In this document: positions 1-64,000 of the stretch, piece after piece
Layout of the letters: each line of letters starts with the position of its first letter
Position numbering within the stretch: the first letter of the stretch is position 1
Source of the DNA: Arcticibacter svalbardensis MN12-7
Lineage (GTDB): Bacteria; Bacteroidota; Bacteroidia; Sphingobacteriales; Sphingobacteriaceae
DNA length: 64,000 nucleotides
Assembly: GCF_000403135.1 (NCBI RefSeq)
Contig: NZ_AQPN01000085.1
Span: 1 to 64,000 of the forward strand
Reading direction: 5' to 3'
Notes under the pieces: generated by a model
Seen by the model: only the letters and a program-made list of their open reading frames with translations
What the model was told of the DNA's origin: nothing
The model's database searches: none
Program-made: the position numbers and the translations under genes

Positions 1-32
1 TTTTATGTTTATGCTATATGACTACGATAAAA

Positions 33-338
33 CTAGCCATTAAAGAGGTTTCCAAGGCCACCAAGCATATTCGTGCTTAAAGCTTGCATTTCTACCTGGT
101 GTACATTTTCGGCTTGTATAATCGCTTTATTTACGGCTACGGCAATTAACTCCTCTAATTCTTCTCTATCGGAACTTTTATAAAACTCCTCGTCAATATG
201 AATCGCGCTGATATGCTTGTTACCATTTGAAGTAACCACTATTTTACCACCTTCAGCTTCTCCTTTTACGCTAATAGAATCTAACCTTTTCTTTATTTCT
301 TCAGCTTGCTGCTGTACCTGCATCAATTTATCGAACAT
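33..338 (-). CDS. YbaB/EbfC family nucleoid-associated protein
   Basis: A 101-residue protein of normal length for the YbaB/EbfC family, small dimeric DNA-binding proteins that coat the nucleoid. Visible are an N-terminal amphipathic helix (about residues 3-20, rich in Gln, Glu and Lys), a central beta section with KIVVTSNGNKHISAI, and a C-terminal helix ending in the family-typical MLGGLGNLF. The usual partners dnaX and recR are not in view. It follows a single-domain response regulator on the same strand with a 44-nt gap, so the two may be cotranscribed. The family call is firm; the cellular role here is inferred. Confidence 0.9.
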   Translation of the reverse strand: MFDKLMQVQQQAEEIKKRLDSISVKGEAEGGKIVVTSNGNKHISAIHIDEEFYKSSDREELEELIAVAVNKAIIQAENVHQVEMQALSTNMLGGLGNLFNG

Positions 339-382
339 AACAATCAGTTTTTTTAATTAAACAATACGAAGTACCAAATAGT

Positions 383-763
383 TTAAATCAATCCTTTAAG
401 AATTGCAGGAGACAATGGTTTTGATATAAAACCCTTAACAGGTGGATAAGCCAGAGCTCTTATTTTGTCCGTTTCATCTACCGATGAGCTTACAATATAA
501 ATATGAATATCTTTAACTAGTTCTTGATCAAATAGCTTAAATCTTTCCAAAAAATCCCATCCATCAACAACCGGCATATTTAAATCTAATAAAATAACAT
601 CCGGAAGCTCTGATTTATTATTTAAATTTTCATTGATAAAATTTAAGGCCTTAATAGCTTCGGTATAACTGGATATAGTATTATAAGTATGATGTTTTTC
701 AATCATTATTTGGGCAATCCTTTGATGAATTACATCATCATCAATGATAAAGACCTTGCTCAT
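383..763 (-). CDS. Single-domain response regulator (CheY-like)
   Basis: A 126-residue receiver domain with no output domain. The acidic triad is D8-D9-D10, the phosphoacceptor is D60 in ILLDLNMP, S92/S93 occupy the switch Ser/Thr position and K115 is the conserved lysine in SKPL. Such stand-alone receivers pass phosphate to or from a separate kinase or act by protein contact. No kinase is adjacent, so the partner is unknown. It lies just upstream of YbaB on the same strand. The fold is certain, the pathway is not. Confidence 0.88.
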   Translation of the reverse strand: MSKVFIIDDDVIHQRIAQIMIEKHHTYNTISSYTEAIKALNFINENLNNKSELPDVILLDLNMPVVDGWDFLERFKLFDQELVKDIHIYIVSSSVDETDKIRALAYPPVKGFISKPLSPAILKGLI

Positions 764-875
764 TGCAGTATAAATATAAATATATATTTCATTAGAATAT
801 TCCTTTCAACAATAAATGCCTTCTATATGCTAAACATACAAAAAGGAATTCGTTCTAGCATTATTTAAAAATAAA

Positions 876-2075
876 TCACTCATCCGTACTATCACCATTT
901 CCATGATAAGCAGACTTGCGAACAACCGGCATTCCTACCATTTTATACAAGTCATCCAATTGCAAAAGGCTTCCATTTGTTAAATTACTCAATAACACTA
1001 TGGTCACATCCGATTTTAAATCGCGCAAATAGATGTGCCTGAATCCGTGCCACCAGCCAGTATGATAAACCACCTTTTCGCCCTTTCCATCAAATGTTCT
1101 CCAGCCATATCCATAACTAAAATGACCATGACTCAATTCACTATGTGCGGTATACGCCGAGTCCTGCCATGCCTTACTCAATATATTTCCTTTTCTTAAT
1201 GCCCTGTCAAACAAAAATAAATCCTGAACAGTACTGTACACTCCTTTATCCCCTACTGGGCCATCAAGAAAATTCTGCACCACTGAATACCTCCATGTAC
1301 GATCATGTCCCACCACATCTACCGGAATTGTTTCATATTCAGCCTTCGAATATACCGCAGTATGATGCATCCCTGCTGGTTTAAAAACATTCTCCATCAT
1401 GAACTGAGAATAACGCATTCCGCTCACTTTCTCGATGATAGCACCCAGAACCATGAAATTGGAGTTATTATAATGGAACTTTACATTAGGTCGTGTGTAA
1501 GGGGAAGGCTTTTTCTCAGCGATTAATTTCATTACATCCTGATTACTGATTCCCTTACTTTCACTTTTCTTTTCCGCTTTAAAAACCCCATCCACAAAAT
1601 AAACATAGTTCATCATTCCTGAACGATGAGAAAGCAACATCCTGATAGTAATACCAGGATATGGAAATTCAGGAAAGAAATCATTTACCGTCTGATCCAG
1701 TTTCAATTTACCCTTTTCTGCAAGCATCAAAATGGCAGTACCGGTCATCGTTTTGGTTAGAGAGGCCAGTTCAAACTGCGAATTAATATTCAAGCTATCC
1801 CGATGAAGGTAATCTGCCCATCCAATTGCATTCTGGTATATTATTTTTCCTTTTTTAGCTACCAGTACATTGCCATTAAAGCCTCTTTTCTTATGCAGGT
1901 TTTGCATAAATTCATCTATCTTAAGATCACCCTTCTTCGGATCATAAACCAGCATCAGGCTGTCCGATTTGTCATCTTCAACAGTACGGACTTCAGGCTT
2001 TTTCTCAGATGAGCAAAAGGTGAGTGCAATGGAAGAGCAAAGCAGAATTGTTATAAATAGGGATTGTCGTGTCAT
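876..2075 (-). CDS. Serine hydrolase, beta-lactamase/class C family, lipoprotein
   Basis: A 399-residue protein of the beta-lactamase-related serine hydrolase family (Pfam Beta-lactamase). It has a lipoprotein signal with Cys21 after LTF, the SxxK motif S105-L-T-K108, the YxN motif Y202-N-N204, and H338-T-G340 in the position of the KTG box. These serve peptidase, esterase or D-aminopeptidase activities; a true beta-lactamase is less likely given the HTG variant. It should sit in the envelope facing the periplasm or outside. It is divergent from fumC with about 140 bp between and appears monocistronic. The substrate cannot be told. Confidence 0.85.
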   Translation of the reverse strand: MTRQSLFITILLCSSIALTFCSSEKKPEVRTVEDDKSDSLMLVYDPKKGDLKIDEFMQNLHKKRGFNGNVLVAKKGKIIYQNAIGWADYLHRDSLNINSQFELASLTKTMTGTAILMLAEKGKLKLDQTVNDFFPEFPYPGITIRMLLSHRSGMMNYVYFVDGVFKAEKKSESKGISNQDVMKLIAEKKPSPYTRPNVKFHYNNSNFMVLGAIIEKVSGMRYSQFMMENVFKPAGMHHTAVYSKAEYETIPVDVVGHDRTWRYSVVQNFLDGPVGDKGVYSTVQDLFLFDRALRKGNILSKAWQDSAYTAHSELSHGHFSYGYGWRTFDGKGEKVVYHTGWWHGFRHIYLRDLKSDVTIVLLSNLTNGSLLQLDDLYKMVGMPVVRKSAYHGNGDSTDE

Positions 2076-2187
2076 AAATCAATAAGAAAACTGAAATTCA
2101 ACGGCGAAAGTCAGAATTTTATTACAAAAACCCTAACAAGAGTATTCCATAAAACACTTTTCAACTGATTATGAAGGATAAAAAAAT

Positions 2188-2195
2188 TAAATTTG
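2188..2195 (+). promoter_or_regulatory. Putative -7 promoter element of fumC
   Basis: TAAATTTG matches the Bacteroidota -7 consensus TAnnTTTG and lies 20 nt before the fumC ATG. No convincing -33 TTTG is seen at the expected spacing, so this is a partial promoter match. Confidence 0.5.
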
Positions 2196-2215
2196 CCTAC
2201 TAATATTTTACAATC

Positions 2216-3613
2216 ATGAATTTTAGAATAGAAACTGATACCATGGGCGAAGTGCAGGTACCCGCAGAACAATACTGGGGTGCTCAAACTGAACGTTCAA
2301 GAAATAACTTTAAAATAGGTCCTGATGCATCCATGCCATCAGAAATTATCGATGCTTTTGCCTATCTAAAAAAGGCGGCTGCATTTACAAATACTGATTG
2401 TGGTGTACTTCCCGCTGATAAGCGTGATCTTATTGCCCAGGTATGTGATGAAATCTTAAAGGGTGACCTTTATAAAGAGTTCCCACTGGTAATCTGGCAA
2501 ACAGGATCAGGAACACAATCCAACATGAACCTGAATGAAGTGATCGCCAATCGCGCACATGTGATTCAGGGACATAAACTAGGCGAAGGCAAAACCTTCA
2601 TTCACCCTAATGATGATGTCAATAAATCACAATCATCAAATGACACTTACCCTACAGCCATGCACATTGCTGCATACAAAATGGTCCTTCATACCACTAT
2701 TCCTGGAGTAGAGAAACTAAGGGATACGCTTAAAGGTAAAGTTGAGGCATTCAAAAACGTGGTTAAAATAGGTCGTACACATTTAATGGATGCGACTCCA
2801 TTAACACTGGGACAAGAATTCTCCGGATATGTTTCTCAGTTAGATCATAGTCTCAGAGCCATAAAGAACACTTTATCGCACCTTTCTGAGCTTGCATTAG
2901 GTGGTACAGCCGTTGGAACCGGTATTAATACCCCTCAGGGTTACGACGTTAAAGTTGCAGCCTATATCGCCGAATTCACAGGCCTTCCTTTTGTGACAGC
3001 CGAAAACAAGTATGAAGCCCTTGCTTCTCATGATGCAATGGTCGAAACACATGGTGCATTAAAACAACTTGCTGTAGCCTTGATGAAAATTGCAAACGAT
3101 ATCCGGATGATGGCTTCAGGTCCCCGTTCAGGTATTGGCGAACTTATTATTCCTGCAAATGAACCCGGCTCTTCCATTATGCCCGGAAAAGTAAATCCTA
3201 CACAGAATGAGGCCGTAACCATGGTTGCAGCCCAGGTAATGGGAAACGATGTAGCCATTACTATTGGCGGATCAAACGGACATTATGAGTTAAATGTATT
3301 CAAACCTTTAATAGCCGTTAACTTCCTTCAATCCGCCCGCCTTTTAGGTGATGTGTGCGTATCCTTTAATGATCATTGCGCCGTTGGAATTGAACCTAAC
3401 TATGAAGGCATTAAAAAGCATGTAGATAATTCGCTGATGCTTGTTACTGCCCTTAATCCGCATATCGGTTATGAAAATGCGGCAAAAATTGCTAAAAAAG
3501 CACATAAGGAAAACAAATCACTTCGTGAGGTTTCCTTAGAGCTTGGTTTATTAACAGGAGAACAATTTGATCAATGGGTACGTCCCGAAGATATGATTGG
3601 AAGCCTTAAATAA
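2216..3613 (+). CDS. fumC: Fumarate hydratase, class II
   Basis: A 465-residue class II (iron-independent) fumarase, which interconverts fumarate and L-malate in the cytosolic TCA cycle. The superfamily signature [10 protein letters not shown] spans residues 318-327 with catalytic Ser319 on the mobile loop; H189 in GRTHL is the expected acid/base partner; the [12 protein letters not shown] and SSNDTYPTA blocks are intact. Length and start ([13 protein letters not shown]) match the family. It is followed by a hairpin terminator and is probably transcribed alone. Confidence 0.97.
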
Positions 3614-3621
3614 AAATCCTT

Positions 3622-3653
3622 AAATCCCTCCCTGAAAAAACAAGGAGGGATTT
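3622..3653 (+). terminator. Hairpin terminator after fumC
   Basis: AAATCCCTCC (3622-3631) pairs with GGAGGGATTT (3644-3653) around an A-rich loop, 9 nt after the fumC stop. Only a short T stretch follows, so strength is uncertain. Confidence 0.6.
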
Positions 3654-3664
3654 ATAATCTTTCT

Positions 3665-4168
3665 ATGACATACAGATCACAGGTACTCGTTACTTTCTTA
3701 TTTATTTTATTCCTCTTCTCTGCCTGCAGGTTTAACCCTGAAGTGCAACAACCTGGTTCTTCTGCCTTACAAGGCATTTGGGAGGAAGAACCTTTGAAAT
3801 ATGAGGATAGTTTACTCACACACACAAAACACTCATTTACATTCACCTGTGATTCATTTTATGTAACACTCGAAACTACCTCTAAGGTCAACTACTATGA
3901 GGAAGAATGTTACCACAATGGTCATTGGAAAGAATATGCTAAAGGCAATTACGTAGTAAGCCATGACACCCTTTACATCATTGGCACCTACACAAAGGAA
4001 AATTTCAAACAAAAGATATCAGGCTGTTATCGTACAGGTCAATACCTACCTATGTTTCTAATTCAGAAAATAGCACCAGGGGAAGTTAAATTGATGAACC
4101 TTCAACAGCATTTGCCAGTAACACTTAAACTAAAACAACGAACTAAGTGTAATCCTCAACCACTATAA
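3665..4168 (+). CDS. Hypothetical lipoprotein
   Basis: A 167-residue protein of unknown function. It has a signal peptide ending in LFSAC with predicted lipid-modified Cys21, so it should be membrane-anchored and periplasmic. The rest is rich in beta-type sequence and aromatic residues with no motif I recognise; the GIWEEE... and TLYIIGTYTKENF parts recall small lipocalin-like DUF lipoproteins of this phylum, which is only an impression. The next gene (S1/P1 nuclease) starts one base after its stop, so they are cotranscribed. Confidence 0.7.
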   Translation: MTYRSQVLVTFLFILFLFSACRFNPEVQQPGSSALQGIWEEEPLKYEDSLLTHTKHSFTFTCDSFYVTLETTSKVNYYEEECYHNGHWKEYAKGNYVVSHDTLYIIGTYTKENFKQKISGCYRTGQYLPMFLIQKIAPGEVKLMNLQQHLPVTLKLKQRTKCNPQPL

Positions 4169-4169
4169 A

Positions 4170-4967
4170 ATGAACAACATTTTTAAAATAACTCTTATTG
4201 CAGGACTCATCCTATATCTTCCCCTACAATCTATGGCCTGGGGAATGCTTGGCCACCGCGTTGTAGCTGAAGTTGCAGAATCTTATCTCTCTTCAAAAGC
4301 GCGGAAACAGATCAAAATGATAATGGGGGACGAAAGTATCACCATGAGCAGCAACTGGATGGACTTCATCAAATCAAACTCTAGTTTTAACTATACAGGC
4401 AGTTGGCATTACGTCAATTTACCAGCAGGTCTTACTTACGAACAGGCAAAAGCTGCTCTTGCCAAGGATACCAGTGCAAATGCGTATAACAAAATACTTT
4501 TTGTATCTGCAGAACTGAAAAAGAAAACCGTTTCGAAGGAATTAAAGCAATTCTACATCCGGGTTCTGGTACACATGGTCGGCGATCTACATCAACCTCT
4601 GCACTGCGGCAGAGTAGAGGATAAAGGTGGAAATGATGTTGATGTCAAATGGTTTAACCATCCGGATAACCTGCACAGTATCTGGGATTCCAACCTGCCA
4701 GAATATCAACAGTTAAGCTATTCGGAATATACCCGTTTTATAAATCACCCTAATCCAACACAACTCAAGGAATGGCAACATGATGATTTAACAACCTGGG
4801 TTTTCGAATCGTATCAGATTAGTGAAAAACTATATAAAGAGGCTGAAACTAACACTTCTTACGGCTATAAATACAATTATGAATGGGTGGATACCATGAA
4901 CAATCAGCTGCTTAAAGGCGGTATAAGGCTTGCCAGCTTATTAAATGGTATCTTTGCACATAATTAA
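4170..4967 (+). CDS. S1/P1 family nuclease, secreted
   Basis: A 265-residue zinc-dependent nuclease of the S1/P1 family, which cuts single-stranded DNA and RNA outside the cytoplasm. A Sec signal peptide of 23 residues leaves Trp24 as the mature N-terminus, which in this family coordinates zinc. Other likely ligands are H29, H135, D139 and the HQPLHCG block (H141, H145), then D155 and NLHSIWD (H169, D173). All are present. It starts 1 nt after the upstream lipoprotein gene. It probably scavenges nucleotides or phosphate; that role is inferred. Confidence 0.9.
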   Translation: MNNIFKITLIAGLILYLPLQSMAWGMLGHRVVAEVAESYLSSKARKQIKMIMGDESITMSSNWMDFIKSNSSFNYTGSWHYVNLPAGLTYEQAKAALAKDTSANAYNKILFVSAELKKKTVSKELKQFYIRVLVHMVGDLHQPLHCGRVEDKGGNDVDVKWFNHPDNLHSIWDSNLPEYQQLSYSEYTRFINHPNPTQLKEWQHDDLTTWVFESYQISEKLYKEAETNTSYGYKYNYEWVDTMNNQLLKGGIRLASLLNGIFAHN

Positions 4968-4972
4968 ATACT

Positions 4973-5095
4973 ATGTCAGATCAACAAAAAGGTCCTTCTT
5001 TCTGGAATCAATACAAACGTTTTGCTACAACTGAACTCCTGATGTACCTTGTCATGATTGTTGGAATATTTTTAGGGATTGTTATTTTTAGTTAA
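4973..5095 (+). CDS. Small single-span membrane protein, 40 aa
   Basis: A 40-codon ORF starting 5 nt after the S1/P1 nuclease stop: a polar head (MSDQQKGPSFWNQYKRF, basic near the membrane) followed by one hydrophobic span of about 18 residues (LLMYLVMIVGIFLGIVIF) and a stop. The amphipathic start plus clean span argue against chance. Its last 8 nt overlap the 3' end of the convergent DUF3857 gene. Function unknown; it may be translated as the third gene of the lipoprotein-nuclease operon. Confidence 0.6.
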   Translation: MSDQQKGPSFWNQYKRFATTELLMYLVMIVGIFLGIVIFS

Positions 5096-6998
5096 CAATC
5101 CTTTTTATCATACTGATCCTGCTTTCGTCCAGTTCAGCAACTTGCTGGTAAAAACTAACCAGGTCTTCATATTTTTCAGGAGGGTATATGCCCTCTTTTA
5201 AATGCAACTTACGCGTATAAACCAAAGTATTCCCTTTTTCCTGTATATCAATAGCATATTGACCAAAGGGTTGTTCTATTTTAAAGTTTTCAGGGCGGCC
5301 ATCAATCTTATAATTGTCTGGAATCGTATAGGTTATTTCATCAATATCTGTATACCCACGACTGATATCCAGTATATTCACCCGGTTATGTACCTCTTTT
5401 ATACTCCTTCCACGGTTTAAAGCATTTAACGTGATAAAATACTGCTGGCCATTTAATGAAGCATAATCCCCTGCATAAAATTTCATACGCTCTGTGGTAA
5501 CCGGAACCCTGCCCTTATCCTGTTCCAGTTTAAAGGATTGGATCTCCAGATTATTTAATGTATAAATCTGCTGGAGCTTTTTAACCTGCTCCGTAAACGG
5601 TTCATCGATCAATTGTTCTCTATTATCATATTGCAAGCCATCAAAAGTAGTAGTCATCTCCCCATTTAAATTACCCTTTTCATCAAGTTTGAAGCTTGCT
5701 TTACGAATTTGCCTGCTCGCCTCAGACGTATACGCTGGTGTACGAATGAGTTTACCACCTGTTTCTGTACAAGCCAGGGCTATTCTATCATCAGTAAAGT
5801 CACCCAGATATCCAAAAGGGATTGTTTTACTTGTACAATCCACCCAAGTGGTATCCTTTGCAAAAGGAATGCATAGAATGATATGATTGAACTGGTTTAT
5901 ACTGGCAAAATCAACTATAGCACTTTTCTTTTCCGGTCCCGCTTCTACAATTGTATAGTAGGAATTGATTCCCACTACCTTCAGCAATCCTTTGGTATAA
6001 TTAACCAAGCCTTTACAATCTCCATAACCTAAACGATCTACTTCAGCTGCTGTAATAGGCTGAAAGCCCCCAATCCCCACTTGCACACTCACATATCGTG
6101 TTTTACCTTGAACAAATTCATAAATTTTCTTTGCTTTAAGTCTTGGGTCTTCGATATCCTTCACCAGTTCCTTTATGTAAGTTGCCGTTTCAGCAGGAAT
6201 AATATCCCGGTTTAGCAGGATTTTTTCATTCATCCACAATCCATATTCCGACCAGTTCGTAAAAGATCCGTTAACCGACTGATAAGCAAACTTTACAGGA
6301 GCAATACGTACGGCAGGCAGATAAGTATCAGCAGAAGGGCTATAAGGTTCATCCCGCAAAGCTTTAAGGTGATGTACTTCCCATGTATAGGTTTTTAACC
6401 CCTCTGTATCCGTCACATTTACCTTACCGGCATAATTTTCTTCTTTAAAACGGATCGCAAAATCAGGCTTGCACATCAATGTCAACTTTGCATTTTCCAA
6501 TGAAACACCTGTGGTTGTATTGGGTTGCCAATCAGGCAAGGACAAACTCTGCTTAGACCGAATTTCATATTCATATTCGAGCGTATACGGATAGGTAGTA
6601 ATAGCAGGAGAAAATCTTTTAACTCTGGTATCATCAAACAAGGAGGAATTACTTACAGCACTTTCATCTTTGAATTCCTTCTCCGCAATTTTGCCCTTTA
6701 ATAAGCCAAACTCATCGTATACGACTGCCTTTATATATTTTATCTGCCGGGTCTTATCATACCACACAACCATACGCGCTTCGCTATCACCGTTTTTATT
6801 CAACACGGTAACAGCCTCCTTAACCCTGATTACAACATCATTCAAATCCTTCACTTCAATACTCATCTCATCATTTCTAATCACCGCACTTGCCCTCACC
6901 ATGAGCTCCGGAGGAATAGCGCTGACCGCATAATTTTGTTGAGCAATTGTATCAAAGCTTACTAAAAGAAAGAAAAGTATACCACCTATAAGTCTCAT
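5088..6998 (-). CDS. DUF3857 domain-containing transglutaminase-like protein
   Basis: A 636-residue secreted protein with a signal peptide (to about Ala19), an N-terminal DUF3857 beta domain (about 40-220), a transglutaminase-like core (about 265-400) and a C-terminal beta region. The papain-type triad is intact: C328 in YGDCKG, H372 in FNHI and D387 in WVDCTS. This architecture is common in Bacteroidota and is thought to act on peptides or protein crosslinks in the periplasm; the substrate is unknown. It overlaps the upstream paralogue by 4 nt, so the two are translated together. Confidence 0.85.
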   Translation of the reverse strand: MRLIGGILFFLLVSFDTIAQQNYAVSAIPPELMVRASAVIRNDEMSIEVKDLNDVVIRVKEAVTVLNKNGDSEARMVVWYDKTRQIKYIKAVVYDEFGLLKGKIAEKEFKDESAVSNSSLFDDTRVKRFSPAITTYPYTLEYEYEIRSKQSLSLPDWQPNTTTGVSLENAKLTLMCKPDFAIRFKEENYAGKVNVTDTEGLKTYTWEVHHLKALRDEPYSPSADTYLPAVRIAPVKFAYQSVNGSFTNWSEYGLWMNEKILLNRDIIPAETATYIKELVKDIEDPRLKAKKIYEFVQGKTRYVSVQVGIGGFQPITAAEVDRLGYGDCKGLVNYTKGLLKVVGINSYYTIVEAGPEKKSAIVDFASINQFNHIILCIPFAKDTTWVDCTSKTIPFGYLGDFTDDRIALACTETGGKLIRTPAYTSEASRQIRKASFKLDEKGNLNGEMTTTFDGLQYDNREQLIDEPFTEQVKKLQQIYTLNNLEIQSFKLEQDKGRVPVTTERMKFYAGDYASLNGQQYFITLNALNRGRSIKEVHNRVNILDISRGYTDIDEITYTIPDNYKIDGRPENFKIEQPFGQYAIDIQEKGNTLVYTRKLHLKEGIYPPEKYEDLVSFYQQVAELDESRISMIKRIVN

Positions 6999-8968
6999 TG
7001 TTTCTTTTTAAATATGATATCTGTTTTTTGAACCTGAACCATTTTATTAAAGAGCTCTTTCAGGTAAGGATATTCCTCTGGTTGATAAATTGATTTATTA
7101 AGCAAAGTCATTTGTTGAAATAAAAACTGACTGCCATCAATAGATATTTCACTTGTAAATCTACCCCCCTTGTCAGGCAAGGCCAATGCAACAGGCTCAG
7201 GCTTACTAGTCACTTCAAATCCATCAGGAAAAGTGCATACCAGGCTAATTCTTGTATCTGAGGGAGCCCCTAAATCTACCGGATAATTTCGTTCCCTCAG
7301 CTTGAATGGATTCTCTTTTGTCCGGTCCATAAAAAATGGATTAAATGCAAACTGACCTTTATTTAAATTGTCAAAAGCATTTATCTCTACTTCATAAGAT
7401 TCCGATAATGGGACATCCAGACTATCTAAACCAACAATTTTATTACTGATGATTTTGGTTTTAGGCATACTTTCGTCTAAATTTTCTACGTATTCCTCTA
7501 TGGAATTAAACTTTTTAATCGCCTTACGTTTATTATATGCCTCATATCCAAGAGAGATTTCAATAATTTTACCCTTAATTTTCCCATCAGGCAATAACTC
7601 AAGTGCCAGGTTATAGATCTTACTTTCTTTCTGTGAGGCTACCAGATCTACCCAGTAAGAGGGTTTGCTCATACTGATTACCCGACCCTGACCATTGATA
7701 CATTTTATGGGCAATAATCCAAAAGGCAAAAATGGATTTGTCGCATCAAGCATATATGTTTTATCAGCAATATTAACCCGGGCAACTACATAATTAAAAT
7801 CGCTGAGAATAGGGAACAGATTATTGACCAAGCCATTACTTCTTGTTGATAAAAGAACAGCATCTGCATTCAAACCTGCCTCATTTAATACCGATATCAA
7901 AGCCAGGTTTATATCAGCAATACTTCCTGAATGCGTTTCCACAGCTTTTTTAAGTCCGTCGACACTATAAATACCATTAAATCCATTCCATTTAAAATAC
8001 TTTTGGAAAAAGGAATAGATTTTTTTAGCCTGTATAAGCGCATCAGGTTGTCCGGCTATCAATGCCGGAAGCTGAGTTTTAAAAAGATCTTTTTTTCGCA
8101 TCTGACTACCGAAATAAGGATCTTTTTTAAGATCATAGTCTACATCTTTCCACTCTTTAGTAATTTGGTGTTTAACACCACGATAATCCATATAATCGGA
8201 TAACTCATACTTGATAGTCGACTTAAAATTACTTGCAGCAGTCATATAGTCTTCTTCCACAAATGCGGGAATATCAGCCATGGTATACGTAATCTTAGAG
8301 CAATCTGCCTTAATTCCTCCACCAGGATTAAAACACTCTCTTTCTAATTCAGCCGTGTTCTTCGTTAGTTTTGTTGCTCCTACTAATACCGTATTGTAAT
8401 TGTATAAAGCAGGTATATGTGCAATATATTCACTATAAACCTTTGGAATGTCGTCCTGAAAATACCAGTTGCGGAAATTAAATATAAAGGGCGAACTCAG
8501 CGTATAAACGTACTCAATAATACACCCGTTAGTCAGATCGGGCATCGCAAACTTAACCAGATTGTGGCGTTTGTCCATATCTTCACGAATAACCTTTTTA
8601 AGATCAAGTTTCGTTTCTCTCATCATCCCATCATGGTCGATAAAAAAAGTGGAGCCTTTAATGTCCGAAACTTCTTCATATCGATTGTCCTTGCTTTTGT
8701 TAAGCGGAATAACAATATTTCCCTGATTAAACCCTTTGGCATTAAAGATCTTAATACGCACATGATATTCAAATATAAGCGGAGTTTCGTCACCACTGCT
8801 GATATGCGTATTACCAAACTCCTGAAGAACTACTGCATTTGCTGAGGTATCTTTCGAATAAGACTTCATTTCTAAATCGGCAATGGAAACTGCGCCATAA
8901 GGAAAATTAGCAGGATAAACTTGAATGAAGGACAGGGATAAGGCCAGACAAAAGAATATTTTTTTCAT
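6995..8968 (-). CDS. DUF3857 / transglutaminase-fold protein, catalytically degenerate
   Basis: A 657-residue paralogue of the next gene, with a signal peptide (to about Ala20), DUF3857 domain (about 45-240) and a transglutaminase-fold segment (about 300-420). Aligned by eye to the active partner, the catalytic Cys is replaced by I350 (GSIAD in place of GDCKG) and the His by Y393 (FNYV in place of FNHI), while the Asp is kept (D408). It is therefore predicted to be an inactive fold, perhaps a binding or regulatory partner. The first gene of a two-gene operon with a 4-nt overlap. Confidence 0.8.
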   Translation of the reverse strand: MKKIFFCLALSLSFIQVYPANFPYGAVSIADLEMKSYSKDTSANAVVLQEFGNTHISSGDETPLIFEYHVRIKIFNAKGFNQGNIVIPLNKSKDNRYEEVSDIKGSTFFIDHDGMMRETKLDLKKVIREDMDKRHNLVKFAMPDLTNGCIIEYVYTLSSPFIFNFRNWYFQDDIPKVYSEYIAHIPALYNYNTVLVGATKLTKNTAELERECFNPGGGIKADCSKITYTMADIPAFVEEDYMTAASNFKSTIKYELSDYMDYRGVKHQITKEWKDVDYDLKKDPYFGSQMRKKDLFKTQLPALIAGQPDALIQAKKIYSFFQKYFKWNGFNGIYSVDGLKKAVETHSGSIADINLALISVLNEAGLNADAVLLSTRSNGLVNNLFPILSDFNYVVARVNIADKTYMLDATNPFLPFGLLPIKCINGQGRVISMSKPSYWVDLVASQKESKIYNLALELLPDGKIKGKIIEISLGYEAYNKRKAIKKFNSIEEYVENLDESMPKTKIISNKIVGLDSLDVPLSESYEVEINAFDNLNKGQFAFNPFFMDRTKENPFKLRERNYPVDLGAPSDTRISLVCTFPDGFEVTSKPEPVALALPDKGGRFTSEISIDGSQFLFQQMTLLNKSIYQPEEYPYLKELFNKMVQVQKTDIIFKKKQ

Positions 8969-8983
8969 TTCAATGAAAAGATA

Positions 8984-9001
8984 AGGTTATATAAAGGTTA
9001 T
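8984..9001. promoter_or_regulatory. Direct repeat upstream of DUF3857 operon
   Basis: AGGTTAT occurs twice with an 11-nt period, 16-33 nt upstream of the DUF3857 start codon, which suits a regulator binding one face of the helix. The sequence GGTTATAAAAGTTAG here is nearly repeated upstream of the HxlR gene (GGTTATAAAAAGTTAG, 11279-11292). Function is inferred from position only. Confidence 0.25.
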
Positions 9002-9186
9002 AAAAGTTAGGCATCAAAATCTTTGAAGCAACACAGTGGAATAGAATCTAATTCCCTGATGATCCATTAGCATGAGAGAATTAAACACCTCTTAAAGAGC
9101 TTGATTAATTAAAATTTATATGTCAAATCTAAGGAATAAAATCAGGTTCAAGGAGGTAGCTGGGGAAATTATTAAGGGATTGTGGG

Positions 9187-9227
9187 AGAGAAATCAGTAC
9201 GTCTTAAAAAGATGCGCTGATTCCTCT
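9187..9227. repeat. Long imperfect hairpin upstream of KilA-N module
   Basis: Stem segments AGAG/CTCT, AATCAG/CTGATT and CGTCTT/AAGATG (one G-T pair) are interrupted by a 1x1 mismatch and a 2x2 internal loop and closed by an AAA loop. No T-tract follows, so it is not an obvious terminator. It abuts the palindrome at 9228. Confidence 0.45.
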
Positions 9228-9245
9228 ATTTGTACGTATACAAAT
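9228..9245. promoter_or_regulatory. Palindrome ATTTGTA-CGTA-TACAAAT
   Basis: A perfect 7-bp inverted repeat with a 4-nt spacer, 91 nt before the 67-codon ORF. The size and symmetry suit a dimeric repressor site. No -7 element is evident beside it. Confidence 0.4.
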
Positions 9246-9335
9246 CATAATACACAAATGAATTTGATTAAATAATATAGAAAATACATACTTTCACTCC
9301 AAATTAAACCTAGACTAAAAAATCTTTTTTATAGC

Positions 9336-9539
9336 ATGGCACACTTAGACGAATTGAAAACATTTGGTCACACTTTAAGAGATATTGACAGTATATATTA
9401 TTTAATAAGCGCTCAACATATAAAGGTTTACGCGTTAATAAACTTACATTACGTTACAACACATCCAAAATTCAATACTTCAAACCATTTTGATATGTAC
9501 TTACAGAAATGGTTGGTCGATTACCTTCTAAACAATTAA
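9336..9539 (+). CDS. Small hypothetical protein, 67 aa, upstream of KilA-N gene
   Basis: A 67-codon ORF ending 4 nt before the KilA-N gene. The protein is rich in His, Tyr and Leu, with no signal peptide or motif I recognise. Reasons to believe it are the tight spacing to a clear gene and the lack of a better ORF in this stretch; the composition gives little further support. It may belong to the same mobile or phage-derived cassette as the KilA-N gene. Function unknown. Confidence 0.5.
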   Translation: MAHLDELKTFGHTLRDIDSIYYLISAQHIKVYALINLHYVTTHPKFNTSNHFDMYLQKWLVDYLLNN

Positions 9540-9543
9540 TAGG

Positions 9544-10497
9544 ATGAGTAAAAATAGTATAATGACTGTTCAGGGAACGGATATATCAATAACAACCATA
9601 AACGAAAATGACTATATCTGCTTAACCGATATGGTAAAGGCAAAAGAAGATGATAGCAGAGCTGCTGACGTCATAAAGAATTGGATAAGAACAAGATCAA
9701 CATTAGGATTTTTAGGAGTTTGGGAAAGCATTTACAACCCCGATTTTAAAGTGGTCGAATTTGACCACTTTAAAAGTGAAGCAGGATTACCAACGTTTAC
9801 TATGAGTGTAAGTAATTGGGTTGCAAAAACAAATGCAATTGGAATATTTTCAAAGGCTGGTAAGTATGGTGGAACTTACGCACATAAAGATATTGCTTTT
9901 GAATTTGGCGGGGCAATCAGCCCAATGTTTAAACTATACGTACTTAAAGAATATCAAAGATTAAAAGAGATAGAGAGCAACCTTTATGGATTAGAATGGA
10001 ATGTAAAAAGGATATTAAGCAAGGCAAATTATCACATACATACTAATGCGATTAAAAACCACATAGTACCTCATACGAGGTATAGCCAAGCAAAAAAATG
10101 GTTGCTTTATGCTGATGAGGCAGACTTATTAAACCTAGTGTTGTTTAGGTGCACTGCAAAGGAATGGAGGGATGCAAATCCACAAAGACATTTAAACGGT
10201 GAAAACATTAGGGATATAGCAAGTATAAATGAACTTACATTAATGTCAAATTTGGAAAGCCTAAATTCAATTTTAATTAAAAATGGTCTTTCAAAAAAAG
10301 ACAGATTTAAAATTCTAAACGAAACTGCCAAAGAGCAAAAAGAAACATTAGATAGAATAGATTATATAAAAACGATTAAGAAGGAAACGGAATCCACTTT
10401 TATAGATAAGCAAAAAGAATCACCCGTAACAGATTTTAACAATACACTAAAGGGAATGCATTCAATTCCTCATCCTAAAAAAAAGAAAGACAAATAA
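9544..10497 (+). CDS. KilA-N domain-containing protein
   Basis: A 317-residue protein with an N-terminal KilA-N domain (about residues 10-130): ENDYICLTDMVKA, IKNWIRTRSTLGFLGVWE, and the GRGGxxY-like block KAGKYGGTYAHKDIAFEFGGAISPMFKLYVL. KilA-N is a nucleic-acid-binding domain found in phages, large DNA viruses and bacterial islands. The C-terminal half is charged and helical with no known domain and a Lys-rich tail (KKKKDK). The gene is more AT-rich than its neighbours and sits alone with a small ORF, which suggests horizontal acquisition. The role is unknown; regulation, phage remnant or defence are all possible. Confidence 0.85.
   Translation: MSKNSIMTVQGTDISITTINENDYICLTDMVKAKEDDSRAADVIKNWIRTRSTLGFLGVWESIYNPDFKVVEFDHFKSEAGLPTFTMSVSNWVAKTNAIGIFSKAGKYGGTYAHKDIAFEFGGAISPMFKLYVLKEYQRLKEIESNLYGLEWNVKRILSKANYHIHTNAIKNHIVPHTRYSQAKKWLLYADEADLLNLVLFRCTAKEWRDANPQRHLNGENIRDIASINELTLMSNLESLNSILIKNGLSKKDRFKILNETAKEQKETLDRIDYIKTIKKETESTFIDKQKESPVTDFNNTLKGMHSIPHPKKKKDK
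9744..9775. repeat. Perfect 13-bp inverted repeat inside KilA-N gene
   Basis: TTTTAAAGTGGTC (9744-9756) and its exact complement GACCACTTTAAAA (9763-9775) flank the 6-nt loop GAATTT inside the coding region. It would form a strong mRNA hairpin about 200 nt into the message, or a protein-binding site. Confidence 0.6.
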
Positions 10498-10582
10498 CTT
10501 TTTTATTTATGTACTTTAAAAACCAGCTTTTAAGTAGCTTTTTCTCTTTTAACCTGATTCGAGAAAGACAATGACATATAAC

Positions 10583-10621
10583 CATGAGGGTCAACAAAAT
10601 TTCGAATTTGTGACCCTCATG
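10583..10621. terminator. Hairpin between convergent KilA-N and azoR genes
   Basis: CATGAGGGTCA (10583-10593) pairs perfectly with TGACCCTCATG (10611-10621), with further partial pairing of CAAA and TTTG inside. It lies 17 nt beyond the azoR stop and 86 nt beyond the KilA-N stop, so it may serve both. No strong T-tract follows. The octamer ATGACATA occurs at 10571-10578 and 10619-10626, overlapping the right arm. Confidence 0.5.
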
Positions 10622-10637
10622 ACATAAATCATTACTT

Positions 10638-11240
10638 TTAATTCAAATGAATACTACCGATCCCTTTTGCAAGCGCAGCTTCCTTTAAATCAGGCATAGC
10701 GGTACCTTCTACACGGAAAACAGTAACATCTTTCAGACCAATAAAGCCCAGTACTGTTTTCAGATAGGGCTCAACATAATCAATTGACTGCAAAGGCCCT
10801 TCGGAATAAACTCCACCTGATGCTAATGCAATGTAGACTTTCTTCGATTGAACTAATCCTACAGGACCATTTTCGCCGTATTTAAACGTTATCCCGGCTC
10901 TGGCAATATGATCAATCCATGCTTTTAGTGTGGAGTGAATGTTGAAATTATAAATAGGGGCACCAATTACAATAATATCGGCATCCATAAGATCCTGAAT
11001 TGCTTCATCGGAAGGTTTCACAGCTGCCCAATTTTCTGGTGTCCGGTTTTCTGCAGGGGTAAAAAACGAGGAAAGGTGAGCTTCTTCCAAATGAGGAAAA
11101 TGCGTTTTAACCAGGTTACTTTCCTTTACTGTACTGCCTGGATAAGCAGCCTGGATCTTTTCAATAACAGCATTTCCTAACTTTATGGTATAAGAGTCAC
11201 CACTTCTTGGGCTCGAAATGATATGAAGTATCTTTTTCAT
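10638..11240 (-). CDS. azoR: FMN-dependent NADH-azoreductase / quinone reductase
   Basis: A 200-residue flavodoxin-fold enzyme of the AzoR family, which uses FMN and NADH for two-electron reduction of quinones and azo compounds in the cytosol, limiting quinone stress. Visible are the N-terminal phosphate-binding loop ISSPRSGDSYT (about 8-18), the flavin loop GAPIYNFNIHSTLKAWID (about 93-110) and the ASGGVY segment (about 139-144). Length is typical. It is divergent from an HxlR-type regulator across 109 bp with a large palindrome, so it is likely controlled by it. Confidence 0.9.
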   Translation of the reverse strand: MKKILHIISSPRSGDSYTIKLGNAVIEKIQAAYPGSTVKESNLVKTHFPHLEEAHLSSFFTPAENRTPENWAAVKPSDEAIQDLMDADIIVIGAPIYNFNIHSTLKAWIDHIARAGITFKYGENGPVGLVQSKKVYIALASGGVYSEGPLQSIDYVEPYLKTVLGFIGLKDVTVFRVEGTAMPDLKEAALAKGIGSIHLN

Positions 11241-11260
11241 TTTTTCAATTTTTATATGAT

Positions 11261-11268
11261 CAAATCTA
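11261..11268 (-). promoter_or_regulatory. Putative -7 promoter element of azoR
   Basis: On the minus strand TAGATTTG matches TAnnTTTG, 20 nt upstream of the azoR start codon. The palindrome at 11293-11332 begins 24 nt further upstream, where an activator or repressor could affect this promoter. Confidence 0.5.
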
Positions 11269-11292
11269 TCTATATTTGGTTATAAAAAGTTA

Positions 11293-11332
11293 GTAGTATA
11301 CAAAAGGTTAGTAGTAACCTTTTGTATACTAC
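11293..11332. promoter_or_regulatory. Operator-like 18-bp perfect palindrome (HxlR site)
   Basis: The arms GTAGTATACAAAAGGTTA (11293-11310) and TAACCTTTTGTATACTAC (11315-11332) are exact complements with the 4-nt spacer GTAG. It lies between azoR and the HxlR gene, 17 nt before the HxlR start codon. HxlR proteins are dimers that bind palindromes, so this is the probable operator for autoregulation and azoR control. It could also form a strong hairpin in the HxlR leader. Confidence 0.7.
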
Positions 11333-11349
11333 CTTAAACGTCAAAAATT

Positions 11350-11706
11350 ATGCAGCTTAAAACTCCAGTCACCGCACAAGAATGCAAAGGATCGCTTACC
11401 GCAATTGGCGATGCGCTTTATGTTATTGGTGGCAAATGGAAATTGCGGGTAATTGTAGCCTTAAGGGAAGACAATAAGCGTTTTAACGAAATCCAGCGTA
11501 CTGTAGAGGGTATTTCTGCCCGTGTATTATCCAGCGAGCTAAAGGAACTGGAAATGAATGGTTTTGTTAAAAGGATTGTACACCCTCAAACTCCGGTTAT
11601 AGTCGAATATGAACTTACTGAATATGCGGACACACTGGATGAGGTACTAGACGCATTGAAAAGCTGGGGAACGATGCACCGGGAGAAGCTTAAATCGGAT
11701 AGGTAA
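11350..11706 (+). CDS. HxlR family transcriptional regulator
   Basis: A 118-residue winged-helix regulator of the HxlR family: C12 in QECKGSL, the helix IGGKWKLRVIVAL (about 26-38), recognition region RFNEIQRTVEGISARVLSSELKEL and wing VHPQTPVIVEYELTEY. HxlR members such as YodB and HypR of Bacillus sense quinones or oxidants through a conserved N-terminal cysteine, and YodB represses azoR1. C12 with the divergent azoR fits such a role, which is inference. The start codon lies 17 nt after a large palindrome, which suggests autoregulation. Confidence 0.92.
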   Translation: MQLKTPVTAQECKGSLTAIGDALYVIGGKWKLRVIVALREDNKRFNEIQRTVEGISARVLSSELKELEMNGFVKRIVHPQTPVIVEYELTEYADTLDEVLDALKSWGTMHREKLKSDR

Positions 11707-11743
11707 CTCATCACATTAAGATCAGTTAGTGGTAAGATTAAGG

Positions 11744-11846
11744 GTGATGCCACGGTGAGGCCACAGTGACGCCACAGTGAGGCCACCTTTTCCCGCTAAA
11801 ACGTGGCCTCACTGTGGCGTCACCCTAGCATCACTCTGGCATCAAG
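11744..11846. repeat. 11-bp periodic inverted repeat array, element 1
   Basis: Four tandem 11-mers, GTGATGCCACG, GTGAGGCCACA, GTGACGCCACA and GTGAGGCCACC (11744-11787), are followed by a 15-nt spacer and four inverted 11-mers, GTGGCCTCACT, GTGGCGTCACC, CTAGCATCACT and CTGGCATCAAG (11803-11846). Positions 11766-11786 and 11803-11823 are perfectly complementary (21 bp), and pairing continues imperfectly to the outer ends. It is GC-rich against its surroundings. The same design with other sequence occurs at 48620-48706. Function unknown. Confidence 0.85.
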
Positions 11847-12000
11847 GGTAAACAGATCTTAGCTTTGTCTTAACTTGATTCCCTCTTATACTGTTGCAAT
11901 CTGTTTCCCCAACTAAATCATACCCTTTCAATTTGATCTTCCAATCTGAATTAATCCTGTCAGATCCTAAGTCCTGTACCTAAATTAAGCAGGCAATTCG

Positions 12001-12008
12001 TATTTTTG
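12001..12008 (+). promoter_or_regulatory. Putative -7 promoter element of hisS
   Basis: TATTTTTG matches TAnnTTTG and ends only 4 nt before the hisS ATG, so transcription would begin at or next to the start codon, giving a leaderless or near-leaderless message. Confidence 0.55.
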
Positions 12009-12012
12009 CGCC

Positions 12013-13416
12013 ATGGCGAACATTAAACCGTCTGTTCCTAAAGGCACAAGAGACTTCTCACCATCAGAAATGGTGAAGCGTAATTATATTTTTGATACCA
12101 TTAAATCGGTTTTCCGCAAGTATGGGTATCAGGAAATTCAAACTCCTTCTATGGAGAACTTAAGTACCCTGACTGGTAAATATGGCGATGAGGGCGATAA
12201 GCTGATCTTCAAGATGTTGAACAGTGGTGACTTCTGGGCTGACCCTGAGAGTAAAAAACAAAAATCGGCTGATTTTACATATACCTCCAAATCGTTGTTA
12301 CCCCTGATTTCAGAAAAGGCATTACGTTATGACCTCACTGTTCCTTTTGCCCGGTACGTAGTGATGCATCAAAATGAAATTTCCTTCCCTTTTAAACGGT
12401 TCCAGGTACAGCCGGTATGGCGTGCAGACCGTCCGCAAAAAGGCCGTTACCGGGAATTCTATCAATGTGATGCTGATGTAGTGGGTTCAGAAAGTTTGTT
12501 GAATGAGGCTGAATTTGTATTGATTTACAAGGAGGCATTGTCCTTATTGGGACTAAAAGATTTCACGATTAAGATTAACAACCGGAAAATACTATCCGGG
12601 ATTGCCGAAATTATTGGCAAACCTGAACTGATTGTAGACATGACGGTGGCTATTGATAAACTCGACAAAATCGGGATCGAAGGCGTTACCAAAGAATTGC
12701 TTGAAAGAGGGTTTAGCGAGCAGGACATCGATCAGTTGAAACCTGTCATTCTGTTACAAGGATCAACAGAAGATAAACTTTCAGCACTTAAAAAGGTCCT
12801 TTCAACATCCACTATCGGATTAAAAGGTATTGCAGAAATTGAATCGATCATAGATTACTTAAAAAAACTAACGGCTTGCAGTCTTGACGAACTATCCCTA
12901 TTTTTTGAATTGGATATCACCCTTGCGAGAGGACTAAACTATTATACCGGCGCTATCTTTGAAGTGAAAACGAATGAAGCTGCAATGGGAAGTATTGGTG
13001 GTGGTGGCCGCTATGATGACCTGACGGGCATGTTTGGACTTAAAGGATTAACAGGTGCGGGAATCTCTTTTGGTGCTGACCGCATCTATGATGTGTTGGA
13101 AGAATTGAATCTTTTCCCTGCAGGCACATCTTCTACAACGGAAGTACTGATTACCAATTTTGATGAACAGGCTGAGCAGTATGCGCTGCCGATCATTAAG
13201 GCATTAAGGGATCAGAACATTGCGGCTGAGTTATATCCCTCTGCTGCTAAGTTGAAAAAACAAATGTCATATGCGGACGATAAACATATCCCCTATGTCG
13301 TGCTGATTGGTAGTGATGAAATGTTATCAGGGAAGCTGACCTTGAAGAATATGCAGCTGGGAACACAAGAATTGCTGACTAAAGAAGAGTTGATAGCCAA
13401 ACTAAAAAAGGCATAA
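12013..13416 (+). CDS. hisS: Histidyl-tRNA synthetase
   Basis: A 467-residue class II aminoacyl-tRNA synthetase that charges tRNA-His. Motif 1 region ([11 protein letters not shown], residues 10-20), motif 2 ([13 protein letters not shown] and [27 protein letters not shown]), the histidine-specific block [10 protein letters not shown], and motif 3 ([12 protein letters not shown]...[10 protein letters not shown]) are all present, with a C-terminal anticodon-binding domain from about 375. The start codon is set by the promoter element 4 nt upstream and by the usual [16 protein letters not shown]-terminus. Confidence 0.97.
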
Positions 13417-13576
13417 AATCAAGCTTTCAGGGCTAAAAAAACACATTTTTTAATGGTAGAAATGAATTCCATGTTCTATTAGAAAAAGTCGGTTGAAAAA
13501 AGCAATATCAATTCAAGCCCGCTTATAGAATAGATTGAACTGATTTTAATCAATGAAATTTTATTTCATATTGACA

Positions 13577-13619
13577 AAAAAATAGGCTGCTATCGTATTT
13601 ACGATGCAGCCTATTTTTT
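13577..13619. terminator. Bidirectional terminator between hisS and RNA methyltransferase
   Basis: AAAAAATAGGCTGC (13577-13590) and GCAGCCTATTTTTT (13606-13619) are exact complements, with inner ATCGTA/TACGAT pairing and a bulged T. A-tract on one side and T-tract on the other make it a textbook intrinsic terminator for both convergent genes. Confidence 0.9.
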
Positions 13620-13655
13620 GAACTATAAACAGGCTTTTAGGGCCTCTTTGTATTA

Positions 13656-14852
13656 TCATTCTACTATTGGTTCAACTACCGTTTCCACTAAAGGTTCGCG
13701 ACGTGAGCCATCATATAATTCATATTCAAACAAACGGCAATCCAGTTTCCCATTGTAAAATTCTATACGGCGGGAAGCTCTTAATCCGATTTTCTTGGCC
13801 AGATCAGGGTTTCCGGTAAACACATATCCGTAATAACCTCTACATGACTGTTTTAAGAAATCACCAACACGTTTGTAAGTAATTTCAAGCTGGGAATGAA
13901 TTCCCATACGTTCGCCATATTCAGGGTTGAACATGATTACACCTTTTTCCTCAGGCATCACCGTATCAGCAAAGTCGCATACCTGGAAATCAATCAGCTG
14001 ATCAACACCGGCAGTCTTTGCATTCTGACGGGCTTCTTCAATTGCTTCTTCCGAAATATCACTGGCAATAATCTTGATGTCGACTTGCTTAATAACAGCA
14101 TCTTTCAGCTTTCTGCGTTCTTCGAAAAACACCTGCTCATCATAACCAAGAATGTGCATAAAACCATAGTTCATGCGGAACAAACCGGGCCTTCTATCAG
14201 TAGCAAGAAGAGCTGCTTCAATAGCAAGTGTACCCGATCCACACATTGGATTCACAAAAGTACTTTTACGGTCCCATTTGGTCGCCAGGATAGTAGATGC
14301 TGCTAAAGCTTCCAGCATAGGTGCCTTTCCGGGTAACTTCCGGTAGCCATGTTTGGAGATCACTTCTCCGGAAGTATCTATAAAAATCTCAGCTACATTC
14401 TCTTTCCAATAAAGATGAACGACAGTTTTGTCGATTGAAGAGCCGGTATTAGGCCTTACTTCTTTCTTGTCTCTGATCCGGTCGACAATTGCATCTTTCA
14501 CTTTTACATTGGCAAATAGTGATGTGCGGATGTGTTCGTTCTCTACATTGGATGTAATGGAGAAATAACCGGCGAAATCAATGATCTCTTCCCATGCAAT
14601 TTCTATTAAACCGTCGTAAAGTTCTTTTGGACTGGGTGCATCAAAACTTTTAATGGAGTATAAGACCTGACTGGCGGTGCGCAGATTAAGATTTAATACG
14701 ATACAGTCGTTGACAGTGCCTTCCAGCTCTAGTCCTGTATTAAATTTGCGTTTGATATCGAAACCTAATGCTTCTACCTCATTTATAAGATAAGGCGTAA
14801 GCCTGTTGTTGCAGGTAATAATGATCCTGCTGGGAGTGTTGAAAACTTGCAT
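13656..14852 (-). CDS. THUMP-domain class I SAM-dependent RNA methyltransferase (RlmL N-terminal type)
   Basis: A 398-residue protein with an N-terminal THUMP RNA-binding domain (about 45-155) and a Rossmann methyltransferase domain (about 160-385). Motif I is PMCGSGTLAIEAA (202-214), motif IV is NPEYGERMG (309-317) with Glu where many homologues have Pro, which I believe is common in this phylum. It resembles the N2-guanosine 23S rRNA methyltransferase half of RlmL; the exact target is not shown. It is divergent from a DUF3127 gene and convergent with hisS. Confidence 0.85.
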   Translation of the reverse strand: MQVFNTPSRIIITCNNRLTPYLINEVEALGFDIKRKFNTGLELEGTVNDCIVLNLNLRTASQVLYSIKSFDAPSPKELYDGLIEIAWEEIIDFAGYFSITSNVENEHIRTSLFANVKVKDAIVDRIRDKKEVRPNTGSSIDKTVVHLYWKENVAEIFIDTSGEVISKHGYRKLPGKAPMLEALAASTILATKWDRKSTFVNPMCGSGTLAIEAALLATDRRPGLFRMNYGFMHILGYDEQVFFEERRKLKDAVIKQVDIKIIASDISEEAIEEARQNAKTAGVDQLIDFQVCDFADTVMPEEKGVIMFNPEYGERMGIHSQLEITYKRVGDFLKQSCRGYYGYVFTGNPDLAKKIGLRASRRIEFYNGKLDCRLFEYELYDGSRREPLVETVVEPIVE

Positions 14853-14862
14853 AAAATATTTT

Positions 14863-14870
14863 CAAAGTTA
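14863..14870 (-). promoter_or_regulatory. Putative -7 promoter element of the RNA methyltransferase
   Basis: On the minus strand TAACTTTG matches TAnnTTTG, ending 10 nt before the start codon, implying a very short leader. Confidence 0.45.
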
Positions 14871-14918
14871 ATCAATTAATTTCGCCAGTTTTGATTTGAT
14901 TTTAAAAGAACTAAAAGT

Positions 14919-15284
14919 ATGGATATTAAGGGAAAAGTACATGAGATCTCTCCGGTAATGAATGTTACTGAATCATTTAAGAAAAGAGAGTTAGTTGTAG
15001 AATATGCAGAGAATCCTACGTACCCCGAATACATAAAATTCGAAGCATTGCAGGATAAGGTAAACTTACTTGATAGCATGAAGGTTGGAGATCAGGTAGA
15101 GGTGTTTTTTAATCTGCGTGGTCGTGCTTACAAAGATAAAACTGGTAAAACAGGTTATTTCAATTCGTTAATTGTATGGAGAGTGAATGTTCTTAATGGC
15201 GAAACACCAGAAAGCAGCACTCCTGAATATGCTCCGCCAGCGAATTTCAATGCAGCACCACAAGATGATGACTTACCATTCTAG
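14919..15284 (+). CDS. DUF3127 domain-containing protein
   Basis: A 121-residue protein matching the DUF3127 family, a small OB-fold-like family common in Bacteroidota and sometimes compared with single-stranded DNA-binding proteins. The conserved part (residues 1-90: GKVHEISPVMNVTESFKKRELVVEY...YPEYIKFEALQDK...GDQVEVFFNLRGR) is followed by an acidic Pro-rich tail ending in DDDLPF. That tail is like the acidic tip of SSB, which recruits partners; this comparison is mine. It is a single gene with its own terminator. Confidence 0.85.
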   Translation: MDIKGKVHEISPVMNVTESFKKRELVVEYAENPTYPEYIKFEALQDKVNLLDSMKVGDQVEVFFNLRGRAYKDKTGKTGYFNSLIVWRVNVLNGETPESSTPEYAPPANFNAAPQDDDLPF

Positions 15285-15331
15285 CTTTTCATCACGAAAA
15301 GCTTATACTAACATCATATTCTAAAGCGTTT

Positions 15332-15366
15332 AAAAAGGCCCTTTGCGAGATGCAAGGGGCCTTTTT
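15332..15366 (+). terminator. Intrinsic terminator after DUF3127 gene
   Basis: AAAAAGGCCCTTTGC (15332-15346) pairs with GCAAGGGGCCTTTTT (15352-15366), one G-T pair, with a GAGAT loop and a closing T-tract. Confidence 0.88.
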
Positions 15367-15442
15367 AATTTAAAAAAATTATTGAGACAAGAATAGCTGT
15401 GTTAAAAAATGTTAAAAGATAATTACAGGACAGGCACTTATG

Positions 15443-15450
15443 TATTTTTG
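15443..15450 (+). promoter_or_regulatory. Putative -7 promoter element of the sensor kinase gene
   Basis: TATTTTTG matches TAnnTTTG and ends 6 nt before the ATG of the kinase, so the mRNA would be leaderless or nearly so. Confidence 0.5.
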
Positions 15451-15456
15451 TAAAGG

Positions 15457-17316
15457 ATGAAGAAAAGAAGTATAGCTCTTATTCTAGGATTGATGAGTGC
15501 CGCACTGTTTGGTGTGATAGCTATGCAATATTATTTTATTCGCGAATCTTACGTTCAGAAATCTCAACTATTCGATCTTTCTGTAAATAGTTCCCTCAGC
15601 GAAGTAACGAATAAACTGGCTAAACAGGATGCAATGCTTTTTGTTAAAAGAAAGGCTATTGCAGAAGAATTAAAGAAAAATGCTGAGGAAAAAAGACAGG
15701 ATAGGCTACAGGCAAAAAGGCAGGTTGAACGCTTTACTACCCGCATAAATGCGCTTTCGCAGAATATAGAAAAGGATTTTAAAAAACGTGACAGCACCTT
15801 AAGGAGTAAGTTTCCAAGGATCATGACCATAGACAATGATTTTTATGAAACCTATTTTCGTGATCCCGATCAATTAAGTAAAGTACATTTCAAAATAAAA
15901 ATGCATCAGTCCGTTGATGACTATGGACAAGTGTTTCAGAATGAAGTACATGAACTGTATGTGGACAATGCGGAAGGACAAAAGCTAAAAAAAGCCCGCT
16001 CATCGGTTAAAGACACTGTTTTTTATCTGATTGAAGATCCCGTTGCAGGCATAAGGGTGGTATCACTGCCACGAAAAAACCAGACCCTGATTAAAGAATT
16101 AGCACTTACCAAGGAACAGAAAGAGACTCAATTTAGGGAGCAACAACTCAGAGAACAGCGCCATAAGGAAGCAAAAAGCATGAATCAATTCTTTAGTAGC
16201 GCAAAAAAGACAAATCATAAGTCTGCGATATTTGAAGATCTGGCAAACGACTATGAGCAATTTGATATTCCACTACTCAGACGAGTGAATCCCAGGACAG
16301 TGGATACGCTCTTGCAAACTGAGTTAATTAACAGGGGAATTAATCTGGATTATTCCTATAAGATTTCGACAGCAAATTCCGATTCCTTGTTATTTTCAAG
16401 CATCTCCAATGTGGAGGGGAAAAATGACGACTTAAGCATTTATCATACGACGCTTTTTCCAAAGGGAATTATATCTGACACCGGTTTACTTACGGTCATG
16501 TTTCCGGGTAAGAACCAGTACATGTTTCAAAATATGCATGCAGTACTCGCCTCTTCCGCAAGTTTGCTATTGGTATTAATCGGGTGTTTTGCCTTTACCA
16601 TCATGACTATTTTCAGGCAGAAAAAGCTTTCAGAGATGAAAACTGACTTCATAAATAACATGACGCACGAGTTTAAAACTCCTGTGGCCACGATTATGAT
16701 TGCCAGTGAGGCACTGAAAGATCCGGAAATTACAGAAGATAAGTCGCGCATTAGTCGTTTAGCGGGGATCATTTACGATGAAAATATCCGCTTAGGTAAC
16801 CATATTGAACGCGTTCTGAATATTGCCAAGCTGGATAAGGGTGACTTGAAGCTCGACTTTATGAAAGTAGAGATGAATGATCTGATTAGTGCCATATCCG
16901 ACAGTATGGAGCTACAGTTTCAAAAAAAGAACGCGAAAGTACAACTTGACCTGCAAGCAGAGCATGCGGCTATTAATGGAGATGAGCTCCATTTAAGTAA
17001 CGTCATTTTCAATCTGATAGACAACGCCCTGAAATATAGCAAGGAGATTCCTGAGATTAAAATATCGACCTTTAACACAGGGAAAAAATTGGTAATCCGC
17101 GTATCTGATCATGGTGTTGGGATGAGTAAAGATCACCAATCGAAAATCTTTGAACAGTTTTACCGTATCCCTACCGGCAATTTGCACGATGTAAAAGGCT
17201 TTGGCCTTGGCTTAAGTTATGTGCATGACATTGTGAGCAGACATCGTGGGGAAATAAAAGTGAAGAGCGAAAAGGACAAGGGATCTGACTTTGAAATTAT
17301 TTTTCATACCGTCTAA
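15457..17316 (+). CDS. Sensor histidine kinase
   Basis: A 619-residue membrane kinase. Transmembrane spans at about 7-27 and 363-386 enclose a periplasmic sensor of some 330 residues rich in charged coiled-coil sequence (about 60-110 and 215-245). The cytoplasmic part has the HisKA H-box with H404 in THEFKTPV, N-box around N519/N523, G1 at D551-HGVGM and G2 GFGLGLSYV (581-589). The next gene encodes an OmpR-type regulator 71 nt downstream, so they form a two-component pair, similar in layout to RprX/RprY of Bacteroides; that identity is a guess. Confidence 0.9.
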   Translation: MKKRSIALILGLMSAALFGVIAMQYYFIRESYVQKSQLFDLSVNSSLSEVTNKLAKQDAMLFVKRKAIAEELKKNAEEKRQDRLQAKRQVERFTTRINALSQNIEKDFKKRDSTLRSKFPRIMTIDNDFYETYFRDPDQLSKVHFKIKMHQSVDDYGQVFQNEVHELYVDNAEGQKLKKARSSVKDTVFYLIEDPVAGIRVVSLPRKNQTLIKELALTKEQKETQFREQQLREQRHKEAKSMNQFFSSAKKTNHKSAIFEDLANDYEQFDIPLLRRVNPRTVDTLLQTELINRGINLDYSYKISTANSDSLLFSSISNVEGKNDDLSIYHTTLFPKGIISDTGLLTVMFPGKNQYMFQNMHAVLASSASLLLVLIGCFAFTIMTIFRQKKLSEMKTDFINNMTHEFKTPVATIMIASEALKDPEITEDKSRISRLAGIIYDENIRLGNHIERVLNIAKLDKGDLKLDFMKVEMNDLISAISDSMELQFQKKNAKVQLDLQAEHAAINGDELHLSNVIFNLIDNALKYSKEIPEIKISTFNTGKKLVIRVSDHGVGMSKDHQSKIFEQFYRIPTGNLHDVKGFGLGLSYVHDIVSRHRGEIKVKSEKDKGSDFEIIFHTV

Positions 17317-17387
17317 GTCACCCAAGCCTTGAATCAGTATATGATTCCTCTTAAAACAGTGCTTTTGAAGCTTAATTACTAACTCTA

Positions 17388-18080
17388 ATGAAGAAAATTT
17401 TATTGGTAGAGGATGATCCTAACCTTGGAATGCTATTACAGGATTACCTGGAACTGAAGGGAAAATACGAAGTAAAACTCGCAAAAGATGGCGAAGAAGG
17501 ACTTACCTTTTTTAACAAAGAGAGCTTCGACTTATGCATCCTTGACATCATGATGCCTAAAAAAGATGGGTTTTCTTTAGGAAAAGATATTAGAAAATCT
17601 AACCCGCTGATTCCGATCATATTTGCTACTGCAAAGGCGATGATTGAGGATAAATCGGAAGCTTTTTCACTTGGTGGCGATGATTACATTACCAAACCAT
17701 TTCGGATTGAAGAGCTGCTTTTACGGATCAATGCGCTACTTAAAAGGGTGGCTAACCAAAACAGTTCATCCACGACGACTCCTGATAGATTTGAAATAGG
17801 CCAGTATTATTTTGATTATACCTCACAGTCGATCAAAAAGGATGATTTAATTCAAAAGTTGTCAACTAAAGAAGGCGAATTGCTCCGCCTACTTTGCCTC
17901 AAAAAGAATAATGTACTCACTCGTGAAGAGGCGCTATTGAGCATCTGGCATGATGACAACTACTTTAATGGCCGCAGCATGGACGTTTTTTTAAGTAAAC
18001 TGAGGAAATATTTGAGAGATGATCCTGCTGTTGAAATTATTAACGTTCATGGAAAAGGGTATAAACTGATTGTGAATTAA
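17388..18080 (+). CDS. OmpR-family response regulator
   Basis: A 230-residue regulator with a receiver domain (1-120; acidic E8-D9-D10, phosphoacceptor D53, T81, K103) and a C-terminal winged-helix DNA-binding domain (about 135-228, with the REEALLSIWHDDNYFNGRSMDVFLSKLRKYL recognition region). It pairs with the kinase immediately upstream and probably shares its mRNA. Targets are not known; the SusC/SusD/GH30 locus is convergent and nearby, but that does not prove control. Confidence 0.93.
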   Translation: MKKILLVEDDPNLGMLLQDYLELKGKYEVKLAKDGEEGLTFFNKESFDLCILDIMMPKKDGFSLGKDIRKSNPLIPIIFATAKAMIEDKSEAFSLGGDDYITKPFRIEELLLRINALLKRVANQNSSSTTTPDRFEIGQYYFDYTSQSIKKDDLIQKLSTKEGELLRLLCLKKNNVLTREEALLSIWHDDNYFNGRSMDVFLSKLRKYLRDDPAVEIINVHGKGYKLIVN

Positions 18081-18143
18081 TACCGGAGAACTTCAGGACG
18101 CTGAACTATCCTATAATTAATGTGCTGATGGAATGGGGTAAGC

Positions 18144-19547
18144 TTATCGTTTCTGCCCCTGTCCGGCAATCCAAAGATAATAGGGAAGTTTTTCTTCTGA
18201 CATATTCAGCACTACGACCACAATTTTCCCATCCGGATTGATGAAAGCGGTGGTTTGAAGATTAACTCTGCTTGAAGAACTAACGATGCGTTTAGCGCCG
18301 GGTTGCAGGAATTTGGAGAAATGTCCCAGATAATAATAGCTGTTGGTATAAATTAAATTGCCGGTTTTTAGGTTTGCATGTATGGGTGCAAAACAAAAAT
18401 TACCAACATGATTGGGGCCGCCATTTTCATCAAGTAAAATATTCCAGTCGGTCCAGCCAGTTGTACCACTATTAAAATCATTTACCAGAGAATTTCCGTA
18501 ACGCTCTCCTAAACGCCAGTTATTGACATCATCGAGACTGAACTTTTCTACGCACCCTTCTGTGAACATCAGATTTTTATCAGGGAATGCTTCGTGAACC
18601 CGTTTTACGTTCTCAAAGTTCATAGCTGTGCCTGTCCATGTTTCATACCAATGGAACCCTATTCCCCAAACGTATTTGGCGGCTTCCGGATCATTTAAAA
18701 TTGTGCTGGCGCGTTGATAAACCTGATCACGGTTATGATCCCATGCGATTAGCTTTTTAGCACTCAGCCCCTGCTTTTTTAATGTTGGTCCCAGGTAGTT
18801 TTTAATAAAGTCCCGTTCTTCTTCAGCAGTAAAAACACATGATTCCCATGTTTGTGTAGCCATAGGCTCGTTCTGTACAGAGAGACCCCAGATAGGAATG
18901 CCATCTGCCTCATAGGCTTTGATAAATTTACCATAGTAATTAGCCCAGGGTTGCATAAAATCCGGTTTCAACTTGCCGCCTTTCAGCATATCGTTGTTCG
19001 TCTTCATCCATGCTGGTGGACTCCATGGTGTAACAAATAGGTTGAGCTTTCCGTTTGTTGCCTTTTGGATTTCTTTAATTAAGGGGATCTTAAACTTTTT
19101 GTCGTGACTGATATTAAACGTTTTAAGATCCTTATCGTTATCGGCAACATAAGTATAACTGTCACTTGAAAAGTCGCAGCTATTGATGTTTGTACGGCCT
19201 AGTGTGTAACCAATGCCTTTCTCTTTATCATAATAAGCAGTAAGTAGTTCCTGTTGTTTTTCTTTAGAGAGTTTGGCAAATACTTCAGCAGATGCATCGG
19301 TAATAGCCCCTCCTATGCCTAAGATAGACTGAAAGGTTTTAGTAGGATCCACAAAGATGATCAGTTGAGTTTCCAAAGGTTGTTTCATTTCCTTAAAATG
19401 AAGGGTACCCGTTGGAGAAAGGTGTAACTCTGTATTTTTTGCAGTAGTGTAAACGGTGATATCTTTATTGTTTGGCTGTCCTATGGTGGCCATTGGACTA
19501 GCAAAAAAGGAGATTAAGAGTAAAGAAGTAGTAAGGAGGTGTTTCAT
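18144..19547 (-). CDS. Glycoside hydrolase family 30 enzyme
   Basis: A secreted (beta/alpha)8 hydrolase of family GH30, whose members cleave beta-1,6-glucan, glucosylceramide or xylan with retention. I chose the start MKHLLTTSLLL (467 residues) because it gives a clean signal peptide; an ATG 24 nt earlier is open too. In the longer form the acid/base is E235 in VQNEP and the nucleophile E338 in FTEG; GGAITDASAE and FVTPWSPPAWMKTN are family hallmarks. It is the last gene of a SusC-SusD-GH30 unit, so it likely digests the glycan that the pair imports. Confidence 0.92.
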   Translation of the reverse strand: MKHLLTTSLLLISFFASPMATIGQPNNKDITVYTTAKNTELHLSPTGTLHFKEMKQPLETQLIIFVDPTKTFQSILGIGGAITDASAEVFAKLSKEKQQELLTAYYDKEKGIGYTLGRTNINSCDFSSDSYTYVADNDKDLKTFNISHDKKFKIPLIKEIQKATNGKLNLFVTPWSPPAWMKTNNDMLKGGKLKPDFMQPWANYYGKFIKAYEADGIPIWGLSVQNEPMATQTWESCVFTAEEERDFIKNYLGPTLKKQGLSAKKLIAWDHNRDQVYQRASTILNDPEAAKYVWGIGFHWYETWTGTAMNFENVKRVHEAFPDKNLMFTEGCVEKFSLDDVNNWRLGERYGNSLVNDFNSGTTGWTDWNILLDENGGPNHVGNFCFAPIHANLKTGNLIYTNSYYYLGHFSKFLQPGAKRIVSSSSRVNLQTTAFINPDGKIVVVVLNMSEEKLPYYLWIAGQGQKR

Positions 19548-19582
19548 AAAAACAGGATAATGGGGATTCAACTAATATCAAA

Positions 19583-19621
19583 ATAGCTATAGAATGGCCT
19601 ATTAAGCCATTCTATAGCTAT
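19583..19621 (-). terminator. Intercistronic hairpin between susD-like and GH30 genes
   Basis: The arms ATAGCTATAGAATGGC (19583-19598) and GCCATTCTATAGCTAT (19606-19621) are exact complements (16 bp) with a 7-nt loop. It starts 7 nt after the SusD-like stop and lies 36 nt before the chosen GH30 start. On the minus strand only about four T residues follow, so it may attenuate or protect the upstream message rather than end transcription fully. Confidence 0.7.
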
Positions 19622-19627
19622 ATAGAC

Positions 19628-21169
19628 TTAATAACCAGGATTTTGAGCTAACCCACCAGTTACTACGTCATTATTGGGAATCGGAAGAAGTTCATGTTTG
19701 CCTTTTACGAAACCTAGTGGACCGAGTTCCTGCACGGCAAGATCCCATCTTACAAGATCCAGGTAACGGAAACCTTCGAAGGCCAGTTCTAATTGGCGTT
19801 CTTTTACGATAGCCGTAAAGAGGGTATTGCCAGTAAGACCAGTTAAAACCGGCATAGAACGATGGGTTCTTAAGTTATTCAGATAACCCAGACCTTTGGC
19901 TTCTGAAACTCCACCTCCACGATAATTTGCTTCAGCAGCCATTAAAACGACATCGGCATAGCGTAAAAACCTCCAGTTGGTACCATAATTTAATTCTTGT
20001 ACAGCACCTGCAGAAGTACTGGACTGTGTAGCGAATGATCCATACTTGCGTTGAAAGCAGCCATCAAAGTCATAGACACCTGAGGCAGGAAATTTGCCAC
20101 CGGCAGCGATTAATTCATCTCTGGACATGATAGTTTGTCCTCTTCTCACTACATCGCCTGCAGCTACAAATGCATTATATAATTTTTGTTTAGCCAGGTT
20201 CATTCCCCAGCCTCCAAGTAAGGAATCACCGGGAGCCATTACGTAACCTGCATCAGAACGTGGTCCCCATAGTTGTACGTGGATATTACTTTCTGGTGTG
20301 TTACTCCATGGAAAATTACCATAATCATAACCGGAAGTATTGGAATAAGAGATTTCGAATAAGGATTCAGATCCAAATTCACCAGCTTTTGAGAAAGCAG
20401 CACCAACAGATGATGCCAGCTGATATTCATTGGAATTGATAACGTTTTCAAACTGAGCAGCAGATTCTGCCCATTTCTTTTCGTATAAGTACACTTTTCC
20501 TAATAAAGCTTGCGCGGCACCTTTGGAAGCTCTGAACTTATCTGCTTTGGAATATGCACTTTTTAAAGGAAGCCCTTCGATTGCTTCTTTCAGGTCACTT
20601 TCAATTAAAGCATATACATCAGCTTTTGGAGTTCTTCCAATAGAGGTATAACTTGCAGGATCAATATCAGTTGTTACCAATGGAACATCTCCCCATAAGC
20701 TAACTAAATCGAAATAATTATACGCCCTCAGGAATTTTGCTTCTGCAATAACTCTTTTACGAATATCCGTATCAGCAGACACTTTCACAATGATCTTGTT
20801 TGCACGATACACAGCAGTATAACATTTTTGCCAGGCTGCTGATACTTTATCATTCAGTGGAGTCGTGGTGTATTTATCCAGATCCTGGTAACCGGGCTGA
20901 TCACCTGTATTTGCTCCACCGGCATTACTTTCGTCTGATGGCATGATTTTGAGCATCAGCATGCTGGTCCAGCCACCATTCCAAAAATCGGATTGCATAA
21001 TGTCATAGACCGCAATAATGGCCAGATTTGCATCTGCATCCGTTTTATAAAATTCGTCTTCGGTCAGCTTACCTTCAAGTGGCTGATCTAAAAAATCTTT
21101 ACTGCATCCTCCTATAGTAAGCATTATGACCATGCTTAATAGTATCGTTTTTATAGTTTGTTTCTTCAT
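19628..21169 (-). CDS. SusD/RagB family outer-membrane glycan-binding lipoprotein
   Basis: A 513-residue lipoprotein with Cys22 after TIGG, the usual CSKDFLDQPL start of SusD proteins, TPR-like helices through the SusD-like domain (EAKFLRAYNYFDLVSLWGDVPL, about 145-166) and the C-terminal RagB block LNNLRTHRSMP...IVKERQLELAFEGFRYLDLVRWD (about 425-485). SusD sits as a lid on SusC at the cell surface and captures oligosaccharides. It is 12 nt downstream of the SusC gene and cotranscribed with it. Confidence 0.96.
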   Translation of the reverse strand: MKKQTIKTILLSMVIMLTIGGCSKDFLDQPLEGKLTEDEFYKTDADANLAIIAVYDIMQSDFWNGGWTSMLMLKIMPSDESNAGGANTGDQPGYQDLDKYTTTPLNDKVSAAWQKCYTAVYRANKIIVKVSADTDIRKRVIAEAKFLRAYNYFDLVSLWGDVPLVTTDIDPASYTSIGRTPKADVYALIESDLKEAIEGLPLKSAYSKADKFRASKGAAQALLGKVYLYEKKWAESAAQFENVINSNEYQLASSVGAAFSKAGEFGSESLFEISYSNTSGYDYGNFPWSNTPESNIHVQLWGPRSDAGYVMAPGDSLLGGWGMNLAKQKLYNAFVAAGDVVRRGQTIMSRDELIAAGGKFPASGVYDFDGCFQRKYGSFATQSSTSAGAVQELNYGTNWRFLRYADVVLMAAEANYRGGGVSEAKGLGYLNNLRTHRSMPVLTGLTGNTLFTAIVKERQLELAFEGFRYLDLVRWDLAVQELGPLGFVKGKHELLPIPNNDVVTGGLAQNPGY

Positions 21170-21181
21170 GACTTCGATTTG

Positions 21182-24100
21182 TTAGAAATTAAAGGATACT
21201 CCAGCCAACACCTTCTTTGAAACAGGATATGCTCCTCGATCTATTCCTACACTGTTTCCTCCATTATTTCCACCTTCAGGATCCAGTCCTTTGTATTTAG
21301 TGAAAGTAAAAAAGTCGTCAAGGGATACATAGAAGCGGGCGTTCTTTACACTCAGTTTGCTAAGCAGTGTATTTGGCAAGGTGTAACCTAACTGCATTTG
21401 ACGAATACGAGCATACGATCCATCAAAAACCATCATGTCACTATTGTATACCCTTGCATCTGCATTGGGTGCAAACCAGGTATTTGTACTTCCATCTCCT
21501 GTCCAGCGGTCAGTGTAAAAGAATTCGGGTAAATTAGAGGTACGACGGTCATTACGGACAAAACCAAGAATAACATCGTTTCCCTTTGAACCCTGTAGAA
21601 ATGCAAGGAAATCAAAGCCTTTGTAACTTAAATTGATCCTTGCTCCATAAGTAAAGTCAGGTATCGCATCCCCAATGTAAGTTTGATCTGTTGGAGCAAT
21701 TACTTTATTACCGTCAACGTCTACAATTCTTGGATCTCCAGGTTTTGGATTATAGCCGGTAAGGCCGTTATCTGATATGTATTGATTTATATCCGCCTGA
21801 TTCTGGAAGATTCCGTCTGTTTTATAACCATAAAAATACCAGATAGGAAGTCCCTTTTCAAAGCGGGTAGCTTGCCATCCTGTTCCTACTCCAGCACCAA
21901 AAATTACGGGATACAAAGGATTCGTATAGGTTACCTCATTTTTAATTGGACTGATGTTACCCGCTATTTCGTATTTGAAGGCGTTAGTATTGGCATTATG
22001 GTAAGTAAGTTCAAACTCCCAGCCTTTATTAACCACATTACCGCTATTGACATCATTCAAGACGTTTCCAGCGAAATAGGGTGCAGAGCCATTGGTAATC
22101 AAATCCTTTGTTGTTTTCTTATACCAATCTGCGGAGAACACCAATTGACTATTGAAAAAATTCGCATCCAAACCTATATCCAGCTGTTCACTGGTTTCCC
22201 AAGTCAATGGTAAATTAGGAAGATTTGAAGGAGCAGCACCAAGAACAAAATTACCGTTGCCATCGGTATACTTTTGAGCTTGAGAAACAGATGCAGCCCA
22301 AGATCCACTACTAACATTAGATAAGCTACCATTTTGCCCCCAGCTTCCACGCAATTTCAGGTAATTGACAGTTTTGGAAATTCCGGAAGTATAGAAGTCC
22401 TCTTTGGAAATAACCCAACCAGCAGATACTGAAGGAAAAGTACCCCATTGATTATCTGTAAAAAACTTTGAAGATCCATCACGGCGTATGGTTGCGCCAA
22501 ATAAATACTTGTTTTTATAGTCATAATTCAAACGACTATAATACGAGAGCAAGGTTACTGTGCTATACTTTCCGTATAATTTAGCAAGCTTTTCAGGTGT
22601 ATCAGATACAAAATCAGGGTAAGCCCATTTATCTTCTTCTTTAAATATACCTGAATAACTACCGCCAACGTTATTATACAGGTTCTTTAGCGAAGAAGTA
22701 CCTACTAAAAATGTTAAATTATGGTCGCCAAATGACTTGGTATAATTAGCAAAATTTTCCCATTGCCAGTTAAAATAATTGGTCTGTGAATCAAATCCAT
22801 TTGCAGTAGAATTCAATTTTTCGCTTGAATACCAGGAGGTAGGATTCCAGCCATGAGTCCGAACGAAAGCCGCATCGATTCCAAACCTGGTAGTAAACTT
22901 AAGTCCTTTGAACAGATCTATGTCAGCAAATACATTTCCAACTAGCTTGTTCTGGTTAGTACGACTTTGCGTCTGCTGAATCAAAGCCAGTGGATTGCCA
23001 AATTCCCCCAATACATATTGTGAGATTCCATAATAATTACCATTTGCATCTTTCACCAATGGATTTCCTAATTTACTTTGCACAAAGGCAGGTAAATCGC
23101 CGGTATAAGTAACAGGAGTGAATGGATCCAATGACAACATGCTTCCTACTACAGATCCATACTCGGTATTTTCAGATAAACCATGGCTGGTAAAATTGGA
23201 ATAAGAAAGTCTTTCGCCTACGTTCAACCAGGATTTTACTTTGTTATCTGAATTAATTCGGAAAGTGTAACGGTCAAATTTTGACTTTTCTCCCCCAATA
23301 ATACCTTCCTGGGTGAAATAAGTGCCACTAATTAAATAAGTAGATTTATCTGAACCTCCACTAAAGTTAATCGTGTGGTGTTGCTGAGGAGCACTTTGGG
23401 TGACTTCGGCAATCCAGTCTGTACCATCGCCTATAGCTGCTGCATCTGCAACGCTTGGTCCTGTAAGATTACCTTCAGCAAGATATTGTTGATATTGAGG
23501 CGCATTCATCAGGGAAAGCTTACTTCCCAGTGATTGTTCGCCATACTGGAAGGTATAATTAGCAACAGGAGCCATTCCTAACTTTCCAGATTTGGTAGTG
23601 ATAATGATTACCCCATTTGCACCTTCGGCACCATAGATTGCTGCTGACGCAGCATCTTTCAATATTTCTATAGCGGCAATTTCTGATGGATCTATATATT
23701 CAATCCCTCCAGCTCTAACACCATCTATAATGTACAAAGGCTCCGATGCCCGGTTTGATCCGGTACCCCTTACGCGGATACTAATTCCAGCACCTGGTGA
23801 ACCTGAATTAGGCATAATATTTACACCAGCAGTTCTTCCCTGTAGTGCCTGATCGATTCTGCTGGATGAAACTGTTTTTAATTCTTCTGCACGGACAGAT
23901 GAAATAGCACCTGTTACGAGGCTTTTCTTTTGTGTACCGTAACCTACTACAATTACCTCATTGAGAGCACTGGTACTTTCCGAGAGGATAACATTTAATG
24001 GGGAACTGTTTGTTACGGTCAGGTTTTGAGTAAGCATGCCGATCTGGCTAAAAACGAGTACAGAACCAATGCGTGGAACGCCGATTCTGAAGTTACCGGA

Positions 24101-24277
24101 TGCATCGGAACTCGTAGCCTGACGGGATCCCTGTACGCTTATAGTAACTCCGGGTAATGGACTGCCATCACTTTTTAAAGTTACCTTTCCTGTTACCTCT
24201 ACTTGTTGTGCCCAAAGATTTAATGGGCACCACAGAAAGCAGGAAATGAAGAAAATCAATGTAATTCTTCCTTTCAT
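21182..24277 (-). CDS. SusC/RagA family TonB-dependent receptor
   Basis: A 1031-residue outer-membrane transporter. Signal peptide to about Ala24, a carboxypeptidase regulatory-like domain (about 26-100), the SusC signature NEVIVVGYG (106-114) at the start of the plug, the plug (to about 230) with GANGVIIITTKSGK, then a 22-strand barrel ending in an aromatic-terminated strand (KVLAGVSFNF). It imports a glycan fragment using TonB energy. First gene of the SusC-SusD-GH30 operon. No N-terminal FecR-interacting extension is seen, so it is probably not a sigma/anti-sigma transducer. Confidence 0.97.
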   Translation of the reverse strand: MKGRITLIFFISCFLWCPLNLWAQQVEVTGKVTLKSDGSPLPGVTISVQGSRQATSSDASGNFRIGVPRIGSVLVFSQIGMLTQNLTVTNSSPLNVILSESTSALNEVIVVGYGTQKKSLVTGAISSVRAEELKTVSSSRIDQALQGRTAGVNIMPNSGSPGAGISIRVRGTGSNRASEPLYIIDGVRAGGIEYIDPSEIAAIEILKDAASAAIYGAEGANGVIIITTKSGKLGMAPVANYTFQYGEQSLGSKLSLMNAPQYQQYLAEGNLTGPSVADAAAIGDGTDWIAEVTQSAPQQHHTINFSGGSDKSTYLISGTYFTQEGIIGGEKSKFDRYTFRINSDNKVKSWLNVGERLSYSNFTSHGLSENTEYGSVVGSMLSLDPFTPVTYTGDLPAFVQSKLGNPLVKDANGNYYGISQYVLGEFGNPLALIQQTQSRTNQNKLVGNVFADIDLFKGLKFTTRFGIDAAFVRTHGWNPTSWYSSEKLNSTANGFDSQTNYFNWQWENFANYTKSFGDHNLTFLVGTSSLKNLYNNVGGSYSGIFKEEDKWAYPDFVSDTPEKLAKLYGKYSTVTLLSYYSRLNYDYKNKYLFGATIRRDGSSKFFTDNQWGTFPSVSAGWVISKEDFYTSGISKTVNYLKLRGSWGQNGSLSNVSSGSWAASVSQAQKYTDGNGNFVLGAAPSNLPNLPLTWETSEQLDIGLDANFFNSQLVFSADWYKKTTKDLITNGSAPYFAGNVLNDVNSGNVVNKGWEFELTYHNANTNAFKYEIAGNISPIKNEVTYTNPLYPVIFGAGVGTGWQATRFEKGLPIWYFYGYKTDGIFQNQADINQYISDNGLTGYNPKPGDPRIVDVDGNKVIAPTDQTYIGDAIPDFTYGARINLSYKGFDFLAFLQGSKGNDVILGFVRNDRRTSNLPEFFYTDRWTGDGSTNTWFAPNADARVYNSDMMVFDGSYARIRQMQLGYTLPNTLLSKLSVKNARFYVSLDDFFTFTKYKGLDPEGGNNGGNSVGIDRGAYPVSKKVLAGVSFNF

Positions 24278-24337
24278 AAGAATGATTTTAATTAGTTTAT
24301 ATTGGTTTGATTTTTAGTTGCCTTGGTTGCAACAGAT

Positions 24338-24345
24338 CAAAAATA
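24338..24345 (-). promoter_or_regulatory. Putative -7 promoter element of the SusC-SusD-GH30 operon
   Basis: TATTTTTG on the minus strand fits TAnnTTTG, 60 nt upstream of the SusC-like start codon. A TTTG lies 14 nt upstream, shorter than the usual spacing. Confidence 0.5.
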
Positions 24346-24401
24346 GAGTAGTACTAGTTCAAATAACTATTTTTTACCCCTACAAAACCCATACAGACAA
24401 G

Positions 24402-24433
24402 GTATAAAAAGTGATTTAGATCATTTTTTATAC
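24402..24433. promoter_or_regulatory. Palindrome upstream of susC-like promoter
   Basis: GTATAAAAAGTGAT (24402-24415) and ATCATTTTTTATAC (24420-24433) are complementary except one G-T position, with spacer TTAG. It lies 57-88 nt upstream of the proposed -7 element, a usual place for an activator of a polysaccharide utilisation locus. No regulator gene is adjacent. Confidence 0.5.
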
Positions 24434-24672
24434 TACAACACCACTACAAAATCAAGAAACAGGTAATTTTCTTTTCATACAGCAAAAAAGAGGTCTTTTT
24501 TAGTGTATTAAAGTTTCTCAATTATGGACTTAATTATGCCTTTAAGTGTATTTAGACTATTTTTGATCTCTCTGGAAGAATATTTTATTTAAGGACATGA
24601 GAAATCATTTTCTCTACTATAAGCTGGTTTTCAGTTTTAATACCTCTACCTTCGTTAGATTATAATAAGTAC

Positions 24673-25791
24673 ATGAAAACTTCTCTTTTACACTGTTTGG
24701 CTTTTACGCTCCCCCTTTTAATTTTGTTAAGTTCCTGTTATAAAACATCAAAACTAGTAACGACTACACCCATTGATACCGTAAAAGAAGTTACGGATAC
24801 GGAGAATGATGAAAGCACTGTTTCTGCTGAAACTTTCAAAAATAAAGACTTTATACCGAATGAATTAGGACGTGTGATGGTTTTGGAATATCATTTAATT
24901 GGATCTCCGGAAGCACGTTGGAGAAGAACTCCTCAAAATTTAAAGAAAGACCTCCAATTACTGTATGATCATGATTATTATCCGGTAAGCGTACATGCCA
25001 TCGCATCAGGAGAATTGAATGTGCCAGCAGGAAAAACACCTTTTGCCTTAACATTTGATGACTCTAGTGCCGGTCAGTTCCGCTTTTTAGAAAAGAATGG
25101 CAAATTGGTAATAGATCCTGAATGTGCAGTAGGTATCGTGGAGAGCTTTAAAAAAGCACATCCTGATTTCCCCCTTACAGCTACTTTTTATGTATTGCCG
25201 GCTATAAAACCAACCCTTCGTCTCTTTGCACAGCCGGAATACAAACAACAGAAATTAGAATGGCTGCAGAAAAACGGTTATGAAATAGGTAATCATACCT
25301 GGTTTCATGCCCAGCTATCGAAGCTAAGTGATGAAGAGGCTCAAAAACATCTGGGCATGTTTGTAAAAGAAATGCGGGCCTTTCTTCCAGATTATGAACC
25401 TAAAAGTCTGGCCTTACCATTAGGCATGCACGCAAAGAACCGGGCGCTTGAGGTATCGGGTGAGTTTGAGGGAACGAAATACAAACATGAATCAGTAATG
25501 CTTGTCGGATCAGCTACTTCTGTATCCCCATATTCTAAAAGATTTGATGCTTTAGCAATTCAAAGGGTACAAGGAGGAGAGCATCAGGAAAACCCTGAAA
25601 ACTTCATGAATAGTCAGATTAAACATCAAACACGATTTGTAAGCGATGGCAATCCAAAAACTATATCTGCTCCCGAAGCGTTAAAAGAGGAACTTAATGT
25701 CCGTTTAATCAAAAAATACAAGGTTAACTGGATTAAAACACTACCTGAACAACATGAAAAAGATAGTACTTCTATTATTGCTAAGCGTTAG
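24673..25791 (+). CDS. Polysaccharide deacetylase family lipoprotein
   Basis: A 372-residue lipoprotein (Cys22 after LLSS) with a NodB-type deacetylase domain: TFDD at 127-130 supplies the catalytic and metal Asp, and H208/H212 in GNHTWFHAQLS the metal histidines. Such enzymes remove N- or O-acetyl groups from peptidoglycan, chitin-like or exopolysaccharide chains in the envelope. The substrate is unknown. Its 3' end overlaps the next gene by 38 nt in another frame. Confidence 0.88.
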   Translation: MKTSLLHCLAFTLPLLILLSSCYKTSKLVTTTPIDTVKEVTDTENDESTVSAETFKNKDFIPNELGRVMVLEYHLIGSPEARWRRTPQNLKKDLQLLYDHDYYPVSVHAIASGELNVPAGKTPFALTFDDSSAGQFRFLEKNGKLVIDPECAVGIVESFKKAHPDFPLTATFYVLPAIKPTLRLFAQPEYKQQKLEWLQKNGYEIGNHTWFHAQLSKLSDEEAQKHLGMFVKEMRAFLPDYEPKSLALPLGMHAKNRALEVSGEFEGTKYKHESVMLVGSATSVSPYSKRFDALAIQRVQGGEHQENPENFMNSQIKHQTRFVSDGNPKTISAPEALKEELNVRLIKKYKVNWIKTLPEQHEKDSTSIIAKR

Positions 25792-26731
25792 CACATTTGC
25801 TTTTGCTCAAACAGATACCCTTTCAATTACGCTTGAAAATGTCAAATACCCTTATCCTGTAAGCTTTATCAATTTGCAAACGGAGGGGCAGGACATCCGT
25901 ATGGCCTATATGGATGTGAAAGCACAAAATCCAAATGGTAAAAGCATCATTTTGTTCCATGGTAAGAACTTTGGTGGGTATTACTGGACGAATGTAATTA
26001 AAGCTTTGTCCGATAAAGGTTATCGCGTGATCGTTCCGGATCAGATAGGCTTTGGAAAATCATCCAAACCCTTTATACATTATAGCTTTCATTTGCTTGC
26101 ACGCTTTAATAAACAACTCCTGGATAGCTTGGGAATTTCGAAAACAGCTGTATTAGGGCACTCCATGGGAGGAATGCTGGCTACTCGTTTCGCCTTAATG
26201 TATCCTGGCGTAACCAGTAAACTACTCCTGGAAAACCCAATTGGATTAGAAGATTACAGGACGATTATACCCTATTCGAGCACAGAGGATCAGTATAAAA
26301 CTGAATTGAAAACAAGTGCGGCAAGTGTAAAGAAATATTACGAGTCTTCTTATTTCCCGGAATGGAAGCCTGAGTATGATTACCTCGTACAAATTGCTGC
26401 AGGTGTAACGAAAAGTGCTGATTTCCCAAGGTATGCAAAAGTGGCTGCAATGACCTTCACTATGATCTTTGAACAACCTGTCGTTTATGAATTTCCGCTA
26501 TTGAAAGTTCCAACTGTTCTGTTTATTGGAACCGCTGATAAAACGATTGTTGGAAAAGGAGCACTCTCTAAGGAAGATCAACAAAAATACGGGCAGTACA
26601 TTATCCTTGGTAAAACTATTGCAGCCAAGATAAAGGGTTCTAAACTGATTGAGTTTGCGAACGTAGGACACATTCCACATCTTCAGGTACCTGATGCTTT
26701 TTTGAAAGCACTGATCGCAAATGTAGATTAA
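25754..26731 (+). CDS. Alpha/beta hydrolase, exported
   Basis: A 325-residue alpha/beta hydrolase with a signal peptide (to about Ala18). The triad is S137 in GHSMGG, D262 in GTADKT and H306 in NVGHIPH; HGKNFGG (69-75) forms the oxyanion region. The ATG lies inside the preceding deacetylase gene, a 38-nt overlap, but the signal peptide starts exactly there, so I keep it. Likely an esterase or peptidase of the periplasm; substrate unknown. Confidence 0.9.
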   Translation: MKKIVLLLLLSVSTFAFAQTDTLSITLENVKYPYPVSFINLQTEGQDIRMAYMDVKAQNPNGKSIILFHGKNFGGYYWTNVIKALSDKGYRVIVPDQIGFGKSSKPFIHYSFHLLARFNKQLLDSLGISKTAVLGHSMGGMLATRFALMYPGVTSKLLLENPIGLEDYRTIIPYSSTEDQYKTELKTSAASVKKYYESSYFPEWKPEYDYLVQIAAGVTKSADFPRYAKVAAMTFTMIFEQPVVYEFPLLKVPTVLFIGTADKTIVGKGALSKEDQQKYGQYIILGKTIAAKIKGSKLIEFANVGHIPHLQVPDAFLKALIANVD

Positions 26732-26743
26732 ACACAGAGGGAT

Positions 26744-27400
26744 ATGATAAAACAAACTGATCTTATTACTAAAACTGTTGAGTTTGTAAAGAATTCGCTT
26801 CAAAATGCAGAAAGCGGACATGACTGGTGGCATATAGAGCGCGTATGGAAGAATACACAGCTCTTGCTCAAGACAGAAACAGCAGATCATCTGATTGCAG
26901 AACTTGCTGCTCTTTTGCATGACATTGCGGATGCTAAATTTCACAATGGGGATGAAGAGATTGGTCCTGCAACGGCACGAAACTTCCTTCAGTCATTAGC
27001 TGTATCCGAAAACATAGTTTATCACGTGGAGCAGATTATCAGGCATATGTCGTTTAAGTCCAGCTTCGAACCTGCCCCCTTTTCCTCCATTGAGATGAAA
27101 ATAGTGCAGGATGCAGACCGTCTGGATGCTATTGGAGCGATAGGAATAGCCAGAGCTTTTACCTATGGCGGATATAAAAACAGGCAGTTGTACGATCCCA
27201 CAATAGCACCAAACCCGAATCAAACCAAAGAAGAATATAAGAATAGTACGGCCCCTACTCTGAATCATTTTTATGAAAAGCTGTTACTGTTAAGAGATAA
27301 AATGAATACATCGAGTGGCAAAACAATCGCTATCCAGCGCCATGAGTTTATGGAGGGCTTTTTGAAACAATTTCATGCTGAGTGGGTTGGAGAATTATAG
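26744..27400 (+). CDS. HD domain-containing phosphohydrolase
   Basis: A 218-residue HD-superfamily protein of the YedJ/YpgQ type. Metal ligands are H30 in HDWWHIERV, H59-D60 in ALLHDIAD, and D123 in QDADRLDAIGAIGIARAF. Relatives hydrolyse nucleoside triphosphates or related phosphates in the cytosol. It follows the alpha/beta hydrolase by 12 nt and precedes a sensor kinase by 12 nt, so the run is probably one operon. Confidence 0.87.
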   Translation: MIKQTDLITKTVEFVKNSLQNAESGHDWWHIERVWKNTQLLLKTETADHLIAELAALLHDIADAKFHNGDEEIGPATARNFLQSLAVSENIVYHVEQIIRHMSFKSSFEPAPFSSIEMKIVQDADRLDAIGAIGIARAFTYGGYKNRQLYDPTIAPNPNQTKEEYKNSTAPTLNHFYEKLLLLRDKMNTSSGKTIAIQRHEFMEGFLKQFHAEWVGEL

Positions 27401-27412
27401 TATAATTGCATT

Positions 27413-28435
27413 ATGAAACTCCGGGTACTTGTACTGATCAATGCATTAGCTGTAGCTATCTCTTTAGGCATTGCCAACTATTACTTTCAACATAGCTGGA
27501 TTCACCTTATTGTAACCTTCGCAATAGCCCTGGTATGTAGTTATATTGTTTTTTATTATATGATTGAACGGTATGTATACAGCAAAATTAAGCTGATCTA
27601 CAAGCTGATACATAATTTAAAGCTAGGTAAGGAACTTAAAGATGCCTTAGGAGAATATGTAACAGATGACCCTATTAACGATGTGGAATCAGAAGTTAAG
27701 GAATGGGCCAGAGTGAAAAAAAATGAAATTGATCTATTAAAAAAGCAGGAGCAATTTAGAAGAGAATTTCTAGGCAATATATCACATGAACTTAAAACAC
27801 CTTTATTTGCCGTGCAGGGCTATATTGAAGCCTTACAAGATGAAGGTTTGGAGGATAATGAAACCACAAGGGGCTTTTTAGAGAAGGCTTCGCGAAACAT
27901 CGACCGCCTAAGTCTGCTCATTAAAGATATTGATGCGATTTCCAGACTGGAAAGCGGGGAAATTCAAATCAACTATAAGAAATTTGATCTTTCTTTACTG
28001 ATTAAGGAAGTTATTGAACAAATGGAATTAAAGGCCGGTAAACAAAACATTCAACTGGTATTTAAGGACAAGTATAATTTCCCTACATGGGTTAACGCAG
28101 ATCGGGATAAGATACAACAGGTACTTATTAACCTGGTAAGCAATTCGATCAAGTACGGTAAGAAACATGGTAAAACCAGTATCAAAATATTTGAACTTCA
28201 TGATCAGATTCTTGTTGAGGTAACTGATGATGGAATTGGCATTGAGGAACAATACCTTCCAAGGGTATTTGAACGTTTTTTCAGGACTGATAAAAGTCGC
28301 TCCAGAAAGATAGGTGGATCAGGAATTGGCCTTGCCATAGTGAAGCATATTTTAGAAGCTCATCAACAAACTATTACCGTGAGAAGTACAGAAGGATTGG
28401 GCTCCACCTTCGCATTTACCATTGCAAACGCCTAA
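27413..28435 (+). CDS. Sensor histidine kinase, PhoR-like, no adjacent regulator
   Basis: A 340-residue kinase with two close transmembrane spans (about 4-22 and 30-50) and almost no periplasmic loop, then a linker, HisKA with H125 in NISHELKTP, N-box INLVSNSIKYG, G1 DDGIGI and G2 GGSGIGLAIV. The short sensor region and layout resemble PhoR kinases, which respond to Pst/PhoU rather than to a ligand outside. It directly precedes a DUF47-Pit phosphate operon with a PhoP-box-like repeat between. The PhoR role is inference; no response regulator is in the window for it. Confidence 0.85.
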   Translation: MKLRVLVLINALAVAISLGIANYYFQHSWIHLIVTFAIALVCSYIVFYYMIERYVYSKIKLIYKLIHNLKLGKELKDALGEYVTDDPINDVESEVKEWARVKKNEIDLLKKQEQFRREFLGNISHELKTPLFAVQGYIEALQDEGLEDNETTRGFLEKASRNIDRLSLLIKDIDAISRLESGEIQINYKKFDLSLLIKEVIEQMELKAGKQNIQLVFKDKYNFPTWVNADRDKIQQVLINLVSNSIKYGKKHGKTSIKIFELHDQILVEVTDDGIGIEEQYLPRVFERFFRTDKSRSRKIGGSGIGLAIVKHILEAHQQTITVRSTEGLGSTFAFTIANA

Positions 28436-28460
28436 ACTTATTTGCCCACAATACAAAAAC

Positions 28461-28477
28461 TTAACATTAGCTTAACA
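28461..28477 (+). promoter_or_regulatory. Pho-box-like direct repeat TTAACA-N5-TTAACA
   Basis: TTAACA at 28461-28466 and 28472-28477, with 11-nt period and 5-nt spacer, equals the PhoP box consensus known from Bacillus (TTAACA with about 5-nt spacing). It ends 9 nt before the -7 element of the DUF47-Pit operon, where an activator would contact RNA polymerase. Confidence 0.6.
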
Positions 28478-28486
28478 TTGGAACGG

Positions 28487-28494
28487 TATTTTTG
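28487..28494 (+). promoter_or_regulatory. Putative -7 promoter element of the DUF47-Pit operon
   Basis: TATTTTTG fits TAnnTTTG, 21 nt before the ATG at 28516. Since this element occupies the site of an in-frame TTG, the TTG is unlikely to be the start. Confidence 0.6.
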
Positions 28495-28515
28495 CATGTA
28501 ATTTTAAACAGACAC

Positions 28516-29163
28516 ATGTCATTAAATAGCATTATCCAATACTTTGTACCTAAAGACAGAAAATTCTTTCCTTTATTTGAGAAAGCCAGTGGTAACCTGA
28601 TCGATTTAGCTGAAGCACTTAATGAACTCGTTAACACACCTGACATAGAGAAAAGAAAGAAACTAACTCAGGATATTGAAAAACTTGAACATATTGGAGA
28701 TGACATTACTCACCTGATCTTTCTAGAGATGGGGAAAAACTTTATCACTCCATTTGATAGGGAAGACATGCATTCTCTAGCTTCAGCATTGGATGATATT
28801 GCCGATTATATTCATGGTTCTGCTGCCCGAATGGAACTATACAAAATTATAGACATTACACCTCCGATCATTAAACTAGCTGAACTTATATTACAGGGCT
28901 GCATTGAAGTAAACAAAGCGATTGAAGAACTTAAAAATTTGAAGAACATTCGTTTAATTACAGATTCATGTGTTCGGATCAATAGTATGGAGAATCAGGC
29001 AGACTTAATTTTTGACCGCGCTGTAGCTGATCTATTTGAGTTTGAAGATGATGCGAAAACCATCATCAAGTATAAAGAACTGTTTGCTGCCATGGAAACA
29101 GCTACTGATAAATGTGAGGATGTAGCCAATGTTTTGGAAACCATCCTGGTTAAGAACGCTTAA
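28516..29163 (+). CDS. DUF47 family (PhoU-like) phosphate transport accessory protein
   Basis: A 215-residue all-helical protein of the DUF47/PhoU-related family, which pairs with Pit transporters and is thought to regulate them. Conserved acidic helix motifs are EHIGDDITH, PFDREDMHSLASALDDIADYI and DKCEDVANVLE, the E/DxxxD metal-binding type of PhoU. I place the start at ATG 28516 (MSLNSIIQYFVPKD) rather than at a TTG 24 nt earlier that lies in the promoter element. The Pit gene begins 20 nt downstream. Confidence 0.9.
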   Translation: MSLNSIIQYFVPKDRKFFPLFEKASGNLIDLAEALNELVNTPDIEKRKKLTQDIEKLEHIGDDITHLIFLEMGKNFITPFDREDMHSLASALDDIADYIHGSAARMELYKIIDITPPIIKLAELILQGCIEVNKAIEELKNLKNIRLITDSCVRINSMENQADLIFDRAVADLFEFEDDAKTIIKYKELFAAMETATDKCEDVANVLETILVKNA

Positions 29164-29183
29164 CTGCTAAAAAAAACTTATAA

Positions 29184-30194
29184 ATGATCACTCCACTTCT
29201 GGTAATTGTCGTCATTCTGGCAATAGCCTTTGATTATATCAATGGCTTTCATGATGCGGCAAATTCAATTGCCACTGTTGTTTCTACGAAAGTTCTGTCT
29301 CCTTTTCATGCCGTTTTATGGGCTGCCCTATTTAATTTCGCAGCTTACTTTTACTTCAGTGATCATAAGGTAGCGAATACCGTTGCTAAAACGGTAATAG
29401 AGAATTATATTACCATCTACGTTATATTATCAGGCTTAATTGCTGCAATCTGCTGGAATTTATTTACATGGTATTTCGGTATTCCTTCCAGCTCATCGCA
29501 CACCCTAATTGGTGGTTTCGCAGGAGCAGGTGTAACGAATGCATTGCTTAGTGGGGCTACTGCAGCCGACGCCTTAAACCTGGGCTATGTATTTAAAATC
29601 ATTTCCTTTATAGTCCTCGCACCTATCATAGGTATGGTTATTTCAATAATCATCACGCTGATCATTGTTAATTTAAGCCGGTGGTCTAAGCCTGCAACAG
29701 CAGAAAAATGGTTTAGAGGACTTCAACTGGCTTCCTCTGCGGCCTTAAGTTTTACCCATGGTGGGAATGATGCACAAAAAGTTATGGGTATCATCTACGT
29801 CGCCCTGGTTGCTAATGGAGTAGTGAGCAGTTCCTCTCCTATGCCCGAATGGATCCCTATTGTATGCTATACGGCTATATCCCTTGGTACAATGAGTGGA
29901 GGATGGCGAATTATTAAAACAATGGGAACCAAAATTACTAAAGTAACTCCTTTAGAAGGTGTAGCAGCTGAAACTGCAGGTGCCATCACTTTAGGGATCA
30001 CAGAACATTTTGCCATTCCTGTATCTACTACACATACCATAACCGGTGCAATCATTGGTGTTGGAGTTACTAAACGTGTTTCTGCAGTCAGATGGGGCGT
30101 AACCATTAACCTTTTATGGGCATGGATTTTAACTATCCCCGTATCTGCAATCCTGGCTAGTATAGTCTACCTAATCATCAATATTTTTATCTGA
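29184..30194 (+). CDS. pit: Inorganic phosphate transporter, PiT family
   Basis: A 336-residue inner-membrane protein with about ten hydrophobic spans and the two inverted PiT signatures: FDYINGFHDAANSIATVVSTK near residue 12-32 and FTHGGNDAQKVMGII near 190-205. It moves phosphate, probably as a metal complex with protons or sodium. Cotranscribed with the DUF47 gene. Its stop codon abuts directly on the stop of the convergent M1 peptidase gene, with no room for a private terminator. Confidence 0.95.
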   Translation: MITPLLVIVVILAIAFDYINGFHDAANSIATVVSTKVLSPFHAVLWAALFNFAAYFYFSDHKVANTVAKTVIENYITIYVILSGLIAAICWNLFTWYFGIPSSSSHTLIGGFAGAGVTNALLSGATAADALNLGYVFKIISFIVLAPIIGMVISIIITLIIVNLSRWSKPATAEKWFRGLQLASSAALSFTHGGNDAQKVMGIIYVALVANGVVSSSSPMPEWIPIVCYTAISLGTMSGGWRIIKTMGTKITKVTPLEGVAAETAGAITLGITEHFAIPVSTTHTITGAIIGVGVTKRVSAVRWGVTINLLWAWILTIPVSAILASIVYLIINIFI

Positions 30195-32039
30195 TTATTT
30201 CAGTAAATCATCTATTGTATTATAAGAGACTGAATGATAATTCGGTCTTGCTTTTTTATAGATCTTTTTTGCCCATTCCATACCTGCTGCACTAGCGGCC
30301 ATTTCTTTATAAAGCGGGATCAGAAACTTACGCCTTCCCACATGATTCAGGAAATCTTCTATAGCAGGATAGGCTGCTTGATAATGATGCCGGATGGCGA
30401 GTACATACCAGGCACAATTCAACTCTGCGTTACCCGACTTTGTGAATCCAAACTCTTTATCAATCCCTGCCATATCTTTGGTACTCAAATTAGCAGGAAG
30501 AACCTTTATGAAATAAAGCTGCTCATTGGCAGAACCAAGTTTTTCCTTTAACCCTTCAGCATGTATTTGACCTTTCCATCCTGCAACCAATGAATCAATT
30601 GCCTGGAACTTTGCGGACCCTATCGTTGGGAAATTAGCAGGAATTCCAGGTTCATAAACCCATTGCTTCACTTTTATTTGATCTGCCCAGGCAGCATTTT
30701 CTTTTAGCAAATGACTATCCAGATAGGATAAGAAATCTGCTGTAGTGGCAGACTGAAATGAGTGATTTTTAAAGTAATCTTTTAAAAACGCATCCATACG
30801 AGCTCTACCAACAGTATTTTCAATAGTCTTCAAAAATAAGTAACCCTTTTCGTAAGCAATATCGGTCATCCCTTCATCCGGATCGCGTCCTTCATAATCA
30901 CCTTTAAGACGGGTATCGGGACTTTTAGCTCCTAAATCCTGAAGCGTTTCTTTCAAGCTTTCATAGCCAAGTACCTCTTGCATTTTTGCTTCATCCTTGC
31001 CATATATATCTTCTACAATGCGTCTTTCCAGGTAAACGGTGAAACCTTCATTTAACCAGAAGTCATTCCATGTTGCATTAGTAACCAGGTTTCCACTCCA
31101 GCTATGCGCCAGTTCATGTGCAATGAGGCTAACCAATGAACGGTCGCCCGCAATAACAGTAGGCGTTAAGAAAGTCAGCATCGGATTTTCCATCCCTCCA
31201 AAAGGAAAGCTAGGAGGTAAAACGATCGCATCATAACGTCCCCACCGGTAAGGACCATATAGCTTTTCAGCAGAAGTAACCATTTTTCCCATATCGGCAA
31301 ATTCCCATGCAGCCTTATCAATAGCAATAGGTTCAGCATAAATGCCTGTTCGGGAGTCAATAGCTTTAAACTTTAAATCGCCAACCGCTAAAGCCATCAG
31401 ATAAGAAGGAATAGCATGAGGTTGCTTGAAATGATACACACCTTTAGCATTTATTTGCTGAGGATTCTCCGCACTCATCAACGCCAAAAGGTTGCTGGGT
31501 ACAGTTATAGTGGCATTATAAGTGAAGCGAATTCCAGGACTGTCCTGACAAGGAATCCAGCTACGGGCTAATATAGCCTCAGACTGAGTGAAGAGGAAAG
31601 GATGCACCTTGCCGGAAGTCTGCTGTGGACTTAACCATTGCAGAGCAGAAGCATCAGTAGAAGTCGTATACCAGATCGTAACTTGAGTAGTAGAATCTTT
31701 TATCCCTACTTTCAGTGCACTACCCAGATATTTCTTTTCCGGGCTTAAAGAAAAACCTGTCTTTCCCCCATTGGACAAGGTAACACGCAAAACATGAAGG
31801 TTATGTGTATCAAAAATAATGGAATCAGCACCTTTAATATTTTCAATCGCCCATGTAGCCTTACCCGTTAAGATCTTAGTATCAAAGTTGACGTTTAAGT
31901 CCAGATCCAGATGTTTAACTATAACCTGATCGGGATTAGAAAATGAATGCGGATCAGTAGAATCACCATTCTCATCAGTAACTTTTTTTTGATTGCAGGA
32001 TAATAGGGCTAATGAAAGCAGAAAAATGATGTTTTTCAT
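30195..32039 (-). CDS. M1 family metallopeptidase, lipoprotein
   Basis: A 614-residue zinc aminopeptidase of the leukotriene A4 hydrolase/aminopeptidase B branch. Lipobox Cys15 after ALLS; N-terminal beta domain (about 35-225); exopeptidase motif GGMEN (281-285); zinc site H308-E-L-A-H312 with distal E331 in NEGF; C-terminal helical repeat domain (about 490-610). As a lipoprotein it acts in the envelope, trimming peptides from their N-termini. Transcribed alone on this strand. Confidence 0.94.
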   Translation of the reverse strand: MKNIIFLLSLALLSCNQKKVTDENGDSTDPHSFSNPDQVIVKHLDLDLNVNFDTKILTGKATWAIENIKGADSIIFDTHNLHVLRVTLSNGGKTGFSLSPEKKYLGSALKVGIKDSTTQVTIWYTTSTDASALQWLSPQQTSGKVHPFLFTQSEAILARSWIPCQDSPGIRFTYNATITVPSNLLALMSAENPQQINAKGVYHFKQPHAIPSYLMALAVGDLKFKAIDSRTGIYAEPIAIDKAAWEFADMGKMVTSAEKLYGPYRWGRYDAIVLPPSFPFGGMENPMLTFLTPTVIAGDRSLVSLIAHELAHSWSGNLVTNATWNDFWLNEGFTVYLERRIVEDIYGKDEAKMQEVLGYESLKETLQDLGAKSPDTRLKGDYEGRDPDEGMTDIAYEKGYLFLKTIENTVGRARMDAFLKDYFKNHSFQSATTADFLSYLDSHLLKENAAWADQIKVKQWVYEPGIPANFPTIGSAKFQAIDSLVAGWKGQIHAEGLKEKLGSANEQLYFIKVLPANLSTKDMAGIDKEFGFTKSGNAELNCAWYVLAIRHHYQAAYPAIEDFLNHVGRRKFLIPLYKEMAASAAGMEWAKKIYKKARPNYHSVSYNTIDDLLK

Positions 32040-32108
32040 TAATAAAGATTAGATAATATGTAAGAAAAGTTAAAATGTCGGAAAGGGTTACAACGGTTCA
32101 GTATTTGC

Positions 32109-32154
32109 AATTTAAAAAAGGACTGTTACCCAAATTAAAAAGGAACCGTTACCC
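32109..32154. repeat. 23-bp tandem duplication at the anti-sigma gene end
   Basis: Segments 32109-32131 and 32132-32154 are adjacent and match at 19 of 23 positions. The second includes the last codons and stop of the anti-sigma gene (minus strand), so the gene end has been copied once downstream. Confidence 0.5.
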
Positions 32155-33226
32155 GCCCCTTAAGCAACCCTTCACCTATATTCGTTTTCCATCGTGAACC
32201 TTGTTTAATTAATCGAATCGCTTCCTTATTATGCAGCTCATCTATCCCTTTCTCAATAGTCAAATTGATAGGATTTCCATTCACATCCACATTAAAAAGA
32301 ACGATTACAGAATCCTTAGTTAATGTTTTAAGACTAGAATTTTGATTTTTAACTAAGTACTCGCGGTAAGTCTTCCATCCTTCAGCTGGCTCAGCTAAAC
32401 CTTGCTTATTTATGGATCCATAACCTAACACAACCACTTCATTGAGCGAATTAGATGGTTCTGCTGACATAGGTTGAGCACTTGCTGTTCTGGATAGTCT
32501 CGCATTTGGTGCAGAAGCAATTAGCAAATCAGATTTCGCAGTAATTGCCGATGAAGATGTTCTACCATTTGCACTGGTTGTTAACTCTGCTTTTGTATTT
32601 TCATTTAGGGGTACATTGGCATACGCTTCTTTAGTTTTACTAGCACTTACATCAGCAGCTTGAACCTTTGATCTGGTGGAAGATCCTGAAAGGCTTTCTG
32701 GAGATGATATAGAAGGAACTGCAGTTCTAACCTGGGAATTCGTTGATGGCAATGATCCAGCGTCAACCGCTTTATTAGGTACAGTAGCAGCCACAAGCTG
32801 TTCTTCATCTTTCCTATTAGGATCAGACTCTTCCTTACCCAGCCGATCCGCAGCAGTAAGTTTTACTTCTGTTTGTTTTGGGTTAACTGCTACTTTTGCG
32901 GAACGATTTGCTCCTTTCATAAAAAAGAGAATACTTGCTGAGACAAACAACAGACTTGCTGCAGCAGCAACACTCAAACGCTGCCAGGTAAAGAACATCG
33001 CATTTTTCTTCACATATTTCTGCGCAATACGATCCTCCAACTGCCTTTGCAGAATACTCAAATGAGGGTGCACTGATCCTTTAATATGTTCATAACCATC
33101 CAGGGCTTCAGCCAGAAAAGGATCTTCTAAAGCATCTTTTTCAAGCTCATGCATCCCTTTAGGATCAAGCTGTCCATTCAAATACTGCTGTAAGAGGTTA
33201 TATTTTAATTTATTCGTTTCTCCCAT
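32135..33226 (-). CDS. Membrane anti-sigma factor with C-terminal TonB-like domain
   Basis: A 363-residue protein. An N-terminal cytoplasmic part (1-80, LQQYLNGQLDPKGMHELEKDALEDPFLAEALDGYE) resembles anti-sigma domains; a transmembrane span at about 84-103; a long Ser/Ala/Thr-rich periplasmic linker; the motif NEVVVLGYG (262-270), usually seen at the plug start of SusC receptors; and a C-terminal domain (about 285-363: SVIVLFNVDVNGNPINLTIEKG) like TonB C-termini. It overlaps the sigma gene by 17 nt, a typical sigma/anti-sigma pair. The ligand is unknown. Confidence 0.75.
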   Translation of the reverse strand: MGETNKLKYNLLQQYLNGQLDPKGMHELEKDALEDPFLAEALDGYEHIKGSVHPHLSILQRQLEDRIAQKYVKKNAMFFTWQRLSVAAAASLLFVSASILFFMKGANRSAKVAVNPKQTEVKLTAADRLGKEESDPNRKDEEQLVAATVPNKAVDAGSLPSTNSQVRTAVPSISSPESLSGSSTRSKVQAADVSASKTKEAYANVPLNENTKAELTTSANGRTSSSAITAKSDLLIASAPNARLSRTASAQPMSAEPSNSLNEVVVLGYGSINKQGLAEPAEGWKTYREYLVKNQNSSLKTLTKDSVIVLFNVDVNGNPINLTIEKGIDELHNKEAIRLIKQGSRWKTNIGEGLLKGRVTVPF

Positions 33227-33791
33227 TGCGTTCCATACAATTTTTCAAGTTACGCTTCCCGTTCTGAATATAACTTTTCACTTTGTTCATATCAAAACCT
33301 GTACTATCTGCAACCTCTTTATAACACTTCTGCTGAAGATAAAAAAGGTCTATCGTCATGCGCTGTTCTTCTGGCAGGGTTTCCATACACTTTTCCATGC
33401 TCAGCAACTGACTCTCATTACTTGTATCTATAGAAAGATGCACAACTTCGGGTCTTTCCATATTTTCGTTATCTAAAGATACAAAAACGTGTTTAGAATT
33501 GCTTCTGAGTATCATCAAACAATGATTCCGTGCAAGGGTATACAACCAGCTTTTAAAGTTGCTGACTTCAAACTTTTTAAGCTTTTCTATCAGCTCTTCA
33601 AAAATCTGCATTACCGCATCTTTACTTAATTCCTCGTCCTTCAGATATTTCAAACAGAGCCCGTAGACAAGGGTCATATAGTCATTATAAAGCTTGCCTA
33701 AAATTTCAAGATCACCTGTTCGTCGATAAGCTGATAACATATCAGCTTCCTCAACGTTTGTATGACCTTCTTTATTTTTTATAAACTTCAA
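33210..33791 (-). CDS. RNA polymerase sigma factor, ECF type
   Basis: A 193-residue sigma-70 family protein with region 2 (about 30-95, YMTLVYGLCLKYLKDEELSKDAVMQIFEELIEKL...FKSWLYTLARNHCL) and region 4 (about 130-185, LPEEQRMTIDLFYLQQKCYKEVADSTGFDMNKVKSYIQNGKRNL). It lacks region 1 and 3, as ECF factors do. It overlaps the anti-sigma gene, with which it forms an operon. It is divergent from a von Willebrand protein that may be a target. Confidence 0.92.
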   Translation of the reverse strand: MKFIKNKEGHTNVEEADMLSAYRRTGDLEILGKLYNDYMTLVYGLCLKYLKDEELSKDAVMQIFEELIEKLKKFEVSNFKSWLYTLARNHCLMILRSNSKHVFVSLDNENMERPEVVHLSIDTSNESQLLSMEKCMETLPEEQRMTIDLFYLQQKCYKEVADSTGFDMNKVKSYIQNGKRNLKNCMERNGRNE

Positions 33792-33844
33792 AGCTTTAAT
33801 TCTATGGTCAAGTATAGCTTTTTTTTACGGATATATGGAAATGT

Positions 33845-33852
33845 CAAATTTA
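33845..33852 (-). promoter_or_regulatory. Putative -7 promoter element of the sigma factor operon
   Basis: On the minus strand TAAATTTG fits TAnnTTTG, 53 nt upstream of the sigma start codon. It lies in the 85-bp divergent region shared with the von Willebrand gene. Confidence 0.4.
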
Positions 33853-33876
33853 TTTCATCCTGATTAAAAATTGATT

Positions 33877-35766
33877 ATGAAAACTACCATCGCCTTAACT
33901 TCATTTTTAGCATTCATGCTACTCATCGGATTTAAAACCAGCCAAACTATTAAAGTTTCGGGCATGGTAACAAGTACACAGAATTTGAATCCCCTTTCGG
34001 GCGTTCAGGTTACATTAAAAAACACCAGGATAAGTACACAAACGGATGCCAAAGGAAAGTATACGCTAGAAATTCCTGCAAAAGGAAGTATCCTGCAGTT
34101 CGCTTTTATCGGTTATAAAAAAGTTGAAATCAAGTATACAGGACAGCGAATAATCAACGTGGCAATGGAAGAACTAGCTTCACTAACTGAAGTTGTGGTT
34201 ACCGGCTACGGTAAACAAGAAAATAAATCCACACCCTCCCCGTTGTTTGATATGAATATGAACATAGCAAGTGTTCAGCAAGGGAGAAATTCCATCAGGA
34301 TGAGCATACCAAGACCTGTAAACCAAAACACAGAAACCTATGCCACTGTCAATGAAAACAGATTTACAGATCCACGGAACACTCCCCTGTCCACATTTGG
34401 AATAGATGTAGATGCTGCTTCATACAGTAACGTTCGTCGATTTATTAATCAGGGGCAGCTGCCACCAACTGATGCCGTCCGCATTGAAGAAATGATCAAT
34501 TACTTTGCCTATGATTACCCTCAACCCACAGGCAATCAACCATTTTCTGTCAATACAGAACTTGCTGCAGCTCCCTGGAACCCACAACATCGTTTGCTAC
34601 GGATTGGATTACAAGGGAAAAAGATGGATACAGCAAATATTCCAGCCTCTAATATTGTCTTGCTTATTGACGTTTCCGGATCTATGAACGATTACAATAA
34701 ACTTCCGCTGGTTAAATCATCTTTAAAAATGTTGGTTAATCAATTAAGGCCAAAAGATTATGTGTCCATTGTTACCTATGCAGGATCGGCCTCAATTGCC
34801 CTGAAACCTATATCAGGCAATCACAAAGCTGCTATAAAGGATGCTATTGATAATCTGGAAGCTAATGGTTCAACAGCTGGAGGCGCAGGATTAACGATGG
34901 CCTATGATCTGGCTTCTAAACATTTCATCAAAAGAGGAAACAACCGGGTGATCATGGCTACAGATGGCGATTTTAATATTGGTGAATCTAGTGATGCACA
35001 GATGCAACATCTTATTGAAGCGAAAAGAAACTCTGGTGTCTTCCTCTCTGTGCTTGGCTTCGGTATGGGAAATATAAAGGACAGCAAAATGGAGACCCTG
35101 GCAGATAAGGGTAACGGCCATTATGCTTATATAGACAACATCAGCGAAGGGCGCAAAGTATTGGTTACCGAATTTGGGGGAACGCTGTTTACCCTGGCTA
35201 AAGATGTAAAGTTACAGCTTGAATTTAATCCTGCTTACGTACAGGCGTATCGTCTGATAGGTTATGAAAATCGCTTGTTAAATAAAGAGGACTTTAACAA
35301 TGACCAGAAAGATGCAGGAGACCTGGGTGCCGGACATTCCGTTACCGCTCTTTATGAAATCATTCCTGCTGGTTTGAAAAGTAAATTCTTACCGTCTATA
35401 GATCCCTTGAAATACCAACTGAATAAAAAGCTTTCCTATGCTGGAAATCAGGAAATGGTTACCATTAAACTGAGATACAAGTCCCCTGATGGCGATAAAA
35501 GCAAGCTGATTAGCACAACAGTTGCTGATACCCCCGTGCTATTAAAGAATGCCAGTACCGACTTCCGCTTTGCCGCTGCTGTTGCTGGCTATGGGATGCT
35601 TTTAAAGAAATCTGAATTTATACAACATGGAACTTATCAGCAATCAGCCGCACTGGCATCCTCCTCTATTGGTCCGGATAATGAAGGATTCAGGAGTGAA
35701 TTTGTACGATTAGTAAAGGCTTCTTCATTGTTGGCCGAGGATTTGCTCTCCTCTACACAAAATTAA
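33877..35766 (+). CDS. von Willebrand factor A domain protein (YfbK type)
   Basis: A 629-residue exported protein from ATG 33877; a TTG two codons earlier is also open. After the signal peptide comes a carboxypeptidase regulatory-like domain (about 25-95) ending in TEVVVTGYG, the SusC plug-type motif, then a YfbK N-terminal region (about 160-225), a vWA domain with MIDAS DVSGSMND near 265, and a C-terminal DUF3520 (about 450-620). This architecture is widespread in Bacteroidota; the role is unknown, probably metal-dependent protein contacts in the envelope. It precedes a DUF4197 gene by 2 nt. Confidence 0.9.
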   Translation: MKTTIALTSFLAFMLLIGFKTSQTIKVSGMVTSTQNLNPLSGVQVTLKNTRISTQTDAKGKYTLEIPAKGSILQFAFIGYKKVEIKYTGQRIINVAMEELASLTEVVVTGYGKQENKSTPSPLFDMNMNIASVQQGRNSIRMSIPRPVNQNTETYATVNENRFTDPRNTPLSTFGIDVDAASYSNVRRFINQGQLPPTDAVRIEEMINYFAYDYPQPTGNQPFSVNTELAAAPWNPQHRLLRIGLQGKKMDTANIPASNIVLLIDVSGSMNDYNKLPLVKSSLKMLVNQLRPKDYVSIVTYAGSASIALKPISGNHKAAIKDAIDNLEANGSTAGGAGLTMAYDLASKHFIKRGNNRVIMATDGDFNIGESSDAQMQHLIEAKRNSGVFLSVLGFGMGNIKDSKMETLADKGNGHYAYIDNISEGRKVLVTEFGGTLFTLAKDVKLQLEFNPAYVQAYRLIGYENRLLNKEDFNNDQKDAGDLGAGHSVTALYEIIPAGLKSKFLPSIDPLKYQLNKKLSYAGNQEMVTIKLRYKSPDGDKSKLISTTVADTPVLLKNASTDFRFAAAVAGYGMLLKKSEFIQHGTYQQSAALASSSIGPDNEGFRSEFVRLVKASSLLAEDLLSSTQN

Positions 35767-35768
35767 TA

Positions 35769-36494
35769 ATGAGAAGACCACTATTAGGGCTACTATTGTG
35801 TTCGACTGTACTACTAAGCAGTTGCGAAACGTTGAATCAAACTGCACAGGTTTTATCCCAATCATTGGGAACCCCTACATCATCAGAGATTGCCTCGGGA
35901 CTTAAACAAGCATTAGAACTTGGAACTAGTGCAAGTGCCGAACGCCTTAGTGCAAAAGATGGCTTTTTAGGAAACCTGACGATCAAACTGTTATTTCCTC
36001 CTGAAGCACAAAAGGCAGAGAAGACTTTAAGGTCACTAGGTCTTAATTCATTATGCGACAATGTAATAACCAGCTTAAACAGGGCAGCAGAAGATGCCGC
36101 AATTGAAGCCAAACCGATATTTATTTCTGCTATTAAGCAAATGACTATCAGCGATGCTACCTCTATTCTATTGGGAAATCAGAGTAATGCAGCTACTCAA
36201 TACTTTGAAAGAGTGACTAATTCGCAACTTAATGCAAAGTTTCAGCCCATCATTCAAAGCAGTCTGGGTAAAGTTGGCGCAACTAAATATTGGGGAGATG
36301 TAGTGTCCCGTTACAATCAAATTCCTTTGGTTTCGGACATCAATCCTGACCTTACCGCCTACGTAACACAAAAAGCAATACAAGGACTTTTCGTTGAAAT
36401 AGCAAAAGAAGAACTTAAAATAAGACAGAATGTCTCCTCAAGAAACAGTTTGTTATTGCAAAAAGTATTCGGCTATGCAGATAAACAGAAATAA
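35769..36494 (+). CDS. DUF4197 domain-containing lipoprotein
   Basis: A 241-residue lipoprotein (Cys19 after LLSS) matching DUF4197: ASGLKQALELGTSASAERLSAKDGFLGN, IKLLFPPEAQKAEKTLRSLG, and the C-terminal GLFVEIAKEELKIRQN...RNSLLLQKVFGY block. Function unknown; largely helical and probably periplasmic. It starts 2 nt after the vWA gene and shares its operon. Its last four codons and stop are copied once in tandem downstream. Confidence 0.88.
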   Translation: MRRPLLGLLLCSTVLLSSCETLNQTAQVLSQSLGTPTSSEIASGLKQALELGTSASAERLSAKDGFLGNLTIKLLFPPEAQKAEKTLRSLGLNSLCDNVITSLNRAAEDAAIEAKPIFISAIKQMTISDATSILLGNQSNAATQYFERVTNSQLNAKFQPIIQSSLGKVGATKYWGDVVSRYNQIPLVSDINPDLTAYVTQKAIQGLFVEIAKEELKIRQNVSSRNSLLLQKVFGYADKQK

Positions 36495-36521
36495 TTAAAA
36501 GATAAACAGAAATAATTAAAC
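36480..36521. repeat. 21-bp tandem duplication over the DUF4197 stop codon
   Basis: Two adjacent 21-mers (36480-36500, 36501-36521) match at 20 of 21 positions. The first encodes the last residues D-K-Q-K and the stop TAA, the second is noncoding. It looks like a recent slippage or tandem duplication. Confidence 0.85.
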
Positions 36522-36523
36522 CG

Positions 36524-36553
36524 ATGGGTTGCTACTTTAAACCAGCAGCCCAT
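36524..36553. terminator. Hairpin between convergent DUF4197 and DUF885 genes
   Basis: ATGGGTTGCT (36524-36533) pairs with AGCAGCCCAT (36544-36553), one G-T pair, loop of 10 nt. The right arm lies in the 3' end of the DUF885 gene. It probably ends the plus-strand message. Confidence 0.55.
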
Positions 36554-38310
36554 TTATTCATTTTGCTCTCCAGAATAGATAACGGTAGGCATCCATCTTT
36601 CAAAAGTTCATCATGAAAATCTGAAAGTCTGAATTTACCTTTTAACTCCTTTTGGTACTTCCCTCTCAGTTCGCGTATTTTCAATGCCCCAACCTTATAG
36701 GACAAGGCCTGTCCCGGAATAGCCATATATCTTTCCACTTCTGCTGTAGCTCCATTTTCATCTATCGACTCATTCTCCATCATATACTTGATAGCCTGCT
36801 CCCTGCTCATTCCTTTCAAATGAATCGCAACATCAACAACTAAACGGACGGCCCGATGCATTTCATCTCCTAAAGCTCCCATATATTGGTAAGGATCGGT
36901 ATAAAGCCCTAATTCCTTTCCTAATGATTCCGTATATAAAGCCCATCCCTCACCGTATGCCCCATACCAGGCAAAGCGACGGAATGCTGGGAGACTTTCA
37001 TTCTCCTGTTGCAAAGAAACTTGATAATGATGACCAGGTATAGCTTCATGAAGGAATAAGGATTCCATGCCTGAAGTAATATTAAATTTAGCAGCATCCG
37101 GCACTGGCACATAAAAGATTCCAGGCCTTTTACCATCAGGAGATCCCTGATTATATTCCGCACTGGCAGATGCTTCACGGAATGCCTCAGTCTGACGAAT
37201 TTCAAATAGTGCTTTTGGCTTAGTTCCAAACAACTCATTAACGTTTGGCTTCACCCTTTCATAGATCCCACTAAAGGCATTTAATACATCTTTTGCCGAT
37301 TTAAAAGGTGTGAACCTTGGAGAAGTCCGCAGATAAGTAAAAAACTCTGGCAAATCACCAGAAAACCCTACTTCATTTTTAACCAACTCCATTTCAGAGC
37401 GGATTCGTGTAACCTCTGATAAACCAGTCTTATATATTTCTTCCGGAGCCTCATTCGTGGTAGTATAATATTTCACCAGGTACGAATACATATTCTTACC
37501 CCCTGGAATTGCTGATAATCCGGAAGACTTCCTTGCCTTGGGCAAATAGTCTTTCTGCAGAAAAACAAGCAGTTTCTTATAATCCGGAATTACATCAGTC
37601 TGAATCATTTGGATATACTGAGTCTTCAATTCCTCTTTTTGCTGCGCAGTAAAACTTGCAGGGAATTTATTCAAGGGGCCATAAAAGACACTTTTTGAAG
37701 GATCATCAACCACCATGGCCTGCATCTGCGGTATCATCTTCAGAACAAGGGATGCAGGAAATACCAGCCCTTTACTAATTCCTGTTTTCATATTAGCAAT
37801 TGCAGAGTCAGTCCAAGGCCCAAATGCCTTCACTCTGAGCAGCCAATTCTGATAATCTTTTACGGTTTTAAACGGCTGAAAGCCATCTCCGGAGCCAAGC
37901 TGAGCAAGTGTAATCGGTAAACCCCAAAATTGATTAAAAGGAAGCATCCACGTATTTTGTTTCAATCCTTCCAATTGTATATTCATTTCATAAGCAAGAA
38001 CATCATAGCTGATCTGATCATTCGCATTTAACGAATCCCGTTTATACGTTTTAAGCTCGTTTAATGTAGTAGTATAAAATGCCTTTAATGTGTCTCGGTA
38101 AGCCTGTGTCTGATCATCAGGCAATACATCGTTATAGCGGTTATCCCCTTGTTGAGTAGCATCTATAGGATAAAGCTGGGCATGCTTTTCCCAGTATTTA
38201 CTAAATAACCCGGATATATCTTTCTGCGCAGGCAGCGTATTCTTGGTAGATTTCTGAACACAGGAGACAAGAAGAATCAATAGTGCACCTGCTGCGAGCT
38301 GTAATTTCAT
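36532..38310 (-). CDS. DUF885 family zinc metallohydrolase, lipoprotein
   Basis: A 592-residue lipoprotein (Cys17 after LVS) of the DUF885 family, putative metallopeptidases. The metal site is HEAIPGHHYQ (H421, E422, H427/H428), and the downstream GYGEGWALYTESLGKELG-like block supplies the further ligand; both are intact. Start and signal peptide agree. It lies downstream of a BrkB-type gene on the same strand (36-nt gap) and may be read through from there. Substrate unknown. Confidence 0.88.
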   Translation of the reverse strand: MKLQLAAGALLILLVSCVQKSTKNTLPAQKDISGLFSKYWEKHAQLYPIDATQQGDNRYNDVLPDDQTQAYRDTLKAFYTTTLNELKTYKRDSLNANDQISYDVLAYEMNIQLEGLKQNTWMLPFNQFWGLPITLAQLGSGDGFQPFKTVKDYQNWLLRVKAFGPWTDSAIANMKTGISKGLVFPASLVLKMIPQMQAMVVDDPSKSVFYGPLNKFPASFTAQQKEELKTQYIQMIQTDVIPDYKKLLVFLQKDYLPKARKSSGLSAIPGGKNMYSYLVKYYTTTNEAPEEIYKTGLSEVTRIRSEMELVKNEVGFSGDLPEFFTYLRTSPRFTPFKSAKDVLNAFSGIYERVKPNVNELFGTKPKALFEIRQTEAFREASASAEYNQGSPDGKRPGIFYVPVPDAAKFNITSGMESLFLHEAIPGHHYQVSLQQENESLPAFRRFAWYGAYGEGWALYTESLGKELGLYTDPYQYMGALGDEMHRAVRLVVDVAIHLKGMSREQAIKYMMENESIDENGATAEVERYMAIPGQALSYKVGALKIRELRGKYQKELKGKFRLSDFHDELLKDGCLPLSILESKMNKWAAGLK

Positions 38311-38346
38311 ATAGAAGGATATGGATTTATTTGCACAAATTACTCA

Positions 38347-39336
38347 TTATTTGCTCTTATCTTCACAATCTTCTTCACTATTTTCATCAAGAGCACAATG
38401 ATTCTGCTTAGGAAGTACTTTTACAGAAACTTCCTCCTCTGTTTGAACCAGATGTACAGCATAATCTGCTGGCTGAATGCTTCCTCCAAACTTCTCCGCA
38501 TACACTTGGGTAAACTCCGCACCGAAATAAAGAATAGCTGCTGTATAATACACCCAGGTTAAAATCACAATCAATGATCCTGCAGCACCAAAAGTAGATC
38601 CAGTACCTGCCATCTGAAGATACAAGCCGATTAACACCCTTCCTAACATAAAAAGCAAAGCTGTAGCAATAGCTCCTACCCGTACATATTTCCACGAAAT
38701 CTTTACATCAGGAAGAAACTTGAATATGATGGCGAACAAGACAGAAATAATAGAAAATGTCAGGAAAATATTGAAAGCCTGCAAGAGAATTACCGTGATC
38801 TCTGGAAATAAACGACTTAACCTGTCACTTAACCCAGCAACCAAACCATTGATCACCAAGGAAACTACTAATAAGAAACCCAGACTTATAATCATCGAAA
38901 AGGATAGTACTCGATTGATCAGCAATTTTTGATAGCCCTTTTTAGGTTTAGGCCTCACTCTCCAGATAATATTTAAGGTATCCTGAATCTCCGTAAATAT
39001 GGCAGTTGCACCAATAAGCAACACTACTATACTAATAATAAGCGAAAATGTACTACCCCCTGACAAGGCGCTTTTCTCTATCAGTGTTTGTATCTGCTGC
39101 GCTGCATCGCTGCCAACAAGTTGATTTATCTCTGAAAACAACTTTCCCTGAATCGCTTCCTTTCCATAAAATATACTAGCAAGTGATATAATTAATACCA
39201 ATAAAGGAGACAATGCAAATATGGTACTGTAAGCGAGAGAAGCACTGTATTTCATTGCTTTATCGTCTGCAAAAGCACTTGCAGAGCCCATAAATACTTT
39301 TCCAAGATCTTTAAGATACTGTTTATTTACACGCAT
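38347..39336 (-). CDS. YihY/BrkB family inner-membrane protein
   Basis: A 329-residue protein with six predicted spans (between about 28 and 275) and family motifs MKYSASLAYSTIFALSPLLV, GATAIFTEIQDTLNIIWRV and GAAGSLIVILTWVYYTAAILYFGAEFTQVYAE. The family was once misnamed ribonuclease BN; its function is unsettled. A C-terminal acidic, Cys-containing tail (about 300-329) extends into the cytoplasm. It follows the alanine dehydrogenase gene by 79 nt. Confidence 0.92.
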   Translation of the reverse strand: MRVNKQYLKDLGKVFMGSASAFADDKAMKYSASLAYSTIFALSPLLVLIISLASIFYGKEAIQGKLFSEINQLVGSDAAQQIQTLIEKSALSGGSTFSLIISIVVLLIGATAIFTEIQDTLNIIWRVRPKPKKGYQKLLINRVLSFSMIISLGFLLVVSLVINGLVAGLSDRLSRLFPEITVILLQAFNIFLTFSIISVLFAIIFKFLPDVKISWKYVRVGAIATALLFMLGRVLIGLYLQMAGTGSTFGAAGSLIVILTWVYYTAAILYFGAEFTQVYAEKFGGSIQPADYAVHLVQTEEEVSVKVLPKQNHCALDENSEEDCEDKSK

Positions 39337-39415
39337 AAAAGGCAGATTTTTCTTATGAAAAGTCTTTTATCGTCTAAATTGTTTTAACAGCCTTATATTT
39401 CCGTATAAGCAACTC

Positions 39416-40639
39416 TTACCGATGCGAAATGATCAACAGATCAAGGTCTTTCGGCGGCATATTGAAACGGCTTGCCAAATCCAGGTTCGTTAAATGCCCC
39501 TGGTATAAATAAATCGCATTCCGTACCCCCTGTTTTTCCCAGATTACATTTTTAATACCTCCCATATCACCAATATCCACTAAAATGGGAGTAAAAATAT
39601 TAGTCAGTGCATAAGTTGCAGTACGCGCTACACGAGAAGCAATATTAGGTACACAATAATGGATCACATCATACTTGCGAAATACAGGATGCGTATGGTT
39701 CGTTATTCTTGAAGTCTCAAAACAGCCACCCTGATCAATGCTCACATCAATAATTACCGAATTAGGTTTCATCTTACTGACCGTTTCTTCGGTAACAATA
39801 CAGGGACTCCTTCCATGGTTAGCCCTTAAAGCACCAATAACCACGTCGCAGCTTGTTATTGCTTTATTTAATACCAAAGGTTGAATCACAGAAGTGAACA
39901 CCCGGCTTCCAATGTTATTTTGCAACCTCCGAAGTCTATAAATAGAAGTATCGAACACTTTTACTTCAGCACCAAGGGCAATAGCAGTACGTGCCGCATA
40001 TTCAGCCACAGAACCACCACCCAGAATAACAATCTCTGTCGGCGGCACACCAGTAATTCCTCCCAGCATCAAACCCTTTCCGTCAAACACGTTACTCAGA
40101 TATTCTGCTGCGATCAAAATAGAAGTCGCTCCAACAATTTCACTCATCGAACGGATTACAGATAAAGAACCTCCCTCATCCCGGAGATACTCATAAGACA
40201 AAGCCGTGATCTTTTTCTTCATCATCGCTTCCAGACTCTCTGCTTTCAGCGAAGCCATTTGAAGCGTAGAAAACAAAACCTGACAAGGTTTCATCATTTC
40301 AATTTCATCAGCCGTCGGCGGACCAATCTTAATGATGATATCGGCGTTAAAAACCTCCTTTTTATTGTATTCAATCTGGGCTCCCTGTTCACTATAATCA
40401 TTATCAGAAAAATTAGCACCCTTTCCTGCACCAGTTTCAATGACCACCCGATGCCCATTACTAACCAATACGGCAACCGACAGCGGAGTCAAAGCAATCC
40501 TGTTTTCCTGAAAAGACGATTCCTTTGGAATGCCTATATAAAGACTATTTTTTCTAGGTTTAATTTCCATCATTGCTTCCTGAGGCTGCATCATAGCCTG
40601 TTTTGCAATGTCAGATAGTTCATTCATCATGGGATCCAT
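39416..40639 (-). CDS. ald: Alanine dehydrogenase
   Basis: A 407-residue NAD-dependent enzyme converting L-alanine to pyruvate and ammonia, family of alanine dehydrogenase/PNT. The substrate-binding start is IGIPKESSFQENRIALTP (about 34-51), the Rossmann loop VILGGGSVAEYAARTAIALGAEVKVFD (about 204-231) and the DVSIDQGGCFETSR block (about 280-293) follow. The N-terminal 30 residues extend beyond the Bacillus enzyme, as usual in this phylum. It is 17 nt downstream of tsaE and likely cotranscribed with porX-tsaE. Confidence 0.9.
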   Translation of the reverse strand: MDPMMNELSDIAKQAMMQPQEAMMEIKPRKNSLYIGIPKESSFQENRIALTPLSVAVLVSNGHRVVIETGAGKGANFSDNDYSEQGAQIEYNKKEVFNADIIIKIGPPTADEIEMMKPCQVLFSTLQMASLKAESLEAMMKKKITALSYEYLRDEGGSLSVIRSMSEIVGATSILIAAEYLSNVFDGKGLMLGGITGVPPTEIVILGGGSVAEYAARTAIALGAEVKVFDTSIYRLRRLQNNIGSRVFTSVIQPLVLNKAITSCDVVIGALRANHGRSPCIVTEETVSKMKPNSVIIDVSIDQGGCFETSRITNHTHPVFRKYDVIHYCVPNIASRVARTATYALTNIFTPILVDIGDMGGIKNVIWEKQGVRNAIYLYQGHLTNLDLASRFNMPPKDLDLLIISHR

Positions 40640-40656
40640 TCAATTTGAAGCCTAAT

Positions 40657-41109
40657 TTACACATTTGATACTATATCCTTGTTAATATCTCGTCCCTGTA
40701 TTTTAGCTGTGATAACTCTGCCATTATTTGCTGCTAATTCAAGGTCTACCCTGACCACCTGGTCCGGTATCAGATCAGGTATTTTTTCCGGCCACTCTAT
40801 AAAGCAATATTCGCCAGAATAAAAATACTCTTCATATCCCATATCAAAAGCCTCACTTTGATCTTTAAGTCTATAAAAATCAAAATGATACACCAGGCCC
40901 TGCGGATATTCATACTCATTAACGATAGAAAATGTAGGACTTGAAACCGTAGCCGCAACACCCAGTTCCTTGCATAAAGCCTTTATAAAAGTCGTTTTAC
41001 CGGTACCCATTTCTCCATAAAAAACCAGTACACGATGCTCTCCTGCAAATAAAAGAAGCTTCCGGGCTAATGCCGGGAGTTCCGTTAATGCTGAAACTAG
41101 TTTATTCAT
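40657..41109 (-). CDS. tsaE: tRNA threonylcarbamoyladenosine biosynthesis ATPase TsaE
   Basis: A 150-residue P-loop ATPase needed with TsaB, TsaC and TsaD for the t6A37 modification of ANN-decoding tRNAs. Walker A is GEMGTGKTT (32-40), followed by SSPTFSIVNEY (about 56-66), YHFDFYRL (about 74-81) and FIEWPEKI (about 103-110), all hallmarks. It starts 3 nt after the porX stop, so it is translationally close to that regulator. Confidence 0.95.
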   Translation of the reverse strand: MNKLVSALTELPALARKLLLFAGEHRVLVFYGEMGTGKTTFIKALCKELGVAATVSSPTFSIVNEYEYPQGLVYHFDFYRLKDQSEAFDMGYEEYFYSGEYCFIEWPEKIPDLIPDQVVRVDLELAANNGRVITAKIQGRDINKDIVSNV

Positions 41110-41112
41110 ATT

Positions 41113-42666
41113 TTATTTTGGACTATAGGTAATAAAAGGAACGATCATCTCTTCCATAGAAACCCCTCCATGCTGAAACGTTTCATTGTAGTAATTCACA
41201 AAGTGATTATAGTTGTTCGGATACACAAAATAACTATCCTCCTTGGTAAATATGAAACTGGAGCTTACATGTAGTTTTGGTAAAAGGGCATCATGTGGAT
41301 TTTTAATAAGAAAAACCTCTTTCGCATTGAAATTTAAATTCTTACCCTGCTTATATCTTAAATTCGTATTCGTATTACGATCGCCAATTACCTTACTCGG
41401 ATGTTTAACCCGTATCGTTCCGTGATCGGTTGTAATGACCAGCTTACAATTCTTCTGCGAAATCTTTTTTAACAATTCCAATAATGGTGAATGCTCAAAC
41501 CACGAAAGCGTAAGGGAACGGTAAGCCGCTTCATCATTGGCCAACTCCCTGATCATCGCCATGTCCGTACGGGCATGCGAAAGCATATCAACGAAATTAA
41601 ATACAATCGCATTTAAATCATTTCCCATCAAATTATTAAAATTCTCCACTAAATCCTTCCCCTGTTCATAAGTAAGAACCTTAGTATACGAGTGTTTAAT
41701 ATCTTTTTTCAACACCCTTTGGATCTGATCTTTTAAAAATTGCTCCTCAAAAAGATTCTTTCCTCCCTCATCCTCATCATTCTGCCACATCGATGGAAAA
41801 CGCTTTTCCATCTCCAAAGGCATCAATCCTGAGAATATTGCATTTCTTGCGTATTGTGTCGCAGTAGGTAAAATACTGAAATAGATATCCTCTTCATCCA
41901 AACGAAAATGCTCCGTTATAATGGAGTTTAAAATTTTCCATTGATCATACCTTAAGTTATCGATCAGAATAAAGAAAGTGGGTTTAGAAGGCTCCAACAG
42001 GGGAAACAACTTCTTTTTCATCAGCTGGCTTGAGGTAACGGGACCACTATCAGGGTCCTTCAGCCAGCCGATATAATTTTTCTCTATGAATTTGCAAAAC
42101 TGAGCATTCGCTTCCGCTTTTTGCATGGTCAGGATTTCATGCATCCCTGCGTCTTCCAGCTTTTCCAGTGAGAGCTCCCAGTAAATAAGCTTTTTATACA
42201 CATCCACCCATTCGCTATAGCTTAAATTATCATTTAAGGTCATTCCCAACGTGCGGAAATCCTGCTGATAGGCCATAGATGTTTTTTCACTCACCAGGCG
42301 TTTATTATCCGTCAGCCGCTTTATCGTCAGCTGAATTTGCTTCGGATGAACTGGCTTAATTAAATAATCATCAATCTTTGATCCTATGGCATCCTCCATC
42401 AGATGCTCTTCTTCATTCTTTGTTATTAATACAACCGGCACATCCGGATTAATATTCTTAATTTCAGCAAGCGTTTCCAGTCCGGTAAGTCCCGGCATAT
42501 TTTCATCCAGGAAAACTATGTCAAAATATCCGTTTCTAAAAGCATCAAGGGCATCGTGTCCATTTGTCACTGTAGTTACTTTGTACCCTTTTTCATTAAG
42601 GAACATGACATGGGGTTTTAATAAATCAATTTCATCATCAGCCCATAGTATGGTGGTTTCCTGCAT
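41113..42666 (-). CDS. porX: T9SS regulator PorX (receiver plus PglZ domain)
   Basis: A 517-residue two-domain protein: receiver domain (1-120; D10/D11, phosphoacceptor D54 in FLDENMPG, T82, K104) and a C-terminal PglZ domain of the alkaline phosphatase superfamily (about 200-517) with metal ligands in FILIDNLRYDQW and VITTDHGTIRVKHP. PorX controls type IX secretion genes with the kinase PorY and sigma P in Porphyromonas; its PglZ domain binds zinc and has phosphodiesterase activity. First gene of the porX-tsaE-ald run. No PorY is adjacent. Confidence 0.95.
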   Translation of the reverse strand: MQETTILWADDEIDLLKPHVMFLNEKGYKVTTVTNGHDALDAFRNGYFDIVFLDENMPGLTGLETLAEIKNINPDVPVVLITKNEEEHLMEDAIGSKIDDYLIKPVHPKQIQLTIKRLTDNKRLVSEKTSMAYQQDFRTLGMTLNDNLSYSEWVDVYKKLIYWELSLEKLEDAGMHEILTMQKAEANAQFCKFIEKNYIGWLKDPDSGPVTSSQLMKKKLFPLLEPSKPTFFILIDNLRYDQWKILNSIITEHFRLDEEDIYFSILPTATQYARNAIFSGLMPLEMEKRFPSMWQNDEDEGGKNLFEEQFLKDQIQRVLKKDIKHSYTKVLTYEQGKDLVENFNNLMGNDLNAIVFNFVDMLSHARTDMAMIRELANDEAAYRSLTLSWFEHSPLLELLKKISQKNCKLVITTDHGTIRVKHPSKVIGDRNTNTNLRYKQGKNLNFNAKEVFLIKNPHDALLPKLHVSSSFIFTKEDSYFVYPNNYNHFVNYYNETFQHGGVSMEEMIVPFITYSPK

Positions 42667-42773
42667 ATTATCTATCTATAAGAATTTTTATATTTATTCG
42701 AAAAAATTATAACAATTAAAGTTGTCTTTTGTATTCATGAAAATTAACAATTTTTGCCTAGAGAACATTTATT

Positions 42774-44009
42774 TTGAACAAGAAAAAGATAATTAACGAC
42801 CCGGTATACGGATTTATAACCATTCAGTCTGATCTGATATATGACCTGATAGCCCATCCCTATTTTCAGCGGTTACGCAATATCAAACAACTTGGCATGA
42901 CGCATCTGGTGTACCCCGGTGCGGTACATACCCGCTTTCATCATGCCCTTGGTGCCATGCATCTCATGAATCTTGCTATAGAAACATTAAGATGGAAAGG
43001 CCACCACATTACCGAAGAAGAGGAGGAGGGTGCCAAAGTTGCCATTCTGCTTCATGATATTGGACATGGGCCTTATTCTCATGCATTGGAAAACACTATT
43101 GTAAACGGTATTTCACATGAGAATATTTCAATGCTTATGATGAATAACCTCAATAAGGAGTTCGACCATAAGCTTGATCTTGCCATTCAGATCTTTCAAA
43201 ATACCTACAGTAAGCCCTTTTTACATCAGCTGGTATCCGGACAATTGGATACCGACCGTATGGATTATTTAAACCGCGATAGCTTTTTCACCGGAGTATC
43301 GGAGGGGATCATCGGATTTGACCGCATCATTAAAATGCTCAATATATACGGAGGCTCTTTAGTGGTAGAAGAAAAAGGCGTTTATTCCGTAGAAAAGTTC
43401 TTAGTAGCCCGCCGCATCATGTACTGGCAGGTCTATTTGCACAAAACTTCTGTATCGGCAGAACACCTCCTGGTTAACATTTTAAGAAAAGCTAAGTCAC
43501 TCAGCAATGAGGGGCACGACCTTTTTGCCACACCTAGTCTTCATCATTTCTTAACACAAACCATCACAAAAAAAGACTTTGAAGAAAACCCGCTTCATCT
43601 GCATCATTTTTCTAACTTAGACGATCATGATATTTACTCGGCAGTTAAAGTTTGGGTTACTGAAAAAGACAGCGTACTTTCGCAATTATGTAACAATTTG
43701 TTAACACGGTCGCTTTACCATGTAGAAATAAGTCACGTACCTTTCAGTAATGAAAGAGTGGAAAGACTTAAACAAGAAGCTTCAGCGTTATTAAATATTG
43801 AAAACCAGGATATTAAATACTTCGTATTTACTGATACTATAACGAATCATGCCTATAAGGCAAGCGACGGGAGCATAAATATCCTGATGAAAGATGGAAC
43901 AATTAACGATATCACAGCGGCTGCGGACAACTCCATTTTGGAAGGCTTGTCCAAGACAGTGAAGAAACATATCTTATGTTACACAAAAGAGTTAAATAAT
44001 GCTAAATAA
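42774..44009 (+). CDS. HD domain phosphohydrolase, dGTPase-like
   Basis: A 411-residue HD-superfamily protein with HTRFHHALGAMHL (about 52-64), ILLHDIGHGPYSHALE (about 91-106) and LDTDRMDYLNRDSFFTGV (about 157-174) metal and substrate motifs, like SAMHD1 and bacterial dGTPases. The start is a TTG, as the upstream frame closes with TAG 15 nt earlier and no ATG fits; MNKKKIINDPVYGFI is the usual N-terminus. Divergent from porX and 72 nt before lpxD. Nucleotide substrate unknown. Confidence 0.9.
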   Translation: MNKKKIINDPVYGFITIQSDLIYDLIAHPYFQRLRNIKQLGMTHLVYPGAVHTRFHHALGAMHLMNLAIETLRWKGHHITEEEEEGAKVAILLHDIGHGPYSHALENTIVNGISHENISMLMMNNLNKEFDHKLDLAIQIFQNTYSKPFLHQLVSGQLDTDRMDYLNRDSFFTGVSEGIIGFDRIIKMLNIYGGSLVVEEKGVYSVEKFLVARRIMYWQVYLHKTSVSAEHLLVNILRKAKSLSNEGHDLFATPSLHHFLTQTITKKDFEENPLHLHHFSNLDDHDIYSAVKVWVTEKDSVLSQLCNNLLTRSLYHVEISHVPFSNERVERLKQEASALLNIENQDIKYFVFTDTITNHAYKASDGSINILMKDGTINDITAAADNSILEGLSKTVKKHILCYTKELNNAK

Positions 44010-44081
44010 TTAAATTAACTTCATTTGTGAACCTATTATTTACAAATTTGATCATTAATTAATAACTTATAACTTTACCCG

Positions 44082-45116
44082 ATGCAATTTACTGCGCAAC
44101 AGATTGGAATATTACTTAATGGAAGTGTGGATGGGAATCCTGATGTTACAGTAAATCAGCTGGCTAAGATCGAGGAAGCCCAGGAAGGCTCTTTGTCTTT
44201 TCTGGCAAACCCCAAGTATGAACAGTTCATTTATCATACAAATGCTTCTATTGTAATCGTCAGTAATGACTTTATACCTACTGCACCAATCACATCAACC
44301 CTGATTCGTGTAGAAAATGCTTATACCGCATTCTCTGTTCTCCTTCATCATTACAACACTTTTAAACTCGCTAAAACAGGCATTGAACAACCTTGTTTTA
44401 TACATCCTTCCGCCAAAATAGGTGCCGATGTATATATCGGTGCGTTCGTTTATATCGGTGCCGATGTAGTTATTGGCGACAATGCCAAGATCTATCCACA
44501 AGTATATATAGGTGATAATGCTTCTGTAGGATCAGGAACGACACTTTTTCCAGGTGTTAAGGTGTATTACGATAGTCGGATCGGCTCAAATGTAACCATA
44601 CATTCAGGTGCTATAATAGGTAGCGATGGATTTGGATTTGCGCCTTTAGAAGATGGCAGTTATAGCAAGATCAGCCAGATTGGGAATGTAATTATTGAAG
44701 ACAATGTAGAAATAGGCTCTAATACCTGTATTGACCGGGCAACAATGGGTTCTACGCTGATTAAAAAGGGAGTCAAATTAGATAACCTGATTCAAATTGC
44801 CCATAACGTGGAAATCAATACCAATGCCGTCATTGCCTCACAAACCGGAATTTCCGGAAGCACTAAAATAGGCGAACAGTCTATTATTGGTGGGCAGGTT
44901 GGTATTGTGGGACATATTACAATTGCCAAAGGCTCACAAATACAAGCTCAATCGGGCGTAAACCGTTCTATTCTGGAAGAAAATAAAAAATGGGCAGGCT
45001 CACCAGCTACCTCATTTAATAATCAGATGAGAGCGCAGGTTATTTACAACCGACTCCCTGAACTAGAACGTAAAGTCGAAGAATTAGAACGCAAATTAAA
45101 GGAATTCACAAAATAA
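44082..45116 (+). CDS. lpxD: UDP-3-O-acylglucosamine N-acyltransferase
   Basis: A 344-residue LpxD, adding the N-linked 3-hydroxyacyl chain in lipid A synthesis. N-terminal uridine-binding domain (1-100), then a left-handed beta-helix of hexapeptide repeats (about 105-300) and a C-terminal coiled helix (LERKVEELERKLKEF). The catalytic His is in the IQIAHNVEI block (about 245). First of lpxD-lpxC/fabZ-lpxA, genes separated by 12 nt and a 4-nt overlap. Confidence 0.96.
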   Translation: MQFTAQQIGILLNGSVDGNPDVTVNQLAKIEEAQEGSLSFLANPKYEQFIYHTNASIVIVSNDFIPTAPITSTLIRVENAYTAFSVLLHHYNTFKLAKTGIEQPCFIHPSAKIGADVYIGAFVYIGADVVIGDNAKIYPQVYIGDNASVGSGTTLFPGVKVYYDSRIGSNVTIHSGAIIGSDGFGFAPLEDGSYSKISQIGNVIIEDNVEIGSNTCIDRATMGSTLIKKGVKLDNLIQIAHNVEINTNAVIASQTGISGSTKIGEQSIIGGQVGIVGHITIAKGSQIQAQSGVNRSILEENKKWAGSPATSFNNQMRAQVIYNRLPELERKVEELERKLKEFTK

Positions 45117-45128
45117 AAACTGATACTC

Positions 45129-46550
45129 ATGCATCAGGATATGAACGTTAAACAAAGAACAATTAAAACAGCAATCACTGTTTCAGGAACAGGATTACAT
45201 ACAGGACAACCTGTAAATATGACTTTTAATCCTGCACCTGAAAATCATGGATATAAATTCAGACGAATTGATATTGAAGGTAAGCCTATTATTGACGCAG
45301 ATGTTGATAATGTAACGGACACCTCCAGAGGAACCACAATATCTCAAAATGGCGCAAGTGTAAGCACAATAGAACACGTTTTAGCCGCTTTAGTAGGTTT
45401 AGAGGTGGATAACGTTTTAATTGATCTGGATGGACCTGAAACCCCTATCATGGATGGAAGCTCAATCCAATTTATAGATGCTTTGGAAGATGCTGGGTAT
45501 ATTGAACAAGACGCAGAAAGAGAATACTATCATATTCCTTTTAACATCCATTATACCGAAGCCGATCGAAAGGTAGAAATGGTTGCTATGCCTGTTGACG
45601 ATGAATATCGCTTGACCTGCATGATTGACTATAATTCACCTATTCTGGGAAGTCAGCATGCTGCAATCACCAGCATTTCCGAGTTTAAAAAAGAAATAGC
45701 ATCAAGCAGAACCTTTTGTTTTCTTCATGAACTGGAAACCTTACTGGAGCATAACCTGATTAAAGGTGGTGACTTAAACAACGCCATTGTTGTGGTAGAC
45801 AAAGAAGTAAGCAAAGAAGAATTAAAACATCTTGCTAAACTTTTCAACCGCGAAGATATTGATGTAGCGCGGGAAGGAATCCTGAATAATATTGAGCTGA
45901 GACATCAGAATGAGCCAGCCCGACATAAACTGTTGGACATGATCGGCGACCTTGCCCTGGTTGGCGTTCCATTGAAGGGCCACATTATGGCAGCCAGACC
46001 AGGACACGCAGCCAACATTGCCTTTGGAAAGAAGATCAAAGCACAGATCAAAAAAGAACGTAAAAAAAATCTCTACAAACCATACGATCCGAGTGTCCCC
46101 CCTTTATATGACACGGTACAGATCATGAACATTTTGCCCCACAGACAGCCATTCCTGATGATCGACCGGATCATGGAACTGACTAAAACATATGTGATCG
46201 GGGTTAAAAATGTAACCATGAACGAAGATCTCTTCCGCGGTCATTTCCCAGGTAGTCCCCTGTTCCCAGGTGTGCTGCAAATTGAGGCAATGGCTCAAAC
46301 AGGAGGAATCTTAGTGCTCAGCACTGTTCCCGATCCAAAAAACTGGCTCACTTTATTCTTAAAAATAGAAAACGCACGATTTAAAGCTCCTGTAACCCCT
46401 GGAGATATCATCGTTTTCAGATGTGATCTGATGGCTCCGATAAGACGCGGCATTGCACAAATGAAAGGTGTTGGAAGAGTGGGAGAGAAAATAGTTGTGG
46501 AAGCCGAATTGATGGCCCAGATTGTAAAAGTTAAAAACGAAGAAGAATGA
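45129..46550 (+). CDS. lpxC: Bifunctional UDP-3-O-acyl-GlcNAc deacetylase / 3-hydroxyacyl-ACP dehydratase
   Basis: A 473-residue fusion known from Bacteroidota. The LpxC half (about 5-310) has zinc ligands H83 in TIEHVLAAL, H266 and D270 in ARHKLLDMIGD; it commits UDP-GlcNAc to lipid A. The FabZ half (about 325-473) has HRQPFLMIDRI and RGHFPGSPLFPGV with active H372 and E386, dehydrating 3-hydroxyacyl-ACP. The fusion joins two enzymes competing for the same acyl pool. An ATG at 45141 (MNVKQRTIK) is an equally good start. Confidence 0.96.
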   Translation: MHQDMNVKQRTIKTAITVSGTGLHTGQPVNMTFNPAPENHGYKFRRIDIEGKPIIDADVDNVTDTSRGTTISQNGASVSTIEHVLAALVGLEVDNVLIDLDGPETPIMDGSSIQFIDALEDAGYIEQDAEREYYHIPFNIHYTEADRKVEMVAMPVDDEYRLTCMIDYNSPILGSQHAAITSISEFKKEIASSRTFCFLHELETLLEHNLIKGGDLNNAIVVVDKEVSKEELKHLAKLFNREDIDVAREGILNNIELRHQNEPARHKLLDMIGDLALVGVPLKGHIMAARPGHAANIAFGKKIKAQIKKERKKNLYKPYDPSVPPLYDTVQIMNILPHRQPFLMIDRIMELTKTYVIGVKNVTMNEDLFRGHFPGSPLFPGVLQIEAMAQTGGILVLSTVPDPKNWLTLFLKIENARFKAPVTPGDIIVFRCDLMAPIRRGIAQMKGVGRVGEKIVVEAELMAQIVKVKNEEE

Positions 46551-47329
46551 TCCAACCATTAGCCTATATACATCCTGAGGCAAAGATTGCAGACAATGTG
46601 GTTATTGAACCCTTTGTGACCATTTATAAGAATGTTGTTATCGGAGAGGGTACCTGGATTGGTCCCAACGTAACCATTATGGATGGTGCCCGGATTGGCA
46701 AGAACTGCCGGATCTTTCCGGGAGCAGTTATCTCGGCTATTCCCCAGGACTTAAAGTACGAAGGCGAAGATACAACAGCCGAAATAGGCGACAATACCAC
46801 GATCCGCGAATGTGTGACCATAAACAAGGGCACAAAAGATAAGTGGAAAACAGTGATCGGGAAAAATTGCCTCATCCAGGCATACTGCCATATCGCACAT
46901 GACTGTGTGGTAGGTGATAATTGTATTTTTTCCAATAGCACTACGCTAGCCGGACATATTACTATAGGCGACTATGTGGTTTTAGCCGGAATGGTAGCGA
47001 TTCATCAATTTTGCAAAGTAGGTTCTCACGCCTTCATTACCGGAGGTTCCCTGGTTAGAAAAGATGTACCTCCATACGTAAAAGCAGGTCGCGAACCACT
47101 CTCTTATGTAGGGATCAATTCAGTAGGACTACGCCGCAGAGGATATACCAACACACAGATCAATGAAATTCAAGATATCTACCGTACACTATTTGTAAAA
47201 AACTACAATACAGCCGTAGCGCTTGATATCATCGAAGCAGAACATCAGCCAACAGAAATAAGAGATGAGATCCTTGATTTCATTAGAACATCAAACCGTG
47301 GTATTATGAAAGGATACCAGGGGGCATAA
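46547..47329 (+). CDS. lpxA: Acyl-ACP--UDP-N-acetylglucosamine O-acyltransferase
   Basis: A 260-residue LpxA, first enzyme of lipid A synthesis in the cytosol. Left-handed beta-helix of hexapeptide repeats (about 5-185), catalytic His in CHIAHDCVVGDN (about residue 125), and the C-terminal helical domain with VGINSVGLRRRGYTNTQI. The start overlaps the lpxC/fabZ stop by 4 nt (ATGA), indicating coupled translation. Confidence 0.97.
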   Translation: MIQPLAYIHPEAKIADNVVIEPFVTIYKNVVIGEGTWIGPNVTIMDGARIGKNCRIFPGAVISAIPQDLKYEGEDTTAEIGDNTTIRECVTINKGTKDKWKTVIGKNCLIQAYCHIAHDCVVGDNCIFSNSTTLAGHITIGDYVVLAGMVAIHQFCKVGSHAFITGGSLVRKDVPPYVKAGREPLSYVGINSVGLRRRGYTNTQINEIQDIYRTLFVKNYNTAVALDIIEAEHQPTEIRDEILDFIRTSNRGIMKGYQGA

Positions 47330-47354
47330 TGACACTAAAGCCGGTCCGGTACTA

Positions 47355-47978
47355 ATGGAAATAACACTGCATCATATTGGCCGGCGCTTTAATAGGGAAT
47401 GGATCTTTGAGAACCTGAACTATACCTTTGAACAAGGAAAATCATACGCCGTATTAGGAATTAATGGCTCTGGCAAATCAACCCTATTGCAGGTGATTGC
47501 CGGAAGTCTTACTCCTTCCACTGGCACCATTACCTATACCACGCAGCAAAAGGAAATTGATATAGACGAAGTTTATCCCTATTTCAGTATTGCAGCCCCC
47601 TATATGGAATTAATTGAGGAGTTTACGCTCAGCGAATTCCTTGAGTTTCATTTCAAATTCAAATCTTCCTTACAGCATCTGAAACCCAAGGACATCATTT
47701 CCCTTATGGGACTGGAAAAGTCTGCCGATAAACTAATTAAATACTTTTCATCTGGGATGAAACAGCGTGTTAAACTTGCTGTCGCACTTTGTTCCGACAC
47801 ACCTGTGGTGTTGCTTGATGAACCAGCCTCCAATTTAGATGTAGCCGGAATCATCTGGTACAAAGATCTTGTGGCCCTATTCGGCAGTAACCGTACCCTG
47901 ATTATCTGCTCCAACCAGGAGTATGAATATGATTTCTGTAACTTTGAAATTCAGTTAGCGGACTATAAAAGACACTGA
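47355..47978 (+). CDS. ABC transporter ATP-binding protein
   Basis: A 207-residue ATPase domain with Walker A GINGSGKSTL (about 36-45), signature FSSGMKQRVKLAVAL (about 134-148) and Walker B VVLLDEPASNLD (about 154-165). It is short, with a reduced segment after the D-loop and no fused permease; no permease gene lies beside it, so the partner and substrate are unknown. It lies 25 nt after lpxA and 20 nt before the formyl-THF cyclo-ligase gene, in the same operon. Confidence 0.9.
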   Translation: MEITLHHIGRRFNREWIFENLNYTFEQGKSYAVLGINGSGKSTLLQVIAGSLTPSTGTITYTTQQKEIDIDEVYPYFSIAAPYMELIEEFTLSEFLEFHFKFKSSLQHLKPKDIISLMGLEKSADKLIKYFSSGMKQRVKLAVALCSDTPVVLLDEPASNLDVAGIIWYKDLVALFGSNRTLIICSNQEYEYDFCNFEIQLADYKRH

Positions 47979-47998
47979 TCGGATCTAAAACTTCATTT

Positions 47999-48571
47999 AT
48001 GCCGGACAAGAAGGAAGTAAGAAAGCAGTATGCTCTAAAAAGACAGCAAATCCACCCCGATCAATTGGAGCAATGGAGTACAGATATCGCCCAACAGTTT
48101 TTTTTAATGAACCTCGATCAGGTTAAATATCTCCATATCTTCTACCCCATCATTGGAAAACAGGAGATCAACTGTCTGCATATTGCCAATCAGATCCGCG
48201 AAAAACATCCGAACATCACCCTTGTACTTCCAAAAAGTAATTTAGCCGACTTTTCACTTCAACATGTTATCTGGAGAGCCGACACCACCTTGGTAATGAA
48301 CGCTTGGGGCATTACCGAACCTCATTCCGAAGAATATGTCCCAGCAGAAAAGATAGATCTGATTCTAATCCCCTTATTGGCATACGACAAGGAGGGGAAC
48401 CGTTTAGGATATGGAAAAGGCTTTTATGATCGGTTCCTGAGCGAGTGCCGCCCCGATGCAGCAAAAGTTGGTCTATCTTATTTTCCACCAGAAGAAAACA
48501 TCCTTCCTCATGATGCACTAGACATCCGACTGGATAGCTGCATTACTCCCGACAAAACCTGGGAATTTTAA
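47999..48571 (+). CDS. 5-formyltetrahydrofolate cyclo-ligase
   Basis: A 190-residue enzyme that converts 5-formyl-THF to 5,10-methenyl-THF with ATP, returning a stable folate to one-carbon metabolism. Motifs: KKEVRKQYALKRQQI near the start, the ILIPLLAYDKEGNRLGYGKGFYDRFL block (about 120-145) typical of the family, and a normal length. Last gene of the lpx operon on the plus strand. Confidence 0.93.
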   Translation: MPDKKEVRKQYALKRQQIHPDQLEQWSTDIAQQFFLMNLDQVKYLHIFYPIIGKQEINCLHIANQIREKHPNITLVLPKSNLADFSLQHVIWRADTTLVMNAWGITEPHSEEYVPAEKIDLILIPLLAYDKEGNRLGYGKGFYDRFLSECRPDAAKVGLSYFPPEENILPHDALDIRLDSCITPDKTWEF

Positions 48572-48619
48572 ACTCATCCAAACTTCTTATTTGATTACTG
48601 TATTGATCTTACCTAACAG

Positions 48620-48706
48620 GCAACTGTGTTGCACCTTCTTCGCATTTCTGATGCTTCGGAGCGGAGAAGGTGCGGAGGAGGTGCGGACAAGGTGCCTATA
48701 ATGTGC
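48620..48706. repeat. 11-bp periodic inverted repeat array, element 2
   Basis: Left units GCAACTGTGTT, GCACCTTCTTC and GCATTTCTGAT (48620-48652) each start with GC at 11-nt steps; right units GGAGAAGGTGC, GGAGGAGGTGC, GGACAAGGTGC and CTATAATGTGC (48663-48706) each end in GC at 11-nt steps. Segments 48631-48643 and 48661-48673 form a 13-bp stem (one G-T pair) round a 17-nt loop. The architecture matches element 1 at 11744-11846. It lies between convergent genes. Confidence 0.8.
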
Positions 48707-48792
48707 GCTTAAATTAATAACGAGATAGTACAAAATCAGCTCGGATGATTGGATCTAAATGCAATAAGTAAGCTGTTGATCTGTAAGTTTTT

Positions 48793-49563
48793 TTAGATAT
48801 CGAACTCTACCAGCACGGGACAGTGGTCTGAATGAATGGCCTGCGACAAGATAGATGACCGTTTTAGAGCGCTTCTCAGCCCTTCTGACGCCAAATTGTA
48901 ATCAATACGCCAGCCCAGGTTCTTAGCGCGTGCCCCAGCCCTGAAACTCCACCAGGTATAATGGTGCGGATCGGGATTAAACTCACGGAACGTGTCGACA
49001 AAACCGGCATTGATAAAGTTTTCCATCCACTCTCTTTCTTCGGGTAAAAAGCCGGAAGAGTTTGCATTTGATTTTGGATTATGGATATCAATGGGTTTAT
49101 GACAAATATTATAATCGCCGGAAATGATCAGGTTGGGACGGCTTAATTTCAGCTGATCGATGTAGACTTGAAAATCTTTCAGGAAGCGATATTTAAAGGC
49201 CTGCCTTAAATCACCACTGGAACCTGAGGGGAAATAGGTACTTAGCACAGAGAAACCCTCAAAATCAGCACGTAATACGCGACCTTCAAAATCATAATCG
49301 CAATCGCCACAGCCGTATTCTACGTGTGTGGGACTTATTTTTGAGAGGATAGCCGTACCACTGTATCCCTTTTTCTGGGCAGGATACCAATAATGTTCAT
49401 AACCTAGTTTTTCTAATAAGGGAAGAGCAGTAATGATTTGATCCGGAGATGCTTTTATTTCCTGAAGGCATACAATATCGGGGTTTGCGGCCTCTAGCCA
49501 GGTAAGCCAGTCTTTACTTAAAGCAGAGCGAATGCCGTTGACGTTATAGGTGATGAGTTTCAT
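48793..49563 (-). CDS. xth: Exodeoxyribonuclease III
   Basis: A 256-residue AP endonuclease/3'-5' exonuclease of the ExoIII family for base excision repair. Motifs: YNVNGIRSA at the start, catalytic Glu in CLQEIKAS (about 32-39), GDYNICH (about 149-155), and the C-terminal SDHCPV with the catalytic His. All catalytic residues are present. Last of three genes that overlap by 4 nt each on the minus strand. Confidence 0.95.
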   Translation of the reverse strand: MKLITYNVNGIRSALSKDWLTWLEAANPDIVCLQEIKASPDQIITALPLLEKLGYEHYWYPAQKKGYSGTAILSKISPTHVEYGCGDCDYDFEGRVLRADFEGFSVLSTYFPSGSSGDLRQAFKYRFLKDFQVYIDQLKLSRPNLIISGDYNICHKPIDIHNPKSNANSSGFLPEEREWMENFINAGFVDTFREFNPDPHHYTWWSFRAGARAKNLGWRIDYNLASEGLRSALKRSSILSQAIHSDHCPVLVEFDI

Positions 49564-50354
49564 TTCATGATGAGTTTACGGCGGAAAGACTCTTGAGTAA
49601 GCTGTTTTTCGAGGTTGCGGACTTCTTTTCCTTTCAGTACGGATACTTGCATAACAATATCTTTTACTGGCCGGTCATTTCGGTCTGTTTCAGTGTCGGC
49701 AATTTTATCAACCATATCATAACCGGATACAATCTCTCCAAATACGGTATAGTTCATATCAAGAAAAGGAGCCCCTCCTATGGTTTTGTATACGGTGCGG
49801 TGGTTAGCAGGGATCTTTCTTCCGTTTAGCTTAATTTTCTCAACGCGGTCAAGCTCTTCGTCTGTATAGGTTTTCCCTTGCACCAGGTAAAACTGTGAGG
49901 CACTGGAGGCTTTGTCAGGTGTATCGTCCCTTGCAGCCGCCAGAACACCCTTTTTATGAAATAAATCAGGATTAAGTTCAGCGGGAATAGTGTATTTAGG
50001 TCCCCCTTCTCCAAGCAACTGACCTGGCTTTGCATGTTTTGAATCGGGGTCGCCTCCCTGGATCATGAAGTTTTTTATCACACGATGAAAGAGCGTTCCA
50101 TTAAAATAACCACTCTTAGCGAGTTTAATAAAGTTGGCCGTATGTTTCGGGGTTTCTCTATAAAGACGAATAATGGATGAGCCCTTAGGAGTGCTGATGC
50201 GGACATACATATTCTGGTCTTTCTTGCCAAATAGATTATTGAAGAAGTTCGGTTTATTCTCTTGCGTTGTTTTTTTTGCAGAAGCATCCGGTTTCAAGAC
50301 GGCACAAGAGGAAAACAGGATCGTAATTAACAAAAAGGGGATTATATATTTCAT
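49560..50354 (-). CDS. Cyclophilin-type peptidyl-prolyl isomerase, lipoprotein
   Basis: A 264-residue PPIase. Lipobox Cys17 after LFSS, a Lys/Asn-rich linker, then the cyclophilin domain (about 50-245) with TLFHRVIKNFMIQGGDP holding the active Arg and family signature, and ASSASQFYLVQGK. Bacterial cyclophilins lack the Trp of the cyclosporin pocket, and so does this one by eye. It should assist folding in the periplasm. Overlaps both neighbours by 4 nt. Confidence 0.93.
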   Translation of the reverse strand: MKYIIPFLLITILFSSCAVLKPDASAKKTTQENKPNFFNNLFGKKDQNMYVRISTPKGSSIIRLYRETPKHTANFIKLAKSGYFNGTLFHRVIKNFMIQGGDPDSKHAKPGQLLGEGGPKYTIPAELNPDLFHKKGVLAAARDDTPDKASSASQFYLVQGKTYTDEELDRVEKIKLNGRKIPANHRTVYKTIGGAPFLDMNYTVFGEIVSGYDMVDKIADTETDRNDRPVKDIVMQVSVLKGKEVRNLEKQLTQESFRRKLIMK

Positions 50355-50689
50355 TCTTGTTCAAAATAGGTAAGGATAAGCGTTTTCATGAGCATTTCCT
50401 GCTCCATGAGGGTATAATTAGGCATTTGTTTAGCTAGTTTCCAATGCGGCCAGCCATCCTGATCCAGTCCCTCCAGTTCATAGAACCCCAATTCGCTGAA
50501 TAACCTGCAGTTAGCAATATGCATCAACTCCTCTTTCTGTCTTTTGGAGAACTTTTTGGGTCCCTTGCCCAATTCCTGAACGCCTATTAAAAAGAGCATC
50601 ACTTTAATATCGGGGAGGTCAGTGTCAAAGTCAGCAGCAATCTTTACCTGCAACTCCGTCCACTTTTTATTAATCTCAGCAGGTTTCAT
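50351..50689 (-). CDS. Conserved hypothetical protein
   Basis: A 112-residue soluble protein with no signal peptide or motif I can name. It seems helical, with a repeated acidic-basic pattern (KRQKEELMHIANCRLFSELGFYELEGLDQDGWPHWKL). It is the first gene of the unit with the PPIase and xth genes, joined by a 4-nt overlap. Function unknown. Confidence 0.75.
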   Translation of the reverse strand: MKPAEINKKWTELQVKIAADFDTDLPDIKVMLFLIGVQELGKGPKKFSKRQKEELMHIANCRLFSELGFYELEGLDQDGWPHWKLAKQMPNYTLMEQEMLMKTLILTYFEQE

Positions 50690-50796
50690 TTCGTATATGG
50701 TTTAACGGTACAAAACAAACATAATTACTTGTAATCTACAAATAGTCTCCATTAAGCCATAATCGCCATCATTGATCTTATTAAGAAAAAAATTGT

Positions 50797-50804
50797 TATT
50801 TTTG
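50797..50804 (+). promoter_or_regulatory. Putative -7 promoter element upstream of the TPR gene
   Basis: TATTTTTG fits TAnnTTTG, with a TTG 22 nt upstream that may serve as -33. A second copy occurs at 50885-50892. Either would give a leader of 120 to 210 nt to the TPR gene. Confidence 0.5.
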
Positions 50805-50829
50805 TAAAATTCGATAACAGCGTTAAAAG

Positions 50830-51012
50830 ATGGAAAAGAAATTATCCACATATAAAACAGCTAGTTCCTTGTTTTATAGTGCATTATTTTTGGGGAGAGC
50901 CGATTGTGGAAAACTCATCATTTCTATATTTTTTCCTTTTATTATTTTAATAAAAATAAAACCTGTGGGACTATTTAAGGTATACTTAAAATCCAGTACA
51001 AGCGTTCTTTAA
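50830..51012 (+). CDS. Doubtful 60-codon leader ORF
   Basis: A 60-codon ORF between a promoter-like element and the TPR gene, with a hydrophobic middle (LIISIFFPFIILIKI). It could encode a small membrane peptide or a translated leader, but no homologue comes to mind and AT-rich leaders often hold such ORFs by chance. I list it only with low confidence. Confidence 0.2.
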   Translation: MEKKLSTYKTASSLFYSALFLGRADCGKLIISIFFPFIILIKIKPVGLFKVYLKSSTSVL

Positions 51013-51023
51013 ACATAGTATAT

Positions 51024-52427
51024 ATGGAAGAAGATTTTGAATTTGAATTCTCTGAGGATCCTAAGTTTTCAGTAGAGCGATATGAAGAGATGATTAGGAA
51101 TGAAGATCAGCTTTTTTTCGACTCTAGGGCATTTGAAAGCATCATTGATTATTACATTTCGCACAATGACCCGGTTAAAGCCTTACAGGTTGTTGAATTT
51201 GCTATAAACCAACATCCCTTTGCTTCCGCTTTTTTTCTTAAGCAGTGTCAACTGTTTATGGCAACAAATGAGCCGGAAAGGGCATTTGCATCTCTAGTTA
51301 AAGCAGAAACATTAGAGCCATCGGATCCGGATATTTACCTTTTAAGAGGGAATATCTACGAATCGCTGGAAAGACATCATGAGGCACTAGAAAATTACTT
51401 TAAAGCCTGTTCCTTAGCAGAAAGCACGGATGAGATATTGCTTCAGATTGCATTGGTTTATCAAAACCTGAACGATTATGAAAGCGCTATCATCAACCTT
51501 CGTCTTGCTCTGGAAGAAAACATGGAAAATCAGGATGCGCTATATGAGCTGGCATTCTGCTATGATGTAACGAACAGACAGGATGAGTGCATTGATTTCT
51601 ACATGCAATATATAGACAAAGAGCCTTACTCCTATCCGGCCTGGTATAATCTCGGAAATGCTTATCATAAAATGGATTTATATGAAAAAGCAGTAGATGC
51701 CTATGATTATGCGATCCTGATTAAGGAAGATTTCTCCTCTGCCTACTATAATAAGGGCAACTCGCTGATCCATATGGATAAATTTGAGGAAGCGATTGAA
51801 ACTTTAAAGCTCTCACTAGGCTATGAACCACCTAATGCGGACACATTCTGTTCTTTAGGTGAGTGTTATGAAAAGCTGGAGCAAATGGAGAAAGCGAGAT
51901 CTTACTACAAAAAAGCGGTAAAGATCAATCCTGAACTGGGTGACGCCTGGTATGGAATTGGTGTGACGCTTGATTCGGAGGGACGGATCTTTGAATCGCT
52001 GCATTATTTCAAAAAAGCACGTGATTCGGATGAGTCGTTCCCAGATTACTGGTTTGGAATTGCAGATGCCAACTATAAACTTGGTAATTTGGCCGCCTCA
52101 CAAAAGGCTTATCAGAAAGTAGTGGAGCTGAATCCTTTGGATACAGATGCATGGCTTGACTTTTCATCGGTTCTTTATGAATCGAATGAGCTGGAAAAGG
52201 CTACTGAAACAATTCAGGAAGGAATTAAGAATAATCCGGATACGGCAGAGTTATATTACCGCATGGTTGCTTACATTATGGCAACAGGGAAATTTAATGA
52301 AGCCATTGAGACTTTGGAGATTGCGCTTAAAATTGACCCAACAAAACATGAGATCTTATTTGAGTATTTACCGCAGCTGCAATCAAATAAAGCGATCATT
52401 GAAGTGATAAATAAATATTTAATCTAA
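51024..52427 (+). CDS. Tetratricopeptide repeat protein
   Basis: A 467-residue protein made almost fully of TPR units (about eleven, residues 45-455), with consensus features such as YPAWYNLGNAYHKMDLYEKAVDAYDYAI and SAYYNKGNSLIHMDKFEEAIETLKLSL. The N-terminus is very acidic (MEEDFEFEFSEDPK) and there is no signal peptide, so it is a cytoplasmic scaffold. Partners unknown. It has its own intrinsic terminator. Confidence 0.93.
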   Translation: MEEDFEFEFSEDPKFSVERYEEMIRNEDQLFFDSRAFESIIDYYISHNDPVKALQVVEFAINQHPFASAFFLKQCQLFMATNEPERAFASLVKAETLEPSDPDIYLLRGNIYESLERHHEALENYFKACSLAESTDEILLQIALVYQNLNDYESAIINLRLALEENMENQDALYELAFCYDVTNRQDECIDFYMQYIDKEPYSYPAWYNLGNAYHKMDLYEKAVDAYDYAILIKEDFSSAYYNKGNSLIHMDKFEEAIETLKLSLGYEPPNADTFCSLGECYEKLEQMEKARSYYKKAVKINPELGDAWYGIGVTLDSEGRIFESLHYFKKARDSDESFPDYWFGIADANYKLGNLAASQKAYQKVVELNPLDTDAWLDFSSVLYESNELEKATETIQEGIKNNPDTAELYYRMVAYIMATGKFNEAIETLEIALKIDPTKHEILFEYLPQLQSNKAIIEVINKYLI

Positions 52428-52449
52428 TCACCATTCACCAGAATAGTAG

Positions 52450-52491
52450 AAAAATCCAATACCTTTTAAGCTGAGTATTGGATTTTTTTTT
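52450..52491 (+). terminator. Intrinsic terminator after the TPR gene
   Basis: AAAAATCCAATAC (52450-52462) pairs with GTATTGGATTTTT (52475-52487), followed by more T residues to 52491. Confidence 0.9.
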
Positions 52492-52506
52492 GAGATTTGT
52501 AAACGT

Positions 52507-53274
52507 ATGTTAAATTATATTCTAAAAAATGTTCCTGTCCGCACTGAAAAACCCCGCGATCATGGTCTTACCATGGTTATGGATAAAGGTTTAAGCGTTC
52601 GGGAAATAGAAGACTTACTTGAAGTAGCTGGTCCACATATAGACATTGTTAAATTAGGATGGACAACCTCCTATGTAACACCCAACCTAAGCAGAAAATT
52701 AAAAGTATATCAGGATGCCGGCATTCCGGTATATTTTGGTGGAACTCTTTTTGAAGCTTTTATCATCCGCAATCAATTTGACGATTACCGTCGCATATTA
52801 GATAAATATGGGATGAAACACGCGGAAGTTTCTGATGGCTCTATTGATATTCCTCATGAAGAGAAATGTGAGTACATCCGCAAGCTTAGCGAGCAGGTTA
52901 CTGTAATTTCGGAAGTAGGATCTAAAGATGCTCAAAAAATATTTGCGCCATACAAATGGATCAAATTAATGAAGGCAGAACTGGATGCAGGCTCATGGAA
53001 ACTCATTGCCGAATCTCGTGAAGGGGGCAATGTAGGCATCTATCGTGAATCCGGAGAAGTTAGAGAAGGCCTGATTGATGAAATTTTAACTGAAATCCCG
53101 AAGGATAAAATAATTTGGGAAGCGCCACAAAAAGATCAGCAGGTTTGGTTTATCAAGCTTGTTGGAACGAATGTGAACCTGGGTAATATTGCACCAGCAG
53201 AAGTTATTCCCTTGGAAACCATCAGACTGGGACTAAGAGGCGATACCTTTAATCACTTCATTAATTCTTTATAA
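52507..53274 (+). CDS. comA: Phosphosulfolactate synthase-like protein (ComA family)
   Basis: A 255-residue TIM-barrel protein of the ComA family, which in methanogens and Bacillus (YitC) adds sulfite to phosphoenolpyruvate to form phosphosulfolactate. Typical blocks are PRDHGLTMVMDKGLS (about 18-32), DIVKLGWTTSYV (about 50-61), GIPVYFGGTLFEAF (about 77-90) and EVSDGSIDIP...VISEVGSK. In Bacteroidota its product may feed sulfonate or sulfonolipid metabolism, but nothing here proves this. Next to aroE by 23 nt. Confidence 0.85.
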   Translation: MLNYILKNVPVRTEKPRDHGLTMVMDKGLSVREIEDLLEVAGPHIDIVKLGWTTSYVTPNLSRKLKVYQDAGIPVYFGGTLFEAFIIRNQFDDYRRILDKYGMKHAEVSDGSIDIPHEEKCEYIRKLSEQVTVISEVGSKDAQKIFAPYKWIKLMKAELDAGSWKLIAESREGGNVGIYRESGEVREGLIDEILTEIPKDKIIWEAPQKDQQVWFIKLVGTNVNLGNIAPAEVIPLETIRLGLRGDTFNHFINSL

Positions 53275-53297
53275 CATTCCATAGCGGGGCAATAATC

Positions 53298-54080
53298 ATG
53301 AAAAGATTTGGGTTAATAGGTTATCCCTTAAGTCATTCTTTCTCTAAAAATTACTTTACAAAAAAGTTTGAGGACGAAAAGCTTGCTGACTGCGTTTATG
53401 AACTGTATCCAATAGATAACTTAAGTGACTTTGAGGCACTTATCAATTCTACTCCAGATTTGAGCGGATTAAACGTAACGATCCCTTATAAAATAGGGGT
53501 TATGTTTTATCTGGATAAGATTGATCCGGTAGCCAAAGCAATTGATGCGGTAAACTGCATTAAGGTTGTAAAGAGTAATTCGTTGGAATCCATTTTTTCT
53601 GGTGAACTTGCCTCTACAAAGATGCGGCTTGAAGGATACAATACGGATAACTATGGCTTTGAGATTTCTCTAAAGCCTTTGTTGAAAAAACACCATACTA
53701 AAGCTTTGGTTTTAGGAAGTGGTGGCGCCTCAAGAGCCGTTACTTATGTGCTGAATAAGTTGAATATCAGCTTTAAGGTCGTATCGAGAAAAAAGTCAAG
53801 GAAACAGATGTTATATACGGATATCACTCCGGCACTGCTTTCAGAATATACTGTAATTATTAATGCCACACCTCTGGGTATGCTACCTGCGATAAATGAA
53901 TGTCCGGATATCCCCTATGAACATCTGACAAAAAAGCATTTATTGTATGATCTCATCTATAATCCTGTAGAAACTGTATTTTTAAAAAGAGGCAGAGAAA
54001 TGGGGGCAACGATTAAAAATGGCGATGAGATGTTACATCTTCAGGCAGAAAGATCATGGGAAATTTGGAATAGTAAATGA
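53298..54080 (+). CDS. aroE: Shikimate dehydrogenase
   Basis: A 260-residue NADPH-dependent enzyme of aromatic amino acid synthesis reducing 3-dehydroshikimate. Substrate site: GYPLSHSFSKNYF (about 8-20), NVTIPYK with the catalytic Lys (about 61-67), GYNTDNYGF (about 115-123); cofactor loop LGSGGASRAV (about 139-148). An insertion of some 20 residues precedes GYNTD. It overlaps gldD by 4 nt. Confidence 0.95.
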   Translation: MKRFGLIGYPLSHSFSKNYFTKKFEDEKLADCVYELYPIDNLSDFEALINSTPDLSGLNVTIPYKIGVMFYLDKIDPVAKAIDAVNCIKVVKSNSLESIFSGELASTKMRLEGYNTDNYGFEISLKPLLKKHHTKALVLGSGGASRAVTYVLNKLNISFKVVSRKKSRKQMLYTDITPALLSEYTVIINATPLGMLPAINECPDIPYEHLTKKHLLYDLIYNPVETVFLKRGREMGATIKNGDEMLHLQAERSWEIWNSK

Positions 54081-54655
54081 GGGTTGGCATTATGTATACC
54101 TCCTTTGTCATCCTACTGCTCTTCAGTTCTTGCGGAGGTGACTATGCGCCTAAACCTCGTGGTTTTTTTCGAATTACCTTTCCTGAAAAAAGCTACAGAA
54201 CGTATAACGGAACTTGTCCGTATTCCTTTCAATATCCCGTATATGCCTCAATAGGGCCTGATAGCACGGCGCTGGCAGAACCTTGTTGGCAAAATATCAA
54301 CTTTCCTCAATTTAACGCGACCCTTCATCTGAGCTATCATGATATAGATTCGAAGAAAACATTTAATGCGCTGACAGAAGATGCACGGACGTTTGCCTTT
54401 AAGCATACGTCGAAAGCGACTTCTATAGATGAGGGAAGAATTGCAGACCCTAAAAGGCGCCTGTATGGCATTTATTATACCATTGAGGGCAATACAGCAT
54501 CCTCTGTTCAGTTTTATCTTACTGATAGCAGCAAGCATTATTTAAGAGCTGCTTTATATTTCAATGAGGAACCCAGAGCGGATTCCATTCAACCGGTGCT
54601 CAGGTTCATTAAAAAGGATATTGATGTCATGATTAAAACCTTTCATTGGAATTAA
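54077..54655 (+). CDS. gldD: Gliding motility / T9SS lipoprotein GldD
   Basis: A 192-residue lipoprotein with Cys19 after LFSS and the GldD hallmark YAPKPRGFFRITFPEKSY (about 23-40), followed by SFQYPVYASI. GldD is needed for gliding and for type IX secretion in Flavobacterium, but its mechanism is unknown. The gene overlaps aroE by 4 nt; a second Met at residue 6 is another possible start. Sphingobacteria often keep T9SS genes without visible gliding. Confidence 0.92.
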   Translation: MRVGIMYTSFVILLLFSSCGGDYAPKPRGFFRITFPEKSYRTYNGTCPYSFQYPVYASIGPDSTALAEPCWQNINFPQFNATLHLSYHDIDSKKTFNALTEDARTFAFKHTSKATSIDEGRIADPKRRLYGIYYTIEGNTASSVQFYLTDSSKHYLRAALYFNEEPRADSIQPVLRFIKKDIDVMIKTFHWN

Positions 54656-54693
54656 TTGATGAATAAGCCATTTTTTAAGTTCAAATTTGAAGT

Positions 54694-55332
54694 ATGATAC
54701 AGGTCAAGTCTTTTGTATGTAATCCGTTTCAGGAAAACACCTATATTTTATATGATGAATCAGGGGAATGTGTAGTTATTGATCCAGGAATGTATACTGG
54801 GAATGAGCAAGATGAGGTGGTTCATTTCATCAGGACACAAGGACTAAAACCAGTGTTACTGCTGAATACACATTGCCATATTGACCATGTGCTGGGCAAC
54901 AAATTCATTTTTGACAGCTATGGTTTGCTCCCGCGCTTTAATGAAGGCGAGTTACCGGTTCTTACTTCGGTGTCGGCTTATGCTGCGCCTATGGGCATTC
55001 AATATGAGGTATCGCCATTACCAGAAACTTATCTCGGGGAAAGCGGAACGATTACTTTTGGAAACAGCACGCTTGAAATTCTATTTGCTCCCGGCCATTC
55101 GCCTGCGCATGTATGCTTTTATGATAAAGAGGACGACTTCCTGATTGGGGGAGATGTTTTATTCTATAAAAGTATTGGCCGCACGGATGTGATAGGAGGA
55201 AATTACGATCAGCTAATCCAGAGCATTACACAAACACTTTTTAAGCTGCCTGATAGTTGTATGGTTTATCCCGGACATGGTCCTGCAACCACAATAGGGT
55301 TTGAAAAATTGCATAATCCTTTTTTAAACTGA
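54694..55332 (+). CDS. MBL-fold metallohydrolase (glyoxalase II-like)
   Basis: A 212-residue metallo-beta-lactamase-fold enzyme with the HxHxDH motif in NTHCHIDHVLGN (about 56-67), a further His in APGHSPAHV (about 131-139), an Asp in IGGDVLF and His in YPGHGPAT near the end, all metal ligands. Members hydrolyse thioesters such as hydroxyacylglutathione. The real substrate is uncertain. It is 12 nt before the permease gene. Confidence 0.9.
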   Translation: MIQVKSFVCNPFQENTYILYDESGECVVIDPGMYTGNEQDEVVHFIRTQGLKPVLLLNTHCHIDHVLGNKFIFDSYGLLPRFNEGELPVLTSVSAYAAPMGIQYEVSPLPETYLGESGTITFGNSTLEILFAPGHSPAHVCFYDKEDDFLIGGDVLFYKSIGRTDVIGGNYDQLIQSITQTLFKLPDSCMVYPGHGPATTIGFEKLHNPFLN

Positions 55333-55344
55333 CTTTAGCATTGT

Positions 55345-56571
55345 ATGAATACGCCCTATTTTATAGCTAAACGATACCTCTTTTCCAAGAAGTCAGTCCA
55401 TGCGATTAACTTTATTTCAGGGATCTCTATGCTGGGTGTATTTGTAGGAAGTGCCGCTTTAATTATTATTCTATCGGTATTTAATGGGTTTGAAAACATG
55501 GTGTTATCCATGTATAATACCTTTACACCGGAAATTAAGATAGAACCAGCAGAAGGTAAGAGCTTTAACCCGCATAAAGCCGTTTTTACCACGCTTAAAA
55601 ATGATCCCAGGATTATCAACTATACGGAGGTTTTACAGGAAAAAGCGTTGTTACGATACGGAAAAAGACAGCATATTGCCACTGTTAAAGGTGTAAGTGC
55701 CGATTTTTTGAAAAGGAAACAATTGGACAGCACGCTAACAGATGGAGCGTTTACCCTGCAGAAGGATGGCATTAATTATGCCGTTGTTGGGTCTTTGGTA
55801 CAATTGTATCTGTCGGTTAATATTCATGATGATTTCCAGAGGCTGGACATTTACACGCCAAGGAAAGGTGCTGTTAATGCTATCAATCCGGCAGATGAAT
55901 TTACAGTAAAGTCCATACACCCTATGGGTGTGTTTCAGATTCAGCAGCAATTTGACGAAACGGTATTGGTTTCATTGGAATTTGCAAGGCAACTGCTGGA
56001 GGAAAAAGATAATATTTCAAGCATTGAGATTTATTTGAAAACGGATGTATCTGCTGAGGCTTTTCAAAAAGAGATCGCAAAGGCGCTGGGAAGTCAGTAT
56101 GTAGTGAAAAACCGCATTCAACAGAATGAACTGCTCTATAAGATACTCAATTCGGAAAAGTGGGCCATATTTGTGATCCTGACCTTTGTGCTGATCATTG
56201 CGGTGTTTAATATTGTAGGATCTTTAACCATGCTGGTTATTGATAAGAAAAAGGATATTGTGATTTTAAATAGCATTGGAGCAGGCACTTCCCTGATTCA
56301 GAAGATCTTTTTCTTTGAAGGAATGATGATTTCACTAATCGGATGCATCTCAGGAATGGCGGCAGGACTTGCTTTCTGCCTTGCGCAACAACACTTCGGA
56401 TTTATTAAAATGTCTGAAGAAAGTTTTATCACCGATGCCTATCCCATAGGCTTGAATGTGAGTGATTTTGTTCTGGTATTCCTAACCGTAACAACGATCT
56501 CTATTATTACCTCCGGCATTTCATCCAGGCTAAGCATCAAGACACTCAGCCAGATGAAAGAGCAGTTATAG
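55345..56571 (+). CDS. FtsX-like permease / LolCE-type ABC permease
   Basis: A 408-residue inner-membrane protein with one N-terminal span (about 24-46), a large periplasmic MacB-like domain (about 50-265) and three C-terminal spans (about 272-296, 325-350 and 372-395), the LolC/LolE fold. It probably extracts lipoproteins for transport to the outer membrane. The LolD ATPase is not adjacent; the orphan ATPase at 47355 is a possible but unproven partner. Length is usual for the family. Confidence 0.9.
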   Translation: MNTPYFIAKRYLFSKKSVHAINFISGISMLGVFVGSAALIIILSVFNGFENMVLSMYNTFTPEIKIEPAEGKSFNPHKAVFTTLKNDPRIINYTEVLQEKALLRYGKRQHIATVKGVSADFLKRKQLDSTLTDGAFTLQKDGINYAVVGSLVQLYLSVNIHDDFQRLDIYTPRKGAVNAINPADEFTVKSIHPMGVFQIQQQFDETVLVSLEFARQLLEEKDNISSIEIYLKTDVSAEAFQKEIAKALGSQYVVKNRIQQNELLYKILNSEKWAIFVILTFVLIIAVFNIVGSLTMLVIDKKKDIVILNSIGAGTSLIQKIFFFEGMMISLIGCISGMAAGLAFCLAQQHFGFIKMSEESFITDAYPIGLNVSDFVLVFLTVTTISIITSGISSRLSIKTLSQMKEQL

Positions 56572-56617
56572 ATTTCTCCATCAATACCTCCCGGCATTTT
56601 ATCAACGCTAATAATGC
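56496..56617 (+). repeat. Imperfect duplication near the permease gene end
   Basis: The coding stretch near 56505-56535 (ACCTCCGGCATTTCATCC) resembles the noncoding stretch near 56586-56605 (ACCTCCCGGCATTTTATC), roughly 75 nt apart, with the stop codon between. Similarity is partial, so this is a tentative diverged copy. Confidence 0.3.
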
Positions 56618-56618
56618 C
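56593..56618. terminator. Weak hairpin between convergent permease and hldD genes
   Basis: GGCATT (56593-56598) pairs with AATGCC (56613-56618) with flanking CC/GG pairing across a mismatch. A short stem without a proper T-tract. Confidence 0.35.
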
Positions 56619-56631
56619 TGGTAAAGTGGCT

Positions 56632-57597
56632 TTAAAAGTATTTTCCGGAAACTAAATAATTCTGTACATAATCAGAAACACCTTCTTCGAGGGTGTGAAA
56701 TGGGTTGTTATACCCTATAGCAAGCAATTTATGCATAGGCGCTTCGGTAAAGTACTGGTATTTATCGCGAATATCCTCAGGCGTAGGGATAAAGCTGATC
56801 TCAGGTTCCTTGTTTAAAGCTTTAAATGTATTGGTTGCCAGGTCAAGGAAAGTCCGCGCTTTTCCGGTTCCCAGGTTATAAATGCCTGAATCTTTCCTGT
56901 GGTGCATGAAGAAATAAAGTACATTGATCACATCTTTCACATAAACGAAATCTCTCATCTGTTCCCCATCTTTAAATTTAGGGTTATGCGACTGGAATAA
57001 TTTCATTTCACCAGTTGCCTTAATTTGATTGAAAGTATGCAGGATGACAGAGGCCATACGACCCTTATGGTATTCATTAGGGCCATACACGTTGAAGAAC
57101 TTCATACCTGCCCAGAAATAGGGAGCACGCGGTTGTTTTAACGCCCATATATCAAAATAGTTCTTTGATTCGCCATAAGGATTTAATGGTTTAAGGGTGT
57201 CGAGTGTGCGTTCATCATCTTCGTAACCCTGTTCTCCCAGTCCATACGTTGCAGCCGAAGAAGCATACACTAAAGGCAGGCCGAACTCTACACAGGCATT
57301 CCATACTTCTTTGGAGTATTCCAGATTGAGTTCATTTAAAAGAGCGTAATCAAATTCGGTGGTATCGGTACGGGCACCCAGATGGAAAATAAACTGGGTA
57401 TGTATATGGTTTGCACGAATCCACTGAATGAAATCTTTACGGTCAACCTGATGCGAAAACCGTTTGCCTTCAAAGTTTTTATTTTGCTCAGCGCTGGAAA
57501 AATCATCTACTAATACCAGGTCATAAAAACCTTCATCGTTCAATTTTTGAACGAGGCAACTACTAATAAATCCTGCTGCACCTGTAATAACGATCAT
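56632..57597 (-). CDS. hldD: ADP-glyceromanno-heptose 6-epimerase
   Basis: A 321-residue extended SDR enzyme that converts ADP-D-glycero- to ADP-L-glycero-D-manno-heptose for the LPS core. The family-specific NVYGPNEYHKGRMASV block (about 167-182) and the S-Y-K triad (SSAATYG, then YGESK) are present. The cofactor loop is TGAAGFISS, with Ser in place of the third Gly of GxxGxxG, an unusual change. It lies 16 nt downstream of mqnD. Confidence 0.92.
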   Translation of the reverse strand: MIVITGAAGFISSCLVQKLNDEGFYDLVLVDDFSSAEQNKNFEGKRFSHQVDRKDFIQWIRANHIHTQFIFHLGARTDTTEFDYALLNELNLEYSKEVWNACVEFGLPLVYASSAATYGLGEQGYEDDERTLDTLKPLNPYGESKNYFDIWALKQPRAPYFWAGMKFFNVYGPNEYHKGRMASVILHTFNQIKATGEMKLFQSHNPKFKDGEQMRDFVYVKDVINVLYFFMHHRKDSGIYNLGTGKARTFLDLATNTFKALNKEPEISFIPTPEDIRDKYQYFTEAPMHKLLAIGYNNPFHTLEEGVSDYVQNYLVSGKYF

Positions 57598-57613
57598 AAT
57601 TTATGAAAGGGGT

Positions 57614-58450
57614 TTAAATAAGAAACAAGTGTTCTTTTACTTCTGGAATAACACCTGCACTGACCGCTTTAGAAAACAATAATTCTATAGCACTCCGGCC
57701 CTCTGCGCCCAAATCTACAGAATATTTATTTACGTACAGTTCAATATGCTTATACATCACCTCGTCTTCCATGGCTTGAGCATGACTGCGTATAAATTCT
57801 ATTCCCGACTTTGGGTTGGCAAAAGCGTACTCTACACTTTTACGGAGCACCCGGTTTATTTTATGTTTGGTGTCCTGATCCAGACTTCGTTTGGCAACTA
57901 TCCCTCCTAACGGGATAGCACAGCCTGTTTTTTCTTCCCAGAAAGCACCGAGGTCAATTACTTTATGCAGACCCTTCTGTTCATAAGTAAAGCGGTTTTC
58001 GTGAATGATCAGTCCCAGGTCTACTTTACCGGAGAGCACTGCATCTTCGATATCGGAAAAGAGGTACTCCACTTTATTCTTCACTTCGGGAAAAGCCAGA
58101 CTAAAAAGGAAGTTTGCAGTAGTAAATTTACCAGGGATGGCGACTGTTTTATCGGTATAAACTGTTTTTGGATCCGTAACCGGGTATTTGGAAATAACAA
58201 GCGGTCCAACGCCATAACCAAGGGCACTACCAGAATTGAGCAAAACGTAGTTCTGCACGCAGTAGGCATAGGCATGGAAACTGAGTTTAGTGATATCAAG
58301 ATCCTGACGAAAGGCTTTTTGATTCAATGTTTCCACATCATCGTAAAAGATCTCAAAATCAAGACCTTCAGTATCTATTTTATGATGGATCAATGCATCG
58401 AAAATGAAAGTATCATTTGGGCAAGGAGAAAAACCTAATTTAAGCTTCAT
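57614..58450 (-). CDS. mqnD: 1,4-dihydroxy-6-naphthoate synthase (futalosine pathway)
   Basis: A 278-residue periplasmic-binding-fold enzyme that turns cyclic dehypoxanthine futalosine into 1,4-dihydroxy-6-naphthoate for menaquinone. Hallmarks: GFSPCPNDTFIFDALIH at the start (6-22), TKLSFHAYAY (about 54-63), GLIIHENRFTYEQKGL (about 156-171) with the active His. It overlaps mqnB by 11 nt, so both are coexpressed. Confidence 0.95.
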   Translation of the reverse strand: MKLKLGFSPCPNDTFIFDALIHHKIDTEGLDFEIFYDDVETLNQKAFRQDLDITKLSFHAYAYCVQNYVLLNSGSALGYGVGPLVISKYPVTDPKTVYTDKTVAIPGKFTTANFLFSLAFPEVKNKVEYLFSDIEDAVLSGKVDLGLIIHENRFTYEQKGLHKVIDLGAFWEEKTGCAIPLGGIVAKRSLDQDTKHKINRVLRKSVEYAFANPKSGIEFIRSHAQAMEDEVMYKHIELYVNKYSVDLGAEGRSAIELLFSKAVSAGVIPEVKEHLFLI

Positions 58451-59090
58451 ATAATGTTTGATATAGTAGAATTAACTGCTGATTAAGCATTTGAATAGCA
58501 AGAGGAATATCCCATTTCGCGGTATCCCGGCGTTCCACATAATTGGAAACCGACCTTATCTGGATACTGGGAATTTGTAGTTTATTGCAAGAGTAGAAGA
58601 AAGCGGCTCCTTCCATGGATTCCACATCGGGTTGTAATTGCTGAATAATAGTGGCAATTTCTTGTTCGCTGCCATGTACCGTGTTTACTGTAATGCCTTT
58701 GGCCTTTATCAAAGTAGAGGTAAGCACATTTAAAACCTGGTAGGGAATGGGGTTAGCTATTCTTGTTCCAAAACCCAATTGATCAATGGAGATAAATGAC
58801 GATCCATCGGCAGCACCGAGTTCTGAAAAACAATCTTCTTTTACCTGTACAATTTCACCCAGTTTAAGGTTGCTGTTGAAACTTCCGGCTATTCCGGCAT
58901 TGACAGCAAAATCAAAAGATTGTGTGGAAAGGATTTGTCCCATTGCAAAGGCTGTAGCCACCATTCCTACTCCTGTGATCAGAATAAAAACCTGATTAGT
59001 ACCGATATGATTAATTCCCTGTTGTAAATTAAAGCGCAAAAGGAATGGTGCAATCTCAAATTCGGTAGCTGAGACAATCAATGATTTCAT
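58440..59090 (-). CDS. mqnB: Futalosine hydrolase
   Basis: A 216-residue nucleoside phosphorylase-fold enzyme that removes hypoxanthine from futalosine, upstream of MqnC and MqnD. Visible are TGVGMVATAFAMG (about 39-51), NAGIAGSFN (about 64-72) and the SMEGAAFFYSC block (about 157-167) with purine-binding Glu. Its stop lies inside mqnD. MqnA, MqnC and the later menaquinone genes are outside the window. Confidence 0.93.
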   Translation of the reverse strand: MKSLIVSATEFEIAPFLLRFNLQQGINHIGTNQVFILITGVGMVATAFAMGQILSTQSFDFAVNAGIAGSFNSNLKLGEIVQVKEDCFSELGAADGSSFISIDQLGFGTRIANPIPYQVLNVLTSTLIKAKGITVNTVHGSEQEIATIIQQLQPDVESMEGAAFFYSCNKLQIPSIQIRSVSNYVERRDTAKWDIPLAIQMLNQQLILLYQTLYEA

Positions 59091-59094
59091 TGGA

Positions 59095-59155
59095 CGAATA
59101 TACAGAAAGCTGAAGGCTGCATAATCATTTAAGACATCAGTTTTAAGTATATTCG
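59095..59155. promoter_or_regulatory. Divergent mqnB / PTPS promoter region
   Basis: TATATTCG, one mismatch from TAnnTTTG, occurs on the minus strand at 59095-59102 facing mqnB and on the plus strand at 59148-59155 facing the PTPS gene. The gap to mqnB is only 4 nt. Confidence 0.35.
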
Positions 59156-59172
59156 CACTTTATTAAAATTAA

Positions 59173-59598
59173 ATGATATATATCACCCGAAGAGAACAGT
59201 TCAATGCGGCCCATAAATTATTCCGGGAAGAATGGAGCGATGAGAAAAACCTGGAAGTTTTCGGTAAATGTGCAAATCCCAATTGGCACGGCCATAATTA
59301 CGAGTTGTTTGTCACCGTAAAAGGAGCTGTTGCCCCCGAAACAGGCTATGTAATTGATTTAAAAGTACTGAAAGATATTATCAAGAGTCATGTAACGGAT
59401 AAACTGGATCATAAGAATGTGAATCTGGATGTAGATTTCATGCAGGGGAAAATGGCTTCCACTGAAGTAATATGTGTCGAGATCTTCAATCAGTTACAGC
59501 CTCACATTGAGGCAAAAGGCGTTTTTCTACATAAAGTTAAGCTTGTAGAAACAGAAAACAACTATGTAGAATACTATGGCCACCAGCCAATATCTTAA
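59173..59598 (+). CDS. 6-pyruvoyl-tetrahydropterin synthase family protein
   Basis: A 141-residue PTPS/QueD-family enzyme with zinc ligands H17 in AAHKL and the HGH of CANPNWHGHNY. The spacing C-X5-HGH is that of PTPS-II members, which make 6-pyruvoyltetrahydropterin for tetrahydrobiopterin, whereas QueD has C-X3-HGH. The next gene is folE (GTP cyclohydrolase I), which gives the substrate dihydroneopterin triphosphate, so a biopterin-type pathway is likely; sepiapterin reductase is not in view. Confidence 0.85.
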   Translation: MIYITRREQFNAAHKLFREEWSDEKNLEVFGKCANPNWHGHNYELFVTVKGAVAPETGYVIDLKVLKDIIKSHVTDKLDHKNVNLDVDFMQGKMASTEVICVEIFNQLQPHIEAKGVFLHKVKLVETENNYVEYYGHQPIS

Positions 59599-59601
59599 GA
59601 A

Positions 59602-60239
59602 ATGAAAGAACACGATTTGAATTATTCAACCGAACATAATGAAATGGGATACGAAAAATTGAACGATATGATCCGTTAAAAATTGAACGTATAGCTTCGC
59701 ATTATGCTGAAATATTAGCAGATCTAGGCGAAGATCCAACACGGGATGGGTTGTTGAAAACACCTGAAAGAGTGGCTAAGTCATTACAATTCCTGACTCA
59801 TGGATACGACCTCAAGCCGGAAGAGATTTTGCGAAGTGCTATGTTTAAAGAAGAATACAGCCAGATGGTAGTGGTAAAAGACATTGAAGTGTATTCCATG
59901 TGTGAGCATCACCTTCTTCCTTTTTTCGGCAAGGCACACATTGCATATATTCCAAACGGACACATCGTAGGCTTAAGCAAAATACCCAGAGTGGTGGAAG
60001 CGTATTCGAGAAGATTGCAGGTTCAGGAGCGTTTAACAAATGAAATTCGCGACTGTATTCAAAAGACTTTAGCTCCCCTTGGAGTTGCTGTCGTAATAGA
60101 ATGCAAACATTTATGTATGTCTATGAGAGGAATTCAAAAACAAAACTCGGTTACGACCACTTCTGCTTTTACAGGTGCTTTTGCAAACGAAAGGACCCGT
60201 TCCGAATTTCTTACATTAATTACAGCAAGCCTGGATTAA
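59602..60239 (+). pseudogene. folE: GTP cyclohydrolase I with a frameshift
   Basis: FolE, which opens GTP to form dihydroneopterin triphosphate. The reading frame from ATG 59602 runs [19 protein letters not shown] and then shifts; adding one A to the five-A run at 59654-59658 continues it as [19 protein letters not shown] and on to the stop, for 212 residues, which is the normal length. Zinc and catalytic residues are intact ([22 protein letters not shown]). As read, translation from ATG stops at 59677-59679 and the rest has no ATG or GTG start. It may be a homopolymer sequencing error, a real mutation or slippage. Confidence 0.8.
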
Positions 60240-60272
60240 TTCCAGCCATATTTTAACTATAATCCCGATTAA

Positions 60273-61148
60273 ATGAAAGCGTATATTTTCCCTGGACAGG
60301 GTGCTCAATTTATAGGAATGGGCAAAGACCTGTACCAACAAGAAACCGCTAAAGAGTTATTTGAACAAGCTAATGAAATTTTAGGCTTCCGCATTACAGA
60401 CATCATGTTTGATGGAACGGACGAAGAATTAAAGCAAACCAGTGTTACTCAGCCTGCAATTTTTCTGCATTCAGTGATACTTGCTAAATCTTTAGGTGAG
60501 ACATTTGCACCAGATATGGTTGCAGGACACTCTCTTGGCGAATTTTCTGCCCTTGTATCCGCTGGTGCAATTCAGTTTGAAGATGGATTGCGACTAGTTG
60601 CAGCCCGTGCGAATGCCATGCAACGTGCGTGTGAAATTCAACCCTCTACAATGGCGGCAATTCTAGGCCTGGATGATTACACAGTAGAAGAAGTTTGCGA
60701 AATGATAAGTGAGATTGTGGTACCAGCAAATTATAACTGTCCGGGACAGATTGTCATATCGGGAAGCATTGAAGGTGTGGATAAAGCTTGTGCTATGCTA
60801 ACAGAAAGAGGTGCTAAGCGTACTATTAAACTGAATGTAAATGGAGCTTTCCACTCCCCACTAATGGAATTTGCAAGAGCAGAACTAGCCAGTGCTATCG
60901 AATCTACTACAGTGGTTTCCCCTATATGCCCAATCTATCAGAATATTGATGCAAAAGCACATACAGATGCAGAAAGTATCAAACATAACCTGATTGCTCA
61001 GCTGACTGGACCAGTTAAATGGACTCAAACCATACAGAGAATGATCGAAGATGGCGCTACTTCATTTACCGAAGTTGGTCCTGGAAATGTACTGCAGGGT
61101 TTAGTTAAAAAAGTAAACAGATCTATGCCGACACAGAGTGCTTCATAA
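60273..61148 (+). CDS. fabD: Malonyl-CoA:ACP transacylase
   Basis: A 291-residue FabD loading malonyl onto ACP for fatty acid synthesis. Nucleophile S87 in GHSLGE, Arg region RLVAARANAMQRAC (about 107-120), and H194 in GAFHSPLM complete the active site; FPGQGAQ at 6-12 forms the oxyanion region. It follows folE by 33 nt and precedes the sensor gene by 34 nt. Confidence 0.96.
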   Translation: MKAYIFPGQGAQFIGMGKDLYQQETAKELFEQANEILGFRITDIMFDGTDEELKQTSVTQPAIFLHSVILAKSLGETFAPDMVAGHSLGEFSALVSAGAIQFEDGLRLVAARANAMQRACEIQPSTMAAILGLDDYTVEEVCEMISEIVVPANYNCPGQIVISGSIEGVDKACAMLTERGAKRTIKLNVNGAFHSPLMEFARAELASAIESTTVVSPICPIYQNIDAKAHTDAESIKHNLIAQLTGPVKWTQTIQRMIEDGATSFTEVGPGNVLQGLVKKVNRSMPTQSAS

Positions 61149-61182
61149 AATAAATTTCAATGCCTAAAGTTTAATACTTATT

Positions 61183-64000
61183 GTGAGCGCTACTTTTAAG
61201 ATACGAATCATATTACTTCTGCTAACACTAAGCTGTGCAGCTACTGCTTTATTAATAAATTTTACGTACAGCAAGGATGAGTTACTAGATTTTGATGCCA
61301 AAACACTAGAGACGCGTCTTCACAATAAGGAAAAGTTTATCAATGATTATTTAAGCGATTCTGTAAATTTTAACGCACTCCGGTCTGTTCATAAAAACCC
61401 AAAGCTTGCCATAAATTTAATCCAGACCTTCCGGGATGTAAAGTCGATTTATGTTCATACCTATAAAAACAACCAATTGGTATTCTGGGGAGCAAATAGA
61501 GTTGCTCCTCAAACAGATGCCGGCTTAACGGAAGGAAGTAACCGGATAAAAACGCACAACGGATGGTATGAAGCTATAAAAAAGACTTCCGGATCCTTCT
61601 CAGTTGTTTGTATTATCCCCCTAAAAGCAGAGTATAAATTTCAGAATTCATATCTGAAAAACGTATTTGCCGAAGATCTTATTAAAGATAATAATCTTGA
61701 AATTGCCGGCCTCAGCGACAAAAAAATCTATACAATTAGGAACATTGGAGGCGATTTTATGCTTTCAGTTAAACTGAAGTCTTCTTTAACAAACACCTTC
61801 TACTCTACACTGGAGCTATCCATGTGGGCTCTTGCCGTACTTTTTGCTACTATTTTTATCAATTATTTAAGTGTTTCTATTGCTTCCAAAGGACATGTAA
61901 AGGCTGCAACTTGTCTCTTTTTCTTATATTTTCTAATTTTCAGGATCTATACACTCTATTTCCCTTACCTGGACACGGTATTTAACGTAAGTTTATTCGA
62001 CCCCAGGCACTTTAATGATGGGTTTTTTCTTCCTTCATTGGGCGACTACCTGCTCAATACAATTATTATCAGTTGGTTTTTATGTTTCATTTATAGTTTC
62101 CGAAAGGAATTAAGACTGACCGTATTACCCATTAATAAAATAGCGGGCATCATTATCTTTACTCTTTTGGGCTTGATTATTTATTTGATTGCCTCACAGC
62201 AAAGTGATTTGTTCTATGCTTTAATCATTAAATCAAATATTAATTTCGACCTTACCAATATTTTAAATCTAACCAATCACAGTTGGATTGCTATTTTTTT
62301 ACTTTACGTTTCTGCCTTTAACCTCTATCTTGTACTGGAAATCATCCTGGCCATTGGGGATAAACTACCTATTTCAAACCTGACAAAACTCAAAATATTC
62401 ATTAACGGGATTATCATTCTTTTACTGATCAATCTGATCCTGGGTACTATAAATGTTTACATTCCATTATTCTGTATTATACTATTTATTAGAGGATATT
62501 GCTTTTATACAAAAAAGAGAAACTACCGTTTGGTCATTTTTTTGTTTAGTGTGTTAATCTTTTCAATAATTGCCTCTATTAAACTGTCTTCCTTTGAATT
62601 TGAAAAAGAAAGAGAGTTAAGAAAGGTCACTGCTTACAAATTAGAATCGGCTGATGATCCTAATGCCGTCCTCCTTTTCTTGTCATTGGAACAAGAAATG
62701 AGTAACGACGAATTTATAAAGGAGTACTTTAGAAAACACACCATAAATAAAGCGGTTCTGGATGATAATCTAAAGAAACTTTATTTTGAAGGTTATTTGT
62801 CCCGATATGAATTTGAAACCTTTACATTTACTCCAGGGCAGGAATATAACACGGCAGATAGCACCCAGATCCACAACTACAGGAATCTTGTGTTGGCTGG
62901 ATCAATTAAAGTTTCTGAAAACTTCTATCGTGTAAATAACACTTTCGGCTTTCAGAACTATTTTGCAATCCTTCCGGTAAAAGATAACAATCAGCAGATT
63001 GGGACCTTAATCATTACTTTAAAATCGAAGACATTTAAAAATTTGGGTACGCTGCCCGAAGTGCTGATAGACAGCAAAATGATTTCGGATAAGGGGTTAG
63101 ACAATTATTCATTTGCCTTTTATTTGGATGGGCATTTACTCAATCAAAACGGTAATTACACCTACAATTTAATTAATAATACTTTTCCTGGTAAAATCAA
63201 TCAGTTTATTTTTACGGAACAAAATGGATACAGTCATCTTATCTATCAATCCAATGCCAAGAAACTTATTGTAGTAAGCCGTCCGATCTCATCATTGATT
63301 ATGAAACTGGCGTCTGTATCCTTTATGTTTCTGGTGATGATCCTGCTAACGGTTTTTATCGGTTTGCTGTATCAGGTATGGGTAACCTTCCACGACGAGA
63401 ATTTTATGATTGACCGGAATGGATGGAAGTACCTTTTATCCAGGCATCGGATTCTATACAAAACCAGGATTCAAGCATCACTTGTAGTCGCTATTGCTTT
63501 TACACTATTGATGGTTAGTTTAATTACTTATTTTAGTATAAGTAATCAATTTAAAACCGATCTGGAGAAAGGTGTAATCGAACAAGTCAATCAAATCAAT
63601 TCAGGATTAGAAAAGAATAAAATTTTCAAGAATGAAAAGTTAATGGCTACAGAAGATATGTTGCGGACATTTTCTGAGATAAACGCGACAGACTTGAACC
63701 TATACGACGTAAACGGCCGATTACTCTTTACTACGCAATACAAGATCTACGATAATGGTTTCTTAGAGCCCCGCATGAATTCATTGGCTTATATCTATCT
63801 CCGCAGGCTTCAACGCTCCGAATACCTCAACGAAGAACAGGTAGGACGGATGAAATACATAACCGCTTATCAACCTTTAAGAAACGATAGGAACGAAACA
63901 ATTGCCTACCTCAGCATACCTAGATTTTCTTTTCAGCGTGATTATGACTCCCGGATAGGGCACTATCTAAACACCCTGATTAATGTATATGCGCTTGTAC
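61183..64000 (+). CDS. Large multi-spanning sensor protein, probable histidine kinase (partial, runs off the window)
   Basis: An open frame from GTG 61183 to the window end, 939 codons without a stop. The protein has an N-terminal span (about 8-27), a periplasmic segment of about 180 residues, a cluster of seven or so spans (about 208-470), a second extracytoplasmic region, then spans at about 705-735 and 770-795 and another sensor loop. This is the layout of very large Bacteroidota sensor histidine kinases, but the HisKA and ATPase parts would lie past the end, so kinase identity is inferred. The GTG is the first start after an in-frame TAA at 61165. Confidence 0.65.
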   Translation, partial: MSATFKIRIILLLLTLSCAATALLINFTYSKDELLDFDAKTLETRLHNKEKFINDYLSDSVNFNALRSVHKNPKLAINLIQTFRDVKSIYVHTYKNNQLVFWGANRVAPQTDAGLTEGSNRIKTHNGWYEAIKKTSGSFSVVCIIPLKAEYKFQNSYLKNVFAEDLIKDNNLEIAGLSDKKIYTIRNIGGDFMLSVKLKSSLTNTFYSTLELSMWALAVLFATIFINYLSVSIASKGHVKAATCLFFLYFLIFRIYTLYFPYLDTVFNVSLFDPRHFNDGFFLPSLGDYLLNTIIISWFLCFIYSFRKELRLTVLPINKIAGIIIFTLLGLIIYLIASQQSDLFYALIIKSNINFDLTNILNLTNHSWIAIFLLYVSAFNLYLVLEIILAIGDKLPISNLTKLKIFINGIIILLLINLILGTINVYIPLFCIILFIRGYCFYTKKRNYRLVIFLFSVLIFSIIASIKLSSFEFEKERELRKVTAYKLESADDPNAVLLFLSLEQEMSNDEFIKEYFRKHTINKAVLDDNLKKLYFEGYLSRYEFETFTFTPGQEYNTADSTQIHNYRNLVLAGSIKVSENFYRVNNTFGFQNYFAILPVKDNNQQIGTLIITLKSKTFKNLGTLPEVLIDSKMISDKGLDNYSFAFYLDGHLLNQNGNYTYNLINNTFPGKINQFIFTEQNGYSHLIYQSNAKKLIVVSRPISSLIMKLASVSFMFLVMILLTVFIGLLYQVWVTFHDENFMIDRNGWKYLLSRHRILYKTRIQASLVVAIAFTLLMVSLITYFSISNQFKTDLEKGVIEQVNQINSGLEKNKIFKNEKLMATEDMLRTFSEINATDLNLYDVNGRLLFTTQYKIYDNGFLEPRMNSLAYIYLRRLQRSEYLNEEQVGRMKYITAYQPLRNDRNETIAYLSIPRFSFQRDYDSRIGHYLNTLINVYALV

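Follow-up and report, generated by a model that had tools for sequence, protein, structure and literature searches.

The window analyzed here is a 64,000-nucleotide stretch of Arcticibacter svalbardensis MN12-7 (genome G000 in our numbering). A repeat array at 48620-48706, part of what we call element 2, sits in it between two convergent genes (Table 1). An earlier note made from the sequence alone had described GC-led left units, right units recurring every 11 nt, and a 13-bp stem with a 17-nt loop, and all of these are present. Compared with itself at a lag of 11 nt, element 2 matches at 26 of 33 positions, whereas the best of 40 dinucleotide shuffles of the entire 64 kb reached 22, and a scan of the window at one threshold returned three clusters at lag 11 (both arms of another array, element 1, plus element 2) and none at lags 10, 12 or 13. 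Stems with at least 12 of 13 paired positions number 61 in the window, a count in which overlapping registers and element 1 are included, and 0 to 9 per shuffle in 12 shuffles; for element 2 the stem by itself is less telling than the 11-nt periodicity. No Rfam family reached gathering score anywhere in the window, and the element 2 region gave two weak matches, both to eukaryotic families (E 0.42 and 0.77).

Table 1. Features of the window around element 2, and element 1
Feature	Positions	Strand	Basis or remark
Element 1 (type 1), palindromic array of GTGANGCCAC units; plan of element 2, different sequence	11736-11846	+	
Upstream convergent gene, 5-formyltetrahydrofolate cyclo-ligase family	47999-48571	+	Pfam PF01812, E 4.6e-29
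Whole element 2 (type 2)	48603-48723	+	Full-length match to family model R1, 109.4 bits; this copy is also in the training set
Left arm, weaker, inverted; GC-led 11-nt units at 48620, 48631, 48642 and 48653	48620-48658	+	Direct reading; a degenerate inverted unit family-wide
Inverted pair, 13 nt, 12/13 complementary, loop 17 nt	48631-48673	+	Arms 48631-48643 and 48661-48673
Apex GAGC, 5' of the direct array	48659-48662	+	Invariant across 18/18 aligned own-genome copies
Unit 1, GGAGAAGGTGC	48663-48673	+	
Unit 2, GGAGGAGGTGC	48674-48684	+	
Unit 3, GGACAAGGTGC	48685-48695	+	
Unit 4, CTATAATGTGC, diverged last unit	48696-48706	+	
AT-rich right end	48707-48727	+	Side bearing most IS3-type end motifs in other copies; none at the window copy
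Downstream convergent gene, endonuclease/exonuclease/phosphatase family	48793-49563	-	Pfam PF03372, E 6.4e-31

Element 2 is one member of a dispersed family, which we refer to as type 2. BLAST found 18 matches in the same genome, and a model built from those raised the number to 22, with 20 scoring above 80 bits and the remaining two at 44-45; in A. eurypsychrophilus (G001) there are 29 model matches. A pattern search of named genomes, from which own-genome records were possibly excluded, matched only A. eurypsychrophilus MJ9-5 (10 stretches). Among 60 relatives, the own genome included, six match at E 0.001, and across the taxonomic family 13 of 301 genomes match, spread over 6 of the 25 genera sampled; several of these matches lie near threshold, and strict filters were applied. 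Two of the five congeners (G004 and G005) have no match at E 0.001, though a sampled stretch of G004 nevertheless carries one similar array, L185. A second model, R2, matched only the own genome and G667 among 395 genomes of the class with 11 candidates scored per genome, but this search sets no bound on distribution, given that G076 is positive with model R1 yet negative with R2. G667 belongs to a different family within the class, and its 11-nt array of GGTACGAA type, which may be a recent repeat, occurs at three nearly identical places (L275, L277 and L279). Plasmids and phages yielded no match at the sensitivity applied. The copy sets were collected with models trained on the own genome and are biased to similar copies.

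The plan common to these copies is an apex, GAGC, followed by four direct 11-nt units of the form GnnnnAGGTGC, with a weaker arm upstream that is a degenerate inverted version of the unit array; when copies are aligned on GAGC the direct array is conserved and the upstream part variable. Of 57 copies, drawn from five genomes, 49 have four consecutive units with a TG core, 3 have three, 3 have two and 2 have five. This set derives from a pattern search of the fetched loci (58 matches, minus one spurious opposite-strand match at L117) and is without the weak copies L153 (G000) and L222 (G001), L085 (a duplicate of L081), L087 (a different form) and a fifth G011 match that has no locus. Ten further loci from the family-genome search, including two of seven places in G290 and leaving out L079 of G023, extend it to 67 elements. 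In these, the loop of the best pairing is 6-7 nt long in 45, 16-18 nt in 15 and of other lengths in 7, and the best inner pairing averages 15.5, versus 10.2 (SD 2.8) with the left 40 nt shuffled. The window copy has the top inner-pairing score of all 67 (26; the next is 25), so that its 13-bp stem is real, but extreme and atypical of the family; its G001 ortholog has a weaker version of the 13-nt inverted pair. A like plan occurs in other genera with GGTAC, GGTCC or GGTGT as the core instead of GGTGC. The different form at L087 (G003:C329:1653-1770) is a type-2-like GGTAC array with what is apparently a second palindromic 11-nt element at its center (AGTCCAT units, as in L171), that is, nested arrays. 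While the earlier note held that period and inverted design are conserved and sequence is not, within the type-2 family the sequence is conserved as well.

Divergent, co-directional and convergent gene gaps are all represented among the loci, and no rule of gene context was found. Nineteen of the 21 loci examined lie outside called ORFs of at least 80 aa, and the other two are inside a mechanically called ORF. With copies in every orientation of gene gap and two within ORFs, no regulatory logic is visible.

The two closest species share most loci: at 19 of 21 G000 loci (20 fetched plus the window) there is an element-bearing ortholog in A. eurypsychrophilus. Two of the 21 G000 loci and 10 of 29 G001 loci have no ortholog in the fetched sets. 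Gain or loss between these two species was not caught; for the one unmatched copy checked in each direction, the surrounding DNA had no match in the other genome, and the searches returned just element-to-element matches apart from one of 29 nt. In 18 of the 19 shared loci (L153/L127 left out), positions 1, 6, 9, 10 and 11 of units 1 and 2, picked post hoc, differ in only 2 of 180 cells, compared with differences of 27% in the left arm and 13-14% in the flanks, which include coding DNA. A unit shift in some pairs inflates the differences in units 3 and 4, and three rows of a 16-pair comparison (L146, L151 and L153) were mis-anchored or misaligned and are unused. One pair, L137/L128, differs in unit number by a single added unit. 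That the variable positions change faster than neutral is only suggested: position 4, chosen post hoc, changed in 17 of 36 cases against 27% (p 0.013).

Orthology has largely been lost from units 1 and 2 and retained in the left arm. Distances between orthologs and non-orthologs are 0.136 and 0.140 in unit 1, 0.096 and 0.110 in unit 2, and 0.341 and 0.580 in the left arm. Explanations for the lost unit orthology are constraint with few tolerated states, or exchange between copies. Concerted evolution toward species-specific unit types was not significant (p 0.13-0.43); one unit-1 variant, among several examined, is commoner in G000 (7 of 20 copies vs 2 of 28; Fisher p 0.024). At the window locus itself the aligned gene ends are 227 nt apart in both G000 and G001, versus 31 nt in G002, 39 in G003, 1 in G004 and 5 in G005. 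The site is thus empty in four congeners, all at deeper divergence, where exact insert edges and target duplications are unreadable, and this fits insertion in an ancestor of the G000/G001 pair.

We also asked whether the two arms of a copy covary, a check proposed in the earlier note, which had suggested a structural role. Exchanging arms between copies made the fit no worse, whether in G000 (duplex p 0.90 and hairpin p 0.93 for 20 copies) or in G001 (p 0.66 and 0.30 for 28), and the same is true of the inner 14 nt (p 0.16 and 0.90, respectively). RNAalifold on 18 copies returned four pairs, none of them compensated. If a hairpin were selected, own arms should fit best, and they do not; a selected stem at the level of the copy thus finds no support in RNAalifold, swapped-arm energies or inner-arm scores, and pairing is not what element 2 keeps. 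Missing compensatory change between arms, which the earlier note had named as grounds for refuting its view, is therefore what the copies show.

Genomes differ in the core base after T. Most have G there, but G290 has A, whereas G257, G097 and G287 have C, and the changed base is present in both arms in five copies from these four genomes (G290 contributing two nearly identical arrays). Pairing at this position is 0.80 for own arms, 0.82 for arms of the same genome and 0.45 between core types. The pairing of the whole 14-nt arm, compared across all elements except L267 (66 of 67), is 15.61 for own arms, 14.60 within the same genome and 14.73 with a different core. Per position, own and same-genome values are close throughout, the variable positions 4-7 included, with the largest gap (0.12) at position 2. 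The left arms of G290 fit G000 right arms (22.3) as well as they do their own (21). Contrary to the other four genomes, G118 has a different core base in the two arms in two of three copies. A core change in both arms is the pattern that would be expected of inverted binding sites for one trans-acting protein; it is a hint only, because few copies are involved and whole-arm pairing is undiminished when cores differ.

Insertion sequences adjoin a number of these arrays. The first of two seen in the congener G002 has two overlapping ORFs with rve domains in the second, and is presumably of IS3 type. All four of the long copies found adjoin type-2 elements, two with identical flanks, which leaves three independent cases; the copies are 99-100% identical, and the arrays beside them differ except at the one duplicated place. 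The second was seen five times, three of them beside another 11-nt array. Judged by eye, its ends have 3-nt duplications at L253, L254 and L256 and none at L255, where the array is uninterrupted at the place at which L253 and L254 are split. Together the G002 loci L242 to L245 and L253 to L257 show two IS3-type sequences beside 11-nt arrays, one array family being long (unit near CTGTTCGTCAG), and at C1:312687-316484 (L242, L256 and L257) three consecutive insertion sequences adjoin a single type-2 element, which looks like an insertion hot spot.

An IS3-type end motif, defined after seeing examples, lies to the right of the array and faces outward in 11 of the 67 elements, faces inward on the right in none, and faces outward on the left in 2, against a background of 0.0018 per window. 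By this count insertion sequences occur at the element far above background and in fixed orientation. One orthologous pair among the 11 (L136/L114) makes the computed p too small, and the orientation bias holds. The motif is present in seven genomes of three genera; whole insertion sequences are known from G002 alone, and elsewhere the motif only. These observations suggest that insertion sequences choose the element as a target.

Element 1, elsewhere in the window, bears out the earlier note's view that the two elements differ in sequence but share a plan, with 11-nt units in inverted arrangement around a short center, and more such families were found. A search with element 1 gave 17 matches in G000 on both strands together, at about nine places, and further matches in G001, G002 and G004. 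It behaves a little differently from element 2 in that its arms agree above chance at the variable base (27 of 39 cells, where 19.8 would be expected; p 0.003 when pooled, each ortholog being counted separately; per species p 0.08 and 0.02; loci 11736-11846 of the window, L048-L064 and L223-L230). Lag-11 scans of sampled stretches uncovered further arrays at L171 (G000), L185 and L192 (G004), and L194 and L202 (G002). The sequences of L192 and L194 place them in the element 1 and type-2 families, respectively, and L171, L202 and L246/L247/L248 are different-looking families with the same period. The array at L202:122-249 (G002) is inverted, with a like plan and a different unit, near AGCATCTCGTC. 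At the thresholds applied, lag 11 was not commoner in the sampled stretches than some other lags, and the G011 sample had no lag-11 array at the first threshold. The distinguishing mark of these arrays is their inverted, phased form; an unusual frequency is not supported.

The reading that we prefer, and to which we would give slightly less than an even chance, is that element 2 is a dispersed, non-coding, REP-like element that acts as a same-face array of predicted protein-binding sites. Four 11-bp sites, about one per helical turn, would lie on one face of the DNA, with weaker inverted sites across the short apex. A sequence-specific protein encoded elsewhere would bind the array, reading the AGGTGC/G core and reading the nnnn positions little or not at all. 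The element would have spread by insertion, and its arms would be inverted sites rather than a selected hairpin. Counting against this reading, the binding protein was not found, no edges or target duplications of the element could be made out, neither gain nor loss was caught between the two closest species, the loci reveal no regulatory logic, the inner arm pairs above the shuffled null, whole-arm pairing is undiminished between cores, and the arms of G118 disagree. Because of the last two of these we place less weight on the binding array, and on the broader scheme built on it below, and slightly more on three of the alternatives.

One such alternative, which we consider unlikely, is that the element folds as a hairpin in RNA or single-stranded DNA (a cruciform, terminator or mRNA stabilizer), the 11-nt period then being a turn of the duplex helix. 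Inner pairing above the null, the strong stem of the window copy, the five copies, from four genomes with another core, whose two arms share the changed base, and the agreement of element 1 arms all favor it. Against it stand the tests of own against swapped arms (p 0.16 to 0.93), the lack of compensated pairs in RNAalifold and the window's lack of any Rfam match at gathering score. We think it rather improbable that the arrays are parts of IS3-type insertion sequences, which would then produce or transport them rather than just target them. Four of four long copies of one G002 insertion sequence and three of five of a second adjoin arrays, with end motifs always outward; yet nearly identical copies of the first stand beside differing arrays, L255 retains an unbroken array where L253 and L254 are split, and 56 of the 67 arrays, the window's element 2 among them, are without a right-side motif.

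A host function, in which a nucleoid-type protein uses the copies for chromosome organization, partition or regulation and they persist through usefulness rather than through spreading, is in our estimate improbable to a similar degree. The strong constraint on core positions would suit it, as would the presence of an orthologous element for 19 of 21 loci, but copies occur in every gene-pair orientation, two of five congeners have no match at E 0.001 (L185 of the G004 sample notwithstanding), and the window site is empty in four congeners. Least credible, and in our judgment very unlikely, is a neutral tandem repeat produced by slippage or by templated repair, inverted copies included. Eight of 57 copies do have two, three or five units, and L137/L128 differ by a unit, but four-unit copies predominate, core positions are constrained between species and the plan recurs in other genera. 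The templated repeat expansion put forward in the earlier note fits poorly, in view of the 49 four-unit copies and the 19 loci with a sister-species ortholog.

Returning to the array of binding sites, it is tempting to extend it into a broader scheme, one that we regard as doubtful though not fanciful. Sphingobacteriaceae would carry fixed, phased sets of 11-bp sites about an apex, with the core rewritten genome-wide as a trans-acting protein shifts its specificity, and each family of different sequence would represent a paralogous system. One candidate for the protein is a Rep-like initiator able to copy the elements, which would give REP systems a second, RAYT-independent kind, and the arrays could serve as a landing pad for IS3-type elements. 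If the binding array is right, the genome-specific core bases predict a co-evolving DNA-binding protein. The pair of sister species with 19 shared sites offers a clean setting in which to measure how a dispersed repeat is constrained, turns over and loses its orthology.

A literature search for such repeats, by titles and abstract openings, turned up no description of the element. Among known systems it is most like REP and REPIN sequences, in being short, non-coding, dispersed, extragenic, partly inverted and a target of insertion sequences; its dispersed extragenic copies (22 matches, with 19 of 21 loci outside called ORFs) and inverted component agree with that class. REP sequences are described as targets of insertion sequences, the IS3 family included (PMC1525189; PMC3116915), and IS3-family elements inserting into them are known (PMC1525189). 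However, REPs are reported to be 20-40 bp long, whereas element 2 is about 120 bp with phased 11-nt units, and compensatory changes, described as common in REPINs (PMC3116915), are absent from element 2 at copy level. REPs are also said to carry a GTAG or CGTC tag (PMC3733652); an alignment of 18 copies contains no invariant stretch of either, the element ends not being resolved there. Membership fails on the cognate transposase: the REP transposase family Y1 (RAYT, PF01797) is absent from all four genus genomes searched (G000, G001, G002 and G004), with 5 of 14 control genomes positive.

BrickBuilt, a minisatellite-MITE of Porphyromonas gingivalis with 19 copies in one strain (PMC4596501), is likewise described as an intergenic Bacteroidota element with internal tandem units. 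Its units are given as 23 nt, with IS5-type terminal inverted repeats, and it is reported from P. gingivalis and P. gulae, whereas element 2 has 11-nt units, no terminal repeats recognized (its edges being unreadable) and matches in several genera. A third comparison is with the rolling-circle origin of plasmid pMV158. Its RepB is described as binding tandem 11-bp repeats, spaced by a full helical turn, from a single side of the DNA, and the same origin contains a hairpin (PMC9943647); four 11-bp repeats are also reported in pGL2 (PMC3387028). Tandem 11-bp direct repeats of this bind-locus type, four to a copy, are present in 49 of the 57 type-2 copies. In pMV158 the repeats are described as three in number and separated by 84 bp from the nick site, and the plasmid carries an initiator gene of its own, whereas in element 2 four repeats adjoin the apex and the copies are dispersed in the genome. 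In ParR/parC systems the direct repeats are reported to differ in sequence between families, each read by its cognate protein, and those of plasmid R1 to be 11 bp (PMC9426499); parC, though, is described as a plasmid site beside parM and parR, in contrast to the roughly twenty dispersed copies of element 2. RepB of pMV158 and ParR of R1 are precedents in mechanics and no evidence of kinship. If the binding-array reading is right, element 2 would be a Bacteroidota counterpart to REP that, in genomes searched and found without the known REP transposase family, carries a phased binding array.
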